DNA from: Chitinophaga pinensis DSM 2588
GTDB lineage: Bacteria > Bacteroidota > Bacteroidia > Chitinophagales > Chitinophagaceae
Length of the DNA stretch: 64,000 nucleotides
Assembly (NCBI RefSeq): GCF_000024005.1
Contig: NC_013132.1
Span: 248,001-312,000, forward strand
Reading direction: 5' to 3'
A program made the translations under genes and the position numbers. This document shows, in pieces, positions 1 through 64,000 of this stretch. Numbering within the stretch: position 1 is the first letter of the stretch; every line of letters starts with the position of its first letter. Under the pieces are notes generated by a model. The model was not told the DNA's origin. It worked only from the letters and a program-made list of their open reading frames with translations, and made no database searches.

Positions 1-457
1 CACAACCCTGGCACTGGGCATCCAGGAAACGGCCGATCCAGCCATCTGTCCAGTTTTCAGATGAGGCGCTTGCAGACTGCCAGATATCCATCGAACGGAA
101 ATGCGAGCGATCGGGGTTAGGATAACCCACGTTATTCAATATAGCAAGCGCTCCTTCATCATACAATCCTTTCAATCCATGTAATGCAGGATGAATCCCT
201 ATTTCATCCGTCAGAGATAAAGCCTGTTCACGTTGAATACCCAGGGTCGGACGTGAACGGTAATAAATATCATTCCGATAAGGGATAACAGTATTCAGTC
301 CGTCGTTACCGCCAGATAATTGTACAACGACCAATACTTTATTGCCGGGAGGCACCAGGTTATCTTTTTCCAGTGCTTTCAGGAATTTAGGCATCATCAT
401 AGAAGCAGAGGCCAATGATCCCACCTGTAAGAAACGTCTTCTGTTTAAGATCAGCAT
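1..457 (-). CDS. DUF1501 family protein, C-terminal part outside the window
   Basis: This is the N-terminal 152 residues of a DUF1501 (sulfatase-like fold) protein, and the rest lies beyond base 1. Residues 5-11 (NRRRFLQ) form a twin-arginine export signal followed by a small-residue stretch. The family motif GGNDGLNT is at about residues 49-56, and a metal-site-like NPDRSHFRSMD segment is near residue 115. The gene follows the DUF1800 gene by 25 bases on the same strand, which is the usual two-gene arrangement in Bacteroidota and Planctomycetes. These pairs are thought to act on the cell surface or in the periplasm, but the substrate is unknown. The family call is firm and the function is not. 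Confidence 0.88.
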   Translation of the reverse strand, partial: MLILNRRRFLQVGSLASASMMMPKFLKALEKDNLVPPGNKVLVVVQLSGGNDGLNTVIPYRNDIYYRSRPTLGIQREQALSLTDEIGIHPALHGLKGLYDEGALAILNNVGYPNPDRSHFRSMDIWQSASASSENWTDGWIGRFLDAQCQGC

Positions 458-482
458 GATTTGATTTTTTAAAGTGGATACA

Positions 483-1922
483 TCAGCACAACTGATATTC
501 CGGTGTGCTCATTACTGCAATTGCAACGGTTTTAATATAGTTTTCGCGAGAGGAGGCATCTGCATAGTTTTCCAGTACCTGCTTACTGACGTTTTTATTT
601 GCCTGTAACAATGAACCGGCGATAGCATCCGCCAGTTTTTCACGTGGTACTTTTTCATAGTCTTTCAATAACGCATTCCAGTTGATCACACCTTTAATCT
701 TTTTCGCATACTGTTTCTGCACAGATTCATTCAGCTCCATCGTCACTTTATAACTACCCATCCCCATTTCAGGTGTGATTTCCTTGGGTGTGATATTGAA
801 CTCTTTTTCATAGAGGATCATTTTGGGTAACTGCATACGGTACATCAGACTGGAACTATCGATCCAGTTACGTCCGCCCGGCCATCCGGCTACATTGGGA
901 GGATAGAATAAGACCTGTCCTAATACCTGCTGAAAAGACAACATCACCTCTTCTCTTTCGAAATCAACGGGTACGGTCCTACGTAATCCAACGAGCAATT
1001 CCACCGGTGATTTTATACGGGTACCAATCAGCGTAGCGTCATAAAACCAGTCCGCATTGAAGAGGTATTGCATCAATGCACCGATATCATAACCGGAAGC
1101 ATAAAACTTATCTGCCAGTTTGTTCACATTTATTTCGTCCAGGTTTTCACTGACGAAGTAGCGATATATTTTCTCTGTGATATACCTGGCTGTTTCTTTC
1201 CGTTCCAGCAGTATTTTCAGTACATCATCCCCGGTGAAATTGCCGCTCTTTCCCAATACTGTTTTTTGTCCGTTGTCATGTCTTTTCTCTCTGAACACAA
1301 AGCTGCCATCTCCTTCATATGCCCAGCCTGTAAATGCTCTGGCGGCTTCTTTGATATCCGTTTCAGCGTAATGTCCTCTTCCCATTGTGAAAAGCTCCAT
1401 GACTTCGCGGGCGAAATTTTCATTCGGATGTGCTTTCACGTTCTGCTGATTATTGAGGAACTGCAGCATAGCGGGCGACTTGGAAACAGCTGTCAGCAAT
1501 TCACCGAAATTACCCAGTGCATTTTCCCTTATTACCTGTAGTAACTGCTGGTTGAACAGTACATTCTGTGTGCGGCAGGCAAAATGGCCATGCCAGAAAA
1601 GCGCCATTTTCTCACGTAGCGGATGCTCACTCTGCACCATTTCATTCATCCATTGCAGGTTGAGGTCTTTGACACCCTGGCGGTTCATTTTATTAAGCGC
1701 TCTCTTTTCTTCGGGAGACATCATTGTACCACGGTCAGGCAGATCGGAAGCGTCGCGGACTTTCAAAGGCGTTTGTGCGTCTTTTTCAGGTCCCGCCAGG
1801 ATCTTACTGATGACCTGACGGCGTTTTTTATGGGTCCACTCGTCAATTATGGCTGGAGAAGCACCGAATCCGGCTCTCCATGCCAGGTGCTGCATTTGTA
1901 GTTTTTCAGAAACTGCGGGCAT
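483..1922 (-). CDS. DUF1800 domain-containing protein
   Basis: The protein has 479 residues, the normal length for the DUF1800 family. Recognisable family blocks are LAWRAGFGASPA near the N-terminus, WHGHFACR at about residue 110, and NFAREVMELFTMG at about 170, followed by a GRGHYAETDI segment and an AFTGW motif. A late VAGWPGGRNWID motif is also typical. No clear signal peptide is visible, whereas its downstream partner DUF1501 carries a Tat signal. The two genes form an operon with a 25-base gap. The biochemical role of the family is not established. Confidence 0.88.
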   Translation of the reverse strand: MPAVSEKLQMQHLAWRAGFGASPAIIDEWTHKKRRQVISKILAGPEKDAQTPLKVRDASDLPDRGTMMSPEEKRALNKMNRQGVKDLNLQWMNEMVQSEHPLREKMALFWHGHFACRTQNVLFNQQLLQVIRENALGNFGELLTAVSKSPAMLQFLNNQQNVKAHPNENFAREVMELFTMGRGHYAETDIKEAARAFTGWAYEGDGSFVFREKRHDNGQKTVLGKSGNFTGDDVLKILLERKETARYITEKIYRYFVSENLDEINVNKLADKFYASGYDIGALMQYLFNADWFYDATLIGTRIKSPVELLVGLRRTVPVDFEREEVMLSFQQVLGQVLFYPPNVAGWPGGRNWIDSSSLMYRMQLPKMILYEKEFNITPKEITPEMGMGSYKVTMELNESVQKQYAKKIKGVINWNALLKDYEKVPREKLADAIAGSLLQANKNVSKQVLENYADASSRENYIKTVAIAVMSTPEYQLC

Positions 1923-1989
1923 ACAGGTAGATAGATTTTGGGTTTGACAAGAGAGAAGAGAGAAGGTTTAACAGCAGACGGAAGAATTA

Positions 1990-2190
1990 ACATGATCAAA
2001 TTGTTAATAACAATTAGGAATTAACAATTAACAATTAGGAATTAGGAATTAGGAATTGGTTAGCCGTCCAATTAAACAGGGGTTCCATTAAATAAATCAA
2101 CCAATCGATGAAGGAATTAACAATTAAGAATTCAGCCTCTTACCGGAGTCCTAATTCTTAATTGTTAATTCCTAATTCCTAATTGTTTAT
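1990..2190. repeat. AATTAGGAATT-type intergenic repeat, copy 1
   Basis: Direct runs of ATTAGGAATT and ATTAACAATT occupy about 2007-2056. The opposite orientation (TCCTAATTCTTAATTG and so on) occupies about 2148-2189, so the two arms can fold on each other across roughly 90 bases. The right arm runs into the TAA stop codon of moeA (2187-2189). The inner side begins with GGTTAGCCGTCCAATTA, which recurs almost unchanged next to copy 5 at about 40.9 kb. This is a dispersed 3'-flanking repeat with no coding capacity. Confidence 0.75.
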
Positions 2191-3395
2191 GGTCTGAACC
2201 GCCATACCGGATAGCTACTTCCTTTTTCAAACACCCGTTGCTCAGCAGGCAGTTCCAGGAAGCCATCCGCCTGTAATAAAGCGGCGAGATCACCTGAACC
2301 ATGATAGGGCGGCGGCAGGGCAATAAGCTGTCCTCCTGCTACGGGATGCAGTCTTACCGGCATAAAGTAAGTCAGCGGAGACGAGAAATTCACATCCGCT
2401 CCCAGTACCGCATGCGGCGTAGGAGGTGGTGTATATTGGAGGCTGGCGCGGAACCAGGGTAATACATAACGGTAGCAGCACATAAAGCCGGACACCGGGT
2501 TACCAGGCAGGGCAAATACGACAGGGCCGTTTTCAAATTGTCCGAAAAGGAAAGGTTTGCCCGGACGTTGCTGTACTTTATGGAAAAGCTGTTGCATCCC
2601 CATCTGCTCCAGTACCAATGGCAGGTAATCGTATTTTCCGGCTGATACAGCCCCTGTACATATCCAGGCATCTGCATCCTTCAACGACTCAAATAAAGAC
2701 CGTATAGCGGCCTCATTATCCTGTACATGATAACAGCTGGCTTCGATACCCAGTTCTTTTAATGCCGCCGCCAGGCTATAGGAATTAGAGATCCTTACCT
2801 GGTGGATATCCGGCGTATCGGCAACAGGCACCAGTTCATCGCCGGTAGCGATAATGGCGACTTTAGGCAGCCGGCTGACGTTCACCATTGTTTTGCCTAC
2901 AGATGCGAGTACACCGATCTCGGCGGCGGTTAACCAGGTACCTGCGGGAATAACCAGTTGCCCTGCAGCGGCGTCTGTACCCTGCCGGTGAATGGCCTGT
3001 CCTTTTTCTACTGCGGCATTGATGGTGAAACGCTTGAACCCTTCATGCTCTGTAGCCACCAGGTGTTCATACTGGATCACGGTATCCGTTAGTTCCGGCA
3101 GGATAGCACCGGTCATTACTTCTATGCAGTTGGCAGTATTCCCCAGTTGTTTACGGGGCATCCCTGCCGCCTGCATATCTTCTACGCCAAAGACGGTCTG
3201 TCCCTTTGAATAGGTCTCATAATCGATGGCAATACCGTCCATCATCACCCTGTCGTAAGGGGGAAAGTCTCTGTCAGATAAGACCGGTTCCCGCAGGATA
3301 CGTCCGGTAACGGCAGTAAAGGGCAGCTGTTCCATTCCGAAGTCACGGACAGTGCTCATCACAGCGGCAGATGCGGCAGTTACGTCTATCAGCAT
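2187..3395 (-). CDS. moeA: Molybdopterin molybdotransferase MoeA
   Basis: MoeA inserts molybdate into adenylylated molybdopterin, the last step to Mo-cofactor, in the cytoplasm. The 402-residue length fits the family. The N-terminal substrate motif reads FPPYDRVMMDG at about residues 43-53. The central MoCF-binding domain has IATGDELVP, SNSYSL and the GAVSAGKYDYLP loop, with QQRPGKPFLFG and FALPGNPVSGF following. A small C-terminal domain IV is present. The usual acidic residue after GGVSxG is Lys here. The gene is divergent from moaC, 43 bases away, so the two probably share a promoter region. A dispersed repeat starts exactly at its stop codon. Confidence 0.95.
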   Translation of the reverse strand: MLIDVTAASAAVMSTVRDFGMEQLPFTAVTGRILREPVLSDRDFPPYDRVMMDGIAIDYETYSKGQTVFGVEDMQAAGMPRKQLGNTANCIEVMTGAILPELTDTVIQYEHLVATEHEGFKRFTINAAVEKGQAIHRQGTDAAAGQLVIPAGTWLTAAEIGVLASVGKTMVNVSRLPKVAIIATGDELVPVADTPDIHQVRISNSYSLAAALKELGIEASCYHVQDNEAAIRSLFESLKDADAWICTGAVSAGKYDYLPLVLEQMGMQQLFHKVQQRPGKPFLFGQFENGPVVFALPGNPVSGFMCCYRYVLPWFRASLQYTPPPTPHAVLGADVNFSSPLTYFMPVRLHPVAGGQLIALPPPYHGSGDLAALLQADGFLELPAEQRVFEKGSSYPVWRFRP

Positions 3396-3438
3396 TGTTT
3401 TGGAGGTTTGATTGCTTTAGTTGTAAATTTATTCCATT

Positions 3439-3921
3439 ATGAGCAATGATTCAAGTCAACAGGGATTTTCACATTTGAATGCCGCCGATCAACCGGTCAT
3501 GGTAGATGTAAGCGGCAAGACAGATACAGTACGCGTGGCAGTGGCAGAAAGCAGGGTATTTCTGCCGGAGATCGTAAGACAACAATTCAGCGGAAAAGAT
3601 ATATACACGGCGAAAGGGGCTGTCTTCCAGACCGCCATACTGGCGGGCATTATGGCCGCCAAGAAAACGCCTGATCTGATACCTTTATGCCATACATTAC
3701 TGCTTGACGGCTGTCAGGTAGATATCTCACTGGAAGAAGAGGAAGCAGTCGTACGCTGTACAATCAAAACCACGGGTAAAACCGGTGTGGAGATGGAAGC
3801 GCTGACCGGCGCCAGCGTAGCTGCATTAACGATTTATGATATGTGTAAAGCATTTACACATGAGATGGTAATCAGACAAACACGGTTGCTGAGCAAGACA
3901 GGCGGCAAACGGGATTTTTAA
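3439..3921 (+). CDS. moaC: Cyclic pyranopterin monophosphate synthase MoaC
   Basis: MoaC converts the GTP-derived 3',8-cyclo intermediate made by MoaA into cyclic pyranopterin monophosphate, the first committed pterin of Mo-cofactor synthesis. At 160 residues it has the normal length. Hallmarks are [20 protein letters not shown] near the N-terminus, the active-site segment [12 protein letters not shown] at about residues 75-86, and [20 protein letters not shown] at about 113-132. The start is the ATG at 3439, downstream of the moeA-moaC divergent region. mobA follows after 9 bases, so the two are probably co-transcribed. No moaA is present in the window. Confidence 0.96.
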
Positions 3922-3930
3922 AAATATGAC

Positions 3931-4518
3931 ATGGCAGCTCCATTAAAAGGACTCATTCTATGCGGTGGCCGCAGTACACGTATGCAACAGGATAAAAGCC
4001 TGATTGCCTACCACGGTGTACCGCAATGGCAATATCTCTACGAACTGGTAAAATCCTTCCTTCCGGAAGTATATGTCTCCTGCCGCGAAGATCAGCAGGA
4101 AAATTTACGTGCAGATATCGATGTTATAACAGACAGTGTGGAGGGCGGCGGTCCCTCTGTAGGATTACTCAGTGCAAACAAGGCATTTCCGGATGCGGCC
4201 TGGCTGGTACTGGCGGTAGATCTGCCATTAATCAGCGCGCAAAGTGTGAATTACCTGCTCTCCCAACGACAGACAGACAAAGAAGCTACGTCACTGATCA
4301 GTCCTGTCAATCACCTGCCGGAACCCCTGATCGCCATCTGGGAACCCTCCGGATTGAAAAAACTCCGGCAGAATGTAACGGATGGCAGAAATTGCCCGCG
4401 TAAGACCTTATTAAATGCCGATATCCATCAGATAGAAAATCCATTTTCAGCAGAGCATTTTAATGCCAATACACCTGACGACATGAAGGAAGCAGGTGCC
4501 CAGCTGGGATTGAAATAG
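3931..4518 (+). CDS. mobA: Molybdenum cofactor guanylyltransferase MobA
   Basis: MobA transfers GMP to Mo-molybdopterin to make the dinucleotide cofactor used by DMSO-reductase-type enzymes. The 195-residue protein has the nucleotidyltransferase signature LCGGRSTRMQQDKS at residues 10-23, and the metal-binding Asp in WLVLAVDLPL at about residue 93. It ends with the family NTPDDM segment. It sits 9 bases after moaC. Its transcript probably ends at the hairpin terminator at 4654-4687. The call is secure at family level. A broader NTP-transferase role is unlikely given the neighbours. Confidence 0.93.
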   Translation: MAAPLKGLILCGGRSTRMQQDKSLIAYHGVPQWQYLYELVKSFLPEVYVSCREDQQENLRADIDVITDSVEGGGPSVGLLSANKAFPDAAWLVLAVDLPLISAQSVNYLLSQRQTDKEATSLISPVNHLPEPLIAIWEPSGLKKLRQNVTDGRNCPRKTLLNADIHQIENPFSAEHFNANTPDDMKEAGAQLGLK

Positions 4519-4534
4519 TGAACGTACGTTGATA

Positions 4535-4636
4535 TTCGTATTAAACCGTTACTACACCGGCATTACGCCGCTATCTGTCCGTTCCTGAACGAAGCGGTAA
4601 CGGAGAAATTACGGCGTAATGCCGGTATAATACGAA
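4535..4636. repeat. Nested inverted repeat downstream of mobA
   Basis: Two nested perfect arms are visible. The outer arm is TTCGTATTA at 4535-4543 against TAATACGAA at 4628-4636. The inner arm is ACCGGCATTACGCCG at 4556-4570 against its exact complement at 4612-4626. The centre holds a further short GTTCCTGAAC dyad, and CCGTTAC has a complement (GTAACGG). It lies between the mobA stop and a separate conventional terminator, so it is more than a terminator. No open reading frame is seen in it. Confidence 0.7.
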
Positions 4637-4653
4637 GCATACTACGAATACGC

Positions 4654-4687
4654 AAAGCCGCTCTTTCCAAACGGAGAGAGCGGCTTT
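4654..4687 (+). terminator. Rho-independent-type terminator after mobA
   Basis: A perfect 11-bp stem (AAAGCCGCTCT against AGAGCGGCTTT) with a 12-base loop ends in a short T-run. It probably ends the moaC-mobA transcript. The remaining sequence up to 4811 shows no gene. Confidence 0.75.
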
Positions 4688-4811
4688 TGTGTAGAAAGAC
4701 CCATTACATTACACTGCATATGGCAAGCATCATATCACCCTATCTGACACAGATTTTAAGACATACATTATTCGTACAACCCGGATAGCAAGTATTTTTT
4801 ATTGCAAACTA

Positions 4812-4843
4812 TTTGCAACAACGCTGCAAACGACATATATTTG
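4812..4843 (+). promoter_or_regulatory. Bacteroidota-type promoter for the His-rich protein/TonB locus
   Basis: TTTG at 4812-4815 and TATATTTG at 4836-4843 are separated by 20 bases. This is an exact match to the Bacteroidota sigma-70 consensus (-33 TTTG, -7 TAnnTTTG). The GTG start codon of the next gene begins only 5 bases after the -7 box, so the transcript should be leaderless or nearly so. Confidence 0.7.
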
Positions 4844-4848
4844 CCCCC

Positions 4849-5166
4849 GTGATCAAATCAAATCTATACAGGTTCGTAGCATATCTCCTGCTGGTAACAT
4901 TCAGTTACATCCAGGGAGTGCAGGTCCTGCATGATTATCACCACCATTACTATTCTCCTGACAAACATCTTCACTTCGGGAAAGATCCGGCCTGTAAGAT
5001 CTGTGATCATTTACTGGTAAAAAAACATCAGTCACTGACGGCAGATATTTTCACGCTGCGCGATATCAATGTCAAACCCGAAATTATCCGGGAAATAGCC
5101 TGCACAAGACCTTCAGCTATTTTCCTTCCCAGCGACCTGAATAAAGATCCTCCATCAATAGCATAA
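4849..5166 (+). CDS. Small His/Cys-rich membrane-anchored or secreted protein
   Basis: No named family is recognised. The GTG at 4849 is preferred because the longer frame (from 4813) would begin inside the promoter. From GTG the protein has 105 residues. It has an N-terminal hydrophobic helix (about residues 10-27), then HDYHHHYY, a KHLHF segment and a CKICDH motif with two Cys and a His, giving a plausible metal-binding patch. It lies 58 bases before a TonB-dependent receptor gene and probably shares its transcript. Small proteins of this kind often precede metal receptors in Bacteroidota. A role as metal chaperone or sensor on the periplasmic side is inferred, not shown. Confidence 0.6.
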   Translation: MIKSNLYRFVAYLLLVTFSYIQGVQVLHDYHHHYYSPDKHLHFGKDPACKICDHLLVKKHQSLTADIFTLRDINVKPEIIREIACTRPSAIFLPSDLNKDPPSIA

Positions 5167-5224
5167 ATACAATCCCTCCATCAGCAGTTTTGAGTGTCCT
5201 CAAAACATTTTAAATCATACATAC

Positions 5225-7261
5225 ATGTCGATTTCAAAACAGCTACCGCTGTTTTGCCTGCTGACCTATGCCGTACCCGTACTGGCACAGGTCGGGAGAG
5301 GCGATACTATTCGCCTGCGCGATGTCGAAGTAAGAGGTAAGACGCCTGTAAAAACAGGTACTGCCACTGCTATGTCGCTAAGCAATGAACAGTTGGAGCA
5401 GACACGCGGCGCTAGTCTCGCCGGTGCATTATCGAGATTACCAGGTCTCAGCATATTAAAAACAGGACATTCTATTGAGAAGCCTGTCATCAACGGTATG
5501 CACAGTAACAGGGTACTGATACTAAACAATGGCGTACGACAAGAAGGCCAGCAATGGGGTACCGAACACGCCCCGGAAGTAGATGCTTATGTCGCCAAAG
5601 AACTGGTGGTCATCAAAGGTGCTGAAGGCGTCCGCTATGGTGCAGACGCACTGGGCGGTGTCATACTTGTAAAACCTGCTCCATTACCGGAACAGGGAAA
5701 ACTAAAAGGTGAAGTATACCTGAGTGGTGCTACGAATGGTCGTTCAGGCAATGCAGCGGCTATGCTCCAAGGTAACGCACATGGTATTGGATGGCGGGCA
5801 CAGGGCTCCTTCAAAAAAGCCGGGAATATCAAAACAGCTGATTATTACCTGGGTAATACCGGTGTGAATGAAAGTAATTTTTCCGCTGCGCTTAAATACA
5901 GGTCCTTCGATATATACTATAGTCATTTCAGCACAGCACTGGGCATCCTGCATAGCGCGCATATCGGTACAGTAGAAGATATTGCCGCAAGGATTACACA
6001 CGGACGTCCTTTCGAAACCTATGATTTTACATATGACATTACGCCTCCCCGGCAACAGGTCACACATGACTTAGCCAAACTTAGCTGGAAGACGGATCAG
6101 TTAGAAATACAATATGCATTTCAGCGAAACCACCGGGAGGAATTTGATCTGCGCCGTTCAGCAGGCAATGATGCACGGGCGATGATGGATCTTGTACTCA
6201 GCACCCAGACAATCGATGCAGCTTATCATATCTGTCACAATAATTATCTGAAAGGCACCTGGGGAGTAAACGGAATGCTCCAGGTTAATAATAATACACC
6301 AGGAACCGGTACAACACCGCTGATACCAAATTTCGATAGTTACACATTGGGGGCATATGCAGTAGAAAGATTTGTGAAAGAACGCTATGAACTGGAAGCA
6401 GGCATCAGGTATGATTTCAAATATTTTGATGCTGCCGGCTACCGCTATGATTATACAAAATTCAATGACAACGGTGGATTTGACCTGAACCTTTTTACTG
6501 ATATCCGGCAATTCCATAATGTGTCCGGATCACTGGGTGCGGTATTACACTTCAACAATAAACTGGAACTGCGCAGTAACATAGGATTGGCCTGGAGAGC
6601 GCCGGGAGCGAATGAACTGTATAGCGACGGTTTACATCATGGCGCCGCGATCTATGAAATAGGTAATCCGGATACGAAAAGCGAACAAGGATATAAATGG
6701 GTCAATTCGCTTTCATACAGCAGTAACAAATTACAATTGCACCTGGATGTATATGCACACTATATCAGCAATTATATCTATGCACAACCCACACCGGATA
6801 CGGTAAGAAGAACGGTGCGCGGCACCTTTCCCATCTTCATCTATCAGCAGACAGACGCTGCCTTTGCTGGTATTGACTTTGGCGGTAGCTATCGGTTCCT
6901 GCCACGCTTTACTTATACAGCAAATGCAGCTGTCATCAGAAGCCGGGAATATCTGCCTTATATCCCTGCCGATCGCTTTGATCATGGACTACAATGGGAT
7001 TACAAGCAATGCTATATAAAGTTGGAACACAGGTATGTTGCCCGACAGAAAAGGTATAAGACAAATACCGACTATGCAGCGCCACCACCAGCTTATCATC
7101 TCTTTGCAGCCATAGCAGCCGTGAAGTATAAATCAGTATCCGTCAGCCTTTCCGTGGACAATCTGACTAACAGGCTTTACAAAGATTACATGGACCGCTT
7201 CCGATACTACGCACATGAGATGGGCAGAAATTTTACACTCAGAATTCATTATACATTTTAA
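5225..7261 (+). CDS. TonB-dependent outer-membrane receptor
   Basis: The product is a 678-residue TonB-dependent transporter with no carboxypeptidase-like N-terminal extension. A signal peptide ends near AVPVLAQ (residue 22). A TonB-box-like stretch is followed by the plug domain at about residues 45-155 (LSRLPGLSILKTG, NGMHSNRVLILNNGVRQ, VIKGAEGVRYGADALGGVILV). A beta-barrel ends in the aromatic TLRIHYTF. Its compact size and the neighbouring His-rich protein and two His-rich lipoproteins resemble zinc- or other metal-uptake loci (ZnuD-like), but the substrate cannot be read from sequence. The next gene begins 13 bases after its stop. The call as a receptor is firm. Confidence 0.9.
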   Translation: MSISKQLPLFCLLTYAVPVLAQVGRGDTIRLRDVEVRGKTPVKTGTATAMSLSNEQLEQTRGASLAGALSRLPGLSILKTGHSIEKPVINGMHSNRVLILNNGVRQEGQQWGTEHAPEVDAYVAKELVVIKGAEGVRYGADALGGVILVKPAPLPEQGKLKGEVYLSGATNGRSGNAAAMLQGNAHGIGWRAQGSFKKAGNIKTADYYLGNTGVNESNFSAALKYRSFDIYYSHFSTALGILHSAHIGTVEDIAARITHGRPFETYDFTYDITPPRQQVTHDLAKLSWKTDQLEIQYAFQRNHREEFDLRRSAGNDARAMMDLVLSTQTIDAAYHICHNNYLKGTWGVNGMLQVNNNTPGTGTTPLIPNFDSYTLGAYAVERFVKERYELEAGIRYDFKYFDAAGYRYDYTKFNDNGGFDLNLFTDIRQFHNVSGSLGAVLHFNNKLELRSNIGLAWRAPGANELYSDGLHHGAAIYEIGNPDTKSEQGYKWVNSLSYSSNKLQLHLDVYAHYISNYIYAQPTPDTVRRTVRGTFPIFIYQQTDAAFAGIDFGGSYRFLPRFTYTANAAVIRSREYLPYIPADRFDHGLQWDYKQCYIKLEHRYVARQKRYKTNTDYAAPPPAYHLFAAIAAVKYKSVSVSLSVDNLTNRLYKDYMDRFRYYAHEMGRNFTLRIHYTF

Positions 7262-7274
7262 ACAATATACAATT

Positions 7275-7874
7275 ATGAACAAGTTATGCAACTACCTGCT
7301 GTTGGGAATGATCACCTTTGGTGTGTTCACCTTTTCTTCCTGTTCGAAGGAAGATCCCGTACCAGAAAAAGATCAGGAAGAAGTAGGTAAAACATCCTTA
7401 TTGCTACAGGAAGTAGGATGGGACGGCGATTTCAGAACGGGCCATCCACACGCCATCGATGGTGCAGCTGTTGACACCATTGCCTTTGATGAACAAGGTA
7501 ATGCACCCGTAGGATTTCACCTGCATCTGCACACAGGTCATTCCTATAAACTGACACTCATTGCACGCGACTACGCAGGACGTGAAATACAACAGACATT
7601 TCTCGACAGAGCCGACATACATCAGGCAGTCATCCTGGGAGCACCGACTGGTGTACTTGATTATACATACGGCGATAACCAGGTAGGTGTTACAGGTTAT
7701 CTGCATGTTGTAAAAGGTGCATCCACCTTTACCCTGCAATACCTGATGCGTCACCTGAACCCAGGTGTAAAAGCGGGCGTAACAGCAGATGACTGGAACA
7801 ATACCAATTATCAGTCTAAACTGGCCGGCGCTACCGATCTCGATTTGAAATTTGAATTACACCCTGTTGAATAA
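7275..7874 (+). CDS. His-rich surface lipoprotein, paralogue of the next gene
   Basis: The ATG at 7275 gives a typical lipoprotein signal ending in FTFSSC with Cys 23, so the longer upstream start inside the receptor gene is rejected. The mature 177-residue protein carries GHPHAIDG and a HLHLHTGHSYKLTLIARD segment, and near the C-terminus TADDWNNTNYQSKLAG and LKFELH. All of these blocks recur in the following gene, so the two are tandem paralogues. It follows the TonB receptor by 13 bases. A surface-exposed metal or ligand capture role is inferred. No named family is recognised. Confidence 0.7.
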   Translation: MNKLCNYLLLGMITFGVFTFSSCSKEDPVPEKDQEEVGKTSLLLQEVGWDGDFRTGHPHAIDGAAVDTIAFDEQGNAPVGFHLHLHTGHSYKLTLIARDYAGREIQQTFLDRADIHQAVILGAPTGVLDYTYGDNQVGVTGYLHVVKGASTFTLQYLMRHLNPGVKAGVTADDWNNTNYQSKLAGATDLDLKFELHPVE

Positions 7875-7894
7875 AAACCAATAAAATAGAAACC

Positions 7895-8578
7895 ATGAAA
7901 AAGTATTGTTACGCATTTACGGCTATTGCCTTATTCCTGACAGCATGTAGTAAAGACGATGAAAAAGTCGCGCCAGAAGATCCGAATGTAATCTCCTCTT
8001 CAAGACTTGATTTCATTGAAGTAAACGGAAGCGCACACGGTGATCACTTCCATGATCTCGCAGAAAAAACCGGTGAGAAAGACAGTATAGCGATACTGTT
8101 TAATGCACAGGGAGAAACACAAAACGGACATCTGCATCTTGATCCGCATAAGGTATACAGAATACAGCTGCGTGTGTTTAACAAAGCGGGACATGAGTTA
8201 CAACAAGGCTTCCTGCAGAACAAAACAGTCGCTGATTCTTTTAAAGTATTCTTAACCGGAGGAAATTTTGTACTGAATCCAACTACCGGCGATGCAGAAA
8301 ACGGAGCCATCTTTCAGCCGAGAGAGCAGGTGTATGGCGATGGTACTTCTATAGGTGGTAAATATGAAACGACGGGTATATTGGCTTACTTTACACTGGG
8401 AGAAGCGAATAGCGGTGCAGAGGCAGATATCTCTTATGTATTGCGGAAGTTCACTGATCCTGCTACTAAGGCGAAAATTGAGCGTACAGACTGGAACTAT
8501 CTGGATTATGCAACCCGTTATGCAGGAACAGATATACTCAAATTAACTTTCGAAGTACACGCGGAAGAACACGAATAG
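7895..8578 (+). CDS. His-rich surface lipoprotein, second paralogue
   Basis: This is a 227-residue lipoprotein with a signal ending in LFLTACSKDD (Cys 18). Its blocks match the preceding gene: GHLHLDPHKVYRIQLRVFN against HLHLHTGHSYKLTLIARD, RTDWNYLDYATRYAG against TADDWNNTNYQSKLAG, and a final LTFEVH. It adds a HGDHFHD cluster near residue 50 and a HAEEHE tail, and is therefore richer in His. It lies 20 bases downstream of its paralogue and is the last gene before a strong terminator. Metal binding is inferred from the His clusters and the receptor next to it. Confidence 0.7.
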   Translation: MKKYCYAFTAIALFLTACSKDDEKVAPEDPNVISSSRLDFIEVNGSAHGDHFHDLAEKTGEKDSIAILFNAQGETQNGHLHLDPHKVYRIQLRVFNKAGHELQQGFLQNKTVADSFKVFLTGGNFVLNPTTGDAENGAIFQPREQVYGDGTSIGGKYETTGILAYFTLGEANSGAEADISYVLRKFTDPATKAKIERTDWNYLDYATRYAGTDILKLTFEVHAEEHE

Positions 8579-8598
8579 TCATCAATTATCTTTTTAAA

Positions 8599-8638
8599 AA
8601 AAACGCGTGTCCCGACTATTGCTGAGACACGCGTTTTT
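8599..8638. terminator. Bidirectional terminator between lipoprotein gene and moaE
   Basis: AAAAACGCGTGTC pairs perfectly with GACACGCGTTTTT (13 bp) around a 14-base loop, with A/T tracts on both sides. It can end both the plus-strand receptor operon and the minus-strand moaE transcript. Confidence 0.8.
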
Positions 8639-8646
8639 ATATTTTA

Positions 8647-9063
8647 TCAGGGATGTGCAGCGACCCACACTTCTCCGTCTTCAAAATATTCTTTCTTCCA
8701 GATAGGTACTGTTTCTTTTAAAGTATCGATGGCGTATTCGCAGGCATCAAAAGCAGCTGCCCGATGTGGTGCAGCAACGGCGATTACTACGACTACTTCA
8801 CCCGGTTGTTTCTCACCAACGATGTGTAACATAGCGATCTTTTTAAGGGCAAACTTTTCTATTGCATCATCTGCGATTTTATCCATTTCCAGCAATGCCA
8901 TTGGCTCATAACATTCAAAGAAAAGTTTGTTTACTTTTCTTCCTTTTGTATTGTTACGCACATTTCCAGAGAAGACAACAACACCTCCGCAGTCAGGCGT
9001 TTCAACGAAGTCCAGTGCTTGTTGTACGGTCACATTACTGTCTATTTTTATTAACTTGTTCAT
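8647..9063 (-). CDS. moaE: Molybdopterin synthase catalytic subunit MoaE
   Basis: MoaE is the large subunit that, with thiocarboxylated MoaD, converts cyclic pyranopterin monophosphate to molybdopterin. The start at 9063 (MNKLIKIDS) gives 138 residues, the family length, so the 42-residue upstream extension is rejected. Motifs include CGGVVVFSGNVRN at about residues 24-36, HIVGEKQPGE, APHRAAAFDACEYAID and the lysine-containing ETVPIWKKEYFEDGEVWV near the end. The gene is divergent from a small membrane-protein gene. moaD lies 0.75 kb away on the same strand but is separated from it by two plus-strand genes. Confidence 0.95.
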   Translation of the reverse strand: MNKLIKIDSNVTVQQALDFVETPDCGGVVVFSGNVRNNTKGRKVNKLFFECYEPMALLEMDKIADDAIEKFALKKIAMLHIVGEKQPGEVVVVIAVAAPHRAAAFDACEYAIDTLKETVPIWKKEYFEDGEVWVAAHP

Positions 9064-9161
9064 CTGAATATCGCTTAGAGAATTTGTATATTTTGAAGCA
9101 AAATAATTTTTATTGGACAAAGAAAATGCGCTAATATTGAAGCATAAAATTATTGTTTGTA

Positions 9162-9353
9162 ATGCCAATAAATCCTGTTGTACACACACTTATCTGGATC
9201 GCTTGTATCGCGAGTTTACTGTATCCTATTATTCCATTGATTAAACACATTACTGCGTCGATGAAAAGTCATCGCAAGTTTGTCGCTGAAATGGAAAAAG
9301 AAATCAATAAATTCAAAACTGATCCTAAAAAATACAAAGCAAAGCAGTATTAA
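9162..9353 (+). CDS. Small single-pass membrane protein of unknown function
   Basis: The 63-residue frame starts at ATG 9162, whereas the upstream in-frame TTG is less likely. One hydrophobic helix covers about residues 7-28 (HTLIWIACIASLLYPIIPLI). A basic, Lys-rich cytoplasmic-type tail ends in KKYKAKQY. It is divergent from moaE and followed 58 bases later by another small membrane protein gene. The composition and position support a real gene, but no family is recognised. Confidence 0.5.
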   Translation: MPINPVVHTLIWIACIASLLYPIIPLIKHITASMKSHRKFVAEMEKEINKFKTDPKKYKAKQY

Positions 9354-9411
9354 AATACTTTATCTCAAGTACAACGTGCGCTTCACATTTTAAAACCAAA
9401 CGCTTACTACA

Positions 9412-9771
9412 TTGTCGAATCTTATCAATTCCTGGCATAGGCCACAGGAAAGGCATAACCATGCAAGAACATTTGGTGCCGTTTGCGGTACACTATTAAT
9501 GGTAATGGCAGAAAAATTGCCGGACGCATACTGGTTTAAAAGTTATATGATCATTGCGACACCTTTACTGTCGGTAGTTTTGGTACTACTTAGCAACTGG
9601 ATCTTCAATAGTTTTCATTCAATTTTTAAGACTTTGTATACAGTATGCCTGGAATGGCGTGTTGCCCGATCTGTCAGAGAGCTGAAGAAGATTCCTTATG
9701 CATCAGAAAGTGATATCCATCAATTGGAAATGAGGTTTATCAAAGTAAAGAGCAGACGCCGCAAGCGATAA
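9412..9771 (+). CDS. Small two-helix membrane protein of unknown function
   Basis: A 119-residue protein read from a TTG start. A later ATG (MVMAEK) would shorten it and cut the first hydrophobic segment. Two probable membrane helices lie at about residues 20-34 and 46-66, followed by a conserved-looking amphipathic region and a strongly basic end (KSRRRKR). It is in the same direction as the preceding small membrane protein, so they may be co-transcribed. No named family is recognised, and the start is uncertain. Confidence 0.5.
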   Translation: MSNLINSWHRPQERHNHARTFGAVCGTLLMVMAEKLPDAYWFKSYMIIATPLLSVVLVLLSNWIFNSFHSIFKTLYTVCLEWRVARSVRELKKIPYASESDIHQLEMRFIKVKSRRRKR

Positions 9772-9805
9772 CTAACAATTAAGCAAGTAAAAGAAAAGCG
9801 TCGTA

Positions 9806-10036
9806 TCATCCACCACTCACCGGAGGAATCACTGCGATTTCATCACCAGGCTGCAAAGTATCCTCATCATTTGCATACACCTTATTCACAGCAATCATCA
9901 GGGAACGTAACTGTTCCAGGGAAGGGTATTTTGTATACAACCAGGCTCTGAGTGCTGCTACTGTAGTGATTTCTTCTGCCGTAATAACAGGCGCACCTGC
10001 TATATCTTTCGCTATGCCGAATAATAAAATGCGCAT
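9806..10036 (-). CDS. moaD: Molybdopterin synthase sulfur carrier subunit MoaD
   Basis: MoaD is a ubiquitin-fold sulfur carrier. MoeB adenylates its C-terminal Gly-Gly, which is then converted to a thiocarboxylate that supplies sulfur to MoaE. The start at 10036 (MRILLFGIAKD) gives 76 residues, the usual size, so the 21-residue upstream extension is rejected. It ends in the expected PPVSGG, and the AVNKVYANDEDTLQPGDEIA region matches the family. It diverges from a small gene at 10111. Confidence 0.92.
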   Translation of the reverse strand: MRILLFGIAKDIAGAPVITAEEITTVAALRAWLYTKYPSLEQLRSLMIAVNKVYANDEDTLQPGDEIAVIPPVSGG

Positions 10037-10110
10037 ATCCCAATCATGAAATTTAGATAAAGCTACGATATTGTAGTAATTTAAGGGGTGATATATCAAA
10101 TAACAGTCAA

Positions 10111-10479
10111 ATGAAAATCAGAATCAGAGGCAATAGCATCCGTTATCGTCTGGACAAAAAAGACGTCGACATACTGAAAAACGATGGTAAAGTAGAAGAA
10201 AGCACCGTCATTGGCGCTGGTCAACTTCATTTCTGCCTCAAGGCCAAAGAAGGCGCTACCAGTCCCTTCATCAAACTGGAAGGCCCGGCCGTACACCTCT
10301 CTTTTCCGAAAGAGCAAGTACGCCAATGGATCGATACCGATCAGGTAGGATTCTCCGCAGAAATTCCCAATGCAGATGGTTCCTCCCTCCATATACTCGT
10401 TGAAAAGGACTTTAAATGCCTTACCGAACGGAATGAAGATGACAGCAATGCTTTTGACAATCCGTTAGAAAGCTGCTGA
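10111..10479 (+). CDS. Hypothetical protein beside moaD
   Basis: A 122-residue soluble protein with no signal peptide or membrane segment. It starts MKIRIRGNSIRYRLDKKDV and looks like a compact beta-rich domain with alternating hydrophobic strands (QLHFCLKAKEG, AVHLSFPKEQVRQW, SLHILVEKDFKCL). The acidic tail NEDDSNAF ends in a Cys. It is divergent from moaD, with 74 bases between starts, so it may be regulated together with molybdenum cofactor synthesis. I do not recognise the family with certainty and assign no function. Confidence 0.55.
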   Translation: MKIRIRGNSIRYRLDKKDVDILKNDGKVEESTVIGAGQLHFCLKAKEGATSPFIKLEGPAVHLSFPKEQVRQWIDTDQVGFSAEIPNADGSSLHILVEKDFKCLTERNEDDSNAFDNPLESC

Positions 10480-11057
10480 TCAATCATTTATACATATCCC
10501 TAGCTACAGGAATAGCTATCATTATCAACATTAACAGATAGCCAGCTCACTATTTCTTTTGATAGCTACCAGCCGCCGAAAAGCCTTTTTCAGCGGGGTT
10601 ATACAAATCACGGATAAGCTGAAATATTTGCAGATGCTACTCATAAGTGATTAAAAAGAGCAATACACCGTCAACACGGGCTAAATAATACAGATGTCAC
10701 ACTATAAAATATGACATCATCCTGACATACGTTCACTGAACAGGCGGATTTTTTCGCTTTTGATCAATCTTTTTCCCGATTCGATCACTCCCAAGCAGCA
10801 TACTGATCGTTCTTTGTGAAAAATTCGTCAGTTAATGTTCGGTTACAATGATTCAACGGTAACCTGACTGCAAACGCTTCCGTAATACCACATGGTACAA
10901 ACCAATACATTGTACCATGCCAACAAGCCGGATACAGATGAATTTCAATAACGCACGTAACAAATAAAACCTATTGGGCGGGTGGATATGATGATATTCT
11001 CCTTTTCCCGGGGGACGCCAGACACTGGCAGGCAAGGATTTCTTATACAATCTGATC
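10480..11057. other. Intergenic stretch with two dyads, no gene seen
   Basis: No coding frame is supported. Two inverted repeats stand out. TAGCTATCA at 10513-10521 faces TGATAGCTA at 10560-10568. CATGGTACA at 10891-10899 faces TGTACCATG at 10911-10919 with an 11-base gap. The second lies about 140 bases before the PepSY gene and has the form of a regulator binding site. No strong promoter consensus was found. Confidence 0.5.
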
Positions 11058-12224
11058 ATGAAAAAAATATTTGGCTGGTTACATCTCTGGCTGGGCATCG
11101 GCTCCGGTTTAGTAGTCCTGGTAGTAGCAGGAACAGGCAGCCTGCTGGTATTCGAAGAGGAACTGGAACATGCGTTCCGGTCTTCTTTTTTCTACGTAGA
11201 CGCGCCCGCCAACACTTCCAGACAACCTCTGGATAATCTGACCGCCTATGTGCTGCGTGAAAATCCGAAATATAAAGTACTCACCATTGGTATAGAACCG
11301 GAAGCAAACCGCAGCATCGTATACCTGCTGGTAAAAGGGAAACCAAAGGAGATTAAAAATCAGCTGTACGTAGCGGTGAACCCCTACTCAGGTCAGATCA
11401 TTTCCTCCGTAGCGGGTAATAAACGCTTCTTCTCTGTCGTACTACAGTTACACCGTTACCTCTGTATGGGCGAAACCGGAAAGATTATCACCGGTATTTC
11501 CTGCTCCATCTTTACCATCCTGATCCTGACCGGTCTGATATTATGGTGGCCTAAAAGGAACAACCGGAAACAGCGTTTCCGTGTGAAATGGAATGCTTCT
11601 TTCAAACGTCTGAACTGGGACATTCATGCCGTATTCGGTTTTTATGTGCATATCATTCTCTTCGTGATAGCTATTACCGGACTGGTATGGAGTTATAAAT
11701 GGGCCAATAGCCTGCTCTATCTCGCATTTGATGGCAACACCAAACAGCAGAAGATCGTAGCACCAACCAGCAGAGCGGTAGAAAATACAGGCATTGCTTA
11801 CCTGGACAGGATCGTAGCTACCACAAACGAAAAGCTCCCTTACGAAGGAAAGATCACCATCCGCTTTGCGGATTCAGATACACTGGCCGTTTCTGCTGCA
11901 AAAGAAAACAGATCCAGACATGATAATGTAAGCGATTTCCTGTACTTCGAAGCAGGTACCGCCAAGCTGTTAAAAGTGAGACTGTATGACAATGAAAGTG
12001 CAGGTACAATTGCCAGAAGATGGGTCTACCCGATCCACACAGGCAGTCTGTATGGCGTTCCTACCAAGATTCTCGCGCTGATCGCTGCGCTGGTAGCATT
12101 CACCCTGCCAATATCCGGATTTCTGATCTGGATGGGGAGAAAGAAGAAGAAACCGACAGCAAAAGCAAAGAAGAAATTACCGATAAATAAAACTGTCAAC
12201 TCCAGGGTACAGATACAATCATGA
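11058..12224 (+). CDS. PepSY-associated transmembrane protein
   Basis: A 388-residue inner-membrane protein of the PepSY_TM type. The first helix (WLHLWLGIGSGLVVLVVAG) is at about residues 5-25, a periplasmic PepSY-like region follows, then helices at about 140-165 (TGISCSIFTILILTGLILWW), 190-215 (HAVFGFYVHIILFVIAITGLVW) and near the C-terminus (ALIAALVAFTLPISGFLIW), with a Lys-rich tail. Intramembrane His residues (HLWLG, LHRYL, HAVFGFY, HTGSLYG) are family features and suggest heme binding. Family members often accompany siderophore receptors and are thought to be ferric or flavin reductases, but no receptor is adjacent here. It is a single-gene unit ended by the hairpin at 12246-12282. Confidence 0.82.
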   Translation: MKKIFGWLHLWLGIGSGLVVLVVAGTGSLLVFEEELEHAFRSSFFYVDAPANTSRQPLDNLTAYVLRENPKYKVLTIGIEPEANRSIVYLLVKGKPKEIKNQLYVAVNPYSGQIISSVAGNKRFFSVVLQLHRYLCMGETGKIITGISCSIFTILILTGLILWWPKRNNRKQRFRVKWNASFKRLNWDIHAVFGFYVHIILFVIAITGLVWSYKWANSLLYLAFDGNTKQQKIVAPTSRAVENTGIAYLDRIVATTNEKLPYEGKITIRFADSDTLAVSAAKENRSRHDNVSDFLYFEAGTAKLLKVRLYDNESAGTIARRWVYPIHTGSLYGVPTKILALIAALVAFTLPISGFLIWMGRKKKKPTAKAKKKLPINKTVNSRVQIQS

Positions 12225-12245
12225 TATCCAGCAAAGTATATAAGA

Positions 12246-12282
12246 GAAAGGGCCGTTCAGCAATCAGCGAACAGCCCTTTCC
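12246..12282. terminator. Terminator between PepSY gene and moeB
   Basis: AAAGGGCCGTTC faces GAACAGCCCTTT with one mismatch, giving an 11-of-12 pair stem between convergent genes. It can serve both directions. Confidence 0.6.
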
Positions 12283-12300
12283 CTTATAAGATCTATCTCT

Positions 12301-13386
12301 TTAATACCTGTTCATTTCCACATCTATTTCTGCGGCCCAGGCATGAATACCACCTTCCACATTATATACCGCAGGAAATCCTGCTGCATCCAGTTGCTGC
12401 GCCACCATCAGACTGCGCATCCCATGATGACAGAGTAAGGCAACAGGGATCTCTTTGCTCAGCTGTGCCATTACGCCTCCCACCATACGCATCGGTATCC
12501 GCATCGCTTGTGGAATACTGCATATTTCCCATTCATCCGGTTCTCTCACATCTATCAACTGTAATGGTTTTTCTGTATCCAGCCAGTCCTGTAACTGATG
12601 CACAGATAAACTTCTTACACCTCCGGTATCACAGGGCTGGTCATAGGTTTCCTGTAATGCTTTGATGTCATGATTACCGGCAACAGGCTTAATCTGGAAT
12701 GTATCGTGCATATTATACAGGGTATCTATTGTCAGCAGCTGATTGCTTAATACCTCACCGATACCGGTAACGATCTTCACTGTTTCATTAGCCTGATAAG
12801 AGCCGATGATACCCGGCAGAATCCCCAGTACACCAATATCGCTGCAATTCAGCATAGTACCTGGTTCCGGTTGCTCAGGAAATAAACAGCGGTAAGTAGC
12901 ACCACCTTTGTAATTGAATACGCTGACCTGACCTTCATATTTGTGAATAGCACCGTATACAAAAGGCTTGTTCAGCATGACACAGGCATCATTCACCAGG
13001 TAGCGGGTACCGAAATTATCCGTACAATCCACTACTACATCGTAAGGTTGAATAATGTCCAGTGCATTATCAGGCATGATCCACGTATCATATGTAGAGA
13101 ACTGTACCTCCGGGTTCAGCTTTTTTAAACGCTGAACAGCGGTACGCAGTTTGGGTTGCCCGACTTCATCCGTATTGTAAAGGACCTGTCTTTGCAGGTT
13201 GGTGAGTGAAATATCATCGTGTTCTACGATTCCTATGCGGCCTACGCCCATAGCGGTCAGGTATTGTAATACAGGTACGCCTAATCCGCCTGCACCTATA
13301 ATCAGTACTGCTGCATTGCTGAGCAGCTGTTGTTTTGCTGGTCCGAAGCCATCCAGTTTCAGGTGTCTGTCATATCGTTGCATCAT
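12301..13386 (-). CDS. moeB: MoeB/ThiF adenylyltransferase with C-terminal rhodanese domain
   Basis: This enzyme should adenylate the MoaD (or ThiS) C-terminus. The rhodanese domain, residues about 265-355, can provide persulfide sulfur. The ATP site is GAGGLGVPVLQYLTAMG (about residues 31-47), and the Arg/Asp region follows (EHDDISLTNLQRQ). DCTDNFGTRYLVND and TMLNCSDIGVLG match the family. The rhodanese loop CHHGMRS carries the expected Cys. The CxxC zinc motifs of E. coli MoeB are not intact: only one Cys remains (TYRCLFP) and the second pair is absent. The start codon overlaps the stop of the upstream GNAT gene by 4 bases, which indicates co-translation. Confidence 0.9.
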   Translation of the reverse strand: MMQRYDRHLKLDGFGPAKQQLLSNAAVLIIGAGGLGVPVLQYLTAMGVGRIGIVEHDDISLTNLQRQVLYNTDEVGQPKLRTAVQRLKKLNPEVQFSTYDTWIMPDNALDIIQPYDVVVDCTDNFGTRYLVNDACVMLNKPFVYGAIHKYEGQVSVFNYKGGATYRCLFPEQPEPGTMLNCSDIGVLGILPGIIGSYQANETVKIVTGIGEVLSNQLLTIDTLYNMHDTFQIKPVAGNHDIKALQETYDQPCDTGGVRSLSVHQLQDWLDTEKPLQLIDVREPDEWEICSIPQAMRIPMRMVGGVMAQLSKEIPVALLCHHGMRSLMVAQQLDAAGFPAVYNVEGGIHAWAAEIDVEMNRY

Positions 13387-13928
13387 CCGTTCTTTATCCT
13401 TTTTGACATAAATATTGAATCTCCGTATGTACCGTCCGACTGCTTAAATGCCTGCGGCAGACGGCCATATTCCATAAAACCAAAGTTACGATACAACTGA
13501 ATAGCTCTTTCATTATTTGCAAACACGTTAAAGTGTATGATTTCCAGCTCTTCATGCTGTTCTGCCCATCTTATCCCGGCAGTCATCAGTCGCCTGCCGA
13601 TCCCCATATTCCAGCATTCATGCAACACAGCGATACCCAGTTGCCCCAGGTGTTTCTCTTTTCTGAAACCGGATTGTTTAATGGAAATACTCCCAACCAG
13701 GCGACCTTCTGTTTCCGCCAGCAACATCAGGTGTTGCGGGCGATTGCAGAAGGAGCGGAGAAATACCTCTTCATCTGCGACAGTGAGCGCTGCCGACTCC
13801 TGTGGGGTCATTAACAGGAAACCTGTCTCTGTGGTCAACTGTTGGTACAATGCCAGCAGGGCTGGAGCGTCTTCCAGTGTGGCCGGGCGCACCAACAATA
13901 CCTGGCCGTTAGGTAGAAAATGCTGCAT
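13383..13928 (-). CDS. GNAT-family N-acetyltransferase
   Basis: A 181-residue acetyltransferase. The N-terminal part reads RPATLEDAPALLALYQQL. The acetyl-CoA loop lies around QLGIAVLHECWNMGIGRRLM (about residues 94-113), and a typical FNVFANNERAIQLYRNFGF segment follows at about 135-153. Its stop overlaps the moeB start (ATGA). The 4-base coupling suggests co-transcription, but whether it acts in cofactor synthesis is unknown. The acceptor substrate cannot be inferred. Confidence 0.85.
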   Translation of the reverse strand: MQHFLPNGQVLLVRPATLEDAPALLALYQQLTTETGFLLMTPQESAALTVADEEVFLRSFCNRPQHLMLLAETEGRLVGSISIKQSGFRKEKHLGQLGIAVLHECWNMGIGRRLMTAGIRWAEQHEELEIIHFNVFANNERAIQLYRNFGFMEYGRLPQAFKQSDGTYGDSIFMSKRIKNG

Positions 13929-13949
13929 AGTACAAATGTAAGCACAAAA

Positions 13950-13977
13950 AAAAGCGCCGCACAGGTGCGACGCTTTT
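13950..13977 (-). terminator. Terminator downstream of serS
   Basis: AAAAGCGCCGCAC faces GTGCGACGCTTTT with one mismatch and only a 2-base gap. On the minus strand it is followed by eight Ts. It should end the serS transcript 23 bases after its stop. Confidence 0.75.
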
Positions 13978-14000
13978 ATATTATTTTAAATATTATTTCC

Positions 14001-15275
14001 TTACAGTGCGATCTTATCGGCGCCGAAATAAGGTTGTAATACCTTCGGAATATTGATACCTTCCGGTGTCTGGTTGTTTTCCAGGATACAAGCCAGGATA
14101 CGCGGTAATGCCAGGGAGCTGCCATTCAGCGTATGTACCAGCTGTGGTTTACCACCACCGTCTTTGAAACGGATCTTCGCGCGGTTTGCCTGGAAAGACT
14201 CAAAATTGGATACAGAGCTCACTTCCAGCCATTTCTGCTGTGCAGTGCTGTATACTTCGAAATCGTAGGTCAGCGCAGAAGCAAATCCCATATCACCACC
14301 GCAAAGACGCAGTATGCGGTATGGCAGTTCCAGTGACTTCACCAGTTCTTCCACATGCGCTACCATTTCATCCAGGATCTCATAAGATTTCTCCGGATGT
14401 ACCACCTGTACAACCTCTACCTTGTCAAACTGGTGCAAACGGTTCAGACCACGTACGTCTTTACCATAAGAACCTGCTTCACGACGAAAACAAGGCGTAT
14501 AGCCAGTCAGTTTTACCGGCAGCTCGGTGTCTTTCAGTATTTCATCTCTGAAGATATTCGTCAGAGGTACTTCGGCTGTAGGGATGAGGTATAATTCATC
14601 TTCTCCTACGAAGTACATCTGTCCTTCTTTATCAGGCAGCTGACCTGTACCATATCCGGAATCACTGTTCACCAGGTGAGGCACCTGGAATTCAGTGTAA
14701 CCTTTATCGGTATTGAAGTTCAGGAAATACTGGATCATAGCGCGTTGTAAACGTGCTCCACGGTTTTTATAAACCGGGAAACCAGCGCCTGTGATCTTGT
14801 TACCCAGTTCGAAGTCGATCAGGTCATATTTCTTCACCAGGTCCCAGTGAGGCACAGCGCCCTCATGTAACTGAGGGATATCGCCACCCTTGCGGACTTC
14901 CACGTTCTCTTCCGGTGTTTTACCGGGAGGCACCAGCGGAGAAGGCAGGTTTGGCAGTTTTACCAATGTATCGTGCAAAAGCTTTTCTGTAGCCGCGAGT
15001 TCTTCGTTAATAGGCTGCAGTCTTGCTTTCAGTGATGCTACTTCCGATTTACGAGATTCCGCTTCATCTTTCTGCCCCTGTGCCATCAGTTTACCGATTT
15101 CCTTGGAATTCGAGTTTACTTTGGCCTGTGTTTCATCATACTCAAGGGTTAATTTCTTGCGCTTGTCGTCCAGCTCAAGTACCTGGTCCACCAGTTCCAG
15201 CTCCCTGAAGTTCTTCAGGGTCAGCCTTTCCAGTACCTGGTCCTTGTTTTGACGAATGAACGGAACTTGTAACAT
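14001..15275 (-). CDS. serS: Seryl-tRNA synthetase
   Basis: The enzyme charges tRNA-Ser in the cytoplasm. At 424 residues it has the normal bacterial length. The N-terminal coiled-coil arm covers about residues 25-105 (Lys/Glu/Gln-rich). The class II catalytic core has motif 2 at CFRREAGSYGKDVRGLNRLH (about 260-279), and motif 3 near the C-terminus at HTLNGSSLALPRILACILEN. The gene is monocistronic: terminator immediately 3', repeat-rich spacer upstream. A tRNA-Ser(GGA) gene lies elsewhere in the window at 50.6 kb. Confidence 0.97.
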   Translation of the reverse strand: MLQVPFIRQNKDQVLERLTLKNFRELELVDQVLELDDKRKKLTLEYDETQAKVNSNSKEIGKLMAQGQKDEAESRKSEVASLKARLQPINEELAATEKLLHDTLVKLPNLPSPLVPPGKTPEENVEVRKGGDIPQLHEGAVPHWDLVKKYDLIDFELGNKITGAGFPVYKNRGARLQRAMIQYFLNFNTDKGYTEFQVPHLVNSDSGYGTGQLPDKEGQMYFVGEDELYLIPTAEVPLTNIFRDEILKDTELPVKLTGYTPCFRREAGSYGKDVRGLNRLHQFDKVEVVQVVHPEKSYEILDEMVAHVEELVKSLELPYRILRLCGGDMGFASALTYDFEVYSTAQQKWLEVSSVSNFESFQANRAKIRFKDGGGKPQLVHTLNGSSLALPRILACILENNQTPEGINIPKVLQPYFGADKIAL

Positions 15276-15309
15276 TTTACGATTTATTAAATTTCAGCAA
15301 ATATAGGAG

Positions 15310-15481
15310 TCAATTAGGAATTAAGAATTAGGAATTCTGGCGCCATATGGTTACTCATATTTGAGTATAACTTCAAGCAGATACTTGGATTCATATCAGG
15401 ATAAATCTTTTTATCCTATAGATAGGTCTGATAAGCCTTCTGCCTCACCAATTCCTAATTCCTAATTGTATATTCCTAATT
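15310..15481. repeat. AATTAGGAATT-type intergenic repeat, copy 2
   Basis: The left arm CAATTAGGAATTAAGAATTA starts at about 15311. The right arm, built of AATTCCTAATT units, covers about 15449-15481 and runs into the TAA stop codon of nadE (15480-15482). The interior of about 110 bases has no coding frame. It lies in the nadE 3' region and also upstream of serS, which starts at 15275. Confidence 0.7.
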
Positions 15482-17144
15482 AAGAGAGGTATTTTCCAAC
15501 GATCGGCACTCTTCTTCCTACACCGAATGCCTTGGACGAAACGCGTATAATGGGGCAGAACTGGTTCCTTTTATACTCATTGGTATTGACCATTTTGAGC
15601 GTACGCGTCACCAATGCAGCATCGAAACCCTGTGCAATGATCTCTTTTGGTCCCTGACGGCGCTCGATATACTGATACAAAATACTGTCCAGCACTGTGT
15701 AGTCAGGCAGACTATCACTGTCCTTCTGATTAGGGCGTAATTCTGCAGAAGGCGCCTTGTCAATGATATTAGCAGGGATAATTTCTTTGTCCCGGTTGAT
15801 ATACCTTGCCAGTGCATACACCTGCATCTTGTACACATCACCTAATACCGCCAGACCACCTGCCATATCACCGTACAGGGTACCGTAACCGGTAGACAGC
15901 TCGCTCTTATTGGAGGTATTCAGCAGGATATAACCAAATTTATTGGATAAGCCCATCAGCAGGTTCCCACGGATACGTGACTGTGTATTCTCTTCTGCCA
16001 CATTAAAGGGTCTGCCCTCAAAAAATGGGTTCAGGGTCTGCAGGAAGGTTTCATAAATATCATTGATACGGATGATGTCATAAGGATTGTCCAGATTTTT
16101 AGACAGGGCAACGGCATCATCTACAGAATGTTCGGTAGAATAAGGGGAAGGCATGAGAATAGCTCTCACATTCTCTTTACCCAGTGCTTCTGCTGCCAGG
16201 GCCAGCGTCACAGCGCTATCTATTCCTCCGGAAGAACCAAGGATCGCTTTGGTAAAGCCCATCTTCTGGAAATAGTCCTTAATCCCCATGATGATCGCAT
16301 GGTAGATACGGTCGATATTATATTCCGGCAGCAACTCGTTTACCGGTATATAAGCCGGCTCAGGTGCTGGTTGTTCTGATTGTAAAAGTACTTCCAGGTC
16401 ATACCCCTCGATGGCTTCTTCAAAATAAGGCAGTTCTTTTACGATGTTACCTTGTTTATCAAAGATTACAGATCCGCCATCAAAAACGATCTCAGTCTGG
16501 GAACCTACTGCATTACAGTAATACATAGGAATACCATATTTCTTCACGTTTTCACGGATGATCTTTTTACGGTCCTGTGCATGATTATAATCGAACGGAG
16601 AAGCAGACAGGTTAATCATTACGTCCGGCTGCTGTTCTATCAGCTGATCCATCGGACAGATCCGATACAGCGGATTATCCCCCAGGTTCCAGATATCTTC
16701 GCAGATAGTTACTGCCAGTTTTTTGCCTTTGAAAGGCACAACGTTCCAGGCATAACCGGGTTCGAAGTAACGGTATTCATCAAATACATCGTACGTAGGC
16801 AGCAGGGTTTTGTGGATAATCTGCTTTACCTCACCCTCATGCAGGAACCAGGCGGCGTTGAAGAGGTCTTTCCCTTCCGGCTGTGTATTACGGCAGGGAG
16901 CACCCACCAGTACTGCTATATTGGACGTATGAGCTTTGATCTTGTCAATAGCCGCGTATGATTGTTGTATAAAGTCGTCAAATTCAAGGAAATCTCTGGG
17001 AGGATATCCGCACACGCACAACTCGGTGAACACGACCAGGTCTGCGCCCTGTGCTTCGGCTGCTTTTATTCCTTCCAGTATCTTCTGCGTATTCAGTTCG
17101 AAATTGCCGATATGATAGTTCTGTTGCGCAAGTATAATTTTCAT
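15480..17144 (-). CDS. nadE: Glutamine-dependent NAD+ synthetase
   Basis: NadE makes NAD+ from deamido-NAD+, ATP and glutamine. The 554-residue two-domain form has an N-terminal nitrilase-type glutaminase (catalytic Glu near residue 42 in VVFTELCVCGYPPRD, catalytic Cys in LAVTICEDIWN at about residue 150). The C-terminal synthetase domain has the PP-loop ATP motif LGSSGGIDSAV at about residue 308 and the SELSTGYGTLYGDMAGG segment. It lies 14 bases downstream of an outer-membrane barrel gene and is probably co-transcribed with it. gldB diverges from the same region, and nadE near gldB is also known in Flavobacterium. Confidence 0.96.
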   Translation of the reverse strand: MKIILAQQNYHIGNFELNTQKILEGIKAAEAQGADLVVFTELCVCGYPPRDFLEFDDFIQQSYAAIDKIKAHTSNIAVLVGAPCRNTQPEGKDLFNAAWFLHEGEVKQIIHKTLLPTYDVFDEYRYFEPGYAWNVVPFKGKKLAVTICEDIWNLGDNPLYRICPMDQLIEQQPDVMINLSASPFDYNHAQDRKKIIRENVKKYGIPMYYCNAVGSQTEIVFDGGSVIFDKQGNIVKELPYFEEAIEGYDLEVLLQSEQPAPEPAYIPVNELLPEYNIDRIYHAIIMGIKDYFQKMGFTKAILGSSGGIDSAVTLALAAEALGKENVRAILMPSPYSTEHSVDDAVALSKNLDNPYDIIRINDIYETFLQTLNPFFEGRPFNVAEENTQSRIRGNLLMGLSNKFGYILLNTSNKSELSTGYGTLYGDMAGGLAVLGDVYKMQVYALARYINRDKEIIPANIIDKAPSAELRPNQKDSDSLPDYTVLDSILYQYIERRQGPKEIIAQGFDAALVTRTLKMVNTNEYKRNQFCPIIRVSSKAFGVGRRVPIVGKYLS

Positions 17145-17158
17145 CTACAATCGTCTTT

Positions 17159-17839
17159 TTAAAAGAATAGTCCCAGGTTTATTGCAAAGCTATTCATATT
17201 TACCTTACCATCACTCCATTTTCCATTGCGGGTAGCATCGATGAACCCGTTACGGTAGGTGAGCCCTACAAGTCCGCTCAGCCTGTCTCCCAGTGGATAT
17301 TCAACGCCTGCACCCACCTGCAGACCGATATTGATCGGGGTGATGTCACGGAGTACGTTCACCTTATCCTGGTTCACGCTCAGACTTACCACGTCTGCAC
17401 GTCCTTTAACAGGGAATCCAAGATAAGTGCCAAACTGTCCCCAGATGCCCATACCATTATCAGTATCTGTCTTCAGTTTGATAGCCAATGGTATCTCTAC
17501 ATAGGTCACTTTCAGCTTATATTCGGTAGGCACCTGTTTATAGTCATCCAGGCCCTTGTCTGCTACATACTTCAATGTACTGCCCGTTGTGGAGATCTGT
17601 AAACCGGAGGCGACGGCATAACGGCCGGATTCATCGAGGAGGAAGTCAGCCATCAGACCGAAGCTGACTCCGAACCGGGAAGCATTCCTTTCCACTCCGG
17701 ATTCCTGAGGCTGTAACCAGAAAAAGGTAGGATCCAGCTTAAACCCAAGACGTACCCGGTTGTCGCTCATAAAGTTATTCTGGGCCCTGGCCACCATCAC
17801 CATCAAAAACAAACATGCCATCAAAAATATCTTCCTCAT
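17159..17839 (-). CDS. PorT-like outer-membrane beta-barrel protein
   Basis: A 226-residue protein with a signal peptide ending at VMVARAQ (residue 20), followed by alternating amphipathic strands and an aromatic C-terminus (FAINLGLFF), which is the pattern of the small outer-membrane beta-barrel (PorT-type) family. Residues such as GLQISTTGSTLKY and GAGVEYPLGDRLSGLVGLTY mark hairpin strands. It starts 68 bases from divergently transcribed gldB and precedes nadE by 14 bases. A link to gliding or type IX secretion is suggested by the neighbourhood only. It may be a generic porin-like protein. Confidence 0.75.
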   Translation of the reverse strand: MRKIFLMACLFLMVMVARAQNNFMSDNRVRLGFKLDPTFFWLQPQESGVERNASRFGVSFGLMADFLLDESGRYAVASGLQISTTGSTLKYVADKGLDDYKQVPTEYKLKVTYVEIPLAIKLKTDTDNGMGIWGQFGTYLGFPVKGRADVVSLSVNQDKVNVLRDITPINIGLQVGAGVEYPLGDRLSGLVGLTYRNGFIDATRNGKWSDGKVNMNSFAINLGLFF

Positions 17840-17907
17840 ATAATTTTATCTTTTTTTTAATACAAGCTATATAATATTTTTACCTGTCCGTAAGTTAGAT
17901 ACCAAGT

Positions 17908-18957
17908 ATGCGAAATTACATTAATAAATTACCCGGTAACAGTCAGTGGATATTATCCGCTCTCATCCTTATATCCTGTTTAGCTGCCTGTAAGCACAAA
18001 AACGTGCCAGATGTAAGTCATATTGCCGTGAATGTTCAAATTGACCGTTTTGACCAGGCATTGATCAAACTGGATACCAATAACATCCAGGCGGGGCTGC
18101 AAGAACTGGATAAGGCATATCCCGTATTTCTGCCTGCTTATATCGAGCATATTATGAATTTCGGCCCTTACAACGACAGCAGTAAAATGATACAGCTGCA
18201 AAGCAGGATGTTGATCGGGAATGCCGATTATCGCGTTTTACAGGATTCCATTAATGTGCATTTCCCTAAACTGGATGCACTGGAACATGAGCTGGCGCAA
18301 AACTTCCGCTATATAAAGTACTATATTCCTTCTTTCCCTATTCCCAGCAGGGTAGTGGCATTTAGTTCTGTGATCAGTAACTATGGCGCCGTTACCATTG
18401 ATTCTGTGGTGGGTATCGGACTGGATATGTACCTGGGAAAGGATTTCCCAATATATGGCATACTGCCGGATTATCCTGTCTATATGATCCGCAAATTCTC
18501 TCCTGAATACATTACGACCAATGCTATACAGGCACTGGCACAACAGGTTTATCCTGGTGCTGCCCCTGGGGACCAGCTTGTCATACAACTGGTAAAGGCC
18601 GGCAAGCTACAGTATTTCCTGGAACAGGTGATGCCTGAAACAGCAGATAGTATCCGGCTGGGTTACACTAAAACCCAGATGGAATGGTGTAAAGATAATG
18701 AACAGCTGATCTGGCAGTTTTTCGTGCAACAGAACCTGTTGTATAAGGCCGACTGGCAAAGCAACATGCATTACATGAATGATGGCCCTTCTACACAGGG
18801 AATGCCTGAAGAGGCTCCTGGCAGAATCGGGACTTTTGTAGGCTGGAGAATCGTAAAAGAATACATGGATAATCATCCGGAGGTAACCTTGCAAAAACTG
18901 ATGGAAGAGAAAGATGCGATGAAAATATTTTCGCAGTCAAAGTACAGACCTAAATAA
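17908..18957 (+). CDS. gldB: Gliding motility lipoprotein GldB
   Basis: GldB is a membrane lipoprotein required for gliding in Flavobacterium and linked to type IX secretion. The 349-residue product has a lipoprotein signal ending LISCLAAC. It then follows the family pattern: VQIDRFDQALIKLD, FLPAYIEHIMNFG, the central IDMYLG-like GIGLDMYLGKDFPIYG, and the C-terminal GRIGTFVGWRIVKEYM and IFSQSKYRPK. The GldB C-terminal block is the clearest match. Neighbouring nadE agrees with gene order in other Bacteroidota. A terminator follows at once. Confidence 0.88.
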   Translation: MRNYINKLPGNSQWILSALILISCLAACKHKNVPDVSHIAVNVQIDRFDQALIKLDTNNIQAGLQELDKAYPVFLPAYIEHIMNFGPYNDSSKMIQLQSRMLIGNADYRVLQDSINVHFPKLDALEHELAQNFRYIKYYIPSFPIPSRVVAFSSVISNYGAVTIDSVVGIGLDMYLGKDFPIYGILPDYPVYMIRKFSPEYITTNAIQALAQQVYPGAAPGDQLVIQLVKAGKLQYFLEQVMPETADSIRLGYTKTQMEWCKDNEQLIWQFFVQQNLLYKADWQSNMHYMNDGPSTQGMPEEAPGRIGTFVGWRIVKEYMDNHPEVTLQKLMEEKDAMKIFSQSKYRPK

Positions 18958-18976
18958 CATTTAAGCATATACTCCT

Positions 18977-19007
18977 AAATGCTTCTCTTTTCAGAGAAGC
19001 ATTTTTT
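18977..19007 (+). terminator. Terminator after gldB
   Basis: AAATGCTTCTC pairs perfectly with GAGAAGCATTT (11 bp, 6-base loop) and is followed by a T-run on the plus strand. It can also weakly stop the converging tRNA array transcript. Confidence 0.78.
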
Positions 19008-19089
19008 ATTTCTATCAATCGTATTTTACAACATTACATCTGCATCATGTATATCATCTTCAGTTACAAAAAACTTGTTTATTATTCCG

Positions 19090-19160
19090 CACTGGCTTAA
19101 GGACTCGAACCTTAATGAACGGGGTTGGAAGCCGTCATCTTACCATTAGATGAAATCAGT
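19090..19160 (-). tRNA. tRNA(Trp)-like gene, type A copy 1 (anticodon CCA), probably decaying
   Basis: Read on the minus strand, the 70-base body plus discriminator G folds as a cloverleaf: acceptor ACTGATT against AGCCAGT, D arm ATCT/AGAT with G18-G19, anticodon stem ACGGC against CCCGT with loop TTCCAAC (positions 34-36 CCA), a 4-base variable loop and T arm TAAGG/CCTTA. Two flaws are visible: an A-C mismatch at acceptor pair 5-68 and C-C at 31-39. The 3' half matches type B, so it looks like a recombinant or converted copy. The loop also contains CTTCCAA, which would read as Gly(TCC) if shifted by one, but the stem then does not pair. CCA is not encoded. Confidence 0.65.
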
Positions 19161-19203
19161 ATTTATGTACATTCCGTTCCGCATATACAGACACGGAACA
19201 CAG

Positions 19204-19274
19204 CACTGGCTTAAGGACTCGAACCTTAATGAATAGTTTTGGAGACTATCATCTTACCATTAGATGAAACCAGT
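19204..19274 (-). tRNA. tRNA(Trp)-like gene, type B copy 1 (anticodon CCA)
   Basis: The minus-strand sequence folds completely: acceptor ACTGGTT/AGCCAGT (one G-U), T8, D arm ATCT/AGAT with A14, G18-G19 and A21, anticodon stem ATAGT/ACTAT with loop CTCCAAA (CCA at 34-36), a 4-base variable loop and T arm TAAGG TTCGAGT CCTTA. Discriminator is G. A1-U72, G73 and anticodon CCA are the known bacterial TrpRS identity features. The rest of the acceptor differs from a usual bacterial tRNA-Trp. It is 44 bases from the type A copy and lacks an encoded CCA end. Confidence 0.8.
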
Positions 19275-19315
19275 AGTAATAACTATTGCACCTCGCATCA
19301 CTGCGAAACACACTG

Positions 19316-19386
19316 CACTGATCTAAGGATTCGAACCTTAATGAACGGGGTTGGAAGCCGTCATCTTACCGTTAGATGAAATCAGT
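19316..19386 (-). tRNA. tRNA(Trp)-like gene, type A copy 2 (anticodon CCA)
   Basis: Same architecture as the first type A copy, but the acceptor is well paired: ACTGATT against GATCAGT with only one G-U. The D arm is ATCTAACGGTAAGAT, the anticodon loop TTCCAAC keeps CCA at 34-36, and the T arm is TAAGG TTCGAAT CCTTA. The C31-C39 mismatch is shared with copy 1, so it is a type feature rather than random decay. Discriminator is G. It is part of a tandem duplication with 19431-19501. Confidence 0.72.
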
Positions 19387-19430
19387 ATTTATGCGCATTC
19401 CGTTCCGCATATACAGACGCGGAAACACAG

Positions 19431-19501
19431 CACTGGCTTAAGGACTCGAACCTTAATGAATAGTTTTGGAGACTATCATCTTACCGTTAGATGAAACCAG
19501 T
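19431..19501 (-). tRNA. tRNA(Trp)-like gene, type B copy 2 (anticodon CCA), first in the array
   Basis: Identical to the 19204-19274 copy except for one base in the D loop (C for T). It is the promoter-proximal gene of the array: its first base follows the T-run of the attenuator terminator by 6 bases. All arms pair (anticodon stem ATAGT/ACTAT, loop CTCCAAA), U8, A14, G18-G19 and the TTCGA T loop are intact, and the discriminator is G. The transcript would need RNase P and CCA addition to mature. Confidence 0.8.
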
Positions 19502-19507
19502 AGTAAT

Positions 19508-19598
19508 AAAAAAAGCCCGATTGGAATACCAATCGGGCCTTAATGTCTTTGTATATCTGACATCACACAGTAATCCGACTGGTATCTTGTTGACACCA
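19508..19598 (-). promoter_or_regulatory. Candidate tryptophan-codon attenuator before the tRNA array
   Basis: Four segments on the minus strand form the classic mutually exclusive set. Segment 1 TGGTGTC (19598-19592), containing the second Trp codon, pairs 7 bp with segment 2 GATACCA (19586-19580, one G-U, 5-base loop). The extended segment 2 GATACCAGTCGG (19586-19575) pairs 12 bp with segment 3 CCGATTGGTATT (19536-19525, two G-U). Segment 3 also forms the 5' arm of the terminator GCCCGATTGG/CCAATCGGGC (19538-19529 with 19524-19515), a perfect 10-bp stem followed by seven Ts. A ribosome stalled at the Trp codons would free segment 2 and allow read-through into the tRNA genes. Confidence 0.75.
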
Positions 19599-19634
19599 TG
19601 ACCACGATTTACTATATGACATGTTTGTTTGCAT
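19563..19634 (-). CDS. Putative 23-residue leader peptide with Trp codons
   Basis: The frame starts at ATG 19634 (or the in-frame ATG at 19622, giving 19 residues) and ends with TGA at 19565-19563. It contains SKSWSWCQQ, two Trp codons separated by one Ser codon, which is a high density for such a short peptide. The stop codon lies 10 bases after antiterminator segment 2, so a ribosome that finishes would cover part of it, as in trp operon leaders. The first ATG begins 5 bases after a TATCTTTG box, so translation may be leaderless. Confidence 0.6.
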   Translation of the reverse strand: MQTNMSYSKSWSWCQQDTSRITV

Positions 19635-19638
19635 AAAA

Positions 19639-19646
19639 CAAAGATA
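19639..19646 (-). promoter_or_regulatory. -7 promoter box for the leader/tRNA array
   Basis: The minus strand reads TATCTTTG, an exact TAnnTTTG match. The upstream -33 position is T-rich but has no perfect TTTG. The expected start of transcription is near 19634. Confidence 0.6.
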
Positions 19647-19726
19647 GAATGATTTTTTTGAATAAAAATGTACTGCATAAAAAATTGCAGGAAATTATTT
19701 TTACGCTTACACGCAGCTGACCGTGT

Positions 19727-20605
19727 TTATCCGTTGACGGTTTTACCATTCAATACATCCACTACGGCCTCTCCCGGCAGTATTCTATAGACAGGTATAT
19801 TCAGTGCATATCTGTCGCAGAGTTGTCGTATTGCATCATCAATCTGTGCCGCATTATACCTAGATGAGAAATGTCCCAGTATCAATGTTTCAATATTACT
19901 AGCACTCACCATTTCGATCACTTCATCCAGCCGGCTGTGTTTATTTTTATGCGCATGCACTTTGATTTCTTCTTCACGTTCAAGAAATGTTGCTTCATGA
20001 ATCAGGATCTTTGTATCGTCCCATTTATGCAGATCATCAACAGGTGTATCGCCGGAATAACTCAGGATGTTTGTACGCACTTCCATTGTAGTGGCTTCCT
20101 TTCCTTTTTCAATACCGATTTTACGAATTTCTTCTCCTGATAAACCTGCTAGTTCCGGACGCAGTTTTCGTTTCGTCTGATAAATCTTATACCCCAGACT
20201 GCGCGTTATTGCAGGAGGCACTGGTACATGTTCATTACGTACGGGTATAACGAGTATATCATCCTTCACACGAATTTCATCACCTGCTGTAACCGGCTGC
20301 CATACGGTGCCGGTGGTATGCGGATCAAATCTTGCAAAGAATTCATGCATAGCGGGAAAAGACCGTGAATCCCTTGGATAACATATCACAGGATAACCTT
20401 CCCTTGCATTTAACTGATTAAACTGTAATAGTCCGGTAAGATGATCTCTGTCTGCATGTGAGATAAATGCATGTGTGATCTTACGGCTTTTCTGCAAAAG
20501 CGCAGATATCATGCCGTCTCCGGCATCGAGTAAAATACCTAGTTCTTCTATAAAATACCAGCTTGAAAACAGTGCTGTTGAATAGGCTGTAATCGTTAGT
20601 TTCAT
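19727..20605 (-). CDS. rnz: Ribonuclease Z-type metallo-beta-lactamase protein
   Basis: A 292-residue MBL-fold nuclease, expected to trim 3' ends of tRNA precursors, which fits genes that lack an encoded CCA. The metal motif is SHADRDHLTG at about residues 49-58. Further features are the HEATFLEREE segment (about 202-211), HKNKHSRLDEV and the terminal ILGHFSSRY with the second His, all in RNase Z order. The canonical THxHxDH form is somewhat altered (Ser-His-Ala-Asp-Arg-Asp-His). Its ATG shares one base with the stop of the upstream methyltransferase gene, so they form an operon. It lies directly upstream of the tRNA array on the same strand. Confidence 0.85.
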   Translation of the reverse strand: MKLTITAYSTALFSSWYFIEELGILLDAGDGMISALLQKSRKITHAFISHADRDHLTGLLQFNQLNAREGYPVICYPRDSRSFPAMHEFFARFDPHTTGTVWQPVTAGDEIRVKDDILVIPVRNEHVPVPPAITRSLGYKIYQTKRKLRPELAGLSGEEIRKIGIEKGKEATTMEVRTNILSYSGDTPVDDLHKWDDTKILIHEATFLEREEEIKVHAHKNKHSRLDEVIEMVSASNIETLILGHFSSRYNAAQIDDAIRQLCDRYALNIPVYRILPGEAVVDVLNGKTVNG

Positions 20606-21231
20606 TAAACTTTCTTCAAAATAATGGTAAGTATCCTGGGAATACCGTTTCTATCGTTATCATCAAAATATTCATTGAGGTCTTCTACTATCAGCCCAAA
20701 CTTTCTTGCGGACTGGATAAAGTCAGAAATATGATGATTAAAACACTCCAGTACTTCCGTTCCGGCGGCAGTATCAAAACGTGCTTTAGATCCCGCGTAC
20801 TGTTTAAAGGGATGCAGTTCGCCGATATAGACATAACCGCCGGGATGCAGGGATTTGGATACCTGCTGAAAGATATGATCCAGGTTATCAATATGCTCCA
20901 GCACGAGGCTAAAGCTGACCAGGTCATACAAGCCATCCTGGAACTGCCATTCCTTCGTAATATCGGCCTGTTTAAACAATACCCTGCTGGAAGATATCTT
21001 CTCTTTCGCTTTGTCCATCATACCTTCCGACTGATCGATGGCGGTGATGTATTCTGCTCTTTCCTGGAACCAGAGTGTGTTTTTTCCGGTACCACAACCT
21101 ATTTCAAGGCAGGTTTTAAAATGTATACCAGCGAGTGAAGTACGGAGTGCATCTGCTTCCAGATCGCGTGTTTTATTATCGTTGGAGTCGTAATGGGATG
21201 CCCAGAGATTATAAGCTTGTTTGGTGTCCAT
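20605..21231 (-). CDS. Class I SAM-dependent methyltransferase
   Basis: A 208-residue methyltransferase with the SAM motif CLEIGCGTGKNT at about residues 40-51. The acidic post-motif AIDQSEGMMDKAKEK follows, and then a LVSFSLVLEHIDN motif near 107-119. The N-terminal AYNLWASHYDSND fits small-molecule methyltransferases of the UbiE/biotin BioC-like type. It is one base from overlapping the RNase Z gene, indicating an operon. The substrate is not deducible. Confidence 0.82.
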   Translation of the reverse strand: MDTKQAYNLWASHYDSNDNKTRDLEADALRTSLAGIHFKTCLEIGCGTGKNTLWFQERAEYITAIDQSEGMMDKAKEKISSSRVLFKQADITKEWQFQDGLYDLVSFSLVLEHIDNLDHIFQQVSKSLHPGGYVYIGELHPFKQYAGSKARFDTAAGTEVLECFNHHISDFIQSARKFGLIVEDLNEYFDDNDRNGIPRILTIILKKV

Positions 21232-21417
21232 GCTATTTTCTTTGCTGATTAGGGGAATGATGATAGTTATCTTTCGCTAATGCTACCAAATAAAGGCAGG
21301 ATTAACGTAGGATGAGTACTATATAAGTATTACCAGACCGGGTTTTAGGGAAGAAGGTGTCCACTGACCGCTGGTAGTCTTACAAGTTATTAGTAAAACC
21401 CTGAAATTAAACGTAAA

Positions 21418-21804
21418 TCAATTTAGCTTAAAAGGCACAATCATCTGAAATTCGGGGATCTTGACTTCAAACTGCTTTTTATTCAGTTGATTTTCCATCT
21501 GGTAGGAGCCGTACATTTTACCGATCTCGGTACGCAGATTAGACCCTGAAACATATTGATAGCTTTCAGACGGGGCCAGCAGTGGTTGTACACCTACTAC
21601 GCCCTCTCCTTCTACTTCGCGGTGGGTACCGTTGGAATCAATGATATACCAATGGCGACGAAGTAACTTTATTGGGAAAGTGTTATTGTTTTCAATGGTA
21701 ATACGGTAGGCGAACATAAACTCACTACCAATCGGATTAGAATAGTCCGGTTGATAAAATGTCTCCACACTGATGGTAATGCCGTCTGTTACTTTCTTTA
21801 CCAT
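21418..21804 (-). CDS. apaG: ApaG family protein
   Basis: A 128-residue single-domain ApaG protein, a fibronectin-like beta fold found alone or in F-box proteins. The family core is clear: FMFAYRITIENNNTFPIKLLRRHWYI (about residues 28-53), EGEGVVGVQPLLAPSESYQYVSG, and MYGSYQM. The role in bacteria (Co2+/Mg2+ homeostasis or pyrophosphate binding) is not settled. The gene stands alone, with a 0.19-kb spacer on one side and 0.15 kb on the other. Confidence 0.93.
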   Translation of the reverse strand: MVKKVTDGITISVETFYQPDYSNPIGSEFMFAYRITIENNNTFPIKLLRRHWYIIDSNGTHREVEGEGVVGVQPLLAPSESYQYVSGSNLRTEIGKMYGSYQMENQLNKKQFEVKIPEFQMIVPFKLN

Positions 21805-21951
21805 ATTACACCTCCGTTTCGTTTAACGTAAAAATAAGCAAAATAAATCCAGTAGTACTAAAAATTATATGTCCAGAAAGACTTTAACTTTTCATTTAGA
21901 AGTACCTGAAAAGGGCATTGAATTGGAATATTTCAGCTGAAAACAAGCAAC

Positions 21952-22278
21952 TTACACAATAACAACTCTTTCCATGATTGCGGAGTTGTGTTCAGCAGCC
22001 CTCGCTTCTACTTCAAAACGGTTGGCGTAGTAACCAACCCTGGCACATTCCCATAAGTACTTCCAGAGAAAAGGAATCAGTCCTAATTCCCGGTATTGCA
22101 TTACATGGCATATTTCGTGCCTGACCCACCATTTGTGACTGAGAAAGTCTTCCCGGGTGGCTCCATGCAGGTGAATTGTCTTCCCTATTACCATAGCGAT
22201 CTGATTTCCACCCATATAACGGGCTGCCAGCCGGGCCAGCAATGATCGCTCTTTTATGTAACAGGTCACAGGTTTCAT
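21952..22278 (-). CDS. Small HExxH-motif protein (putative zinc metallopeptidase-like)
   Basis: A 108-residue protein with HEICHVMQYRELG at about residues 54-66, an HExxH zinc motif, followed by FEVEARAAEH, which could provide a third ligand Glu. It resembles the minimal DUF4157-type metallopeptidase core. No signal peptide is seen, but MKPVTCYIKERSLLARLAARYMGG at the N-terminus could be amphipathic. The size is small for a protease, and activity is not certain. It is separated from the DUF5777 gene by a hairpin region. Confidence 0.65.
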   Translation of the reverse strand: MKPVTCYIKERSLLARLAARYMGGNQIAMVIGKTIHLHGATREDFLSHKWWVRHEICHVMQYRELGLIPFLWKYLWECARVGYYANRFEVEARAAEHNSAIMERVVIV

Positions 22279-22297
22279 TACTTAAAAGTACAAATTA

Positions 22298-22355
22298 GGA
22301 ATGACGAATTGTACAGAACGACCATTCAATTTGTTCATACACAATACGTCATTCC
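22298..22355. repeat. Inverted repeat between two minus-strand genes
   Basis: GGAATGACGAATTGT (22298-22312) faces ACAATACGTCATTCC (22341-22355) with one mismatch. The flank CAAATTAGGAATGACG relates it to the AATTAGGAATT repeats. It lies just after the stop of the DUF5777 gene and could act as its 3' structure. Confidence 0.55.
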
Positions 22356-22362
22356 CAGGATG

Positions 22363-23286
22363 TTATAATGAGAATCTACGGGAGATATTGAAGCCCCATC
22401 TGAACTGTCCCTGCAGCCAGGAGGAGCGTGTTTCCGTAATAAACTGGTTTTCCAGAATAGCGGTAGAGTTGCCAAAAGTGATATGGAAGACGTGTCCACC
22501 GGTTTCCAGTTCGAGTCCTGCAGCCAGTGGATTATATAATTCTCTTCCCTGTGCCTTGAAGTAATCTTTACTTTCCTGGCTACGGAACGGATAATAGTAT
22601 TCCAGCAACAGACCAAGGCGTTTGGTGAATTTCAGTCTGCCGCCTCCGCCTAAAGCGAAGACATCATTCTGGTCTTTATAACCTACCCTGTTACGGTGTA
22701 CCCATGTTGGCAACAGGGTCAGCGACAAACTAGGCGTGAATTTACGGGCGATAATCAGTTGACCGGTATAAGACAGGCGGTCGCTGAATTTTCCAAAATA
22801 GCTGGCATCGGAGATGGTTTTACTGGAGGTCATACCACTTACCACTGCGTTACCAAAGAGACTTACCGTCAGCGGTATATGATCGTCCGTCGTTTGTTGC
22901 AGTAGCTTGTATTTAGCCAATCCTTCGTATAACTGGGTCAGGTTACCGGAACCTTTCGTCCGGCCAATACCGACCATTAAACGGTCAGTAATACCGTATT
23001 CAAAGGCAATACGGATATCAGCAGAGTTGTCCATTCCGAAAAAGGTCTTGGGGCCACCAAACTCACCTCCCAGGTCACCGAAATGGTGTGCAACCCTGAA
23101 ATCAAGCTCACGCTTTTTTAGTGTTTCAGGAGAGTGTCCCTGTATGATGCGGGTAGATTTATAGGTGGCGATCACCGGCTCATGTGTCTTCACTTCTTCC
23201 TTGTCTACAAGTGCTTCCAGGCTTTCCTGGGCGAAGGAGTGCAATCCCAGGCAACAGCCCAGCAATAACAGATAAATATGTTTCAT
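22363..23286 (-). CDS. DUF5777-type outer-membrane beta-barrel protein
   Basis: A 307-residue secreted protein (signal peptide ends at LHSFAQ) of beta-barrel character. Typical features are the conserved block STRIIQGHSPETLKKRELDF (about 43-62), HHFGDLGGEFGG, and DNSADIRIAFEYGITDRLMVG at about residues 84-104. It is the last gene of a probable three-gene operon with a cytochrome-like lipoprotein and a YceI protein. The three appear together in Bacteroidota. Function is unknown, but association with a heme protein and a lipocalin suggests envelope electron transfer or isoprenoid handling. That inference is weak. Confidence 0.8.
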   Translation of the reverse strand: MKHIYLLLLGCCLGLHSFAQESLEALVDKEEVKTHEPVIATYKSTRIIQGHSPETLKKRELDFRVAHHFGDLGGEFGGPKTFFGMDNSADIRIAFEYGITDRLMVGIGRTKGSGNLTQLYEGLAKYKLLQQTTDDHIPLTVSLFGNAVVSGMTSSKTISDASYFGKFSDRLSYTGQLIIARKFTPSLSLTLLPTWVHRNRVGYKDQNDVFALGGGGRLKFTKRLGLLLEYYYPFRSQESKDYFKAQGRELYNPLAAGLELETGGHVFHITFGNSTAILENQFITETRSSWLQGQFRWGFNISRRFSL

Positions 23287-23311
23287 AGGATCTGACAGAT
23301 TATTGTTTTTA

Positions 23312-23857
23312 TCAGGAAGCAGCGCTGTAAGCCGCTTTTACGGTTACTTCCACTACTTCTGCAATGTTTTTGATAACCAGTGTTGGTATTTTAATGTGAT
23401 GATCCGCCAGTTTTACATTGAATTTGGCGTTGGCGGAAGGTTTGCCGTCTTTTACGATGATAGTGGCTTTCTCCTTGTAAGGTTTATCCACGCCATGCAA
23501 TGACAGTACACCGTCAACTGCTACTTCATAGGTCCCATCTTTATGCAGATCCGGAGGGGATACCAGTTTGCCCTTAAATATCGCGTAAGGGTATTTGTCG
23601 CTCTCCATGTAATTTTCATTAAAATGCTCTTCCATGAGCTGTTTTTTAAACTTGAAGGTATTTACGGCAACTTTGAAATAGAGTTCACCGGTCTTTACAT
23701 TCATGGCAGACGTCCCTTTATCGGTGGTAGCGTCTATGTCTTCAACAGGCGTAGCCGAGAAGAAGGAAAGTCCGGTATTACGGCACATAAATACATCCTG
23801 TGCGAATCCGGCATGTGCGAGGAAAAGTCCTGCAAGCAAAGCAATCAGTTGTTTCAT
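23312..23857 (-). CDS. YceI family periplasmic lipocalin-like protein
   Basis: The start at 23857 (MKQLIALLAGLFLAHAGFAQ) gives a clean signal peptide and 181 residues, so the 15-residue upstream extension is rejected. The YceI fold features are visible: FFSATPVEDIDATTDKG at the N-terminus, KFKKQLMEEHFNENYMESDKYP in the middle, where HFNENYMESDKYP is the family signature, and VDGVLSLHGVDKPYKE. YceI proteins bind isoprenoid-type lipids or act in stress. It lies 25 bases before the DUF5777 gene and 28 bases after the cytochrome-like lipoprotein gene. Confidence 0.9.
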   Translation of the reverse strand: MKQLIALLAGLFLAHAGFAQDVFMCRNTGLSFFSATPVEDIDATTDKGTSAMNVKTGELYFKVAVNTFKFKKQLMEEHFNENYMESDKYPYAIFKGKLVSPPDLHKDGTYEVAVDGVLSLHGVDKPYKEKATIIVKDGKPSANAKFNVKLADHHIKIPTLVIKNIAEVVEVTVKAAYSAAS

Positions 23858-23885
23858 TGTAAACTGTTTTGTTGAGAATGGGTTA

Positions 23886-24263
23886 TCAATCTGGCATTCC
23901 ATGGTTCAGCCAGCAGTTAATTGAGTCACGCGTACCTTCACTGAGCTTGCCACGGGGAGGCATATCTGCGTTCGGGCTGGTTACTCTTTCCCTGAACAGG
24001 GCCTCATTGGCATTCAGGTAGGTTTTCAGCTTTTCCAGCGTGGAAAAGTCTGATACGACAAAGTTGCCGGTTCCTTTATGACATGCACCATTCGTACATT
24101 TTGTCGAAACGGTAGTCATAATATAGGCGGATGTAATGACTGCGGTATCGCAGGCAGTTGGCGTAATGCCTGGTTCCGGAGCGGGCGCCTGTTCGGCCGT
24201 ACAGCTGTACACGAAAAGGATCGCCAGAATGGGCAACAGCGCGGTTCTCATAGGTTTTTTCAT
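23886..24263 (-). CDS. c-type cytochrome-like lipoprotein with CX4CH motif
   Basis: A 125-residue lipoprotein with signal ending LFVYSC (Cys 21). The heme motif is not CxxCH but C-TNGA-CH at residues 56-62 (CX4CH), followed by a possible distal Met in ADMPPRGKL near residue 99 and a SINCWLNHGMPD end, a layout common in planctomycete-type cytochromes of Bacteroidota. It is the first gene of the operon with YceI and DUF5777. The redox partner is unknown. Confidence 0.75.
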   Translation of the reverse strand: MKKPMRTALLPILAILFVYSCTAEQAPAPEPGITPTACDTAVITSAYIMTTVSTKCTNGACHKGTGNFVVSDFSTLEKLKTYLNANEALFRERVTSPNADMPPRGKLSEGTRDSINCWLNHGMPD

Positions 24264-24478
24264 TTCACTTTCGATTTAAGGGCGGTTTATCCGGCCGGGT
24301 CTTTGAATGGTTATTTGTTTTAACGCTTAAAACAAAAATATATTTTATAATTGACAGTCCATAACCGGGATATGTTTCGGCGAGGGTGTTCAAAGGCCCG
24401 GAACGCCCCCTGATTCCTGAATGTTAATTCTTCGTGCTTAATTCAAGCAGGGTCTATGGACTATCAGCTGAATTTTAA

Positions 24479-24486
24479 TATTTTTG
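24479..24486 (+). promoter_or_regulatory. -7 box directly before murF
   Basis: TATTTTTG matches TAnnTTTG exactly. The ATG of murF starts 5 bases later, the same spacing as for the Trp leader and the His-rich protein gene. No clear -33 element was found. Confidence 0.5.
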
Positions 24487-24491
24487 TTTTT

Positions 24492-25772
24492 ATGAACATT
24501 GATCAGCTTTACGATATATACCGGCAATATCCATCTGTCCAGACAGATACCAGACAGCTCAAGGCGGGCGATATTTTCTTCGCGCTGAAGGGCCCGAATT
24601 TTAACGGGAATACTTATGCGGCAGCTGCGCTTGAAAAAGGGGCTGTATTTGCTGTAGTGGATGAGGAGGCGTATTATACGCAGCCGGATAAAATGATGCT
24701 GACCAATGATGCATTGGAAACCTTGCAGCAACTGGCGCTTCGTCACAGGCAAAGTCTCAATATTCCGTTCCTGGCCATCACCGGCACTAACGGTAAAACG
24801 ACTACGAAAGAGCTTGTCAGCACGGTGCTGGCGAGCGCATTCAAAACCACTGCTACCGCAGGTAATCTGAACAATCATATCGGCGTACCATTGACAATTT
24901 TACGCATTCCTGCTGATGCGGAAATGGCAGTCATTGAAATGGGGGCTAATCATGAGCATGAAATAGAAGCCTATTGTAAGGTGGCACTGCCTACACATGG
25001 CATTATCACCAATATCGGGAAAGCGCACCTGGAGGGCTTTGGAAGTCCTGAAGGCGTACGCAGGGCGAAAGGAGAACTGTATGATTTTCTGCGTAATAAT
25101 AAGGGCACTGTTTTCGTATGCAATGAGTATCCTTACTTAGTAGATATGAGTAAAGGTATTCAGACTGTTATTACTTATGGAGAAGCTGCTGCTGACTATA
25201 CAGGACAGCCGCTGGCAGACAGCGCCTTGTTAAGTGTAAAAGTAACAGGCCATGAGGGTATCGGACAAATCGATAGTCAGCTGGTAGGCGCATATAATTT
25301 TCCGAATATAATGGCGGCTGTTGCTGTCGGACTGCACTTCGGTGTACCAGCTGAAAAGATACAACACGCGATCTCTTCTTATGTGCCTTCAAATAACCGT
25401 TCTCAGGTGATGAAACAGGGCAGCAATACCATTATCATGGATGCATACAATGCAAATCCATCCAGTATGAAAGCTGCCATAGACAATTTTGCGGGTATTA
25501 CTGCGGAGAAGAAAGTGCTGTTATTAGGCGGTATGATGGAATTAGGTGATGACAGCGTAGCAGAACATCAGGCACTGGTAGATCTTTTGCAACGTACACA
25601 CTGGCACGCGGTGGTACTGGTAGGCGGAGATTTTATCAAAACCAATCACCCTTATATCTACCAGGAAAATGCGGCAGCTGCAGCTATATGGCTACAGCAA
25701 CAACAATTCACTGACACCTACTTACTGATTAAAGGATCAAGAAGTATGGGTATGGAAAAGGTAATTGCATAA
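24492..25772 (+). CDS. murF: UDP-N-acetylmuramoyl-tripeptide--D-alanyl-D-alanine ligase
   Basis: MurF adds D-Ala-D-Ala to the UDP-MurNAc-tripeptide in peptidoglycan synthesis. The ATG at 24492 gives 426 residues, close to the family norm, and removes a 12-residue upstream extension. Signatures are DTRQLKAGDIFFALKG (about residues 20-35), the P-loop ITGTNGKTTTKE (about 99-110), EMGANHEHEIE, and the C-terminal DAYNANPSSMKAA with LGGMMELGD. A second MurF-like domain is fused to alanine racemase at 31.8 kb. This free-standing copy has the intact P-loop. Confidence 0.94.
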   Translation: MNIDQLYDIYRQYPSVQTDTRQLKAGDIFFALKGPNFNGNTYAAAALEKGAVFAVVDEEAYYTQPDKMMLTNDALETLQQLALRHRQSLNIPFLAITGTNGKTTTKELVSTVLASAFKTTATAGNLNNHIGVPLTILRIPADAEMAVIEMGANHEHEIEAYCKVALPTHGIITNIGKAHLEGFGSPEGVRRAKGELYDFLRNNKGTVFVCNEYPYLVDMSKGIQTVITYGEAAADYTGQPLADSALLSVKVTGHEGIGQIDSQLVGAYNFPNIMAAVAVGLHFGVPAEKIQHAISSYVPSNNRSQVMKQGSNTIIMDAYNANPSSMKAAIDNFAGITAEKKVLLLGGMMELGDDSVAEHQALVDLLQRTHWHAVVLVGGDFIKTNHPYIYQENAAAAAIWLQQQQFTDTYLLIKGSRSMGMEKVIA

Positions 25773-25798
25773 TACTTGTTTCAATATTTATCGGATAC

Positions 25799-25835
25799 AA
25801 GAAGGGGCTTCTTTTTAAAGGAGCCCCTTCTTATT
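25799..25835 (+). terminator. Terminator after murF
   Basis: GAAGGGGCT (25801-25809) pairs perfectly with AGCCCCTTC (25822-25830), with A residues upstream and TTATTT downstream. Confidence 0.65.
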
Positions 25836-26481
25836 TACGGGCAGTGAGATCCTTTAAAAAAGTAGCTATACATTACAATAAGTGTAATATTAACACGAAG
25901 ATGTACCGCGGCAGAACAGGTGCTGATAAAATATATACTTAAATAAAACGGAGGGTGTATACTTTCGTGGAGGATGTTGCGTTTTATAGACTTATCCTTG
26001 TCATATAACCTGGTCAGCTTTATATAAAAAAGAGACCTGCAAGCTGGAAAGCCCGCAGGTGTTCATAACCTATGCCAACTTTAGAGTATTGTAAATACGC
26101 TTAGATAATTACGTCTTTTCAAACGCTATATCTGATATATAAATGTGATTATATTATAAGTGATGATTTAGTTTTTACAAGGCATATGAGACCATTGGCT
26201 AAAAATTATTTTTCTTACGAGGCATAATTTCTAATGAGGTTTACGGGCTATTCTTCAGGGTAAAGCTTGGTTTAATAAGATAATGTAAGGTATATCATAT
26301 TGCTGCTAATACACTTGTGAACACTTCCGCGCTCTAAATACCAACAATTTTGCGTCCTGTTTGTTTTAAAAGTTCTAAGTTATTTTGATTGATGTTTTTC
26401 TTCTAACGTGTCTGTTTACATGTGTCTGAAATATATTTACGAACGCTTTAATCTTCCGGATTTCATTATTTGAAAAAAATC
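25836..26481. other. AT-rich intergenic stretch, no gene seen
   Basis: No coding frame above background is supported on either strand. One hairpin, ACCTGC (26035-26040) with GCAGGT (26055-26060), is visible. The stretch is longer than most spacers in the window, so an unrecognised small RNA is possible, but nothing specific supports one. Confidence 0.4.
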
Positions 26482-26880
26482 TCAGATTTCCTGGCAAAGC
26501 TCCACCAGTACGCCATTTATACCTTTTGGGTGCAGAAAACAAACCAGTTTATTATCTGCTCCTTTTTTCGGTTGAGTTTGCAATAGCGTGAATCCTTCTT
26601 TACTTAATCTTTCCATTTCAGCATAGATATCAGTCACTTCGAATGCGATGTGATGTATCCCCTCACCCTTTTTGTCCACAAATTTGGCAATTGCGCTGTC
26701 GGGGCCGGTCGCCTCCAGGAGTTCGATTTTTGTTTGTCCGGTCTGGAAAAAAGCGGTTTCTACGAACTCGCTTTCCACTAGTTCTTTTTTATAGCAACCA
26801 CTGTTCAGAAGCTTCTCAAATAAGGGTATTGAGATGTCTAATGATTTGACTGCTATTCCTATATGTTCAACTTTCTGCAT
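26482..26880 (-). CDS. mce: Methylmalonyl-CoA epimerase
   Basis: The enzyme interconverts (S)- and (R)-methylmalonyl-CoA in propionate/succinate metabolism. Starting at 26880 (MQKVEHIGIAVKSLD) it has 132 residues, the family length for a glyoxalase-fold (VOC) protein. Metal-binding candidates are His in VEHIGIAV and HHIAFEV and the late Glu in LVELCQ. KGEGIHHIAFEVTDI and HPKGINGVLVEL are typical. A B12-binding protein of the same pathway lies at 43.1 kb. Confidence 0.9.
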   Translation of the reverse strand: MQKVEHIGIAVKSLDISIPLFEKLLNSGCYKKELVESEFVETAFFQTGQTKIELLEATGPDSAIAKFVDKKGEGIHHIAFEVTDIYAEMERLSKEGFTLLQTQPKKGADNKLVCFLHPKGINGVLVELCQEI

Positions 26881-27023
26881 ATAGCAATTTAACAATTTAT
26901 AGTAGAAATAACCGTTCTCTATGCAGTTATCATTTCTTACAATGATCGTGGTAGGTAAGCAAAGTAATTAAGCATTAAATTTGTAGTAAAGGAATCAACA
27001 CGTACAACTAAAGACCGACAGAT

Positions 27024-28241
27024 ATGCTAAAACTGCCCGTTTACCTGGATTATAATGCTACTACCCCCTGCGATCCGCGCGTAGTAGAGGCCATGCTTCC
27101 CTATTTTTCGGAGACATTTGGTAATGCATCCAGCCGTAACCATTCTTTTGGCTGGGCAGCAGAGGCAGCAGTCGATCTGGCCCGTGAGCAGGTAGCTGCG
27201 CTAATAGGTGCAGATCCTAAGGAGATTATCTTCACCTCCGGGGCTACGGAAGCCGATAACCTTGCGATGAAAGGCGTGTTTGAAATGTATGCCGACAAGG
27301 GCAACCATATCATTACGACTGAAATTGAACACAAAGCAGTGCTGGACACCTGCAAACACCTGGAAAAACTAGGGGCAGAGATAACTTATCTCAAGGTGAA
27401 CAGTGAGGGCTTTCCGGATCTGAAAGAACTGGAAGCAGCCATCACGCCAAGAACCATCCTGGTGTCCATCATGTATGCCAATAACGAAATAGGGGTTATT
27501 AATCCTATAAAAGAGATCAGCGCCATTGCCAAGAGGCATGGAGTGCTGATGATGAGCGACATATCCCAGGCGGCAGGAAAAGTGCCTGTGGATGTCAACC
27601 GCGATGGTATCGACCTGGCGGCCTTCAGCGCTCATAAGCTCTACGGTACCAAAGGAGCAGGCGCCCTTTATGTACGTCGTAAATCTCCGCGTGTAAAAGT
27701 AACTGCGCAGATGGATGGCGGCGGACATGAACGCGGGATGCGCTCCGGTACGCTCAACGTACCAGGTATTGTAGCTTTCGGAAAAGCCTGTGAATTATGC
27801 CAACAGGAAATGGAAGCAGAAGGACAAAGACTGGCAGCCCTGCGTGACAAACTGGAAAACGCATTGCTGCAACTGGAAGAAACCGTTGTCAACGGATCAA
27901 GAACCAACCGTTTACCGCATGCCACCAACATTTCCTTCCGTTATGTGGAAGGAGAAGCCCTGATGATGGGTTTTAACAAGAATCTTGCGCTATCATCCGG
28001 TTCTGCCTGTACCTCCGCCTCTCCGGAACCCAGTTACGTATTGAAGGGACTTGGCCTCAGCGATGATATGGCCCATTCTTCCATTCGTTTTGCACTGGGA
28101 CGCTTCACAACTGAAGAAGAGATCGATTATGCTATTCAAACCGTTACAGATACGGTCAATAAACTTAGAGAAATAAGTCCGCTGTGGGAAATGTTTAAAG
28201 AAGGTGCGGACATGAGCTCAATAGAGTGGTCCCGTCTTTGA
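27024..28241 (+). CDS. iscS: Cysteine desulfurase (IscS-type)
   Basis: A PLP enzyme that takes sulfur from cysteine to form a persulfide. The 405-residue protein shows YLDYNATTPCDPRV at the N-terminus, the TSGATEADNLAMKG substrate region, the PLP lysine in SAHKLYGTKG (about 205-214), and the active-site Cys in LSSGSACTSA (about 326-335), typical of IscS-type group I enzymes. A TAAATTTG box 40 bases upstream is a possible promoter. The next gene is an IscU homologue that has lost most of its cluster ligands, so the sulfur acceptor here is unclear. Confidence 0.93.
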   Translation: MLKLPVYLDYNATTPCDPRVVEAMLPYFSETFGNASSRNHSFGWAAEAAVDLAREQVAALIGADPKEIIFTSGATEADNLAMKGVFEMYADKGNHIITTEIEHKAVLDTCKHLEKLGAEITYLKVNSEGFPDLKELEAAITPRTILVSIMYANNEIGVINPIKEISAIAKRHGVLMMSDISQAAGKVPVDVNRDGIDLAAFSAHKLYGTKGAGALYVRRKSPRVKVTAQMDGGGHERGMRSGTLNVPGIVAFGKACELCQQEMEAEGQRLAALRDKLENALLQLEETVVNGSRTNRLPHATNISFRYVEGEALMMGFNKNLALSSGSACTSASPEPSYVLKGLGLSDDMAHSSIRFALGRFTTEEEIDYAIQTVTDTVNKLREISPLWEMFKEGADMSSIEWSRL

Positions 28242-28291
28242 TACAGTGAACATATTGGGGACGATTGGTGAAATCTTTTATACTTATGCTT

Positions 28292-28735
28292 ATGGCTTAC
28301 GCTGAAAGAGTTCTAGATTATTACAACAACCCCAGAAATGCGGGAACACTGGATAAGTCCAGTCCGCAGGTGGGGACAGGGTTAATACACGTGCCGGAGT
28401 ACATTGAAGTAGTAAGGATACAGATCGAAGTGAGCCCGAAAAGGCATGTTATTATGGATGCGCGATTCAAAACCTTTGGATGCGGCGCTGCCATCGCAGC
28501 TACCTCTATTACTACAGAGTGGTTGAAGGGGAAAACCATCGAAGAAGCCGCCAGGCTCGATCATATGGATATTGTGGAAGCGCTGAGCCTTCCGCCAGCC
28601 AAGATACACGCCACCATTCTTATCGAAGATGCAGTAAAAGCAGCCATCAACGATTACCGTTTCAAAAACGGACTGGAGCCTATGAGAGAAGAGGTTCCTG
28701 AGGAAGGCTACGAACTGGAAGAAGAGCATAACTAA
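28292..28735 (+). CDS. IscU-like scaffold protein lacking two ligand cysteines
   Basis: The start at 28292 (MAYAERVLDYYNNPRN) matches the IscU N-terminus, and the 9-residue upstream extension is rejected. The fold is clearly IscU: LDYYNNPRNAGTLD, VGTGL, ARFKTFGCGAAIAATS and LPPAKIHATI are conserved. However, canonical PACGDV is PEYIEV here, so Cys37 is Tyr and Asp39 is Glu. The LHC motif is IHA, so the third Cys is Ala. Only Cys64 and His106 remain. It has an acidic 20-residue tail. It follows iscS by 50 bases. A normal [2Fe-2S] scaffold role is doubtful, and sulfur-relay or regulatory roles are speculative. Confidence 0.88.
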   Translation: MAYAERVLDYYNNPRNAGTLDKSSPQVGTGLIHVPEYIEVVRIQIEVSPKRHVIMDARFKTFGCGAAIAATSITTEWLKGKTIEEAARLDHMDIVEALSLPPAKIHATILIEDAVKAAINDYRFKNGLEPMREEVPEEGYELEEEHN

Positions 28736-28739
28736 AATA

Positions 28740-28826
28740 ATTAACTGATCAATTGTGCGTTAATAATCGGGATTTGGGCAAAATACCTGCTTAAATCCTA
28801 ATTCTTAATTCGTAATTGATCATTTT
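28740..28826. repeat. AATTAGGAATT-type repeat, short copy 3
   Basis: A partial copy in the inverted orientation, TCCTAATTCTTAATTCGTAA at about 28796-28815, lies between the iscU-like gene and gldF. A TATATTTG box at 28835-28842, 16 bases before the gldF ATG, may be its promoter, although the -33 element is poor. Confidence 0.55.
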
Positions 28827-28858
28827 TAATTATATATATTTGTGCTTTCTGTCTCACT

Positions 28859-29593
28859 ATGCTAGCAATTTTTAAAAAAGAAATACATCAGTTTTTCAGC
28901 AGCATAACCGGATATGTCGCCATCATCCTATTTCTGCTGGCCAACGGCCTGCTGTTATTCGTTTTTCCCGATACCAGTCTGCTTGATTATGGATACGCTA
29001 ATCTCGACCCGCTTTTTGAGCTGGCGCCCATGATCTACCTGTTACTCATTCCCGCTATTACCATGCGTAGTTTCGCGGATGAATTCAAATCCGGCACCAT
29101 GGAGCTGTTAAGCACGAAACCATTGAGCTGGTGGCAGATCGTCGGAGGAAAATTTACAGCTGGTCTTGTAGTCGTACTGATCTCACTGATCCCTACTGTT
29201 GTTTATTATATCGCAGTCAGACAACTGAGTGCCGATCCCGCTAATCTTGACAACGGTGGCATGGCAGGTTCCTATATCGGCCTGTTTTTATTGGGCGCTG
29301 TATTCACCGCTGTAGGTGTATGGTCATCTTCCCTGACCAGCAATTCAGTAGTTGCCTTCCTCATTGCTATTTTTACCTGTTTCATATTCTACAATGGTTT
29401 TGACGCGCTGAGCAAAGTACCGGCCTTTTCCGGCAGCGCTGATTACTACCTGCGTATGGCTGGTATCAAATTTCACTACACGTCTATCAGCCGTGGGGTG
29501 ATCGATAGCCGGGATATTATTTATTTCCTGAGCATTATCGGCCTGATGCTGTATCTGACAAGATTATCACTGCAACGCAGGATATGGGACTGA
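28859..29593 (+). CDS. gldF: Gliding motility ABC transporter permease GldF
   Basis: GldF is the membrane part of the GldAFG ABC transporter associated with gliding in Bacteroidota. The 244-residue protein starts MLAIFKKEIHQFFSSITGYV and has six probable membrane helices (about residues 19-36, 54-70, 100-120, 140-160, 165-185, 218-236). The amphipathic ITMRSFADEFKSGTMELLST region near residue 77 is typical of ABC-2 permeases of this subfamily. The ATPase GldA is not in the window. gldG follows after a 101-base spacer holding a repeat. Confidence 0.9.
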   Translation: MLAIFKKEIHQFFSSITGYVAIILFLLANGLLLFVFPDTSLLDYGYANLDPLFELAPMIYLLLIPAITMRSFADEFKSGTMELLSTKPLSWWQIVGGKFTAGLVVVLISLIPTVVYYIAVRQLSADPANLDNGGMAGSYIGLFLLGAVFTAVGVWSSSLTSNSVVAFLIAIFTCFIFYNGFDALSKVPAFSGSADYYLRMAGIKFHYTSISRGVIDSRDIIYFLSIIGLMLYLTRLSLQRRIWD

Positions 29594-29596
29594 GTC

Positions 29597-29680
29597 AATT
29601 AGGAATTAAGAATTAGGAATTAAGAATTACGCCTTGTCACTTTCATCATTCCTAATTGATAATTCCTAATTCCTAATTAA
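29597..29680. repeat. AATTAGGAATT-type repeat, copy 4 (compact hairpin)
   Basis: The left arm of AATTAGGAATTAAGAATT units is at about 29597-29628, and the right arm CCTAATTGATAATTCCTAAT is at about 29651-29670 and beyond. They are separated by about 22 bases. The element starts three bases after the gldF stop and ends before gldG, inside an otherwise tight operon. Confidence 0.7.
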
Positions 29681-29694
29681 CAAAAACATTTGTT

Positions 29695-31395
29695 GTGGCT
29701 ACTAATAGAAGGAATCAATATATACAACGGGCGATACTTGTGGTGGGCGTTCTTGTAGGCATCAATATACTGGCTGCTTATTTTCATACCCGTCTGGATC
29801 TGACCGCTGAAAAAAGATATACACTTACTCCTGCTACCAAAACCCTGCTCCGCGGGCTGGACAGCACTGTTACCATAGAAGTTTTTCTGAAAGGGGATTA
29901 TCCCGCCAGTTTCCGTCAGCTGGCCCAAACCAGCCAGGAATTGCTGGAAGAGTTCAGAGAATATGGCGGTAACCGCATACAATTCTCTTTCCAGAACCCG
30001 GGCCAGGGACTGCCGGATTCCTCCCGTATGGCATTTCAGCAATCACTGGTAGAAAAAGGCATTATGCCTTTTAATATGCAGGTGCAGGAAGACGCCAACC
30101 AGGGATATTCTGAAAAACTGATCTTCCCCGGCGCATTGATACATTACGGTACCAGAACAGTCGGCATTAATCTCCTGAAAAGCCAGGGCGGATTAAATCC
30201 AGACGCGGCGATGAATAATTCAGAATCCCTGCTGGAATACCAGTTCGCCAACGCAATTTATCAACTGCAACAGAAACGGACGCCACTGGTAGGATATATG
30301 CTGGGTAATGGTGAGCAACTGGGAGCAGAGGTATACGATGCACTCACCACCATGCAGAGCAACTATATGCTGGATACACTGACACTACAGTACATTTCCT
30401 ATATCCCTAAAGAGTTTGACGCGGTTGTATTTGCAAAACCAGCCTCACGCTTCTCAGACGAGGATAAGCTGAAAATAGACCAGTATGTGATGAATGGAGG
30501 TAAGGTGTTGTGGTTTATCGACGAACTGAATGCTTCCATTGACAGTCTTGCGCACCAGGAAAGCTTCGTCGCATTTGATAAAGGATTGAACCTGGAAGAT
30601 ATCCTGTTCCGTTATGGTGTACGTATCAATCAGGACCTTGTACAGGACATGCAGTCTGACTTTGTACCACAGGTTGTGGATCGTACAGGACAGATGCAGC
30701 CATTAGCATTTCCGTTCTTCCCGCTGCTGACACCTACCGGTGCACATCCGATTGTAAAAAATATGGACCTTGTGCTGAGCCACTTTGCCAGCTCTATCGA
30801 TACTATAAAAGGCGGTAATATCAAGAAAACAGTACTGTTGACCACCTCAGCTAACAGCCGTAGTGTAAGCTCCCCTACAGAGGTTACCTGGAACAGTCTG
30901 CGTACGAAACCGAATCCACGTGAATTCAATAAGAAATTCCTGCCGGTAGCGGTATTACTGGAAGGAGAATTCACCTCTCTGTTCCGCAACCGTCTTGATG
31001 CCGGCACTCAACAGGCCATTCAAAAGGCGACAGGCAGACCGTTTAAGAACAACAGCGACACAATCAATAAAATGATCGTTGTGAGCGATGCCGATGTCAT
31101 CACCAATGCTTTCTCACAGAAAAGTGGTCCGCTGCAAATGGGGGTTAACCTCTACGATCAGTCAATGGTCTATGCTAACCGCGAATTCTTCCTTAATACC
31201 CTGGGCTACCTGACCCATAACACAGGCATCATGGACGCGCGTAACAAAGAATTAACCCTGCGCCTGCTGAATCCGGAAAAAGTAAAACTGGAAAAAAGCA
31301 AGTGGCAGGCAATTTGTTTCATCGTTCCTGTCGGACTGATCTTATTGTTCGCTTCGGTGTTTATGTTTTTCAGAAAAAGGAAATTCGAGGTATAG
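29695..31395 (+). CDS. gldG: Gliding motility-associated protein GldG
   Basis: GldG is the extracytoplasmic component of the GldAFG system. Translation starts at GTG 29695. The 566-residue protein has an N-terminal membrane helix (AILVVGVLVGINILAAYF), then FHTRLDLTAEKRYTLTPATK, the family start of the ABC-type_uncharacterised domain, and a C-terminal membrane helix (AICFIVPVGLILLFASVFMFF) ending in a basic tail RKRKFEV. The long periplasmic region between them has no catalytic motifs. It is co-oriented with gldF, so an operon is likely. Confidence 0.92.
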   Translation: MATNRRNQYIQRAILVVGVLVGINILAAYFHTRLDLTAEKRYTLTPATKTLLRGLDSTVTIEVFLKGDYPASFRQLAQTSQELLEEFREYGGNRIQFSFQNPGQGLPDSSRMAFQQSLVEKGIMPFNMQVQEDANQGYSEKLIFPGALIHYGTRTVGINLLKSQGGLNPDAAMNNSESLLEYQFANAIYQLQQKRTPLVGYMLGNGEQLGAEVYDALTTMQSNYMLDTLTLQYISYIPKEFDAVVFAKPASRFSDEDKLKIDQYVMNGGKVLWFIDELNASIDSLAHQESFVAFDKGLNLEDILFRYGVRINQDLVQDMQSDFVPQVVDRTGQMQPLAFPFFPLLTPTGAHPIVKNMDLVLSHFASSIDTIKGGNIKKTVLLTTSANSRSVSSPTEVTWNSLRTKPNPREFNKKFLPVAVLLEGEFTSLFRNRLDAGTQQAIQKATGRPFKNNSDTINKMIVVSDADVITNAFSQKSGPLQMGVNLYDQSMVYANREFFLNTLGYLTHNTGIMDARNKELTLRLLNPEKVKLEKSKWQAICFIVPVGLILLFASVFMFFRKRKFEV

Positions 31396-31776
31396 TATTA
31401 GCCGTTACCAGCGTGGCTGTCAGCCGATGAGCCGTGTCAATATATGGTTCTATCCGTCTGTAAATAATTGATTTATAGACAATAGACTATCATTTTCCGG
31501 CGTTGGAAGGACATGACAGTTTTTCGTAACAATCACAGCCACAGACTATCCGCGATAGTCATCAAATATTCATGGAATGGGCATATCTATGGACGGAAGT
31601 CTATTGACTATGGACTATTCCCCATATATTTGCCCAACGATAATTTAAAAGCGGCTACCTGAACCCCTGAAAAACCAGCGCCAACTTTTAAATAAAATTA
31701 ATACCCGGTAAACCCGGAATCATTAAGGGAAGCAGTGAAACGCAAGCACGCTTTTCACATCAAAATATAACCACAC
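31396..31776. other. Intergenic region with ATAGACTAT-type repeats and a promoter
   Basis: No gene is seen. Short units of the form TAGACTAT/ATAGTC recur (about 31481-31492, 31541-31559 and 31597-31618), in both orientations, so the region can fold. A promoter is likely: TTG at 31604-31606 and TATATTTG at 31625-31632, spaced 18 bases. It would drive the murF-alr gene that starts 145 bases later. Confidence 0.55.
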
Positions 31777-34281
31777 GTGTATAACGCAGAAAGTATCAGC
31801 AAAGTGCTGAAAGGTGAACTATTGCAGCAGACGGGTAATCCGGAGATTGAACACATTTTGCTGGACAGCCGGAAACTCAGCTTTCCTGAAACATCTCTTT
31901 TTATACCACTGGTAAGCAGCCGTCGTAATGCACACCAGTATATACAGGAGCTGTACGAAAAAGGTGTTTCCAATTTCATTGTAAGTGAACCTGTGCCAGA
32001 GGGGAAATATCCGAAAGCCAACATCATATTAGTAAAAGACACAATGCAGGCACTGCACGCGCTGGTAGCTTATCACCGGCAGCAGTTCCATATACCTGTG
32101 ATCGGTATTACCGGCAGTAACGGTAAAACCATCGTCAAAGAATGGCTGTATCAGCTATTGGAGAAAGATTATAATATCGTCCGCAGTCCTAAAAGCTATA
32201 ATTCTCAGATCGGCGTTCCACTCTCTGTATGGCAGATGAAACCGGAGCACCAGCTGGCTATTTTTGAAGCAGGCATTTCCCAACCAGGGGAAATGGAGCA
32301 TCTTGAAAAGATTATCCGCCCGAACATCGGCATTTTTACCAATATCGGAGAAGCGCATAATGAGGGCTTCCTGAACATCCGTCAGAAGATCAATGAAAAG
32401 CTGGTTTTGTTTTCCAAAAGCGACCTGCTGATCTATTCCAAGGACTATCTCGCACTGAACGAATGTGTATTGAATTTTCACAACCTGGTAGGCAAGAAAG
32501 ATAACCATGAAGGTGGTTTACAGCTGTTTACCTGGTCCCGTAAAACGGAAGCAGATCTTCGCATTATCAGCGTTGATAAAAGTGAGCATCATTCCCGTAT
32601 TGACGCATTATATCAGACCATTCCCATCCACATCAATATTCCCTTTGTAGATGAAGGTTCAGTGGAGAATGCCATACATTGCTGGGCGCTGATGCTGCAC
32701 CTGGGTATGGAACATTCTGTAATACAACAACGGATGGACCAGCTGGGCAATATAGCCATGCGCCTGGAACTGAAACAGGGGATCAACAACTGCTCTGTCA
32801 TCAATGACAGTTATAATTCCGATCTTGGCTCACTGGCCATTGCACTGGAATTCCTGCAACAACAACAGCAGCATCCTACTCGTACGGTCATCCTCAGTGA
32901 CATCCTGCAGAGTGGCAAAAGCGATGCGTCTTTGTACGAGGAAGTGGCTAGTCTGCTCCAGCAGAAAGGCATCAATAAAGTGATCGGTATCGGGAAAAAT
33001 ATTTTCAGAGAGAAAAAAAGCTTTCAACAGATCACTGGTCTGAAAAGCAGTTTTTTCCTGACGACAGAAGAATTTATTCAGCAATTCAATCAGCAGGATT
33101 TTCAGCATGAAACCATCCTCCTGAAAGGCGCGCGTATATTTGAATTTGAGCGGATTGGTAAGCTGTTGGAACAGAAGGTACACCAGACAATCCTGGAGAT
33201 CAATCTGAGTGCTGTAACGCACAACGTAAAGCAATATCAGTCGTTGCTGAAGCCGGGTACCAAACTGATGGCCATGGTGAAAGCATTCTCTTATGGCAGC
33301 GGAAGTTTTGAAATTGCAAACCTATTGCAGTTCCATGGTGTAGATTACCTCGCCGTTGCTTATGCTGATGAAGGTGTGGATCTGAGGCGAACAGGCATTA
33401 CGATGCCGATTATGGTCATGAATCCTGAACCCAGTTCTTTTGACGCTATCCTCCAATGGAATCTGGAACCCGAAATATACTCCCTCCACCTGTTAAAACA
33501 GTTTGAAGAAGAAGTACAGCTGGCCGGTAAAACCGGTTTCCCTGTACACATTAAACTGGATACAGGTATGCACAGGCTGGGTTTTGAGAAGAAAGACATC
33601 CCCGAGCTGGCCCGTTTACTGAGTGATAATATCTATCTGAAAGTAAATTCTGTGTTCAGTCACCTGGCCGCCAGTGAAGATCCGGCAATGGACGCCTTCA
33701 CCAAACAGCAGGGACAGTTATTCTTCGAAATGAGCCACGAACTGCAAAAGGCATTGGGCTATACAGTGATCAGGCATATTGCAAACAGCGCAGCTATCGA
33801 GCGTCATCCTGACCTCCAGCTGGATATGGTCAGACTGGGTATCGGCATGTATGGCATAGACAGCGCCAACAAGATACAGGACCAGTTACGTCCGGCCAGT
33901 ACGCTGAAAACAACGGTTGCACAGGTAAAACACCTGTCCACCGGCGATACAGTAGGTTACGGGGCCAAATGGGTGGCGAAAGGGCCATCTGTGACGGCAA
34001 CAGTACGCATCGGGTATGCTGACGGCTATCCCCGCCGCCTGAGCAACGGAAAGGGAAAGATGCTCGTACGCGGGCAACTGGCCCCTGTGGCAGGTGTTGT
34101 GGCGATGGATATGCTGATGCTGGATGTAACCAATATTCCGGAAGTGGCAGAAGGAGACGAAGTGATCGTATTTGGCAATGAGCTGCCGGTACAGCAGGTA
34201 TCTGCCTGGGCAGACACCATTCCTTATGAAATATTAACAGGAATTTCGCAGCGGGTAAAGCGGGTATATTTCGAGGAGTGA
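31777..34281 (+). CDS. MurF-alanine racemase fusion protein
   Basis: An 834-residue fusion known from Bacteroidota: an N-terminal MurF-like ligase (about 1-455) and a C-terminal PLP alanine racemase (about 465-834). It starts with GTG. The ligase P-loop reads ITGSNGKTIVKEW, with Ile replacing the second Thr of GTNGKTT, and the region NSQIGVPLSVWQ follows. The racemase has the PLP Lys in MAMVKAFSYGSG and the catalytic Tyr region ATVRIGYADGYPRRLSNGKG. The racemase supplies D-Ala for the wall. Since murF itself exists at 24.5 kb, the fused ligase may be accessory or degenerate. lspA follows 44 bases later. Confidence 0.93.
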   Translation: MYNAESISKVLKGELLQQTGNPEIEHILLDSRKLSFPETSLFIPLVSSRRNAHQYIQELYEKGVSNFIVSEPVPEGKYPKANIILVKDTMQALHALVAYHRQQFHIPVIGITGSNGKTIVKEWLYQLLEKDYNIVRSPKSYNSQIGVPLSVWQMKPEHQLAIFEAGISQPGEMEHLEKIIRPNIGIFTNIGEAHNEGFLNIRQKINEKLVLFSKSDLLIYSKDYLALNECVLNFHNLVGKKDNHEGGLQLFTWSRKTEADLRIISVDKSEHHSRIDALYQTIPIHINIPFVDEGSVENAIHCWALMLHLGMEHSVIQQRMDQLGNIAMRLELKQGINNCSVINDSYNSDLGSLAIALEFLQQQQQHPTRTVILSDILQSGKSDASLYEEVASLLQQKGINKVIGIGKNIFREKKSFQQITGLKSSFFLTTEEFIQQFNQQDFQHETILLKGARIFEFERIGKLLEQKVHQTILEINLSAVTHNVKQYQSLLKPGTKLMAMVKAFSYGSGSFEIANLLQFHGVDYLAVAYADEGVDLRRTGITMPIMVMNPEPSSFDAILQWNLEPEIYSLHLLKQFEEEVQLAGKTGFPVHIKLDTGMHRLGFEKKDIPELARLLSDNIYLKVNSVFSHLAASEDPAMDAFTKQQGQLFFEMSHELQKALGYTVIRHIANSAAIERHPDLQLDMVRLGIGMYGIDSANKIQDQLRPASTLKTTVAQVKHLSTGDTVGYGAKWVAKGPSVTATVRIGYADGYPRRLSNGKGKMLVRGQLAPVAGVVAMDMLMLDVTNIPEVAEGDEVIVFGNELPVQQVSAWADTIPYEILTGISQRVKRVYFEE

Positions 34282-34325
34282 CCGGAAATTCCGATTTTGC
34301 ACATTATTATTATTTTTGATAAAAT

Positions 34326-34985
34326 TTGAAACCTTTGAAATATCGTCACGTAATCTGGATTGTTGCATTGGTGCTGGTTTTTGACCAGGCATTAAAATTC
34401 TGGATAAAAACCCACATGAACTTTAGCCAGGAATTCATCATATTTCCTAACTGGTTCCGCATTCACTTTACCGAGAACCCAGGTATGGCCTATGGCCTGG
34501 AACTGGGAGGCGAATGGGGTAAGGTATTACTGACGCTTTTCCGTCTGGCAGCCGTAGTCATTGGCTTCAAGTATATGAAGACATTGGTAAAACAGCAGCA
34601 CCATACCGGTTTGCTGGTTTGTGGCGCCCTGATCCTGGCTGGAGCGGCAGGAAATCTGATAGACAGTATGTTCTACGGACTGATATTTTCAGAAACGAAC
34701 TTCTACGATGTAGCTACCTTCCTGCCAAAAGGCGGGGGATATGCTTCCTTCCTTCATGGTAAAGTAGTGGATATGCTTTATTTTCCTGTTTACCGTGGCT
34801 ACCTGCCTAACTGGATCCCATTTAAAGGTGGGGAGTATTTCGTGTTCTTCAACCCGATCTTCAATATCGCGGATGCGGCTATCTCTGTTGGTGTGATCAC
34901 CATCCTGATATTCCAGAAACGTTTCTTCCACAAGCACATTGCAAAACAAGAAGCTGATAAAGAAGCTGTTGCAGCGACAAAATAA
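34326..34985 (+). CDS. lspA: Lipoprotein signal peptidase LspA
   Basis: LspA cleaves signal peptides of lipoproteins in the inner membrane. The 219-residue product is read from TTG 34326, since the next methionine would delete the first helix. Motifs are NPGMAYGL (about 53-60), GAAGNLIDSMFYG with the catalytic Asp (about 105), and FNIADAAISVG with the second Asp near residue 185. Four membrane segments are seen, with a long insert typical of Bacteroidota. A TATTTTTG box ends 7 bases before the start codon. The terminator at 35005 follows. Confidence 0.92.
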   Translation: MKPLKYRHVIWIVALVLVFDQALKFWIKTHMNFSQEFIIFPNWFRIHFTENPGMAYGLELGGEWGKVLLTLFRLAAVVIGFKYMKTLVKQQHHTGLLVCGALILAGAAGNLIDSMFYGLIFSETNFYDVATFLPKGGGYASFLHGKVVDMLYFPVYRGYLPNWIPFKGGEYFVFFNPIFNIADAAISVGVITILIFQKRFFHKHIAKQEADKEAVAATK

Positions 34986-35004
34986 GCTTATCACCATATT
35001 TTAG

Positions 35005-35039
35005 AAAGCGGTCTGCCGATGGTGGACCGCTTTTTTTTT
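35005..35039 (+). terminator. Terminator after lspA
   Basis: AAAGCGGTC (35005-35013) pairs with GACCGCTTT (35025-35033), followed by T to 35039. It ends the murF-alr/lspA transcript. The rest of the spacer up to 35267 shows no gene. Confidence 0.8.
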
Positions 35040-35267
35040 AACGTTTTCTTTGAAAACTTGAAATGCCGCATTACATTTGTCCACAATTCCGATAGACTAA
35101 TAGATCTAATAAAGCTAAAAGTAGTATTCACCACCAATAAATTAAACGATGGACACTTCTTTACGATGTTGTTGAGCGCTACGCACCGCTTTGCCCCAAT
35201 GAATCCATAGGGGTAAAACCCCACATATTTATTCACAAGACCAATTCATATATTATAAACTATAGTT

Positions 35268-38144
35268 ATGTCCGCAAAAAGACGCACTATTCGTATTGCA
35301 TACCTATGGCTGTTCGTGTTATTAATGCCTGTACTGGCCCAGGCACAGCTGAACGGCTCTTATATCCTTGGTGGCAAGATTGCCGGTGACAAAGGGGAAC
35401 CTTTGCCAGGCGCTACTGTTCAGATCAAGGGTACTTCCTTCGGCGCTACAACCGACAGTACCGGACGGTTTGAAATAACTGCCAATACCAGATTTCCTCT
35501 TAAACTGCAGATCCGCCTCCTGGGCTATCAGCCGCAGGAATTTGATGTAAAAAACAGCAATAGCCGTTTACAGATACAGCTGGTGACCCAGTCTCTCCTG
35601 GTAAATGAAGTCGTGGTATCAGCTTCCCGTCAACAGGAAAAATTACTGAAATCGCCTGTCGCCATCGAAAAACTAGACGTAAGAGCCCTGAAGGAAACTC
35701 CGGCAGCCTCTTTCTATGACGCGATCGGTAACCTGAAAGGGGTTCAGATGACCACTGCAGGTCTGACCTTTAAAGTCTTTAATACACGTGGTTTTAATGT
35801 ACCTAATAACTTCCGTTTCATGCAGCTGATCGATGGGGTGGACAACCAGGCTGCTACGCTGGGTGTACCATTGGGTAATGCTATCGGGCCCACAGAACTG
35901 GATATACAGAGCATTGAGGTAACACCTGGTGCATCTTCTGCCCTCTATGGTATGAATGCGCTGAACGGTATGTCCAACCTGATTACCAAAAATCCTTTCC
36001 AGTATCAGGGTATCAGCGTGTACCAGAAAGTAGCAGTCAACCATTTTGACGGCAAAGGCAGTTCTCCGAAGCCGATCACTGAAAGCTCTTTCCGTTATGC
36101 ACAGGCCCTGAGTAAGAAATTCGCATTCAAAGTGAACTTCTCTTACATGGAAGGTACTGACTGGTATGCAGACAGTCACAATGACTTCAACCCTGGCACT
36201 AAAGCCAATCCGGACTTCCCGCAACTGGTAGGTGCTGACAATACAGCCAATGATGCCTGGAATAAATATGCAGACCAGAGCACATTCCCGATCACTGATA
36301 AAAATGGTAAATCCTATAACGTATCGCGTACAGGTTACTGGGAAAAAGACCTGGTGGGTGATTATAAGGTAAAGAACATCAAATTTGATGGTGCGCTGCA
36401 TTACAAGATCACGCCAAAGATTGAGGCGTCCTATACCTACCGTATTGGTAAAATGGATGGTTTCTTTCAGCGTGGTAACCGTATCGGTCTGAAAAATGTA
36501 GTCGTACAGAATCATAAAGTGGAATTAGTAGGAGAAGACTTCACTTTCCGTTCTTATATGTCCCTGGAAAACACCGGTGATTCATACAATATGAACCCAC
36601 TGGCAGATAACCTGGAAAAATCTTTCAAGACAGATAAACAATGGCAGGCTGACTACAAAAATGCGCTGAATGCAGCACTCGACGCGACTGGCAGTAATGT
36701 AGCTGAAGCTCACAGAGCAGCGCGTGCTGCTGCTGATAAAGGTCGCTGGACACCTGGTACTGCAGCTTTTGATGCACAGTTAGCGAAGATCAAGGGCATC
36801 AATGACTGGGATATTTACCCGGTATCAAAAGACAGTACCAACAAAAGCGGTGGCGCTGCTTTATTGCAGATGAGCCATTTCTATCATGCAGAAGGTACCT
36901 GGAACCTGCGTAAATATGTGCATTTCATGGATGTATTGGTAGGCGCAGACTATCGTACTTATGAGATCATTCCTGATGGTAATAACTTTGTTGATCTCAC
37001 CAAACCACTGGATAAACGTAATACACCTGGTGGCAAAAACATCTGGTATGGTAAAGTGGGTGGTTTCGTACAGGGCAGCAAGTTATTCCTACATGATCAG
37101 CTGAAAGTAACGGCTTCTCTTCGTTACGATAAAAGCCAGGAATTCTCCGGTAAATTTAATCCCCGTATAGCTGCGGTGTATACTACGCAAAACCAGCGTC
37201 ATAACTTCCGCGCTTCCTGGCAGAACGGTTTCCGCTTCCCTTCTCTATTTGAGGCTTATTCCTTCGTGAACAACGGTGGGGTGAGACGTGTCGGCGGACT
37301 GGCATTCATTGAGGAAGGACTGGGATATTTCAAGAATTCCTATCTGACTTCCAGTGCTACTGCCTTTACGACTGCCGTAAATAAGGCAACCAATGCCGAT
37401 CCTACCCTGAGCCGTGCGGATGCAGAAGTACAGAATGCCAAAGTGCTGAAAGTAGCGAATCTTGATCCTATCAAACCGGAGCAGATCCAGTCATTCGAAG
37501 TAGGTTATAAAAGCGTACTGTTTGATAACAAGGTATTTGTAGATATCGACGGTTATTTCAATACTTACAATCACTTCATCGGACAGGTGGAAGTAGCAGT
37601 TCCTCAAACAGGCAATGTCAGTAATCCGACGCAGGAAGTACTCAATCAGATGTATGATAAACAGTTCCAGAACCGTTACAGGGTATGGACGAACAGTAAA
37701 TCCACTGTACAGAACTATGGTTTCGCTGTGGGTGTAACTTATAACTTCCTGAAGAGCTTTACCATCAGCGGTAACGCCAACTACAATACCCTGGCGCAGG
37801 ATAAGACCAAAGACGATGCATTGATCCCTGGTTTCAATACGCCGAAATGGTTTACAAATGTCAGCTTCGGTAACAGACAGGTAGCACGTAACCTGGGTTT
37901 CAACGTAGTATGGCACTGGCAGGATAAGTTCTACTGGCAGAACCTGTTTGGTAACGGCGATGTGCCGGCTTACAGCACGGTGGATGCACAGGTGACCTAC
38001 GGCTTACCTAAACTGCATACATCTGTAAAAGTGGGTGGATCCAATATCTTCAATACTTCTTACTTCCAGTATGTAGGTGGCCCGACCATCAAAGGCCTCT
38101 ATTATGTAGCCATCACCTACGATCTGCCTTTCAAGAAGAAATAA
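35268..38144 (+). CDS. TonB-dependent receptor with carboxypeptidase-like N-terminal domain
   Basis: A 958-residue outer-membrane receptor. The signal peptide ends at LAQAQ (about residue 26). A carboxypeptidase-regulatory-like beta-sandwich occupies about 33-110 (LGGKIAGDKGEPLPGATV), as usual in Bacteroidota receptors. The plug follows at about 120-235 (VVVSASRQQEKLLKSPVAIE, then FRFMQLIDGVDNQAATLG, then GASSALYGMNALNGMSNLIT). The rest forms the barrel and ends in AITYDLPFKKK. No SusD partner is adjacent. The next plus-strand gene encodes a TauE exporter behind a terminator. The substrate is unknown. Confidence 0.9.
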   Translation: MSAKRRTIRIAYLWLFVLLMPVLAQAQLNGSYILGGKIAGDKGEPLPGATVQIKGTSFGATTDSTGRFEITANTRFPLKLQIRLLGYQPQEFDVKNSNSRLQIQLVTQSLLVNEVVVSASRQQEKLLKSPVAIEKLDVRALKETPAASFYDAIGNLKGVQMTTAGLTFKVFNTRGFNVPNNFRFMQLIDGVDNQAATLGVPLGNAIGPTELDIQSIEVTPGASSALYGMNALNGMSNLITKNPFQYQGISVYQKVAVNHFDGKGSSPKPITESSFRYAQALSKKFAFKVNFSYMEGTDWYADSHNDFNPGTKANPDFPQLVGADNTANDAWNKYADQSTFPITDKNGKSYNVSRTGYWEKDLVGDYKVKNIKFDGALHYKITPKIEASYTYRIGKMDGFFQRGNRIGLKNVVVQNHKVELVGEDFTFRSYMSLENTGDSYNMNPLADNLEKSFKTDKQWQADYKNALNAALDATGSNVAEAHRAARAAADKGRWTPGTAAFDAQLAKIKGINDWDIYPVSKDSTNKSGGAALLQMSHFYHAEGTWNLRKYVHFMDVLVGADYRTYEIIPDGNNFVDLTKPLDKRNTPGGKNIWYGKVGGFVQGSKLFLHDQLKVTASLRYDKSQEFSGKFNPRIAAVYTTQNQRHNFRASWQNGFRFPSLFEAYSFVNNGGVRRVGGLAFIEEGLGYFKNSYLTSSATAFTTAVNKATNADPTLSRADAEVQNAKVLKVANLDPIKPEQIQSFEVGYKSVLFDNKVFVDIDGYFNTYNHFIGQVEVAVPQTGNVSNPTQEVLNQMYDKQFQNRYRVWTNSKSTVQNYGFAVGVTYNFLKSFTISGNANYNTLAQDKTKDDALIPGFNTPKWFTNVSFGNRQVARNLGFNVVWHWQDKFYWQNLFGNGDVPAYSTVDAQVTYGLPKLHTSVKVGGSNIFNTSYFQYVGGPTIKGLYYVAITYDLPFKKK

Positions 38145-38164
38145 TTATTACAGAAAAATAAATG

Positions 38165-38206
38165 TCACCCGCCGGCAGCGTTGTTTGTCCGGCGGGTGAT
38201 TTTTTT
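38165..38206 (+). terminator. Terminator after the large TonB receptor
   Basis: TCACCCGCCGG (38165-38175) pairs perfectly with CCGGCGGGTGA (38189-38199), followed by seven Ts. Downstream, at about 38312-38333, TAGTCTATCATATCTATAGACTA resembles the repeats of the 31.5-kb spacer. Confidence 0.85.
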
Positions 38207-38349
38207 GCTCCTATGGATAGTTTCTTCGTCTTCACAGTCCATCTTTTTTAATATTCTTCATCACATTTTAATCTCCCGCATTTGGATATCCGATGATTTA
38301 AACATACCTTAGTCTATCATATCTATAGACTATATAACTGAAGTAATAC

Positions 38350-39357
38350 ATGTCGCACAACGAGGAGATAGACCAACTTGAAAAAAAGTATGCTACCGTG
38401 GAACGTCAGGAATTGTTAATAGACCTTGTCAATGAGGAAAACCGTCACCGCCCGTTCTTATGGCTGTTGATAGGTCTTATTGCGGTGGCTGTATTAGCAG
38501 GAATAGGCGTTTTGACCTACTATGGCACTTCAGCGGCCACGCATACGCGCGTTTACGAGTTTACGCAGTCTCTTTTTACCAGGGAACTGTTGTTCTATAT
38601 CCTGGTAGGTCTGGCGGCGCAGACCGTGGATGGAGCGTTGGGTATGGCTTATGGCGCGACCTCGTCTTCTTTACTGCTAGGGCTGGGCATTCCTCCTTCT
38701 GTTGCCAGCGCAAGTGTACACGTAGCAGAGGTATTTACTACAGGCGCTTCCGGAATATCGCATTTCCGTTTCGGGAATGTGAATAAGAAGTTGTTTCTGT
38801 ATCTGCTGGTACCAGGTATTATCGGGTCTATTGCCGGGTCTTTCCTGATCTCCAATATGAATGCGATTTCTTCCGCAGTACCTTTCCTTTCCTATTTCAC
38901 GGAAGAGAATGTAAAACCTTTTATCAGCGCTTATCTGCTGATATTAGGTGCGATTGTACTGAGAAAAGCGTTTTTACCTAAAAAAGCAAAAAGCAAGACC
39001 AAACGTCTGGGATCACTGGCGTTTTTTGGCGGCTTTATGGATTCTTTCGGTGGTGGCGGATGGGGTCCGATTGTAACGTCTACCTTGCTGAGCAAGGGAC
39101 GTTCGGCGCACTACACGATCGGTTCGGTAAATGCAGCTGAATTTTTCATATCACTTTCCAGTGCAGGTACATTTCTTATCTTTGGGGCAATTGCCGGCTG
39201 GCCGGTTATCATTGGTCTGATTATCGGTGGTGTGATAGCCTCTCCGTTTGCGGCGGTGCTGGTGAGAAAGATCAAGCGTAAACCGTTGATGATCATGGTA
39301 GGAACACTGATCATCCTGTTGAGTCTCCGCACGATTATCATTACACTCTTACACTAA
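38350..39357 (+). CDS. TauE/SafE-family membrane transporter
   Basis: A 335-residue integral membrane protein with an N-terminal soluble stretch (about residues 1-35) and about eight helices (36-58, 75-97, 100-118, 135-170, 190-208 and four more toward the C-terminus). The TauE family repeats are visible as DGALGMAYGATSSSLLLGLG and GGFMDSFGGGGWGPIVTSTLL, the inverted-repeat halves. Family members export sulfite, sulfoacetate or related anions. The substrate here is unknown. Between strong terminators, it is a single-gene unit. Confidence 0.85.
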   Translation: MSHNEEIDQLEKKYATVERQELLIDLVNEENRHRPFLWLLIGLIAVAVLAGIGVLTYYGTSAATHTRVYEFTQSLFTRELLFYILVGLAAQTVDGALGMAYGATSSSLLLGLGIPPSVASASVHVAEVFTTGASGISHFRFGNVNKKLFLYLLVPGIIGSIAGSFLISNMNAISSAVPFLSYFTEENVKPFISAYLLILGAIVLRKAFLPKKAKSKTKRLGSLAFFGGFMDSFGGGGWGPIVTSTLLSKGRSAHYTIGSVNAAEFFISLSSAGTFLIFGAIAGWPVIIGLIIGGVIASPFAAVLVRKIKRKPLMIMVGTLIILLSLRTIIITLLH

Positions 39358-39379
39358 CATAAACCGGATTACCGGTTAA

Positions 39380-39418
39380 AACAAAGGGGTATCTATTTCG
39401 TATAGATACCCCTTTGTT
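39380..39418. terminator. Bidirectional terminator, TauE gene and fumC
   Basis: AACAAAGGGGTATCTA pairs with TAGATACCCCTTTGTT over about 16 bp. It sits between convergent genes. Confidence 0.85.
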
Positions 39419-39440
39419 ATTGTATATCGTTTGCGATATT

Positions 39441-40841
39441 TTATTTGATATCACCCACCATGTTGATCGGGTTTACCCACTCGTCGAATTCTTCTGGTTT
39501 TACATAACCCAGTTTCACCGCCATTTCTTTCAGGGTAGTACCTTCTTTGTGGGCCGTTTGCGCGATCTCAGCTGCTTTGTAGTAACCGATTCTTGTATTC
39601 AGGGCAGTTACCAGCATCAGTGAGTTGTCTACGTGTTTTTTGATATTTGCTTCGATAGGAGCGAGGCCTACTGCGCATTTATCATTGAAGCTTACACAAC
39701 CGTCACCGATCAGGCGTGCAGAGTGCAGGAAGTTATAGATCATTACAGGTTTGAACACGTTCAGTTCGAAGTGACCTGTAGCGCCACCGATGTTGATCGT
39801 CACATCGTTACCCAGTACCTGTGCAGCGATCATTGTCAGCGCTTCACACTGTGTCGGGTTTACTTTACCCGGCATGATAGAAGAACCTGGTTCGTTGTCA
39901 GGGATGTGGAGTTCACCGATACCGGAGCGTGGGCCGGAGCTCAGCATACGGATATCGTTGGCGATCTTCATCAGGCTTACTGCAACTGTTTTCAGAGCGC
40001 CATGTGCTTCTACGATTGCATCGTGTGCGGCCAGTGCCTCAAATTTGTTTTCGGCAGTGATGAATGGCAGGCCAGTCAGGTTAGCAATGTGTTTAGCCAC
40101 ATTCTCAGAATAACCTTTTGGCGTGTTGATACCGGTACCTACTGCAGTTCCGCCCAGGGCCAGTTCGCTCAGGTGTTCCAGTGTATTTTTGATGGCTTTC
40201 AGACCGTGGTTCAGCTGTGAAACGTAACCGCTAATTTCCTGTCCGAGTGTAAGCGGCGTCGCATCCATAAAGTGGGTACGGCCGATTTTCACGATATGCT
40301 TGAAAGCTTCTGCTTTTTCTGCCAGTGTATCTCTGAGCTTTTCGATACCTGGAATAGTGGTCTCGATCAGCATTTTATATGCAGCAATGTGCATAGCAGT
40401 AGGGAAAGTATCGTTGGACGACTGTGATTTGTTCACGTCGTCATTTGGATGCACTGCTTTCTCTTTATCAGTCAGCAGACCACCGTTGATAACGTGTGCA
40501 CGATAAGCAACCACCTCATTCACGTTCATGTTCGACTGTGTACCGGAACCAGTCTGCCATACTACCAGCGGGAACTGATCATCCAGTTTACCAGCCAGGA
40601 TCTCGTCACAAGCCTGTGCAATCAAAGTTGTTTTCTCCTGAGACAGTACACCCGCATCCAGGTTGGTCAGCGCGGCCGCTTTCTTCAGGTAAGCAAATGC
40701 CTGGATAATTTCCTTTGGCATTTTGTTGATATCCTGAGCAATCCTGAAATTGTCGATAGAACGTTGAGTTTGAGCACCATAGTAAGCATCTACAGGTACT
40801 TTCACTTCGCCCATCGTGTCTTTCTCTATTCTATATTCCAT
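39441..40841 (-). CDS. fumC: Class II fumarate hydratase
   Basis: FumC interconverts fumarate and malate in the citric acid cycle. The 466-residue protein has the usual length, with the signature [13 protein letters not shown] at about residues 318-330. Further matches are [12 protein letters not shown] near 98-109 and the substrate region [20 protein letters not shown] is also conserved. It stands alone, with a terminator 3' and a repeat element upstream. The ATG at 40841 is supported by the family N-terminus [16 protein letters not shown]. Confidence 0.97.
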
Positions 40842-40872
40842 ATGCTTGATTTTTTGCGGTACAAACGTACAT

Positions 40873-41022
40873 AAGAATTACGAATTAGGAATTACGAATT
40901 AGGAATTGGTTAGCCTTCCATTAGAAAACAGCGTCCGTCTGGATGAAGCCGGTCTTATAAATAGCACACTATTGGCGTTATTATGAAGACATTATAAGGT
41001 AATTCTTAATTCCTAATTTTTT
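40873..41022. repeat. AATTAGGAATT-type repeat, copy 5
   Basis: The left arm GAATTACGAATTAGGAATT occurs at about 40875-40908, followed by GGTTAGCCTTCCATTA, nearly the same as in copy 1. The right arm AATTCTTAATTCCTAATT is at about 41001-41018 and ends next to the TAA stop of the enoyl-CoA hydratase gene (41021-41023). The element is upstream of fumC. Confidence 0.72.
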
Positions 41023-41797
41023 ATTCCCCCGTAAACACTGCCGGCCTTTTCTGTATAAAGGCAGAGGCGCCTTCCTGCATATCTTTGGTCGCGAAGCAGG
41101 CGCCGAATTCGTTCAGTTCTATTTCAAAACCATCTACCGCATAATTCTGGGAGGCATTGGCGCATTTGATCACGCGGGCGATGGCCAGCGGCGCTTTTGT
41201 ATGTATTTTCTGCAATAGTTCCGTTGCTTTCGGCAGCAGGTCGGCCGGCGCTACTACATAGTTTACCAGTCCCCATTGCAGTGCTTCTTCTGCACTGATC
41301 CTATCGCCTGTCATCATGAGTTCCAGGGCCTTCCCTTTCCCAATGAGCGCCGTCAGGCGTTGCGTACCGCCATAACCAGGGATCAGTCCCAGGTTTACTT
41401 CCGGCTGACCGAACTTCGCATTGGTAGCTGCAATCCTGAAGTGACAGGCCATCGCCAGTTCACAACCTCCCCCCAGTGCAAAACCATTCACAGCGGCAAT
41501 CACAGGTTTGGGGCAATCTTCTATATGCTTGAAAACCACATGTCCTTTCTTAGCCAGCTCTGCTCCCTGCTGATCAGATAATGCCAGGAATTCGGAAATA
41601 TCAGCCCCTGCCACAAACGCTTTATCTCCCTCCCCGGTGATCACGGCACTGCGGATATCTTTATTGGAATATACTTCATCGATAGCCAGCGCCAGTTCTG
41701 ACATAACCTGCTGATTCAGTGCGTTCAGCTTATCGGGGCGGTTAATGTAGATAAAGAGGGTATTATCCTTGAGTTCTGTTTTGATGGTATGATACAT
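41021..41797 (-). CDS. Enoyl-CoA hydratase/isomerase family protein
   Basis: A 258-residue crotonase-fold protein. The CoA/oxyanion region reads GEGDKAFVAGADISEF at about residues 55-70. The second oxyanion and Glu region is ALGGGCELAMACHFRIA (about 105-121), and EVNLGLIPGYGGTQRL gives the second catalytic Glu (about 132). Both Glu of a true hydratase appear present. Family functions cover beta-oxidation and aromatic or branched-chain pathways. Specificity cannot be stated. It is divergent from a spacer with no other gene. Confidence 0.9.
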   Translation of the reverse strand: MYHTIKTELKDNTLFIYINRPDKLNALNQQVMSELALAIDEVYSNKDIRSAVITGEGDKAFVAGADISEFLALSDQQGAELAKKGHVVFKHIEDCPKPVIAAVNGFALGGGCELAMACHFRIAATNAKFGQPEVNLGLIPGYGGTQRLTALIGKGKALELMMTGDRISAEEALQWGLVNYVVAPADLLPKATELLQKIHTKAPLAIARVIKCANASQNYAVDGFEIELNEFGACFATKDMQEGASAFIQKRPAVFTGE

Positions 41798-42189
41798 GAG
41801 ATCCGGGTTTTGTTAGATGGCTAATTTAAGGTTTTAAACATTGTTACGACGCACTGACAATCAGGGACTGCTTTAACCTGGCAGCATTTTCCAAGTAAAA
41901 CTTGTAATATTATTTTAACAGCAGGGAATTAATAAGGAAAGTGGGAATAATGGCGTCAAAACACACCCTTCAGGAATGAGAACAGACTTATTAAAACGGC
42001 TTCAAGAGAAAGTAAAAGGATTATTACGGCATGTGAAAATAATACAGGAGCACAGGATTACGATAAAAAAGGAATGACGGGCATTTGACTGCACATTCTC
42101 AGTCACCCGTCATTTCTAATATACGATATTCAAAGATGAAAAATCGATAATATTATCATTCAACTTATCTTGTCGAAGACTTTCAGTTA
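41798..42189. other. Intergenic stretch with terminator for the next gene
   Basis: The stretch has no firmly supported gene. A strong hairpin at 42073-42114 (AATGACGGG with CCCGTCATT, inner TTGACTG/CAGTCA) is followed on the minus strand by CCTTTTTT. It is the likely terminator of the beta-barrel gene at 42190. A 33-codon plus-strand frame at 41976-42077 ends in this hairpin but has little other support. Confidence 0.55.
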
Positions 42190-42984
42190 TCAGAAGTTCT
42201 TCTCGTATTTCCGATGATAACGCACTGCTTTTTCCTTCACATGCTTGTGAATATTATGCCCGTGAAAGTCATAACTGAGCGTCACGAAAAACAGCTTGGC
42301 GTCCAGGTTCTGGTAAGGATAAGTAGCCCCACTACTGTTGCCGGTTTCCTTATATTCCTTGTTAAAGAAATTATCAGGATAGTACTGTACTTTCAGTCCG
42401 AAGCCCGGATGCACCCTGATACCGGCAAAGAAAGACGGCATCAGCAGGGGCGTACGGTCGCTGAACCATTCATTGAACTTCTCTTTTTTGTCGCCGTTGA
42501 TGAACTTCTTCTCTTTGTAATTGAATGCCAGATCATAAGCACCACCGGCAAAGAAGAAAAAGCCTCTTTTCAGATCGCCGATCTTTATCCCCAGCGGGAC
42601 ACCAAGTGTATATACACGTCGTTTCAGCTTTACGGAGTCTTTATCATCTTTGGTGATCAAGCCGATGTTCTTCAGATTGAGTCCTGTGAAAATACCCACA
42701 TTCCGTCCGAAGTCGTAGTTGTAATTATGCCCGATATTGAAAAAGAAAGTAAAGCGGGGCACACTGCGCACATGGTTGCCGGATTCCCGGATATCGCGTC
42801 CGAATGATAACAGGGGGCCGTCTCCACCCCAGGTGGTATAACTACGCCTGGATACGCGATGCGTATGGGAGACAGTTGCCTCGTCGATCACTTTCCGGAC
42901 GGTATCGGTATTTTCCTGGGAAAACGCGGGCAACTGCAGCATGGAAAGCAGCAGCAATGGAATAAAGTAAAGCTTACGTGTCAT
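42190..42984 (-). CDS. Putative outer-membrane beta-barrel protein
   Basis: A 264-residue secreted protein. The signal peptide ends at LPAFSQ (about 23). Alternating strands such as RFTFFFNIGHNYNYDFGRNVG and VYTLGVPLGIKIG, then FFFFAGGAYDLAFNYKEKKF, suit a small outer-membrane barrel. Its tail (HNIHKHVKEKAVRYHRKYEKNF) is basic and His-rich and may be periplasmic. The family cannot be named with certainty. It is a single-gene unit with terminator at 42073-42114. Confidence 0.65.
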   Translation of the reverse strand: MTRKLYFIPLLLLSMLQLPAFSQENTDTVRKVIDEATVSHTHRVSRRSYTTWGGDGPLLSFGRDIRESGNHVRSVPRFTFFFNIGHNYNYDFGRNVGIFTGLNLKNIGLITKDDKDSVKLKRRVYTLGVPLGIKIGDLKRGFFFFAGGAYDLAFNYKEKKFINGDKKEKFNEWFSDRTPLLMPSFFAGIRVHPGFGLKVQYYPDNFFNKEYKETGNSSGATYPYQNLDAKLFFVTLSYDFHGHNIHKHVKEKAVRYHRKYEKNF

Positions 42985-43066
42985 AGCAATCAGTCTGTTT
43001 AAATCGGGTTAAGTATAGCACAAAGACGACCGGACACGGCAAAGGTTTCAAAAAAACAGACTTTTT

Positions 43067-43486
43067 TTAGAAATCTCTGTGAGTGGCCACCCAATCGGTG
43101 ATATAGGCTGCGATATCTTCGGTACGTGTACCGGGTGGAAACAGTTTTCCGACACCTAATTCATTGAGCCGGGACATATCCGTTTCCGGTATGATGCCAC
43201 CACCGGTGAGCAATACATCATCCATCCCTTTCTCTTTCATAAGGGTCATAATACGTGGAAAAACCGTCATGTGTGCGCCGGAGAGGATGCTTACGCCAAT
43301 GGCGTCTACATCTTCCTGAAGGGCTGCGCTGACCACCATTTCAGGCGTCTGACGCAAACCGGTATAAATCACTTCCATACCGGCGTCTCTCAGGGCTGCC
43401 GCGATCACTTTCGCTCCGCGGTCATGGCCGTCAAGACCAACCTTGGCCACCAGCACGCGCACAGGACGTTGCAGGGGGTTGACCAT
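43067..43486 (-). CDS. Cobalamin (B12)-binding domain protein, methylmalonyl-CoA mutase C-terminal type
   Basis: A 139-residue protein that is just the B12-binding module. It has the DxHxxG signature in [14 protein letters not shown] (about residues 15-28), [15 protein letters not shown] and [12 protein letters not shown]. Family members are the small or C-terminal part of acyl-CoA mutases. The large subunit is not adjacent. With the epimerase at 26.5 kb it points to a methylmalonyl-CoA pathway. It starts 130 bases from glnS on the other strand. Confidence 0.88.
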
Positions 43487-43584
43487 AATTGATTTTGTTA
43501 AGTCTGTAAATATAGGTTTTTTGGTTTGTCTACCGCCGTCTCATTGCATACCTTACTATCTGAAGGGGTCTGTGGACTTTTTAC

Positions 43585-43592
43585 TACCTTTG
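43585..43592 (+). promoter_or_regulatory. -7 promoter box for glnS
   Basis: TACCTTTG matches TAnnTTTG and lies 23 bases before the glnS ATG. The -33 position is only a weak match (TGTGG). Confidence 0.5.
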
Positions 43593-43615
43593 CCGTCCGA
43601 AATATATTAAACCTT

Positions 43616-45283
43616 ATGAGTGAAGAAAGGACCCTCAATTTTCTGGAACAGATTATAGAAGAGGACATTGCCAACGGCGTCAATGACGGCAGGGTGCTTA
43701 CACGCTTCCCTCCGGAACCAAATGGCTATCTGCACATTGGTCACGCTAAATCCATCTGCCTCAACTTCGGCATCGCCCAGAAGTACAACGGTAAAACCAA
43801 CCTCCGTTTTGACGATACCAATCCCGTTACGGAGGATACTGAATATGTGGATTCCATTAAGGCCGACATACAATGGCTGGGCTTCCAATGGGCACAGGAA
43901 CTGTATGCTTCAGATTATTTCGAACAGATATACAACTTCGCAGTAAAACTGATCAATAAAGGACTGGCTTACGTAGATGACTCTACCGCTGAAGAAATCG
44001 CGGCTTCTAAAGGTACGCCGACCGAACCGGGTAAAGGCACTACCTACCGCAACCGCAGTGTAGAAGAAAACCTGGACCTCTTCGCCCGTATGCGTGCAGG
44101 AGAGTTTAAGGACGGCGAAAAGGTATTACGTGCAAAAGGAGACCTGGCTTCTCCAAACATGCACATGCGTGATCCTATCATTTATCGTATCAAACATGCG
44201 CATCACCACCGTACCGGTGACAGCTGGTGTATCTATCCGATGTATGACTTTGCCCACGGACAAAGCGACAGCATCGAAACGATCACCCATTCCATCTGTA
44301 CCCTGGAGTTTATTCCTCACCGCCCGTTGTACAACTGGTTCATCGAGCAACTGGAAATATTCCCGTCCCGCCAATATGAATTTGCCCGTCTGAACCTTAC
44401 CTATACGGTAATGAGCAAACGTAAACTTCTGCAGCTGGTGAACGAGAAACACGTCAGCGGATGGGATGACCCACGTATGCCGACCATCAGTGGTCTGCGT
44501 CGTCGTGGTTATACACCTGCAAGTATCCGCGCTTTCTGTGAACGCATTGGTATCCAGAAACGTGATAATATGATCGATGTGAGTCTGCTGGAATTCTGTA
44601 TCCGTGAGGAACTGAATAAAACAGCAAACCGCGTATTCGCAGTACTGGATCCGGTTAAACTGGTAATTACCAACTATCCTGAAGGTCAGGTAGAAGAGAT
44701 GACCGCAGAAAATAACCCGGAAGATCCAAACTCCGGTACACGTATCCTGCCTTTCAGCAATACACTGTACATCGAGCGTGAAGACTTCATGGAAGAACCG
44801 CCTAAGAAATTCTTCCGTCTTGGCCCAGGTCTGGCTGTACGACTGAAAAATGCCTACATCATCAAAGGCGAAAGCTTTGAAAAAGATGCAGATGGCAATA
44901 TCACGACTATCTATGCTACCTACCTGCCGGAAAGCAAAAGCGGTGGCGATACCAGCGGTCTGACCGTAAAAGGAACGATCCACTGGGTAAGTGCAGCACA
45001 TGCAGCTACAGCTGAAGTAAGACTGTACGACCGCCTGTTTAAAGTGGAAGATCCAGGTAATGAAGAAGGTGATTTCAAATCTTATATCAACCCTGATTCC
45101 CTGCAGGTCATTTCAAAGGCTTATGTTGAGCCAAGTCTGCTGAATGCTAAACCAGGCGAACGCTTCCAGTTCCTGCGCAAAGGCTATTTCGCTGCAGATG
45201 CTGACAGCACTCCTGATAACGTAGTATTCAACCGCACAGTGACACTGAAAGATGCCTGGGCGAAGGAAGCTAAGAAAGGATAA
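43616..45283 (+). CDS. glnS: Glutaminyl-tRNA synthetase
   Basis: The enzyme charges tRNA-Gln directly. The start at 43616 ([17 protein letters not shown]) gives 555 residues, the usual size, and the 30-residue extension upstream is rejected because it covers the promoter. Class I signatures are [15 protein letters not shown] (about residues 31-45, HIGH motif) and VMSKRKL (about 265, KMSKR-like). The C-terminal anticodon-binding beta-barrels contain [20 protein letters not shown] terminator of about 18 bp follows. gltX lies opposite. Confidence 0.96.
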
Positions 45284-45299
45284 TCCGATATTTCAGATA

Positions 45300-45340
45300 A
45301 AAGAAAAGGAGAGGTACAATACCTCTCCTTTTTCTTTTAT
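45300..45340. terminator. Bidirectional terminator between glnS and gltX
   Basis: AAAAGAAAAGGAGAGGTA (45300-45317) pairs with the segment at 45321-45340 over a 3-base loop. Both genes converge on it. Confidence 0.85.
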
Positions 45341-45361
45341 CTGAAAATATCAACAGTCATC

Positions 45362-46894
45362 TTATGCATTGATCGCATCCAGTCCTCTCATGATCCTTGC
45401 AATGGTTTCATGTTTACCAAGGGTTTCTGCGATATTGAATACCGGCGGACCGAACTTACCACCACACAGCATGATACGAAATGGCAGCTGTAATTCGCCT
45501 GGTTTGATATTCATAGAACCAGCCAGCGTTTTGAAGCTTTCTTCTAATGAAGTAGCCGAGAAATCAGACAATCCTTCTACGATAGAAGCCCAGTCACGGA
45601 AGAACTGTGTTTTATCTGCATTCCATTTAGGTTTCACCGCAGCAATATCGAATGTTTCAGGCGCCTGGAAGAAGAAGAAAGCATGATCCCAGATATCATT
45701 CACGAAATCACAACGCTCTTTTACGAGACCTGCGATTGTCGCTACGTATTCAGGAGATGCGTTGACATTCTTTTCTTTCAGTACCGGCATAAACAGTTCT
45801 GCCAGACGGTTATTATCTGCATGCAACAGGTACTGGTGGTTGAACCATTTTGCTTTTTCGAAATCGAATTTAGCGCCTGCTTTGTGTACACGATCCAGAG
45901 AGAAACGGGCGATCAGTTCGTCCATTGTAAATATCTCCTGACCGGAACCGTCGTTCCAACCCAGCATAGCCAGCATATTCACAAATGCCTCCGGCAGGAA
46001 ACCTTTCTCACGGAAACCGGTGGTCATGTCACCTGTCTTAGGATCCGCCCAGTTCATCGCATATACCGGGAAACCCAGGCGATCGCCGTCACGTTTACTC
46101 AGTTTACCGTTACCGTCAGGTTTCAGGATCAGTGGCAGGTGCGCCCAGTTAGGCATCTGAGCTTCCCATCCCAGGTATTTCCACAGCAACAGGTGTACTG
46201 GCGCTGAAGGCAGCCATTCTTCGCCACGGAAAGCGTGCGTGATCTTCATGAGATAATCATCTACTACCACAGCCAGGTGATAGGTCGGCATACCATCTGC
46301 TTTCAGCAGTACTTTATCATCGACAGTGCTGGTATTGAATTGTACATGACCGCGGATCATGTCGGTAAACCCAACTTCTTCACCCTGTGGCATTTTAATA
46401 CGGATGACATGCGGCGTCCCTTTTTCCAGGAGTGCCGCTGTTTCTTCTGCTGACAGACTGATAGAATTACGCATCTGCTGACGGGCAGCAGCATTATACT
46501 GAGGAGAAGGATTATGCTCGGTCTTCAGTCTGCTACGCATTTCTTCCAGTTCTTCCGGTGTGTCAAACGCATAGTAGGCGTGACCAGCTGCTACCAGCTG
46601 TTCTGCATACTGACGGTATTGTGCTTTACGTTCGCTCTGGCGGTAAGGGGCATAAGGGCCACCTACATGCGGACCTTCATCCGCATTCAGACCACACCAG
46701 CGCAGACATTCTATGATATATTCCTCCGCGCCCGGTACATAACGGGTCTGGTCAGTATCTTCTATACGAAGCACAAATTCACCATTGTGCTGCTTTGCAA
46801 ATAAATAGTTGAATAAAACCGTGCGTACACCTCCGAGGTGCAGGCCACCTGTTGGACTGGGCGCAAAGCGTACCCTTACTTTCTGATGTTGCAT
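45362..46894 (-). CDS. gltX: Glutamyl-tRNA synthetase
   Basis: GltX charges tRNA-Glu. The 510-residue protein carries the class I motifs APSPTGGLHLGGVRT (about residues 11-25, HIGH variant HLGG) and KLSKRDGDRLGF (about 260-271). The catalytic domain and a C-terminal anticodon-binding domain are both present. Whether it discriminates from GlnRS cannot be judged beyond the two neighbouring genes, but the presence of both suggests direct Gln charging. It is divergent from a polysaccharide deacetylase gene with a 53-base spacer. Confidence 0.96.
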   Translation of the reverse strand: MQHQKVRVRFAPSPTGGLHLGGVRTVLFNYLFAKQHNGEFVLRIEDTDQTRYVPGAEEYIIECLRWCGLNADEGPHVGGPYAPYRQSERKAQYRQYAEQLVAAGHAYYAFDTPEELEEMRSRLKTEHNPSPQYNAAARQQMRNSISLSAEETAALLEKGTPHVIRIKMPQGEEVGFTDMIRGHVQFNTSTVDDKVLLKADGMPTYHLAVVVDDYLMKITHAFRGEEWLPSAPVHLLLWKYLGWEAQMPNWAHLPLILKPDGNGKLSKRDGDRLGFPVYAMNWADPKTGDMTTGFREKGFLPEAFVNMLAMLGWNDGSGQEIFTMDELIARFSLDRVHKAGAKFDFEKAKWFNHQYLLHADNNRLAELFMPVLKEKNVNASPEYVATIAGLVKERCDFVNDIWDHAFFFFQAPETFDIAAVKPKWNADKTQFFRDWASIVEGLSDFSATSLEESFKTLAGSMNIKPGELQLPFRIMLCGGKFGPPVFNIAETLGKHETIARIMRGLDAINA

Positions 46895-46947
46895 GCCGCA
46901 AAGGTAAAGAAAGATTTAGCTACCTTTATTTTTCAATCGCGACATCC

Positions 46948-47574
46948 ATGTTTTATCTTACGAAAACACCTGGGCTGCTGAAAGCACTGTATAAAAACTG
47001 CACCTGGAACTTTTCCCCGGCCAGGCCATCTGTATACCTCACGTTTGATGACGGCCCTCACCCGGTGGCGACTCCCTTTGTACTGGAACAACTCCGTAAA
47101 TACGAGGCGAAAGCAACGTTTTTCTGTATAGGGAAAAACGTTATTGAGTATCCGGATATCTATCAACAGATCCTGGAAGAAGGCCATCATATCGGCAATC
47201 ATACCCATAACCACCTGAACGGCTGGAAAACCGGGACGGATAAATACATGGAGAATATTCTCGAAGCCCGTAAATACATCAGTTCCCCCTTATTCCGTCC
47301 GCCTTATGGCAGGATCACTCCATTCCAGGTAAAACACCTGAAGAAGCTGATCCCTAATGCACAAGTGATCATGTGGGATGTATTAAGCGCTGATTTTGAT
47401 ACAGAAAAGAGCGGAGAGGACTGCGTACAGAATGTGGTGTTTAAGGCGAAACCAGGGTCTATTATTGTGTTTCACGACAGCACAAAAGCCTGGGACCGGC
47501 TGGAATATGCCTTACCCAGAGTACTGGAATACTTTCGCAAGGAGAAATTGAATATGGAAGCAATCCCTTATTAA
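46948..47574 (+). CDS. Polysaccharide deacetylase (NodB-type)
   Basis: The ATG at 46948 gives 208 residues. The frame upstream overlaps gltX and is rejected. The NodB domain has SVYLTFDDGPHPVATPFV (about residues 28-45, with catalytic Asp-Asp), EGHHIGNHTHNH (metal His, about 79-90), RPPYGRITPFQ and MWDVLSADFD, ending with FHDSTKAWDRLEYALP. It is probably an N-deacetylase for peptidoglycan or another sugar polymer. No signal peptide is clear. An 8-base TACCTTTA in the spacer is near-consensus for a promoter. Confidence 0.9.
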   Translation: MFYLTKTPGLLKALYKNCTWNFSPARPSVYLTFDDGPHPVATPFVLEQLRKYEAKATFFCIGKNVIEYPDIYQQILEEGHHIGNHTHNHLNGWKTGTDKYMENILEARKYISSPLFRPPYGRITPFQVKHLKKLIPNAQVIMWDVLSADFDTEKSGEDCVQNVVFKAKPGSIIVFHDSTKAWDRLEYALPRVLEYFRKEKLNMEAIPY

Positions 47575-47580
47575 AATACA

Positions 47581-47607
47581 AAAGCCCGGGCGACAAACCC
47601 GGGCTTT
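47581..47607 (+). terminator. Terminator after the deacetylase gene
   Basis: AAAGCCCGGG pairs perfectly with CCCGGGCTTT around a 7-base loop, followed by two Ts (AAAA also lies before it). It can serve the converging lipoprotein gene too. Confidence 0.78.
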
Positions 47608-47627
47608 TTCATGAATTATTATTGCTA

Positions 47628-48515
47628 TTATTTAGGCAATTTAATGCTTTTCACTTTATCACCCAGGTCGATGCTGGCTGAGTCATCACACACACCATTA
47701 CCATAGTTTACATTCGCAGAGATATTACCTACTGTAACCAGGGCTTTACCTTTGCTGAACCATGGGCATTCGATCCTTCTTTCCAGTGCATCTGCCTCAC
47801 CAACGGTGATTGCAGCGGCGGTACCATTCGGATAGATCAGGGAATCAGTACCGAAGATGCTGAAGACGTCATCTGTCACATCCAACAGGGTACTTAAACC
47901 GTCAGTCTGTTTGATGGTACGGTTGCTCTTATAGCTTACTGTTACGGTATCCAGTTTCAGTACGCCATCATTGATAACAGCGCTGTATTTATATTCGCTG
48001 TTGGAGCTCAGGTTGGTGATCACCTTAGTACCCTGTACAGCAATACCGTTTACAGTATAGCTCAGTGGTTTGATAGTGATCGTTGCATTTGGATAATAGA
48101 AGAAGTTAGAATAAGTTACCTGGATATTTCCTGCACGTACACGGCCAGTAGCATCAGCGCATTGAGCACCAAACTTGATCAGCATCACTTTAGGCCACTG
48201 ACCGGCGCTTACGTCGTCGATTTCAGCGACTGCACAGCTACCCAGTTTAGCAGTCAGATCAATATTTGCCTTACGGCCGCCAGCCTGGTTCATACCATTT
48301 TTAGCACCTACTTCCAGCGCAATACCGAAGAGGTCATCATATATTCCACTAACGATCGCCTGATCGGCAGCAGCATTAATTGTAAGATTATCAGCCTGGT
48401 TCGCATTCGGACTAGCTGATTCAGTTGATTTTGAGCAGGCAAAAAAGCAGGTTACCACTAATACCAGGATAATTACTCCTGCGAAGATACGGTTAAAGCA
48501 AAAATAGCTTTTCAT
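47628..48515 (-). CDS. Hypothetical lipoprotein
   Basis: A 295-residue protein with lipoprotein signal ending LVVTCFFAC (Cys 27), then a Ser/Asn-rich linker and repeated beta-rich segments (LPSYTVNGIAVQGTKVITNL-like). It resembles a family of Bacteroidota surface lipoproteins without assigned function. Two Cys pairs (SCAVAEI, FGAQC; ECPWF, GVCDD) could form disulfides. No partner genes are seen nearby. The family is not recognised with certainty. Confidence 0.7.
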   Translation of the reverse strand: MKSYFCFNRIFAGVIILVLVVTCFFACSKSTESASPNANQADNLTINAAADQAIVSGIYDDLFGIALEVGAKNGMNQAGGRKANIDLTAKLGSCAVAEIDDVSAGQWPKVMLIKFGAQCADATGRVRAGNIQVTYSNFFYYPNATITIKPLSYTVNGIAVQGTKVITNLSSNSEYKYSAVINDGVLKLDTVTVSYKSNRTIKQTDGLSTLLDVTDDVFSIFGTDSLIYPNGTAAAITVGEADALERRIECPWFSKGKALVTVGNISANVNYGNGVCDDSASIDLGDKVKSIKLPK

Positions 48516-48638
48516 AGAATAAGTATAGTTTTAAATGAGGTCTTTCGGCTGTACTTTTGTACAGCACTTACTGAAATATAAATATTATACAAATGTAATA
48601 TTTTTAGTAATTGAATAAAAAAATTTAATATTTTATAG

Positions 48639-49409
48639 ATGAATTGGATAGATACGCACGCCCATTTATATGGAGAGGATTTTTCGGATGACAGAACAGC
48701 GGTAGTAGAGCGGGCGCTGGCAGCAGGCGTAGAGCGATTATACCTGCCTAATATCGATAGTAGTTCGATAGCCGGTATGCTGGCGCTGGAAACGGAATTC
48801 CCTGACAAGTGTTTCGCCATGATGGGGGTACATCCCTGCTATGTGAATGAGAACGTAGATCAGGAGCTGGGGATCATAAAAGATTGGTTAGCAAAGCGTC
48901 CGTTCAAAGCTATCGGAGAGATAGGGCTGGATTTCTACTGGGATAAGACACACGTTGAACAACAATATAAAGCCTTCCGCACACAGCTGGAACTGGCGCG
49001 TGAGTATAGTCTGCCGGTTGCCATTCACAGCCGTGAAAGCACCCGGGAATGTATTGACGAAGTAAAGGCATTACAGGATGGCCGGCTCTCCGGTGTGTTC
49101 CATTGCTTCTCCGGCACCCTGGAAGAGGCGAAAGAGATCATCGACCTTGGTTTCTATCTTGGCATCGGTGGCGTAGTCACATTCAAAAAATCGGGGCTGG
49201 ATAAGATCCTGGAAGAGATAGACCTTGCAAACGTAGTACTGGAAACGGATGCGCCTTACCTGGCCCCCGTACCCTACCGTGGTAAAAGGAATGAGAGTGC
49301 ATACATTCCGCTGATCGGTGAAAAGATTGCAGATGTAAAAAATCTAAAAATAGCCGACGTAGCTGCTATTACGACAAACAACGCCCTCAAATTATTCAAA
49401 ATGCTTTAA
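48639..49409 (+). CDS. tatD: TatD-family metal-dependent hydrolase
   Basis: A 256-residue TIM-barrel deoxyribonuclease of the TatD family. Metal ligands are visible: HxH in WIDTHAHLYGEDF (about residues 4-16), Glu in AIGEIGLDFYWD (about 92-103), His in PVAIHSRES and FHCFSGTL, and Asp in VLETDAPYLAPVPYRGKRNE (about 202-221). This is the normal size. It lies 45 bases before an asparaginase gene in the same direction, with a TACATTTG box between them. Confidence 0.93.
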   Translation: MNWIDTHAHLYGEDFSDDRTAVVERALAAGVERLYLPNIDSSSIAGMLALETEFPDKCFAMMGVHPCYVNENVDQELGIIKDWLAKRPFKAIGEIGLDFYWDKTHVEQQYKAFRTQLELAREYSLPVAIHSRESTRECIDEVKALQDGRLSGVFHCFSGTLEEAKEIIDLGFYLGIGGVVTFKKSGLDKILEEIDLANVVLETDAPYLAPVPYRGKRNESAYIPLIGEKIADVKNLKIADVAAITTNNALKLFKML

Positions 49410-49421
49410 CCTTTTAGGCGG

Positions 49422-49429
49422 TACATTTG
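49422..49429 (+). promoter_or_regulatory. Possible -7 promoter box before the asparaginase gene
   Basis: TACATTTG is an exact TAnnTTTG match, 26 bases before the ATG. The -33 element is not clear, so the gene may also be transcribed from tatD. Confidence 0.4.
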
Positions 49430-49454
49430 CAGGCAATTTGGAACAGCAGCATCA

Positions 49455-50498
49455 ATGAGTAAAATCCTGATTATTTATACAGGGGGCACCGTTGGGATGA
49501 TCTACGACGAGAAAACCAAAGCCTTGCGTCCTATCGGTTTTAATGAAATACGTAACAATCTTCCGGAACTATACCGTATGGGGATTGATTTTTACGTATA
49601 CGCTTTTAATCCGCCTATCGATTCTTCCGACATGCAACCCGAAATATGGGTGGAACTGGCATCTATTATCGAAGACCGCTACGACCGGTATGATGGATTT
49701 GTCATCCTCCATGGCTCCGATACAATGTCCTTCACCGCTTCAGCACTGAGCTTCATGCTGGAAAATCTCTCCAAACCTGTCATCTTAACCGGTTCGCAGT
49801 TGCCTATCGGGAAGATCCGTACAGACGCCAAGGAGAATATTATCACCGCTATGGAGATCGCTGCTACCCGTCATAACGGACAGGTAGTTGTGCCGGAAGT
49901 ATGTATCTATTTTGACTTCGCGCTCTTCCGTGGTAACAGGTCCAAGAAATATAACGCAGAGAAATTCGAAGCGTTCTATTCCATGAACTATCCGCCACTG
50001 GCTGAAGCAGGCATCGACATCAAATACAAAACACAGTTTGTATTGCCTTGTCCTGATAAGCCGCTCAAAGTACATAAACACCTGGACGACAATGTCACCG
50101 TACTGAAAATGTTCCCGGGTATCACCCGTAAAGCAGTAGAGGCTATCTTAAATGTAAGCGGCCTCCGGGGTGTAATCATGGAGACCTTCGGTAGCGGTAA
50201 TACCAATACACAACCCTGGTTTATCGAATGTCTGAAAAAGGCAATAGAGAAAGGAGTGATCATTGTGGATATCACCCAATGTGACGGTGGATCGGTAGAA
50301 CTGGGTAAATATGAAACCAGTCAGCCACTACAGCAGATCGGTGTGATCAGTGGTCATGATATGACCTTTGAAGCTGCGATCACCAAACTGATGTTCGTAC
50401 TGGGACAAGACCTCGATCCGGCTTCTACAAAAGCAATGATCGAAACCTCTCTGAGAGGGGAGTTGACGGCTAATACCAACGACTGGGAATCGATTTAA
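49455..50498 (+). CDS. ansA: Type I L-asparaginase
   Basis: Hydrolyses asparagine to aspartate and ammonia in the cytoplasm. The 347-residue protein has the catalytic Thr in IYTGGTVGMIYDE (about residues 6-18), the second Thr-Asp in VILHGSDTMSFTASALSFM (about 79-97, where GSDTM is typical) and a Lys at about 168. No signal peptide is seen, consistent with the cytoplasmic type. It follows tatD and precedes a tRNA-Ser gene. The transcript boundary is unclear. Confidence 0.92.
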   Translation: MSKILIIYTGGTVGMIYDEKTKALRPIGFNEIRNNLPELYRMGIDFYVYAFNPPIDSSDMQPEIWVELASIIEDRYDRYDGFVILHGSDTMSFTASALSFMLENLSKPVILTGSQLPIGKIRTDAKENIITAMEIAATRHNGQVVVPEVCIYFDFALFRGNRSKKYNAEKFEAFYSMNYPPLAEAGIDIKYKTQFVLPCPDKPLKVHKHLDDNVTVLKMFPGITRKAVEAILNVSGLRGVIMETFGSGNTNTQPWFIECLKKAIEKGVIIVDITQCDGGSVELGKYETSQPLQQIGVISGHDMTFEAAITKLMFVLGQDLDPASTKAMIETSLRGELTANTNDWESI

Positions 50499-50505
50499 AT
50501 TTTAT

Positions 50506-50536
50506 TTTGGTAATCTGGTATAAATAGCTACCTTTG
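50506..50536 (+). promoter_or_regulatory. Bacteroidota-type promoter for tRNA-Ser
   Basis: TTTG (50506-50509) and TACCTTTG (50529-50536) with 19 bases between is a near-perfect consensus, 30 bases before the tRNA. It is evidence that this consensus is used in this genome. Confidence 0.75.
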
Positions 50537-50565
50537 CCATCCTGAAATAAAAATTCAACCTACTC

Positions 50566-50652
50566 GGAGAAGTGCAGGAGTGGTTGAACTGGCACGCCTG
50601 GAAAGTGTGTAAACTCGAAAGGGTTTCAAGGGTTCGAATCCCTTCTTCTCCG
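50566..50652 (+). tRNA. tRNA-Ser (anticodon GGA)
   Basis: An 87-base cloverleaf with acceptor GGAGAAG against CTTCTCC, discriminator G, anticodon stem CACGC/GTGTG with loop CTGGAAA (GGA), and a long variable arm around ACTCGAAAGGGT. T arm is AGGG with TTCGAAT. CCA is not encoded. It is expressed from its own promoter. It lies at the edge of a more accessory-looking region. Confidence 0.95.
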
Positions 50653-50893
50653 CAAGCTTTAAGCCTTCAAATCGAAAGATTTGGAGGCTTTTTGTTTTAG
50701 GGACTTTTATTGATGAATAGACCAATTGATGCTGCCTCGATAGCCCACCAAGAGGACAAGTCATCATCTATATGATTTGTACGTTTTTCGTTTTCAGGGA
50801 AATTGCCCGACAGATGGGCCATCCGTGAAAAATCATATTGACTTCCGGAGTTCGAAATGCCTCATTTGGCAGTCCCAGATGATTCCGTTGGGA

Positions 50894-51215
50894 TTATAAG
50901 AGTTTGAAGTTTTTCTCTATCTCCGGTATTGCTGAAACGCCGGACCATAGCAAGATTGGAAGAAGAGAAAGCGCTTTATCGATTGCTTCTTCAGGGTTCG
51001 GATTACTTTTTGAGCATTTTTCAAGCTGGATGGAAAAAACTTCCCGTTCCTTACTGGGTGTAAAATTTATCGAAGGTATCCTGCCTCATCTCTTTAAGAA
51101 TATAGTATTTAATCTCTCCTGCCTGTGTCCTAAACATTCCATAAATTGTTGGATTGGCCGTTTTGTCGTTGATAACAGAATTTGCTGATAGTCGCCTATT
51201 GGAGACAAATAATAT
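50894..51215 (-). pseudogene. Decayed gene, frameshifted, without N-terminus
   Basis: On the minus strand two frames read as protein-like sequence. The first, from 51215, carries SNRRLSANSVINDKTANPTI and then KYYILKEMRQDTFDKFYTQ before a stop. The second continues after a one-base shift with TPSKEREVFSIQLEKCSKSN and ends in IPEIEKNFKLL at 50894. Neither frame has a start codon of its own. The family is not recognised. Position next to tRNA-Ser suggests a remnant of an integrated element, which is inference. The flanks 50653-50893 and 51216-51278 show nothing else. Confidence 0.45.
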
Positions 51216-51278
51216 TTAAAGTAATCCGACTGGCTCGCTTTTAGCATTCTAATATATATCCTAAAATACTTCACTCAT

Positions 51279-52061
51279 ATGTTATTAAGAGCTTCTTCTT
51301 TCTTCGAAATGTATGCGGCGTCGCCTGTAACGAGTACTTTTATGTTACGTTCCATAAGCGGGCCTTCACAGTTTATACAGCAGGAAACGTTTGTAGTATC
51401 CCCACAGGTACCTGTGAGTGAATACGTAGACGGATATGGTAATCTCTGCCAGCGTATTATTATTCCTTCCGGAACCTTTACACTGGAAAGCAGTGTCGTT
51501 GCGATATGTGACGCTAATATCGATGTGGATATGAACGCTCCGTATACCCCCATAGAAGATCTCCCTGATCATGTACTACAGTTTTTACTACCCAGCAGGT
51601 ATTGCGAATCCGATAAAGTAACAGAGCTCGCTAGAATAATTGTAGATGGAGTACTGCCCGGCTATGCGCAGGTAGAGGCTATCCGGCAATGGTGTCATGT
51701 TAATCTTACTCGTCAGTATGGCAGTACAAACAGCTCTACGTCTGCAATGGATGTGCTATTAAGCAAAACAGGGGTATGTCGTGATTTTACACATGTGGCT
51801 ATTGCGCTGTGCCGCAATATGGATATACCTGCCCGTATGGTGGTAGGGTATCTTCATGATTTAGAGCCTATGGACTTGCATGCATGGTTTGAAGCGTATG
51901 TAGGAGGGCGATGGTATACATTTGATTCGATAATGGACCGGCCTGTGGGCGGACGGGTGATTATGGCATATGGCAGAGATGCGGCAGATGTTGCTTTTGC
52001 CAGTCATTTTGGATATGTAGAACTGAAAAAAATGGAGGTGAAAGTCACCAGGGATGTCTGA
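51279..52061 (+). CDS. Transglutaminase-like domain protein
   Basis: A 260-residue cytoplasmic-type protein. It carries the transglutaminase catalytic triad: Cys in KTGVCRDFTHVAIALCR (about residues 165-181), His in DLHAWFEAYVGGRWYTFDS (about 205-223) and Asp in the same stretch. The N-terminal half has the beta-domain typical of bacterial transglutaminase-like proteases. There is no signal peptide. It stands just before a toxin-like remnant, in the same frame after its stop. Its exact activity (peptidase, amidase or crosslinking) is unknown. Confidence 0.82.
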   Translation: MLLRASSFFEMYAASPVTSTFMLRSISGPSQFIQQETFVVSPQVPVSEYVDGYGNLCQRIIIPSGTFTLESSVVAICDANIDVDMNAPYTPIEDLPDHVLQFLLPSRYCESDKVTELARIIVDGVLPGYAQVEAIRQWCHVNLTRQYGSTNSSTSAMDVLLSKTGVCRDFTHVAIALCRNMDIPARMVVGYLHDLEPMDLHAWFEAYVGGRWYTFDSIMDRPVGGRVIMAYGRDAADVAFASHFGYVELKKMEVKVTRDV

Positions 52062-52271
52062 CAACGGCCTACAACCGCTGGTGCTGCGCTCGGTAATACT
52101 ATTACGCCTGCTGTATCTGGTTATCTTGGTAATATTGCCAGCCCTGTTATCCGTAATGCCCTTATAGAAGCTAATAATGGCGCTACTGTTGGTTTTGCTG
52201 AAAGTACGGTGTCGTCATTATTTGAAAGTTATAGTTTCAGAGATTCGCTAGCTAAACCGAAAGGTTTTTAA
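52062..52271 (+). pseudogene. C-terminal remnant of a polymorphic-toxin-like protein
   Basis: The 69-codon open stretch following the transglutaminase stop reads as real protein: RPTTAGAALGNTITPAVSGY, GNIASPVIRNALIEANNG, TVGFAESTVSSLFESYSFRD and an end AKPKGF, rich in Gly, Ala, Asn and Thr in the style of RHS or other polymorphic toxin C-termini. It has no start codon in the right place. The stop is 8 bases before the next ATG. That spacing is usual for a toxin and its immunity gene. The identification is by composition and context, without a specific family hit. Confidence 0.45.
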
Positions 52272-52279
52272 ATGATAAT

Positions 52280-52792
52280 ATGAACAAGATCACTATTAAC
52301 TACGGGTTATTATTATTTCTGTATGCTTATCTGCGTCAGCTGGATCTCTCTCTGGACAGGAGCAGATGGACGCCGTGGCAGGAGCTGAAGGATTATTACC
52401 GGCAGCAGATTGCCCCAGGCAGGGTTGCTGCGTTATTGCTGGCGACTGCTAAACTCACACCGGAATATGTAACGGGAATTACTCCCATCGAATGGACCAA
52501 CTGGCGTATGTTCATCCGTTTTATTGGCTGGAAAGGCAGCGCCCTCACCAAAGATCAGGTGCTGTATTGCTATCAGGTATTAAAGACTTTTGAAAAATAC
52601 CTGCAACAGGATTTCCATGAATATAATGAACAGGAGCAGCTAAGGGTTCAGGTATGTAAAATATCGTATCAGGTCATCGAATACAAACTGAGCCTTGCTG
52701 ATGTAGGCAAAGCCTCCCGTATTGAACATTATTTGCAGAATGAAAACATCGTAACGATCCCCTTGAAGCAATTCTACCAGGGGCTTATTTAA
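52280..52792 (+). CDS. Hypothetical protein, candidate immunity protein
   Basis: A 170-residue, alpha-helical protein without signal peptide, starting MNKITINYGLLLFLYAYLRQ. It begins 8 bases after the toxin-like remnant, hence a candidate orphan immunity gene. Its acidic/basic helical pattern (TPWQELKDYYRQQIAPGRVA, SRIEHYLQNENIVTIPLKQF) suits such proteins but names no family. The following 125 bases up to the SWIM gene show no gene. Confidence 0.5.
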   Translation: MNKITINYGLLLFLYAYLRQLDLSLDRSRWTPWQELKDYYRQQIAPGRVAALLLATAKLTPEYVTGITPIEWTNWRMFIRFIGWKGSALTKDQVLYCYQVLKTFEKYLQQDFHEYNEQEQLRVQVCKISYQVIEYKLSLADVGKASRIEHYLQNENIVTIPLKQFYQGLI

Positions 52793-52917
52793 ACTTAAAT
52801 GCCTAGGTAGTGAATAGTATATTCATTGGGTTAAACTCTTTATTTCTGAAATAATTTTTATTCTTAATAACACTTGAATTTCAGATAAACTTCTGCAAGT
52901 GGTTCGACCTTTGTCCC

Positions 52918-54732
52918 CTATAGCTTGATTACCCTACGCAGTTCTTCTATCATTGCAGGCCTCCGGGGATATTTACGGCATATCTCCTCCGCAATGGAAA
53001 TGATTTCGTCTTTTCCCGCAGGAATAGTTTCTATTACCATTATCATTTTAATAGCCAAATCCGCATACTCCCGACGGTTTCCTACTATATCACCTTTACG
53101 TTCAAAGGCGGGAAGATATAATGCTAATAGCTGTATGGGGTAAATATTCAATAAATGATCATGATAATGTAGTAATTGATCCAAATCTGTTTCATTGCTT
53201 ATAAGGCTAAGTAACCGATCCCAATATTTTTCTTCGATATAGATAGGGGCGAGTAAACCAAGCAATAATGTACTTGGTGAGTACCATACCTTCCCCTTGT
53301 CTTTTTGATATTTGAGTTCAACTCTTGCTATAATTTCCTCAATATATTTTTCTATTTCTTGCTCCCACTCAGCAATATTAAAGCTACCCTTCCATTGATT
53401 GTAATAAATCAGATGAAAGCCCCGATCAAAAGCAAAATGCTTTGTGTAATACCTAATTGTTTCTATATCGTTTTCTAAAAAAGCAATCTGTAGCAGCTCT
53501 TTCTCCCACCCCGTCACTGTCCCTGGATGGTCTTTTTTTCGGGCAATTTCAATTCCTTCAATTATTAATTTCTTCGCCGAAAAAAAATCTCCTTCTTCTA
53601 CCAAACGACTTACCTCGCCGCGTCTAACATCAACAATATCCAAATTTTTTTGAAGAAGTGCCTGAGCATCACTAATATTGCCTGTAGCTTTTAAAAATGC
53701 TATTTTCCGCACAAGAAAATAATCTTTCCTATAAGAATATTCGGCTGTTGATGCCTTTTTAATCTGGCCATCAATAAAATTCAAATAGGAGGTCTGCTTA
53801 TTTAACTTTATGGCAAGGATAGAATAGATATCTACCATCTCATATCCAAAATCACCATATTCAAGATAAATGGGAAGGCTTATCGCTGATTGCACAAAGT
53901 CGAAAATTTCTTTCTGTACGTCCATTGTAACGTTTGCTTCTTCCGCTATAGTCTTTATCAATTCTATAGAACTATTGATAATAGCTCCAATGTAGCCACT
54001 GGAATCATCACAATAAGTAATTATTTCAATAACTTCTATCAACACCGATCGTGCTAAAATAAACGCATTGAGAAAATTACCCTTTTCTATCAGAAGCTGG
54101 CTTTCATCAAGTAATCTATTAATCTCATCTGCCAGTCCATGAATAGATCTATAGTCAATGAAATCTCCATTCGAATAGCTCCTTATCAAGCCTTTCAGAT
54201 GTTTGGTACAGCTTTTAGCTATATCCATTTGACTATCTTTATCTGCGAAGTACCGTTGAAATAGTGATTTGAATTTTTTATCACTTGCAGCATGAGTCAG
54301 AATAAATTCCTGATATTCTTCCAAGCTTATTTTCTGCAATAACTTCTTAAAATCAGTTTCGGTATCAGTCTTTTTTTTCACAATAGTGTTCAGTAATTCC
54401 TCCTTGAGAGTAAATAAAACCGCTACCACATGTTTGCACATATCGCCGTCATAGGGACAATCGCATGAATATGATTCTATTTTGTTCTTTCCCGAAAGTT
54501 TCACCTCTACCTCATATGTATCGTTTCCCATCACTTCCGCGTACCATAAACCTTCTTCAGTTTCTTCCAGATCCACAACAGCCTCATTCTCATAATATTC
54601 TCTTCCCCGAAATACTATCTTATCACTTATCTGTAATTCAAAATTTTTTAAAGTGAGCATCTGATCTATTCTTTTATCATCCAAAAAATCATCCATAGTT
54701 AAACTATTCTGAACTATACCATTAGCATTCAT
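52918..54732 (-). CDS. SWIM zinc-finger family protein
   Basis: Large cytoplasmic protein. The SWIM motif CxCx(n)CxH is clear: YSCDCPYDGDMCKHVVAVLF (Cys-Cys-Cys-His), about 100 residues from the N-terminus. The remainder (about 500 residues) is mostly helical without a recognised catalytic domain. The ATG at 54732 (MNANGIVQ) is chosen because the 22-residue longer frame overlaps the remnant AraC gene. A start at 54696 (MDDFLDD) is also possible. The gene looks more AT-rich than its neighbours, suggesting transfer. SWIM proteins may bind DNA or other proteins. Function unknown. Confidence 0.8.
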   Translation of the reverse strand: MNANGIVQNSLTMDDFLDDKRIDQMLTLKNFELQISDKIVFRGREYYENEAVVDLEETEEGLWYAEVMGNDTYEVEVKLSGKNKIESYSCDCPYDGDMCKHVVAVLFTLKEELLNTIVKKKTDTETDFKKLLQKISLEEYQEFILTHAASDKKFKSLFQRYFADKDSQMDIAKSCTKHLKGLIRSYSNGDFIDYRSIHGLADEINRLLDESQLLIEKGNFLNAFILARSVLIEVIEIITYCDDSSGYIGAIINSSIELIKTIAEEANVTMDVQKEIFDFVQSAISLPIYLEYGDFGYEMVDIYSILAIKLNKQTSYLNFIDGQIKKASTAEYSYRKDYFLVRKIAFLKATGNISDAQALLQKNLDIVDVRRGEVSRLVEEGDFFSAKKLIIEGIEIARKKDHPGTVTGWEKELLQIAFLENDIETIRYYTKHFAFDRGFHLIYYNQWKGSFNIAEWEQEIEKYIEEIIARVELKYQKDKGKVWYSPSTLLLGLLAPIYIEEKYWDRLLSLISNETDLDQLLHYHDHLLNIYPIQLLALYLPAFERKGDIVGNRREYADLAIKMIMVIETIPAGKDEIISIAEEICRKYPRRPAMIEELRRVIKL

Positions 54733-55057
54733 ATTTTTGACTACTCCAAAAGTGGTGATCATGGTCAAAAAAATAGTTTTCCTGGTACGTGTTGCCATTC
54801 GGAAAGTGTCTATTTATCTTGTAACTCCTCCCTGGCTGGAACACATAATATTGAAAATCTACCCACAAACTGGAACTACCCTCGTTCACAAATACAAACT
54901 GATAATAGTTGCGCCTGTGAGGTTGCAAAAACAATGTATTACCCGGAACCAGCTCTTTATTCACCCTGTATATTTCAAAGTCCTCATTACCCTGCGATCT
55001 GATCTGTTTCAGCTTGAAAGATAATATTGGCTCATCTGAGAGCTTGATATTGTGCAT
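54722..55057 (-). pseudogene. Truncated AraC-type regulator (N-terminal cupin part only)
   Basis: The 111-residue frame shows an N-terminal cupin-like ligand domain of an AraC-family regulator: EDFEIYRVNKELVPGNTLFL, PHRRNYYQFVFVNEGSSSLW and VFQPGRSYKINRH. The expected C-terminal pair of HTH motifs is absent: the frame ends at residue 111 and the SWIM gene begins there. It is therefore a broken regulator. It lies 15 bases from hxlR, on the same strand. Confidence 0.5.
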
Positions 55058-55072
55058 ATGATCAGGAGCTGT

Positions 55073-55429
55073 TTATAGTTTATTATCCAGAGCCGGCTTT
55101 GACAACAGGTTTTCATTCCCCCAATCAGCAATCTCCTTAAAAACGGATGTAAGGCTTTTGCTCTTATCCGTCAATGAATATTCAACGCGGGGAGGGATTT
55201 CCTGGTATTGTTTGCGTATGACCAAACCATCCCTTTCCAGCTCCTTCAATTGTTCGGTAAGCACTTTTCTTGAAATGGAAGGAATACGAATGGCGATTTC
55301 ACCAAAGCGCCGCGTACCCGAAAGAAGATTATACAAAATTACGGGCTTCCATTTTCCACCGATTACTTCCATTGTTGCCGTTATCGGACAATCGTTAAAG
55401 TCATTACAAATGCGATCCTTAGTTACCAT
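55073..55429 (-). CDS. HxlR-family transcriptional regulator
   Basis: A 118-residue regulator (start MVTKDRICNDFNDCPIT at 55429, with the upstream extension of 26 residues rejected because it lies in the operator). The winged-helix domain is typical: MEVIGGKWKPVILYNLLSGT (about residues 20-39), then FGEIAIRIPSISRKVLTEQL, and the RVEYSLTDKSKSL wing. The Cys at about 8 and 14 are in the positions used for redox sensing in QorR/YodB-like members. It diverges from an NAD(P)-binding gene with two palindromic operators in between. Confidence 0.9.
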   Translation of the reverse strand: MVTKDRICNDFNDCPITATMEVIGGKWKPVILYNLLSGTRRFGEIAIRIPSISRKVLTEQLKELERDGLVIRKQYQEIPPRVEYSLTDKSKSLTSVFKEIADWGNENLLSKPALDNKL

Positions 55430-55450
55430 ATCGTTACCACTATTTAGCCT

Positions 55451-55505
55451 GTTACCTAAAGGTAACAGGTTACGTTTTGAAACTATATTAGTTCCTTTAG
55501 GTAAC
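55451..55505. promoter_or_regulatory. Pair of operator-like palindromes between hxlR and the oxidoreductase gene
   Basis: GTTACCTAAAGGTAAC (55451-55466) is a perfect palindrome. GTTCCTTTAGGTAAC (55491-55505) is an imperfect version on the same helical face, 40 bases centre to centre. A further GTTACC occurs at about 55433-55438. These fit binding of a dimeric HxlR regulator at a divergent promoter. Confidence 0.7.
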
Positions 55506-55537
55506 AAAAGTATTTTAAAAAGTAAAAATTTAAAAAG

Positions 55538-56404
55538 ATGATTTTAATAACAGGAGCAACAGGGCATTTTGGGAAATTAACCATTGATTTTCTGCTAAAA
55601 AAAGGAGTAAAGACCAGCCAGATGGCGGCATTTGTACGTAATGCTGAAAAGGCAGCGGACCTGAGCAAAATGGGTATAAAAGTCCTTATCGGGGATTATA
55701 ACGACTACGATTCTCTGGTAAACGCCTTCACAGGTATAGATAAGTTACTGTTCGTTTCCGGAACGGATCTCCCTAACCGCACGAAACAACATGAGCGGGT
55801 ACTAAAAGCAGCAACGGCAGCAGGCATTCAACACATCATTTACACCAGCGGTGAAGGAAAGATAGAAGGTCCGGAATCTCCGCTATGGACTTTTGCAGAA
55901 GCGCACATCAAAACTGAAAAATGGTTAAAAGAAAGCGGATTAACCTATACCATTCTGAAAAACAGTTTGTATATGGAGTACATACCTTACTTTATCGGAA
56001 ACGTGCTGGAAACCGGAACGATTTATTTGCCTGCAGGCAAGGGGAAAATAAGTGTGGCCTTACGTTCAGAAATGGCAGAGGCGACTGCGACCATTCTCGC
56101 TACGGAAGGATATGAAAACAAGTCTTACCATTTTGTGAATACGGAAGCCTACGGATATGAAGATGTTGCTAGATATATAACAGAAATCACAGGAAAAACC
56201 ATTAACTACATTTCCCCGACGGAAGAAGAATTCAGAGAAACCTTGAAGCAACAGGGCAAAGCCATTCCCGAAGAATACATCAGTATCCTTTTGGCGCAGG
56301 CCCAGGGAGTAGGAGAGGTCATAAGTGATGATATGGAAAAACTGATTGGCAGAAAACTGACTCCTATGAAAGCATTTTTGCAGGAAGTATATCAGGTAAG
56401 CTAA
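55538..56404 (+). CDS. NAD(P)-binding NmrA/QOR2-like oxidoreductase
   Basis: A 288-residue atypical SDR protein. The dinucleotide motif is MILITGATGHFGKLTIDFL at the N-terminus (GATGHFG). Further NmrA-like features are DYNDYDSLVNAFTGIDKLLF (about residues 51-70) and LKAATAAGIQHIIYTSGEG. Family members reduce quinones or sense redox. It is divergent from hxlR, and the typical hxlR/quinone reductase pair suggests induction by electrophiles or quinones, which is inferred. The remaining spacer to 56630 shows no gene. Confidence 0.88.
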   Translation: MILITGATGHFGKLTIDFLLKKGVKTSQMAAFVRNAEKAADLSKMGIKVLIGDYNDYDSLVNAFTGIDKLLFVSGTDLPNRTKQHERVLKAATAAGIQHIIYTSGEGKIEGPESPLWTFAEAHIKTEKWLKESGLTYTILKNSLYMEYIPYFIGNVLETGTIYLPAGKGKISVALRSEMAEATATILATEGYENKSYHFVNTEAYGYEDVARYITEITGKTINYISPTEEEFRETLKQQGKAIPEEYISILLAQAQGVGEVISDDMEKLIGRKLTPMKAFLQEVYQVS

Positions 56405-56630
56405 AATCAGCCCATCTTTTATTCTTTTAGCCTCAAATTAATCCGCTGGCTATCTCTTTTTTGCTTTTTATTCTGATTTTTCATTTTGGGTTTCTTGTTC
56501 ACGCCCTATAATATCCAGCTCGCCAATCAATACGTCCACTTGGACAGATTGCTTATTTACCTGGCGCTTCTCCGTGTATAATTTTGCTGCAACAATAGCA
56601 ACCCAATCTTAACATCTAAATTAAAAAGCA

Positions 56631-57920
56631 ATGAGAATAAAAATTTCTAATATCCTTGTGGCAGCAACCTTATCCGTAGGTATTCCTGCAATTGGTATAG
56701 CACAGACGACCGGAGCAAAAACGGCAACAGTAGCCTCCGATATCAGTATCAGGCCTTTCAGGATCAACATCCCCCAGGCGAAACTCGATGGACTGAAAAG
56801 ACGTATCGCTGAAACCAACTTCCCGGATAAGGAAACTGTCAACGATGAATCTCAGGGTATCCAACTGGCACAATTAAAAGAACTCGTAGACTACTGGGGA
56901 AATGGCTATGACTGGAGAAAACTGGAAAACAAGTTAAATGCCCTTCCTCAGTTTGTGACAAACATTGATGGTTTGGATATCCAGTTCATCCATGTACGCT
57001 CAAAAGAACCTAATGCACTGCCTGTCATTCTTACCCACGGCTGGCCAGGTTCTCCGCTGGAGTTCATTGATGCCATAGGCCCCTTAACTGATCCCGTAAA
57101 ATATGGCGGTAAAGCAGAAGATGCATTTGATGTAATAATACCTGCAATCCCCGGATATGGTTTCTCAGAAATACCCAAAGAAACAGGCTGGAATCCCGAT
57201 CGAGTCGCCAAAGCATGGGACGTTCTGGTAAAACGTCTTGGTTACAAAAAATATGTTTCCGAAGGTGGCGACCATGGTTCAGTGATCTCCGATGCCCTGG
57301 CAAGACAAGCACCATCCGGACTTTTAGGTATACATCTTACGATGCCGGCCACAATTCCCGCTGAACTTGTAAAACCAATTAATGCAGGAGATCCTGCCCC
57401 ATCAGGACTTTCTGCAGACGAAACAAAGGCATATAATGCTTTAAGTACTTTCTTTGGAAGAAACGCAGCTTATGGAGGAATGATGGTAACACGTCCACAG
57501 ACTACCGGCTACCTGCTTTCCGATTCTCCAAGTGCATTGGCAGCATTCCTCTACGAAAAAATTGCAGAATGGACAGATAGCGACTTAAAACCTGAAAAGG
57601 TAATAAGCAGAGACGCCATCCTCGATGATATTACACTCTATTGGCTGACCAATACAGGCGCCTCCTCTTCCCGGTTCTATTGGGAAAACCATAACAATAA
57701 TTTCAGTTCCGATCATCAGAAAACAAAGGACATAAAAGTTCCTGTTGCCATTTCTGTTTTTCCACATGAAATTTATGAGGCTCCTGAAAGCTGGTCCAGG
57801 AAAGCATATCCATCATTGTATTACTATCATAAAGCACCTAAAGGTGGTCACTTTGCAGCATGGGAACAGCCACAAATCTTTACGGAAGAACTTAGAGCTG
57901 CCTTCAGATCTTTACGATAA
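56631..57920 (+). CDS. Epoxide hydrolase (EHN-type) of alpha/beta fold, secreted
   Basis: A 429-residue protein with signal peptide ending GIAQ (about 26). The epoxide hydrolase N-terminal domain covers about 35-150 (IRPFRINIPQAKLDGLKRRI). The catalytic domain has the HGWPGSPLEFIDAIG oxyanion motif (about 146-160) and the nucleophile Asp in SEGGDHGSVISDA (about 215-227), and FHHKAP-like YYHKAPKGGHFAAWEQP gives the catalytic His (near residue 410). Substrate unknown. A terminator follows. Confidence 0.88.
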   Translation: MRIKISNILVAATLSVGIPAIGIAQTTGAKTATVASDISIRPFRINIPQAKLDGLKRRIAETNFPDKETVNDESQGIQLAQLKELVDYWGNGYDWRKLENKLNALPQFVTNIDGLDIQFIHVRSKEPNALPVILTHGWPGSPLEFIDAIGPLTDPVKYGGKAEDAFDVIIPAIPGYGFSEIPKETGWNPDRVAKAWDVLVKRLGYKKYVSEGGDHGSVISDALARQAPSGLLGIHLTMPATIPAELVKPINAGDPAPSGLSADETKAYNALSTFFGRNAAYGGMMVTRPQTTGYLLSDSPSALAAFLYEKIAEWTDSDLKPEKVISRDAILDDITLYWLTNTGASSSRFYWENHNNNFSSDHQKTKDIKVPVAISVFPHEIYEAPESWSRKAYPSLYYYHKAPKGGHFAAWEQPQIFTEELRAAFRSLR

Positions 57921-57952
57921 GAAGCATGAGCAGGTGGAGATTCATGGAAGAA

Positions 57953-57998
57953 GGGAAGCCGTCTCAATGATATTGAGATGGCTTCCCTGTTCTTTTTT
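57953..57998 (+). terminator. Terminator after the epoxide hydrolase gene
   Basis: A 16-base stem (57953-57968 with 57972-57987, one mismatch) over a 3-base loop, then T-rich sequence. Confidence 0.75.
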
Positions 57999-58016
57999 GC
58001 AGCTGATTTCTTTCAA

Positions 58017-58715
58017 CTAAGCATATTCAATCAGACTATACCCCTTTCCCCTGATGTTGATGATTTCGATGGAGTCATCTTCACGAAAATATTTCCGGAG
58101 CCGGGTAATATACACATCCATGCTCCGCGCCGCAAATGGATCATCCTCGCCCCATAGCTTGAGAAGCGCTGTTTTTCTATCCAGTAATTCGTTTTTCACT
58201 TCTATTAATAATCTCAATAAGTCCGCTTCACGCTGTGATAGCTGGATCACCATCTGTCCATCAGCCGATAATTCCAGTTTTTGAATATTAAACGTAAAAC
58301 TGCCGATCCTCACTACGCCGGATGAATTACTCCTGACTGAAAGCTGCTGCTGCCGTCTTACCATGACCATTAGCCGTAATACTAATTCTTCCATTGAAAA
58401 AGGCTTCTTCATGTAATCATCTGCCCCTATTTCAAGACCATGGATAACATCTTCCGGCTGCTTTCTGGCAGTAAGAAAAATAATCGGTACTTTCTCGTCT
58501 ACTGTTCGAATGTCTGCAACTAGTGAGAACCCATCTTTTCCAGGCAACATAACATCAACAATACAAATATCTGGCCTCACCTTTTTAAATGTGGACCAGC
58601 CATTGTTACCATTACCAGCAATATGCACCGTGAAATCGCGGGTTTCAAGCGATTCTTTTATGATAGCAGCCAATACAGGCTCATCTTCTACAAGCAATAC
58701 ACTAATCTTATTCAT
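58017..58715 (-). CDS. OmpR-family response regulator
   Basis: A 232-residue regulator starting MNKISVLLVEDEPVLAAIIK (58715; the upstream 21 residues are rejected because they overlap the kinase). The receiver domain (about 1-120) has acidic residues in VEDEP, the phospho-Asp in CIVDVMLPGKDGF (about 53), Thr/Lys in FLTARKQP. The C-terminal winged helix has LSQREADLLRLLIEVKNE and VYITRLRKYFREDDSIEII, typical of Trans_reg_C. It overlaps its histidine kinase by 8 bases, indicating translational coupling. Targets are unknown. Confidence 0.93.
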   Translation of the reverse strand: MNKISVLLVEDEPVLAAIIKESLETRDFTVHIAGNGNNGWSTFKKVRPDICIVDVMLPGKDGFSLVADIRTVDEKVPIIFLTARKQPEDVIHGLEIGADDYMKKPFSMEELVLRLMVMVRRQQQLSVRSNSSGVVRIGSFTFNIQKLELSADGQMVIQLSQREADLLRLLIEVKNELLDRKTALLKLWGEDDPFAARSMDVYITRLRKYFREDDSIEIINIRGKGYSLIEYA

Positions 58716-60063
58716 TATGAAACTGAATAGTAAAAATTGTTCCTTTATTAATCTGACTCGTGACGAAAATCTGTCCATTTAACGCTGTGACCAATAGCTT
58801 GACATAGCTCAATCCCAGACCATAACCTTTGACTTCATGCACATTTTGTGAATGTACGCGGTAAAACTTGTCGAATATAAAAGGTAAATGAAACGGATCA
58901 ATTCCTTTCCCGTTATCCTGTATCTGCAATTTCCAGCCATTAGCGATAGGAGGAAAGCTAATATTTATGCAAACATTCCCTTGTGAATATTTAATGGCAT
59001 TATCTATCAGGTTACTCAAAATTGTATCTATAATAAAACGGTCTGTACTGACCACATCATTATGCAAAGGATTGAAGATAACGATCGTATCCGGTGCATG
59101 TAAGTCAAAACGGCCAGCTACCTCTACAGCGAGCTCCCTTAAATTAACCGTCGTGAGCTGTGTGTACAAGATGCCGTGTTCATACTTGCTTATCTCTAAA
59201 ATTCGGTCTATGTCTTTATCCAGCTTTTTAATTATGTTCAAATTAATACTCAGATACCTTTCAAGCCTATCGGGATCTGACGAAGCACCAAAGCTCTTTA
59301 AAGCATCTATTGATGATTTCAGGATGGTCAGCGGAGTTCTCAACTCATGTGTAATATTATTAATGAAGTCGTCCTTAAAGTTATTGAGCCGCATCTGACG
59401 CAACATCATGCTTCCCATAAAAAAGAGACTTCCCGCAGATAACAGTATCAGTACAAGAGAGATGACAGCCGGAAGAATATTTTGCTTCCATAACATAGCT
59501 GATAAATGTTCAGGAATAGCCTTTACAATAACAACAGGAGATCTATGAAATTTTATCGGAACTGAAATTTCATCTTGTGAAAGCACTGTTGTACTATCTA
59601 ATAACATAAGTTTAAATGAAACTGCAATATTCTCCCTACTTAGCTCCTGCTTATATAGCACGCCCAGAGAATCGAGATTTATCGGCCTACGGAACTGCTG
59701 TGATATCAATCTTCCCATGATAGCATTCACTTCCGATATATTATACTCGTCAATTTTCACTGTTAAAAATTCGGCATGAAAGGGTTTGATGACTGCCGGT
59801 GTATCAAAAGCAATGGAATCCCGGTTAGGAATTGTTCTCAGAAAAAATGTAAGCGTGGGGTCTTTGTACTTCAGAGAAGTAGGCAATTCACTCTGCCGGA
59901 GCTGATAAGCACTGATACTTTTCTGCAATGCATACCTGGCTGAAGTTATAAAATTATGCTGACTGACTTTAAAGTTATTATACACCCAATAGATCTGAAA
60001 CAATATGATCAGCGATACCGTGCATATTGCAACTAAGCGTGTAAACCTCAATCTTCTTTTCAT
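58708..60063 (-). CDS. Sensor histidine kinase
   Basis: A 451-residue membrane kinase. A first helix lies at about residues 9-28 and a second at about 190-212, bordering a periplasmic sensor region. The HisKA box is FINNITHELRTPLTILKSSI (about 235-254, with His phosphoacceptor), and HATPase motifs are NLIDNAIKYS, DNGKGIDPFHLPFIFDKFYR and GYGLGLSYVK. It is co-encoded with the OmpR-type regulator (8-base overlap). The signal is unknown. The genes are flanked by hydrolase and TlpA-type genes. Confidence 0.92.
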   Translation of the reverse strand: MKRRLRFTRLVAICTVSLIILFQIYWVYNNFKVSQHNFITSARYALQKSISAYQLRQSELPTSLKYKDPTLTFFLRTIPNRDSIAFDTPAVIKPFHAEFLTVKIDEYNISEVNAIMGRLISQQFRRPINLDSLGVLYKQELSRENIAVSFKLMLLDSTTVLSQDEISVPIKFHRSPVVIVKAIPEHLSAMLWKQNILPAVISLVLILLSAGSLFFMGSMMLRQMRLNNFKDDFINNITHELRTPLTILKSSIDALKSFGASSDPDRLERYLSINLNIIKKLDKDIDRILEISKYEHGILYTQLTTVNLRELAVEVAGRFDLHAPDTIVIFNPLHNDVVSTDRFIIDTILSNLIDNAIKYSQGNVCINISFPPIANGWKLQIQDNGKGIDPFHLPFIFDKFYRVHSQNVHEVKGYGLGLSYVKLLVTALNGQIFVTSQINKGTIFTIQFHNE

Positions 60064-60192
60064 AATGCCGGCTAAAATTACAGCATAAAGCGCTCACTGA
60101 TATTTGACTTAACATTAGTTAACAGAAAAGTGTTCCTTTTTAACATTCAACCATATTCCACCTGATATTTTTGCTATCAAATAAAATCAATC

Positions 60193-60780
60193 ATGAAGAA
60201 ACACTTCTTTTACCTTTTGTTCTTTTGCATCGCCGCCAGCCTGCAAGGATATTCAGGCATCGGCCCAACGCAACCACCCATTGACACGCTATTAGACATC
60301 CCTGCGCCCCGATTCAGCATGTTAGATACAAACGGAAAAACTGTAAGTCTTTCTGACTTTAAAAATAAAGTGCTGGTAGTATATTTTTGGTCAACGTGGT
60401 GCTACTACTGCCATAAAGATTTCCCCATGATTAATAAAGTAGTAAAACAATATGCAAATGACACAACTGTAGCCTTCCTTTTTGTGGACACACGAGAGAA
60501 ATCAGATCAATATAAAGAGCTCGTACAAAAAGACATGGTAAAGAATAATTACAACTTCCATGTTGTGTTTGATGAAAAAGGGAAAGATAGTCTTCAAAAT
60601 AAATATTACACTCAATTTGGAACTATAGGCATTCCTACACGATTTGTGATTGACCGGAATATGGTCATTCGACATAAGTTTGTAGGCTATGATCCAGATG
60701 TTAATGAAGAGCAGGCCGCAGCTGCATTCAGCCGTTCAATTGAAGACACCAAAAAATTAGCGTCTCACAATAAGCCTTAA
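60193..60780 (+). CDS. TlpA-like thioredoxin-fold protein
   Basis: A 195-residue exported protein (signal about 1-19). The thioredoxin domain has VYFWSTWCYYCHKDFPMINK with the CYYC redox motif at about residues 72-75 and cis-Pro in GIPTRFVID (about 152). An initial PAPRFSMLDTNGKTVSLSDF matches AhpC/TSA-TlpA entry. It may be a periplasmic thiol:disulfide reductase. It is divergent from the kinase gene and followed by a terminator shared with the opposite hydrolase. Confidence 0.9.
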   Translation: MKKHFFYLLFFCIAASLQGYSGIGPTQPPIDTLLDIPAPRFSMLDTNGKTVSLSDFKNKVLVVYFWSTWCYYCHKDFPMINKVVKQYANDTTVAFLFVDTREKSDQYKELVQKDMVKNNYNFHVVFDEKGKDSLQNKYYTQFGTIGIPTRFVIDRNMVIRHKFVGYDPDVNEEQAAAAFSRSIEDTKKLASHNKP

Positions 60781-60795
60781 AGATATTGAAAAACA

Positions 60796-60839
60796 GTGAA
60801 CGGCGAAGTGACAATTGGTTTAGTTGCCTCGCCGTTCAC
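60796..60839. terminator. Bidirectional terminator between TlpA-like and hydrolase genes
   Basis: GTGAACGGCGA (60796-60806) pairs perfectly with TCGCCGTTCAC (60829-60839). It lies between convergent genes. Confidence 0.72.
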
Positions 60840-60848
60840 TTATACTTA

Positions 60849-61700
60849 TTAAATGAATCCTTTTATTAAACCCGCAACTTGTTCGTGGTGCTCCTCAAGC
60901 AAAAAATGCCCCCCATCGATCTGTATGATTGCTGCATTGGGCAGATCTTTCCGGTATGCATTTCCACCAGGCGCTATAAACATCGCATCGTTTTTACCCC
61001 ATACAACCATTGTATCAGGCTGATGTTCCTTAAAATACCTATGCCATTCATCATACAGGGCAATATTACTGCCATAATCCCGGAAAAGAGCAAGCTGTAT
61101 TTCATCGTTTCCTGGCCGGTCAAGATAGTATTGATCGATTATATAGCTATCCGGACTTATCCGGGTTTTATCGGTAGCGCCATTCAGATACATCCATTTT
61201 GTAGCCGCTGATGTCAGAAAAAAACGGGCTTCTTTTTCCTGGGCAGCGCCCGGATCCCGGATATAGGCTACCAATGGCTCCAGTGCATCGCCTAAACCTT
61301 CGTTATAAGCATTTGCATTTTGTATGATCAATGAACGGATCAATTCAGGACGTCGGCTGGCGATCCTTAGTCCTATAGGCCCCCCATAATCCTGAATATA
61401 CATGCTTATGTTCCGAAGTTGCAGACGGTCAATAAAACGTTCAATGACTACAGACAGGTTATCAAATGTATACGAAAACTGTTTTACATCCGGGGCACTG
61501 CTTTGACCGAATCCGGGATAATCAGGCGCAACAATATGATATGTACCCGATAAATCAGCAATAAGATCCCGGAACATATGTGAAGAAGAGGGAAAACCAT
61601 GTAGTAACAACAGGACCGGACGTGACGGTGCACCTGATTCGCGATAAAAAATATTTAGCCCATCTATGTCGACAGTTCTATAAAATATTGGATCTTTCAT
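60849..61700 (-). CDS. Alpha/beta hydrolase of haloalkane dehalogenase/epoxide hydrolase type
   Basis: A 283-residue alpha/beta hydrolase, start at 61700 (MKDPIFYRTVDIDGL); the upstream 3-residue extension is dropped. Motifs are LLLHGFPSSSHMFRDLI (oxyanion), MYIQDYGGPIGLRIA with the nucleophile Asp in the haloalkane dehalogenase-like position (about 104) and GGHFLLEEHHEQVA with the catalytic His near residue 270. The Asp nucleophile favours dehalogenase or epoxide hydrolase activity over esterase. The gene is in a block with three other such hydrolases. Substrate unknown. Confidence 0.85.
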   Translation of the reverse strand: MKDPIFYRTVDIDGLNIFYRESGAPSRPVLLLLHGFPSSSHMFRDLIADLSGTYHIVAPDYPGFGQSSAPDVKQFSYTFDNLSVVIERFIDRLQLRNISMYIQDYGGPIGLRIASRRPELIRSLIIQNANAYNEGLGDALEPLVAYIRDPGAAQEKEARFFLTSAATKWMYLNGATDKTRISPDSYIIDQYYLDRPGNDEIQLALFRDYGSNIALYDEWHRYFKEHQPDTMVVWGKNDAMFIAPGGNAYRKDLPNAAIIQIDGGHFLLEEHHEQVAGLIKGFI

Positions 61701-61739
61701 AAAAAGCATTAAGCCATAAGAATAATTGTTACGAGCTGT

Positions 61740-62552
61740 CTATTTTTTACCCGCTGCGGCGAGGATAACTTTTACCACAGCGGCTGGTTGTGATAACATC
61801 GCCACATGGCTTGCAGGCAAGTGATAGGTAGTTGCGTGAATATTTTTCGCCATTTCGCTTTCCAGTACCGGTGAAATCATATGATCGTTGTCCGATACGA
61901 CATAAAAACTAGGTTTATTCTTCCAGGCTGGTTTTCCTACTTTAGCTGTTATTGTACTAAAATGAAAGCGGCCTTGTCCAGCTGCAATGATCTTCGCGTC
62001 GTCTGCCGGCAGGTCCTGTGCAAAATGATTTACTACCGTTTCTTCCTTCAGTCGGATATAACCATCACTGCTAACAACAGGATCTGCAAGCCCCTGTACA
62101 TTAGGCAACTTTCTTACCTCATATGCATCCTTGCTAATACTTTCAATGCTTTGTCCTTCATCCGGTGCATAAGCGGCGATATAAACAAGCGACTGAACTT
62201 TTTCGTTGTTCCCGGCCTGGGTAATAACAACACCACCCCAGGAATGTCCTACCAGTATCACCTTTCCTTTTGCTTCTGCGATAGCCCGTTCTACAAATGC
62301 CACATCATCACTCAGGGAAGTCAACGGGTTCTGTACAGCAATAGTATGGTATCCTTCCTTCTGTAACGCCGGTATTACCTTGTTCCAGGAAGACCCATCA
62401 GCAAAGGCGCCATGCACAAGCACAATGGTTGGTTTATCATCTTCTTTGGCGGGCTTACGCTCCTCAGGAGTAGCTATAAAGGAGAACAATGATACAAGTA
62501 CGAGCAGTGCGCCCGCTACGCTGGCCATCACGACCACAAAATCCTTTTTCAT
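61740..62552 (-). CDS. Secreted alpha/beta hydrolase
   Basis: A 270-residue exported alpha/beta hydrolase (signal or membrane anchor about 7-30, MASVAGALLVLVSLFSFIAT). IVLVHGAFADGSSWNKV provides the oxyanion region, VILVGHSWGGVVITQ the Ser nucleophile (about 104), and the His is near the end in LPASHVAMLSQP. It resembles esterase-like proteins of the chloroperoxidase/thioesterase type. It is 40 bases upstream of the previous hydrolase gene, so both could be one operon. Confidence 0.85.
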   Translation of the reverse strand: MKKDFVVVMASVAGALLVLVSLFSFIATPEERKPAKEDDKPTIVLVHGAFADGSSWNKVIPALQKEGYHTIAVQNPLTSLSDDVAFVERAIAEAKGKVILVGHSWGGVVITQAGNNEKVQSLVYIAAYAPDEGQSIESISKDAYEVRKLPNVQGLADPVVSSDGYIRLKEETVVNHFAQDLPADDAKIIAAGQGRFHFSTITAKVGKPAWKNKPSFYVVSDNDHMISPVLESEMAKNIHATTYHLPASHVAMLSQPAAVVKVILAAAGKK

Positions 62553-62730
62553 AATATAAAATTTAAAGTGATAATTAGGGATGACCAGATTGATCAGTCA
62601 AATTTGAAAAGAAGTAGCTAATTGGAGAAATAACCTGAGTAATAGCAACCCCTATAATTTTAATAGCTACTTTCTTTTCAATCATATTCATTTGTACTAA
62701 AAAGCAGTTAACAATCTATTTTGCACGGTG

Positions 62731-63381
62731 ATGAAAAAAAAGACGACTCTTCTCTCAGGCAATGATATTCATCCGCCAATATCTTGTACTCCCTTCCTGG
62801 AGTACCTGTCAAAAGATATTGTGCTTGACGATGCAACAAAAAAACTGGTAGAAGAAAACTGTAGATTAGTGAAATATGGAGAAGGAAAGAGACTGCTGGA
62901 AACTGGTCATATCTGTCAATATATCTACTTTATCATTGAAGGAAAATGTGTTTCCTACTTTACCGATTTTAAAGGAAAAACAATTACCTGGTTTTTTCAC
63001 TTCAACAGTGCGGAAAGCAGTGCAAAGAACGTTTTTGCCGTAGACTACAGAAGTTTTCTTTCCCGCGAACCATCTACGCTCACCATTGATACCCTGGTTC
63101 CTATAACTGCGATTCGATTTTCTGCAGACGCATTAGAAACGCTGATTAGCGAATCACCCGCTATTGAACGCTGGCTACGTCTGCTGACAGAAAAGGCTTT
63201 CATACAGGTCTATGACCGTATTAACACCTTACTTACTTTGCCTGCGCCTGATCGTTACAAGAAATTTCTTCAGGAAGAACCTTACCTGTTAAATATGTTT
63301 TCGAATTACCTGGTCGCCACTTATCTGAATGTAACACCGCAATCATTCAGCCGTATCAGAAAGCGACTCAGCCGTGATTAA
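62731..63381 (+). CDS. Crp/Fnr-family transcriptional regulator
   Basis: A 216-residue regulator. The GTG at 62728 lies just before ATG 62731 and the ATG is preferred. The cyclic-nucleotide-binding-like domain (about residues 15-130) includes EGKRLLETGHICQYIYFIIE and the C-terminal winged helix is short (YLNVTPQSFSRIRKRLSRD), as usual in Bacteroidota versions. No Fe-S cysteines of FNR are seen. It diverges from a secreted hydrolase gene and precedes another, so it may control them. Confidence 0.88.
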   Translation: MKKKTTLLSGNDIHPPISCTPFLEYLSKDIVLDDATKKLVEENCRLVKYGEGKRLLETGHICQYIYFIIEGKCVSYFTDFKGKTITWFFHFNSAESSAKNVFAVDYRSFLSREPSTLTIDTLVPITAIRFSADALETLISESPAIERWLRLLTEKAFIQVYDRINTLLTLPAPDRYKKFLQEEPYLLNMFSNYLVATYLNVTPQSFSRIRKRLSRD

Positions 63382-63492
63382 GACGGTTAACACTATTTAT
63401 TACCCTAGGGTAATAACGATTTAGTTTTCATTACAGAATTTTGCATCTCAATTAAAAAAATGAAAAACCACCTTTAATATCAAAACAACAAG

Positions 63493-64000
63493 ATGATGTA
63501 TTTAAAAAAACCGTTCGCATTAGTCGCATCCATATTATCGCTGATGCTGCTTGCTAACTGTTCCGTGCCAGCACAAAAAGACGATAAGGCCAGATACCTT
63601 ATTACAGACACAACGACCCTGCAGACAGGAGGCGTTAAGATGATACCCATAAAGACACCTAAAGGCGTTTTCAACGTGTGGACAAAGCGCATTGGCAATA
63701 ATCCCAAAGTGAAGGTGCTGCTGTTAGCCGGGGGACCAGGCTTCCCTCACGACTACCTGGAAGCGTTTGAAAGTTACTTCCCCGGAGAAGGAATAGAATT
63801 TTATTACTACGATGAACTTGGTAATGGTAACAGTGATAAACCAGGTGACAGCAGCCGTTACAACGTAGCAAGCGCTGTGGATGAAGTGGAGCAGGTACGC
63901 CAGGCATTAAAACTTGACAGCTCCAATTTTTACCTGTTCGGACACTCCTGGGGAGGCGCACTGGGTATGGAATATGCAATCAAATACCAGAACAACCTGA
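63493..64000 (+). CDS. Alpha/beta hydrolase of the proline iminopeptidase type, C-terminus outside the window
   Basis: The first 169 residues are visible. A lipoprotein signal ends LMLLANC. The family has LLAGGPGFPHDYLEAF (oxyanion GGPG), EFYYYDELGNGNSDKPG, and the nucleophile elbow YLFGHSWGGALGMEYA near residue 155. This fits S33 proline iminopeptidase-type hydrolases. It is preceded by the Crp gene (111 bases) and is in the same direction. The protein continues beyond the end. Confidence 0.85.
   Translation, partial: MMYLKKPFALVASILSLMLLANCSVPAQKDDKARYLITDTTTLQTGGVKMIPIKTPKGVFNVWTKRIGNNPKVKVLLLAGGPGFPHDYLEAFESYFPGEGIEFYYYDELGNGNSDKPGDSSRYNVASAVDEVEQVRQALKLDSSNFYLFGHSWGGALGMEYAIKYQNNL

Follow-up and report, generated by a model that had tools for sequence, protein, structure and literature searches.

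Leaders with cognate codons precede tRNA arrays in Chitinophaga pinensis, its relatives and some phages: comparative evidence for ribosome-mediated attenuation of tRNA genes

Why should an attenuator of the kind familiar from tryptophan biosynthesis stand in front of tRNA genes? The question is raised by a locus in Chitinophaga pinensis DSM 2588, whose genome is one contig of 9,127,347 bases and of which a stretch of 64,000 nucleotides (positions 248,001 to 312,000 of NC_013132.1; “the window”) was analysed. Read 5' to 3', the minus strand presents a TATCTTTG box, a 23-codon leader, nested hairpins, an antiterminator, a terminator and then four tRNA-Trp(CCA) genes. On comparative evidence, we consider it very probable that this element is a ribosome-mediated transcription attenuator governing the tRNA array. 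Beyond the window, groups of additional tRNA genes in bacteria of the Chitinophaga family and in some phages are probably controlled by a switch that is turned on by ribosomes stalled at matching codons.

All parts of the element lie on the minus strand. The predicted promoter box TATCTTTG (19639..19646), a putative -7 box of the Bacteroidota type, is placed 4 nt before the leader ATG, and 21 of the 25 leaders in the alignment share its TTTG. The leader frame (19563..19634) encodes MQTNMSYSKSWSWCQQDTSRITV in 23 codons plus TGA, with the ATG at 19634 and the stop codon at 19565-19563; its codons 11-13 (19596..19604) read TGG TCA TGG, so that the Trp codons 11 and 13 are cognate to the downstream tRNA-Trp. 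The outer stem of the 1:2 structure (19560..19622; 19622-19605 with 19577-19560), supported by RNAalifold and covariation, has 18 pairs in the consensus, brings the region around the start of the leader frame together with that around its stop, and carries on top an inner (pause) hairpin, TGGTGTC-AACAA-GATACCA (19580..19598; arms 19598-19592 and 19586-19580). Segment 2 of the antiterminator, GATACCAGTCGG (19575..19586), pairs with segment 3 at 19536-19525, CCGATTGGTATT (19525..19536), which overlaps the 5' arm of the intrinsic terminator (19508..19538). The latter consists of a 10-bp stem (19538-19529/19524-19515), a TATT loop and a run of seven T (19514-19508), and both it and the inner hairpin are supported by sequence, fold and covariation. 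Six bases separate the T-run from the first tRNA gene at 19501. The leader folds with -48.5 kcal/mol (z = -5.85), and none of 200 shuffles was equally good. A preliminary description of this DNA had named the box, the frame with its two Trp codons, the hairpin, the antiterminator and the terminator with its T-run, and all were recovered in place; the three mutually exclusive pairings which it had read there (1:2, 2:3 and 3:4) are present as well, and fold, duplex energies and covariation agree on them.

The four tRNA-Trp(CCA) genes predicted by ARAGORN on the minus strand (19430..19501, 19315..19386, 19203..19274 and 19089..19160, in order of transcription) are supernumerary, since an ordinary-type tRNA-Trp, for which the model gives no leader, is found elsewhere in the genome (L048/L052). 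They diverge from the housekeeping tRNA-Trp, and two of them look imperfect: the second has a divergent anticodon arm with the loop TTCCAAC and, by eye, a C31-C39 mismatch in the anticodon stem, while the fourth shares that anticodon arm, loop and mismatch included, and has an acceptor stem that appears imperfect by eye. The array lies in an accessory slot between conserved chromosomal genes. Upstream, and outside the switch, this slot is flanked by a gene for an MBL-fold hydrolase (19727..20605, minus strand), RNase Z-like with scores below the NCBIfam cut-offs, and on the other side by the convergent gldB (17908..18957, plus strand). The two flanking genes adjoin in 13 of 22 examined loci, the window included, and the slot between them holds a tRNA array in five of the 13. 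Two genomes (G069 and G075) have no intact insert, the former keeping a short remnant that by eye resembles a zeta ORF. Elsewhere the slot holds ORFs that include a zeta-toxin-family protein (by Pfam in G017, alike by eye in G054, G070 and G021) or an ORF pair with a PIN-like protein (G015, 19.1 bits against a Pfam cut-off of 23.6; similar by eye in G016). The array is thus accessory cargo of a variable slot, and the toxin-like genes that sister species have there may hint at its function. The RNase Z-like neighbour was considered as a functional partner and rejected, because by eye it is missing from the ORFs around 14 other leader loci and is a slot flank here. Elsewhere in C. pinensis (C1:3016370-3016630), an odd cluster of tRNA Cys(GCA), Gly(CCC) and Ala(GGC) with unusual sequences was noticed, which has no match to our second covariance model (R2, see below) at E 0.001.

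Is the element conserved? A DNA search of 79 genomes of the genus matched 13, five of which (window included) carry a Trp array of 3-5 tRNA genes at this locus; in three (G016, G043 and G061) the match was due to a leader of this type at another genomic position, and the remaining five matched solely through an ordinary tRNA-Trp gene. The preliminary description had proposed to judge the element by whether relatives keep the leader frame, the pairings and the Trp codons, and all five Trp-array genomes, counting the window, indeed have the SWSW motif, the terminator and the antiterminator duplex. Being kept with the array in four sister species, and having paralogs with matching codons, the leader in the window is more than a chance frame. 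Among the leaders found elsewhere, that of G016 contains LCWC and is followed by tRNA-Trp and tRNA-Cys, and that of G043 contains SSSCYRY and is followed by tRNAs for Tyr, Ser, Cys and Ser. A group II intron match lies immediately behind the attenuator terminator in G061 (L053:2436-2727), a position typical of class C introns, and no tRNA is seen before the contig end.

A covariance model built from the leaders of these 8 genomes (R1) and run on 79 genus and 294 family genomes gave 17 matches with E < 1e-5 outside its training set, and in 14 of these the tRNA genes predicted by ARAGORN start 3 to 221 nt downstream. The other three precede an RNA ligase gene (G075), a tRNA-Phe-like remnant recognised by eye (G067) and an ORF without Pfam match (G142b). 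At L127:4343-4858 in G142, a leader of the tRNA-array type, SYSSSYSSF, precedes an ORF of 171 aa without Pfam or PADLOC match, which is possibly a further member of the regulon. One candidate, G060, was discarded as an array leader, as its R1 match (E 2.7e-5) has no tRNA downstream and is gone in the R2 genus run. C. pinensis itself has a second array at C1:7211025, where the leader TLYSRSLSSYS stands before tRNA Leu(UAA), Ser(GCU) and Leu(CAA).

The second model (R2), built from 25 leaders, was run on overlapping sets of genomes from the order (348), the family (394), the genus (79) and the phylum (395), weak matches with E > 0.001 being set aside. It uncovered arrays such as IQSCIPQPIC before Pro, Gln, Ile(UAU) and Gln tRNAs, HIPHFFPF before Pro, Phe, His, Pro, Phe and His tRNAs, and NNNSNNWQICQW before Gln, Met or Ile(CAU), Asn and Trp tRNAs. 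At E <= 0.001, 19 of the 79 genus genomes have a match, that of G019 being without tRNA and that of G018 lying outside the downstream check; C. pinensis has two, both before tRNA arrays, in a genome with 74 tRNA matches. The arrays found first were mostly for Trp, Cys, Tyr, Phe, Ser and Leu, and the idea that arrays are restricted to A36/UNN-reading tRNAs, for reasons of modification, was abandoned when Pro, His, Asn, Ile and Gln arrays turned up. Two further observations were made with leaders of this kind: G103 has a leader, MKQSNIKTNNCWMYFHIGRA, with a terminator (L183:1501-1640) and no tRNA by ARAGORN, and a weak R2 match (L188, E 6e-4) with the leader MITMKHTKRTIKQS precedes an ORF that by eye resembles aspartate-semialdehyde dehydrogenase, possibly as a Thr/Lys/Ile attenuator.

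In the phylum search, run with a family-trained model on 395 sampled genomes, no tRNA-array leader was seen among the matches outside C. pinensis. The 23 that were read (of 24, L239 being left out) are his- or trp-like leaders, called by eye bar two HMM-confirmed examples, or have no assignment (L235, L236 and L240). Both models likewise detect the his and trp attenuators of related genomes, with His runs before a HisG-like gene and WW or WWW before a TrpE-like gene; in the HMM check of one each, HisG was above the cut-off and TrpE was the best match but below it (first 420 residues queried).

The codons of a leader agree with the tRNAs behind it. Paralogous leaders of similar sequence differ in their codons and have different tRNAs after them, for example Phe codons before tRNA-Phe, Cys-Trp-Cys before Trp and Cys, and Pro/His/Phe before Pro-Phe-His. 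Among 20 pairs of leader and array from bacteria, chosen to be non-redundant, a cognate codon is present among leader codons 7-17 for 46 of 48 array isotypes, the two without match being Met(CAT) in G639 and Leu(GAG) in G107. When leaders and arrays were re-paired at random in 20,000 shuffles, the mean was 25.8 and the maximum 40, so that none reached 46, a figure that is no strict probability as leader/array pairs share ancestry. With Ser excluded, 41 of 43 isotypes are matched (shuffled mean 21.5, maximum 34). When five viral pairs were added and codon 7 was dropped, as it is largely conserved and Tyr in most leaders, codons 8-17 matched 63 of 68 isotypes (shuffled mean 35.8, maximum 50), the misses being Tyr in G011, V241 and V300 in addition to the same Met and Leu. 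Left out of these statistics were orthologs (G068, G036, G001 and G041 of the window array, G068b of G000b, G026 and G056 of G028), leaders without ARAGORN tRNA (G061, G067, G075, G142b, Niastella and G103), the locus L141, which was found by eye, and tRNAs seen by eye or with relaxed ARAGORN settings only (Ser in G190, V242 and V300). Even the choice among Leu codons tracks the anticodon: UUR codons account for 5 of 5 in G000b, G068b and G001c, which have UAA/CAA arrays, and CUN codons for 7 of 8 in G028, G056 and G011, which have UAG arrays. This count includes G000b and G068b, which are orthologs, and leaves aside G026 (no tRNA-Leu by ARAGORN), as well as G107 and those viral arrays in which the two kinds of tRNA-Leu occur together.

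The pairings were examined in the alignment of 25 leaders. In the helices of the 1:2 and 3:4 structure, 90.0% of the cells are paired and 24 of 37 pairs show double changes, figures that are above all 500 shuffles and all slid controls in an alignment that was fitted to that structure; the compensatory changes which the preliminary description had proposed to look for are thus seen in these helices. For the 2:3 antiterminator, which lay outside model building, 76.6% of the cells are paired and the covariation score is above 500 of 500 shuffles and all slides, while the counts are unexceptional, as the number of pairs with double changes was reached in 135 of 500 shuffles and that of further pair types in 56 of 500. 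Duplexes between segments 2 and 3 have a mean of -16.7 kcal/mol with their own partner and of -11.9 kcal/mol with swapped partners; in 8 of 20 loci no swapped partner does better than the own one, in 12 of 20 at most one does, and the lowest rank of an own duplex is 11th. All 20 non-redundant bacterial loci have a predicted leader frame of 18-28 codons, and the exclusive 1:2, 2:3 and 3:4 pairings with terminator and T-run are found. The 2:3 pairing is weak at two loci, where the own duplex comes 11th of 20 (G066) and 9th (G000b) when compared with swapped partners. A terminator search over 28 loci failed at L141 only. In fold models with a ribosome placed on a cognate codon, each of the 20 leaders has one or more such codons at which segment 3 is predicted to be captured (P >= 0.5), with capture down to 0.14 in G028 when the ribosome is on the latest cognate codons. 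With the ribosome on the stop codon, capture of the 5' arm of the terminator has P < 0.2 in 18 of 20. In the model without a ribosome, values below 0.2 are reached in 2 of 20 only (window 0.27), and no firm termination is therefore predicted without translation.

Anatomy, codon matching and conservation are read from the sequences, and from the classical mechanism we infer an order of events. A ribosome would translate the leader directly behind RNA polymerase. With the cognate tRNA plentiful, it would reach the stop codon and cover segment 2, and the terminator would form before the tRNA genes. With the cognate charged tRNA missing, it would stall on the matching codons (here Trp 11 and 13), segment 2 would capture segment 3, and transcription would run on into the tRNA genes, so replenishing the missing species. 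Leaders with several kinds of codons would act as OR gates for several tRNAs. If this is true, the tRNA genes are under autogenous control, the loss of a tRNA prompting its own resupply, and the specificity of the switch would be rewritten simply by changing leader codons. The leader peptide would then be a label of the tRNA shortage that is met, from which one could learn what tRNAs come under attack in natural settings.

The same type of leader is also found before RNA ligase genes. The gene behind the leader in Chitinophaga tropicalis (G075) codes for an RLIG1-type RNA ligase (Pfam PF17720, 35.3 bits with a cut-off of 25), which also matches the RNA ligase PHROG 14301 and the PDB entry RNA ligase1 9c6l (E 3.2e-14), with no match to NCBIfam at E 0.01. 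An R2 leader is found just upstream in 4 of 14 ligase loci of genome contigs, namely in C. tropicalis and three Niastella, with Tyr and Gln codons and in Niastella also Leu and Cys codons. By eye, a leader frame and a terminator are present at two more ligase loci, in Sporocytophaga (L139) and Pseudoflavitalea (L141), the latter with ATA codons, then tRNA-Ile(UAU) and then the ligase. At 7 others of the 14, two of which were also read by eye, no leader was detected by R2. At the one left, in a cyanobacterial contig (Phormidium, NZ_JADEWG010000012.1), the RLIG1-type ligase gene lies inside a stretch of 31 ARAGORN tRNAs.

Searches of viral sequences matched 27 distinct contigs, and on five of these (L241, L242, L243, the contig of L249/L283, and L300) tRNA genes follow directly; L242 and L243 have nearly the same sequence. 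A leader with a matching array is present in L241, L242/L243, L249 and L300, the last of which was found by pattern and has no R2 match at E 0.01. In one viral example, YCNSFSWN stands before Tyr, Asn, Trp, Phe and Cys tRNAs and, by eye, two Ser tRNAs. Genes of phage type lie on the array contigs (endolysin on L241 and L300, primase on L242), and L249 has genes for head morphogenesis and head protease on one side of the array and, about 0.9 kb past the array end on the other side, a ligase gene on the other strand, so that one phage contig carries both a ligase and an attenuated array. Two contigs of 348 and 268 kb share the leader ILSLCLSLSLSLQ (R2 E 0.003, weak), followed by an 80-aa ORF, Leu, Leu, Ser, Cys and Ser tRNAs, and then a ligase gene. 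As any ARAGORN tRNA is present at 4 of 35 viral ligase loci, the link between ligase and array is occasional and not universal. Mobile-element genes are also found near bacterial arrays: that of G175 lies beside an integrase and a phage lysozyme, an integrase is encoded 2-3 kb upstream in G024, and G248 has an ArdC-like gene about 2.5 kb away. One further viral contig (IMGVR_UViG_3300026325_000001) has a 33-tRNA array with a 3' terminator that fits the search pattern, and no R2 match.

What might deplete the tRNA? We regard it as fairly likely that the physiological trigger is the depletion of functional tRNA through cleavage by a toxin, a bacteriocin or a phage-defence nuclease, and as likelier than amino-acid starvation. 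Damage to tRNA is favoured because such a leader also precedes RNA ligase genes and because the module is present on phages and mobile elements; it also fits because a stall cannot tell a missing from an uncharged tRNA, while making tRNA helps only with a missing one. The array and ligase operons would then be replacement and repair operons responsive to tRNA depletion, and the RNA-repair ligase that sometimes lies nearby suggests an automatic system for replacing lost tRNAs. In its wider form, towards which we lean, this would be a codon-addressable response to tRNA damage in Bacteroidota and phages, in which attenuators read which tRNA has been destroyed and switch on its exact replacements or a repair ligase, countering tRNA-cleaving toxins and antiphage defences, so that the phage versions would be inducible anti-defence systems.

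That the same attenuator instead signals amino-acid starvation through uncharged tRNA, the extra tRNA being a by-product or a scavenging aid, is possible but doubtful. The architecture is that of the trp and his biosynthetic attenuators found by the same models in relatives, and a stall would look the same for either cause. However, a lack of amino acid is not relieved by more tRNA, up to five isotypes without shared biosynthesis are mixed in single arrays (ARAGORN; G260, L241 and L300), and the leader type also stands over RNA ligase genes and on viral contigs.

An unlikely alternative to tRNA replacement is that the arrays make decoys or tRNAs with non-translational roles, such as nuclease sponges or donors for tRNA-dependent enzymes. 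The divergence of the tRNA-Trp genes in the window and the anticodon-stem mismatch in tRNAs 2 and 4 would agree with this, but the array tRNAs have the same anticodons, and mostly the same anticodon loops, as the housekeeping tRNAs of C. pinensis (the sole comparison genome), and feedback through cognate codons is sensible mainly if the product decodes those codons. Loops that differ belong to a number of Trp, Leu and Ser(GCT) tRNAs and to isolated cases, including TTCCAAC in Trp tRNAs 2 and 4 of the window. Nuclease-resistant anticodon loops were considered as a general trait of the arrays and rejected, since most loops are unaltered and thus give no general sign of resistant tRNAs.

A leader that senses drugs or stress, as in erm and bmrCD, where any slowdown of the ribosome would open the tRNA genes, is very improbable: antiterminators can, as is generally known, respond to any well-placed stall, but a sensor of general slowdown needs no match of codon to isotype. 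Finally, the doubt voiced in the preliminary description, that the terminator belongs to the transcript of the upstream MBL-hydrolase (rnz) gene and the small frame is due to chance, can for practical purposes be laid aside, as a same-strand gene does lie upstream but leader, box and pairings recur away from it before unrelated arrays with matching codons, and the codon/isotype match and the covariation rule out both chance and an upstream-gene terminator.

Replacement of depleted tRNA through a cognate-codon attenuator, the reading that we prefer, has its closest parallel in the control of amino-acid biosynthesis, for which ribosome-mediated attenuation is textbook knowledge. The attenuators of trp, his, phe, thr and ilv share with the array leaders a leader peptide with cognate codons, the 1:2, 2:3 and 3:4 pairings and an intrinsic terminator. 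They differ in that the array leaders control tRNA genes or an RNA ligase, that mixed codons would sense several tRNAs and that, the controlled genes being tRNA genes, the product restores the signal itself. None of the attenuator or leader families of Rfam reaches its gathering cut-off over the leader (trpB motif 27.9 vs 59 bits, Phe_leader 21.7 vs 55 bits); in the window, tRNA families alone do so. Phage T4 uses the RNA ligase Rnl1 together with Pnkp to repair tRNA cleaved in its conflict with PrrC; here, in contrast, the ligase is of the RLIG1 type (PF17720, PHROG 14301) and, in C. tropicalis and Niastella, stands behind a leader of the tRNA-array type. T-box riboswitches bind tRNA directly and without translation, whereas the array leader would be read by a translating ribosome, and the T-box covariance model has no match at the window. 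Common to both would be a response to tRNA by way of transcription attenuation, as the accessible part of a genome-wide survey of premature terminators describes for T-boxes (PMC2965389); the words “tRNA gene” are absent from that part. The phage arrays described as an anti-defence measure (van den Berg et al. 2023, PMC10264068) and the Mycobacterium tRNA array units (PMC12803027) likewise consist of divergent additional tRNA genes on phages or mobile elements, where several relatives of the window array also lie. The accessible parts of these two reports name no regulation, whereas the arrays described here would be gated by their own cognate codons, and most of their anticodon loops are unaltered, being equal to the housekeeping loops of C. 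pinensis. In the open-licence literature, judged mainly by title and abstract, we found no description of attenuated tRNA or RNA ligase genes with codons that track the isotypes, in bacteria or phages, in line with the earlier view that trp-style attenuation of tRNA genes is undescribed. The mechanism of attenuation itself is known.
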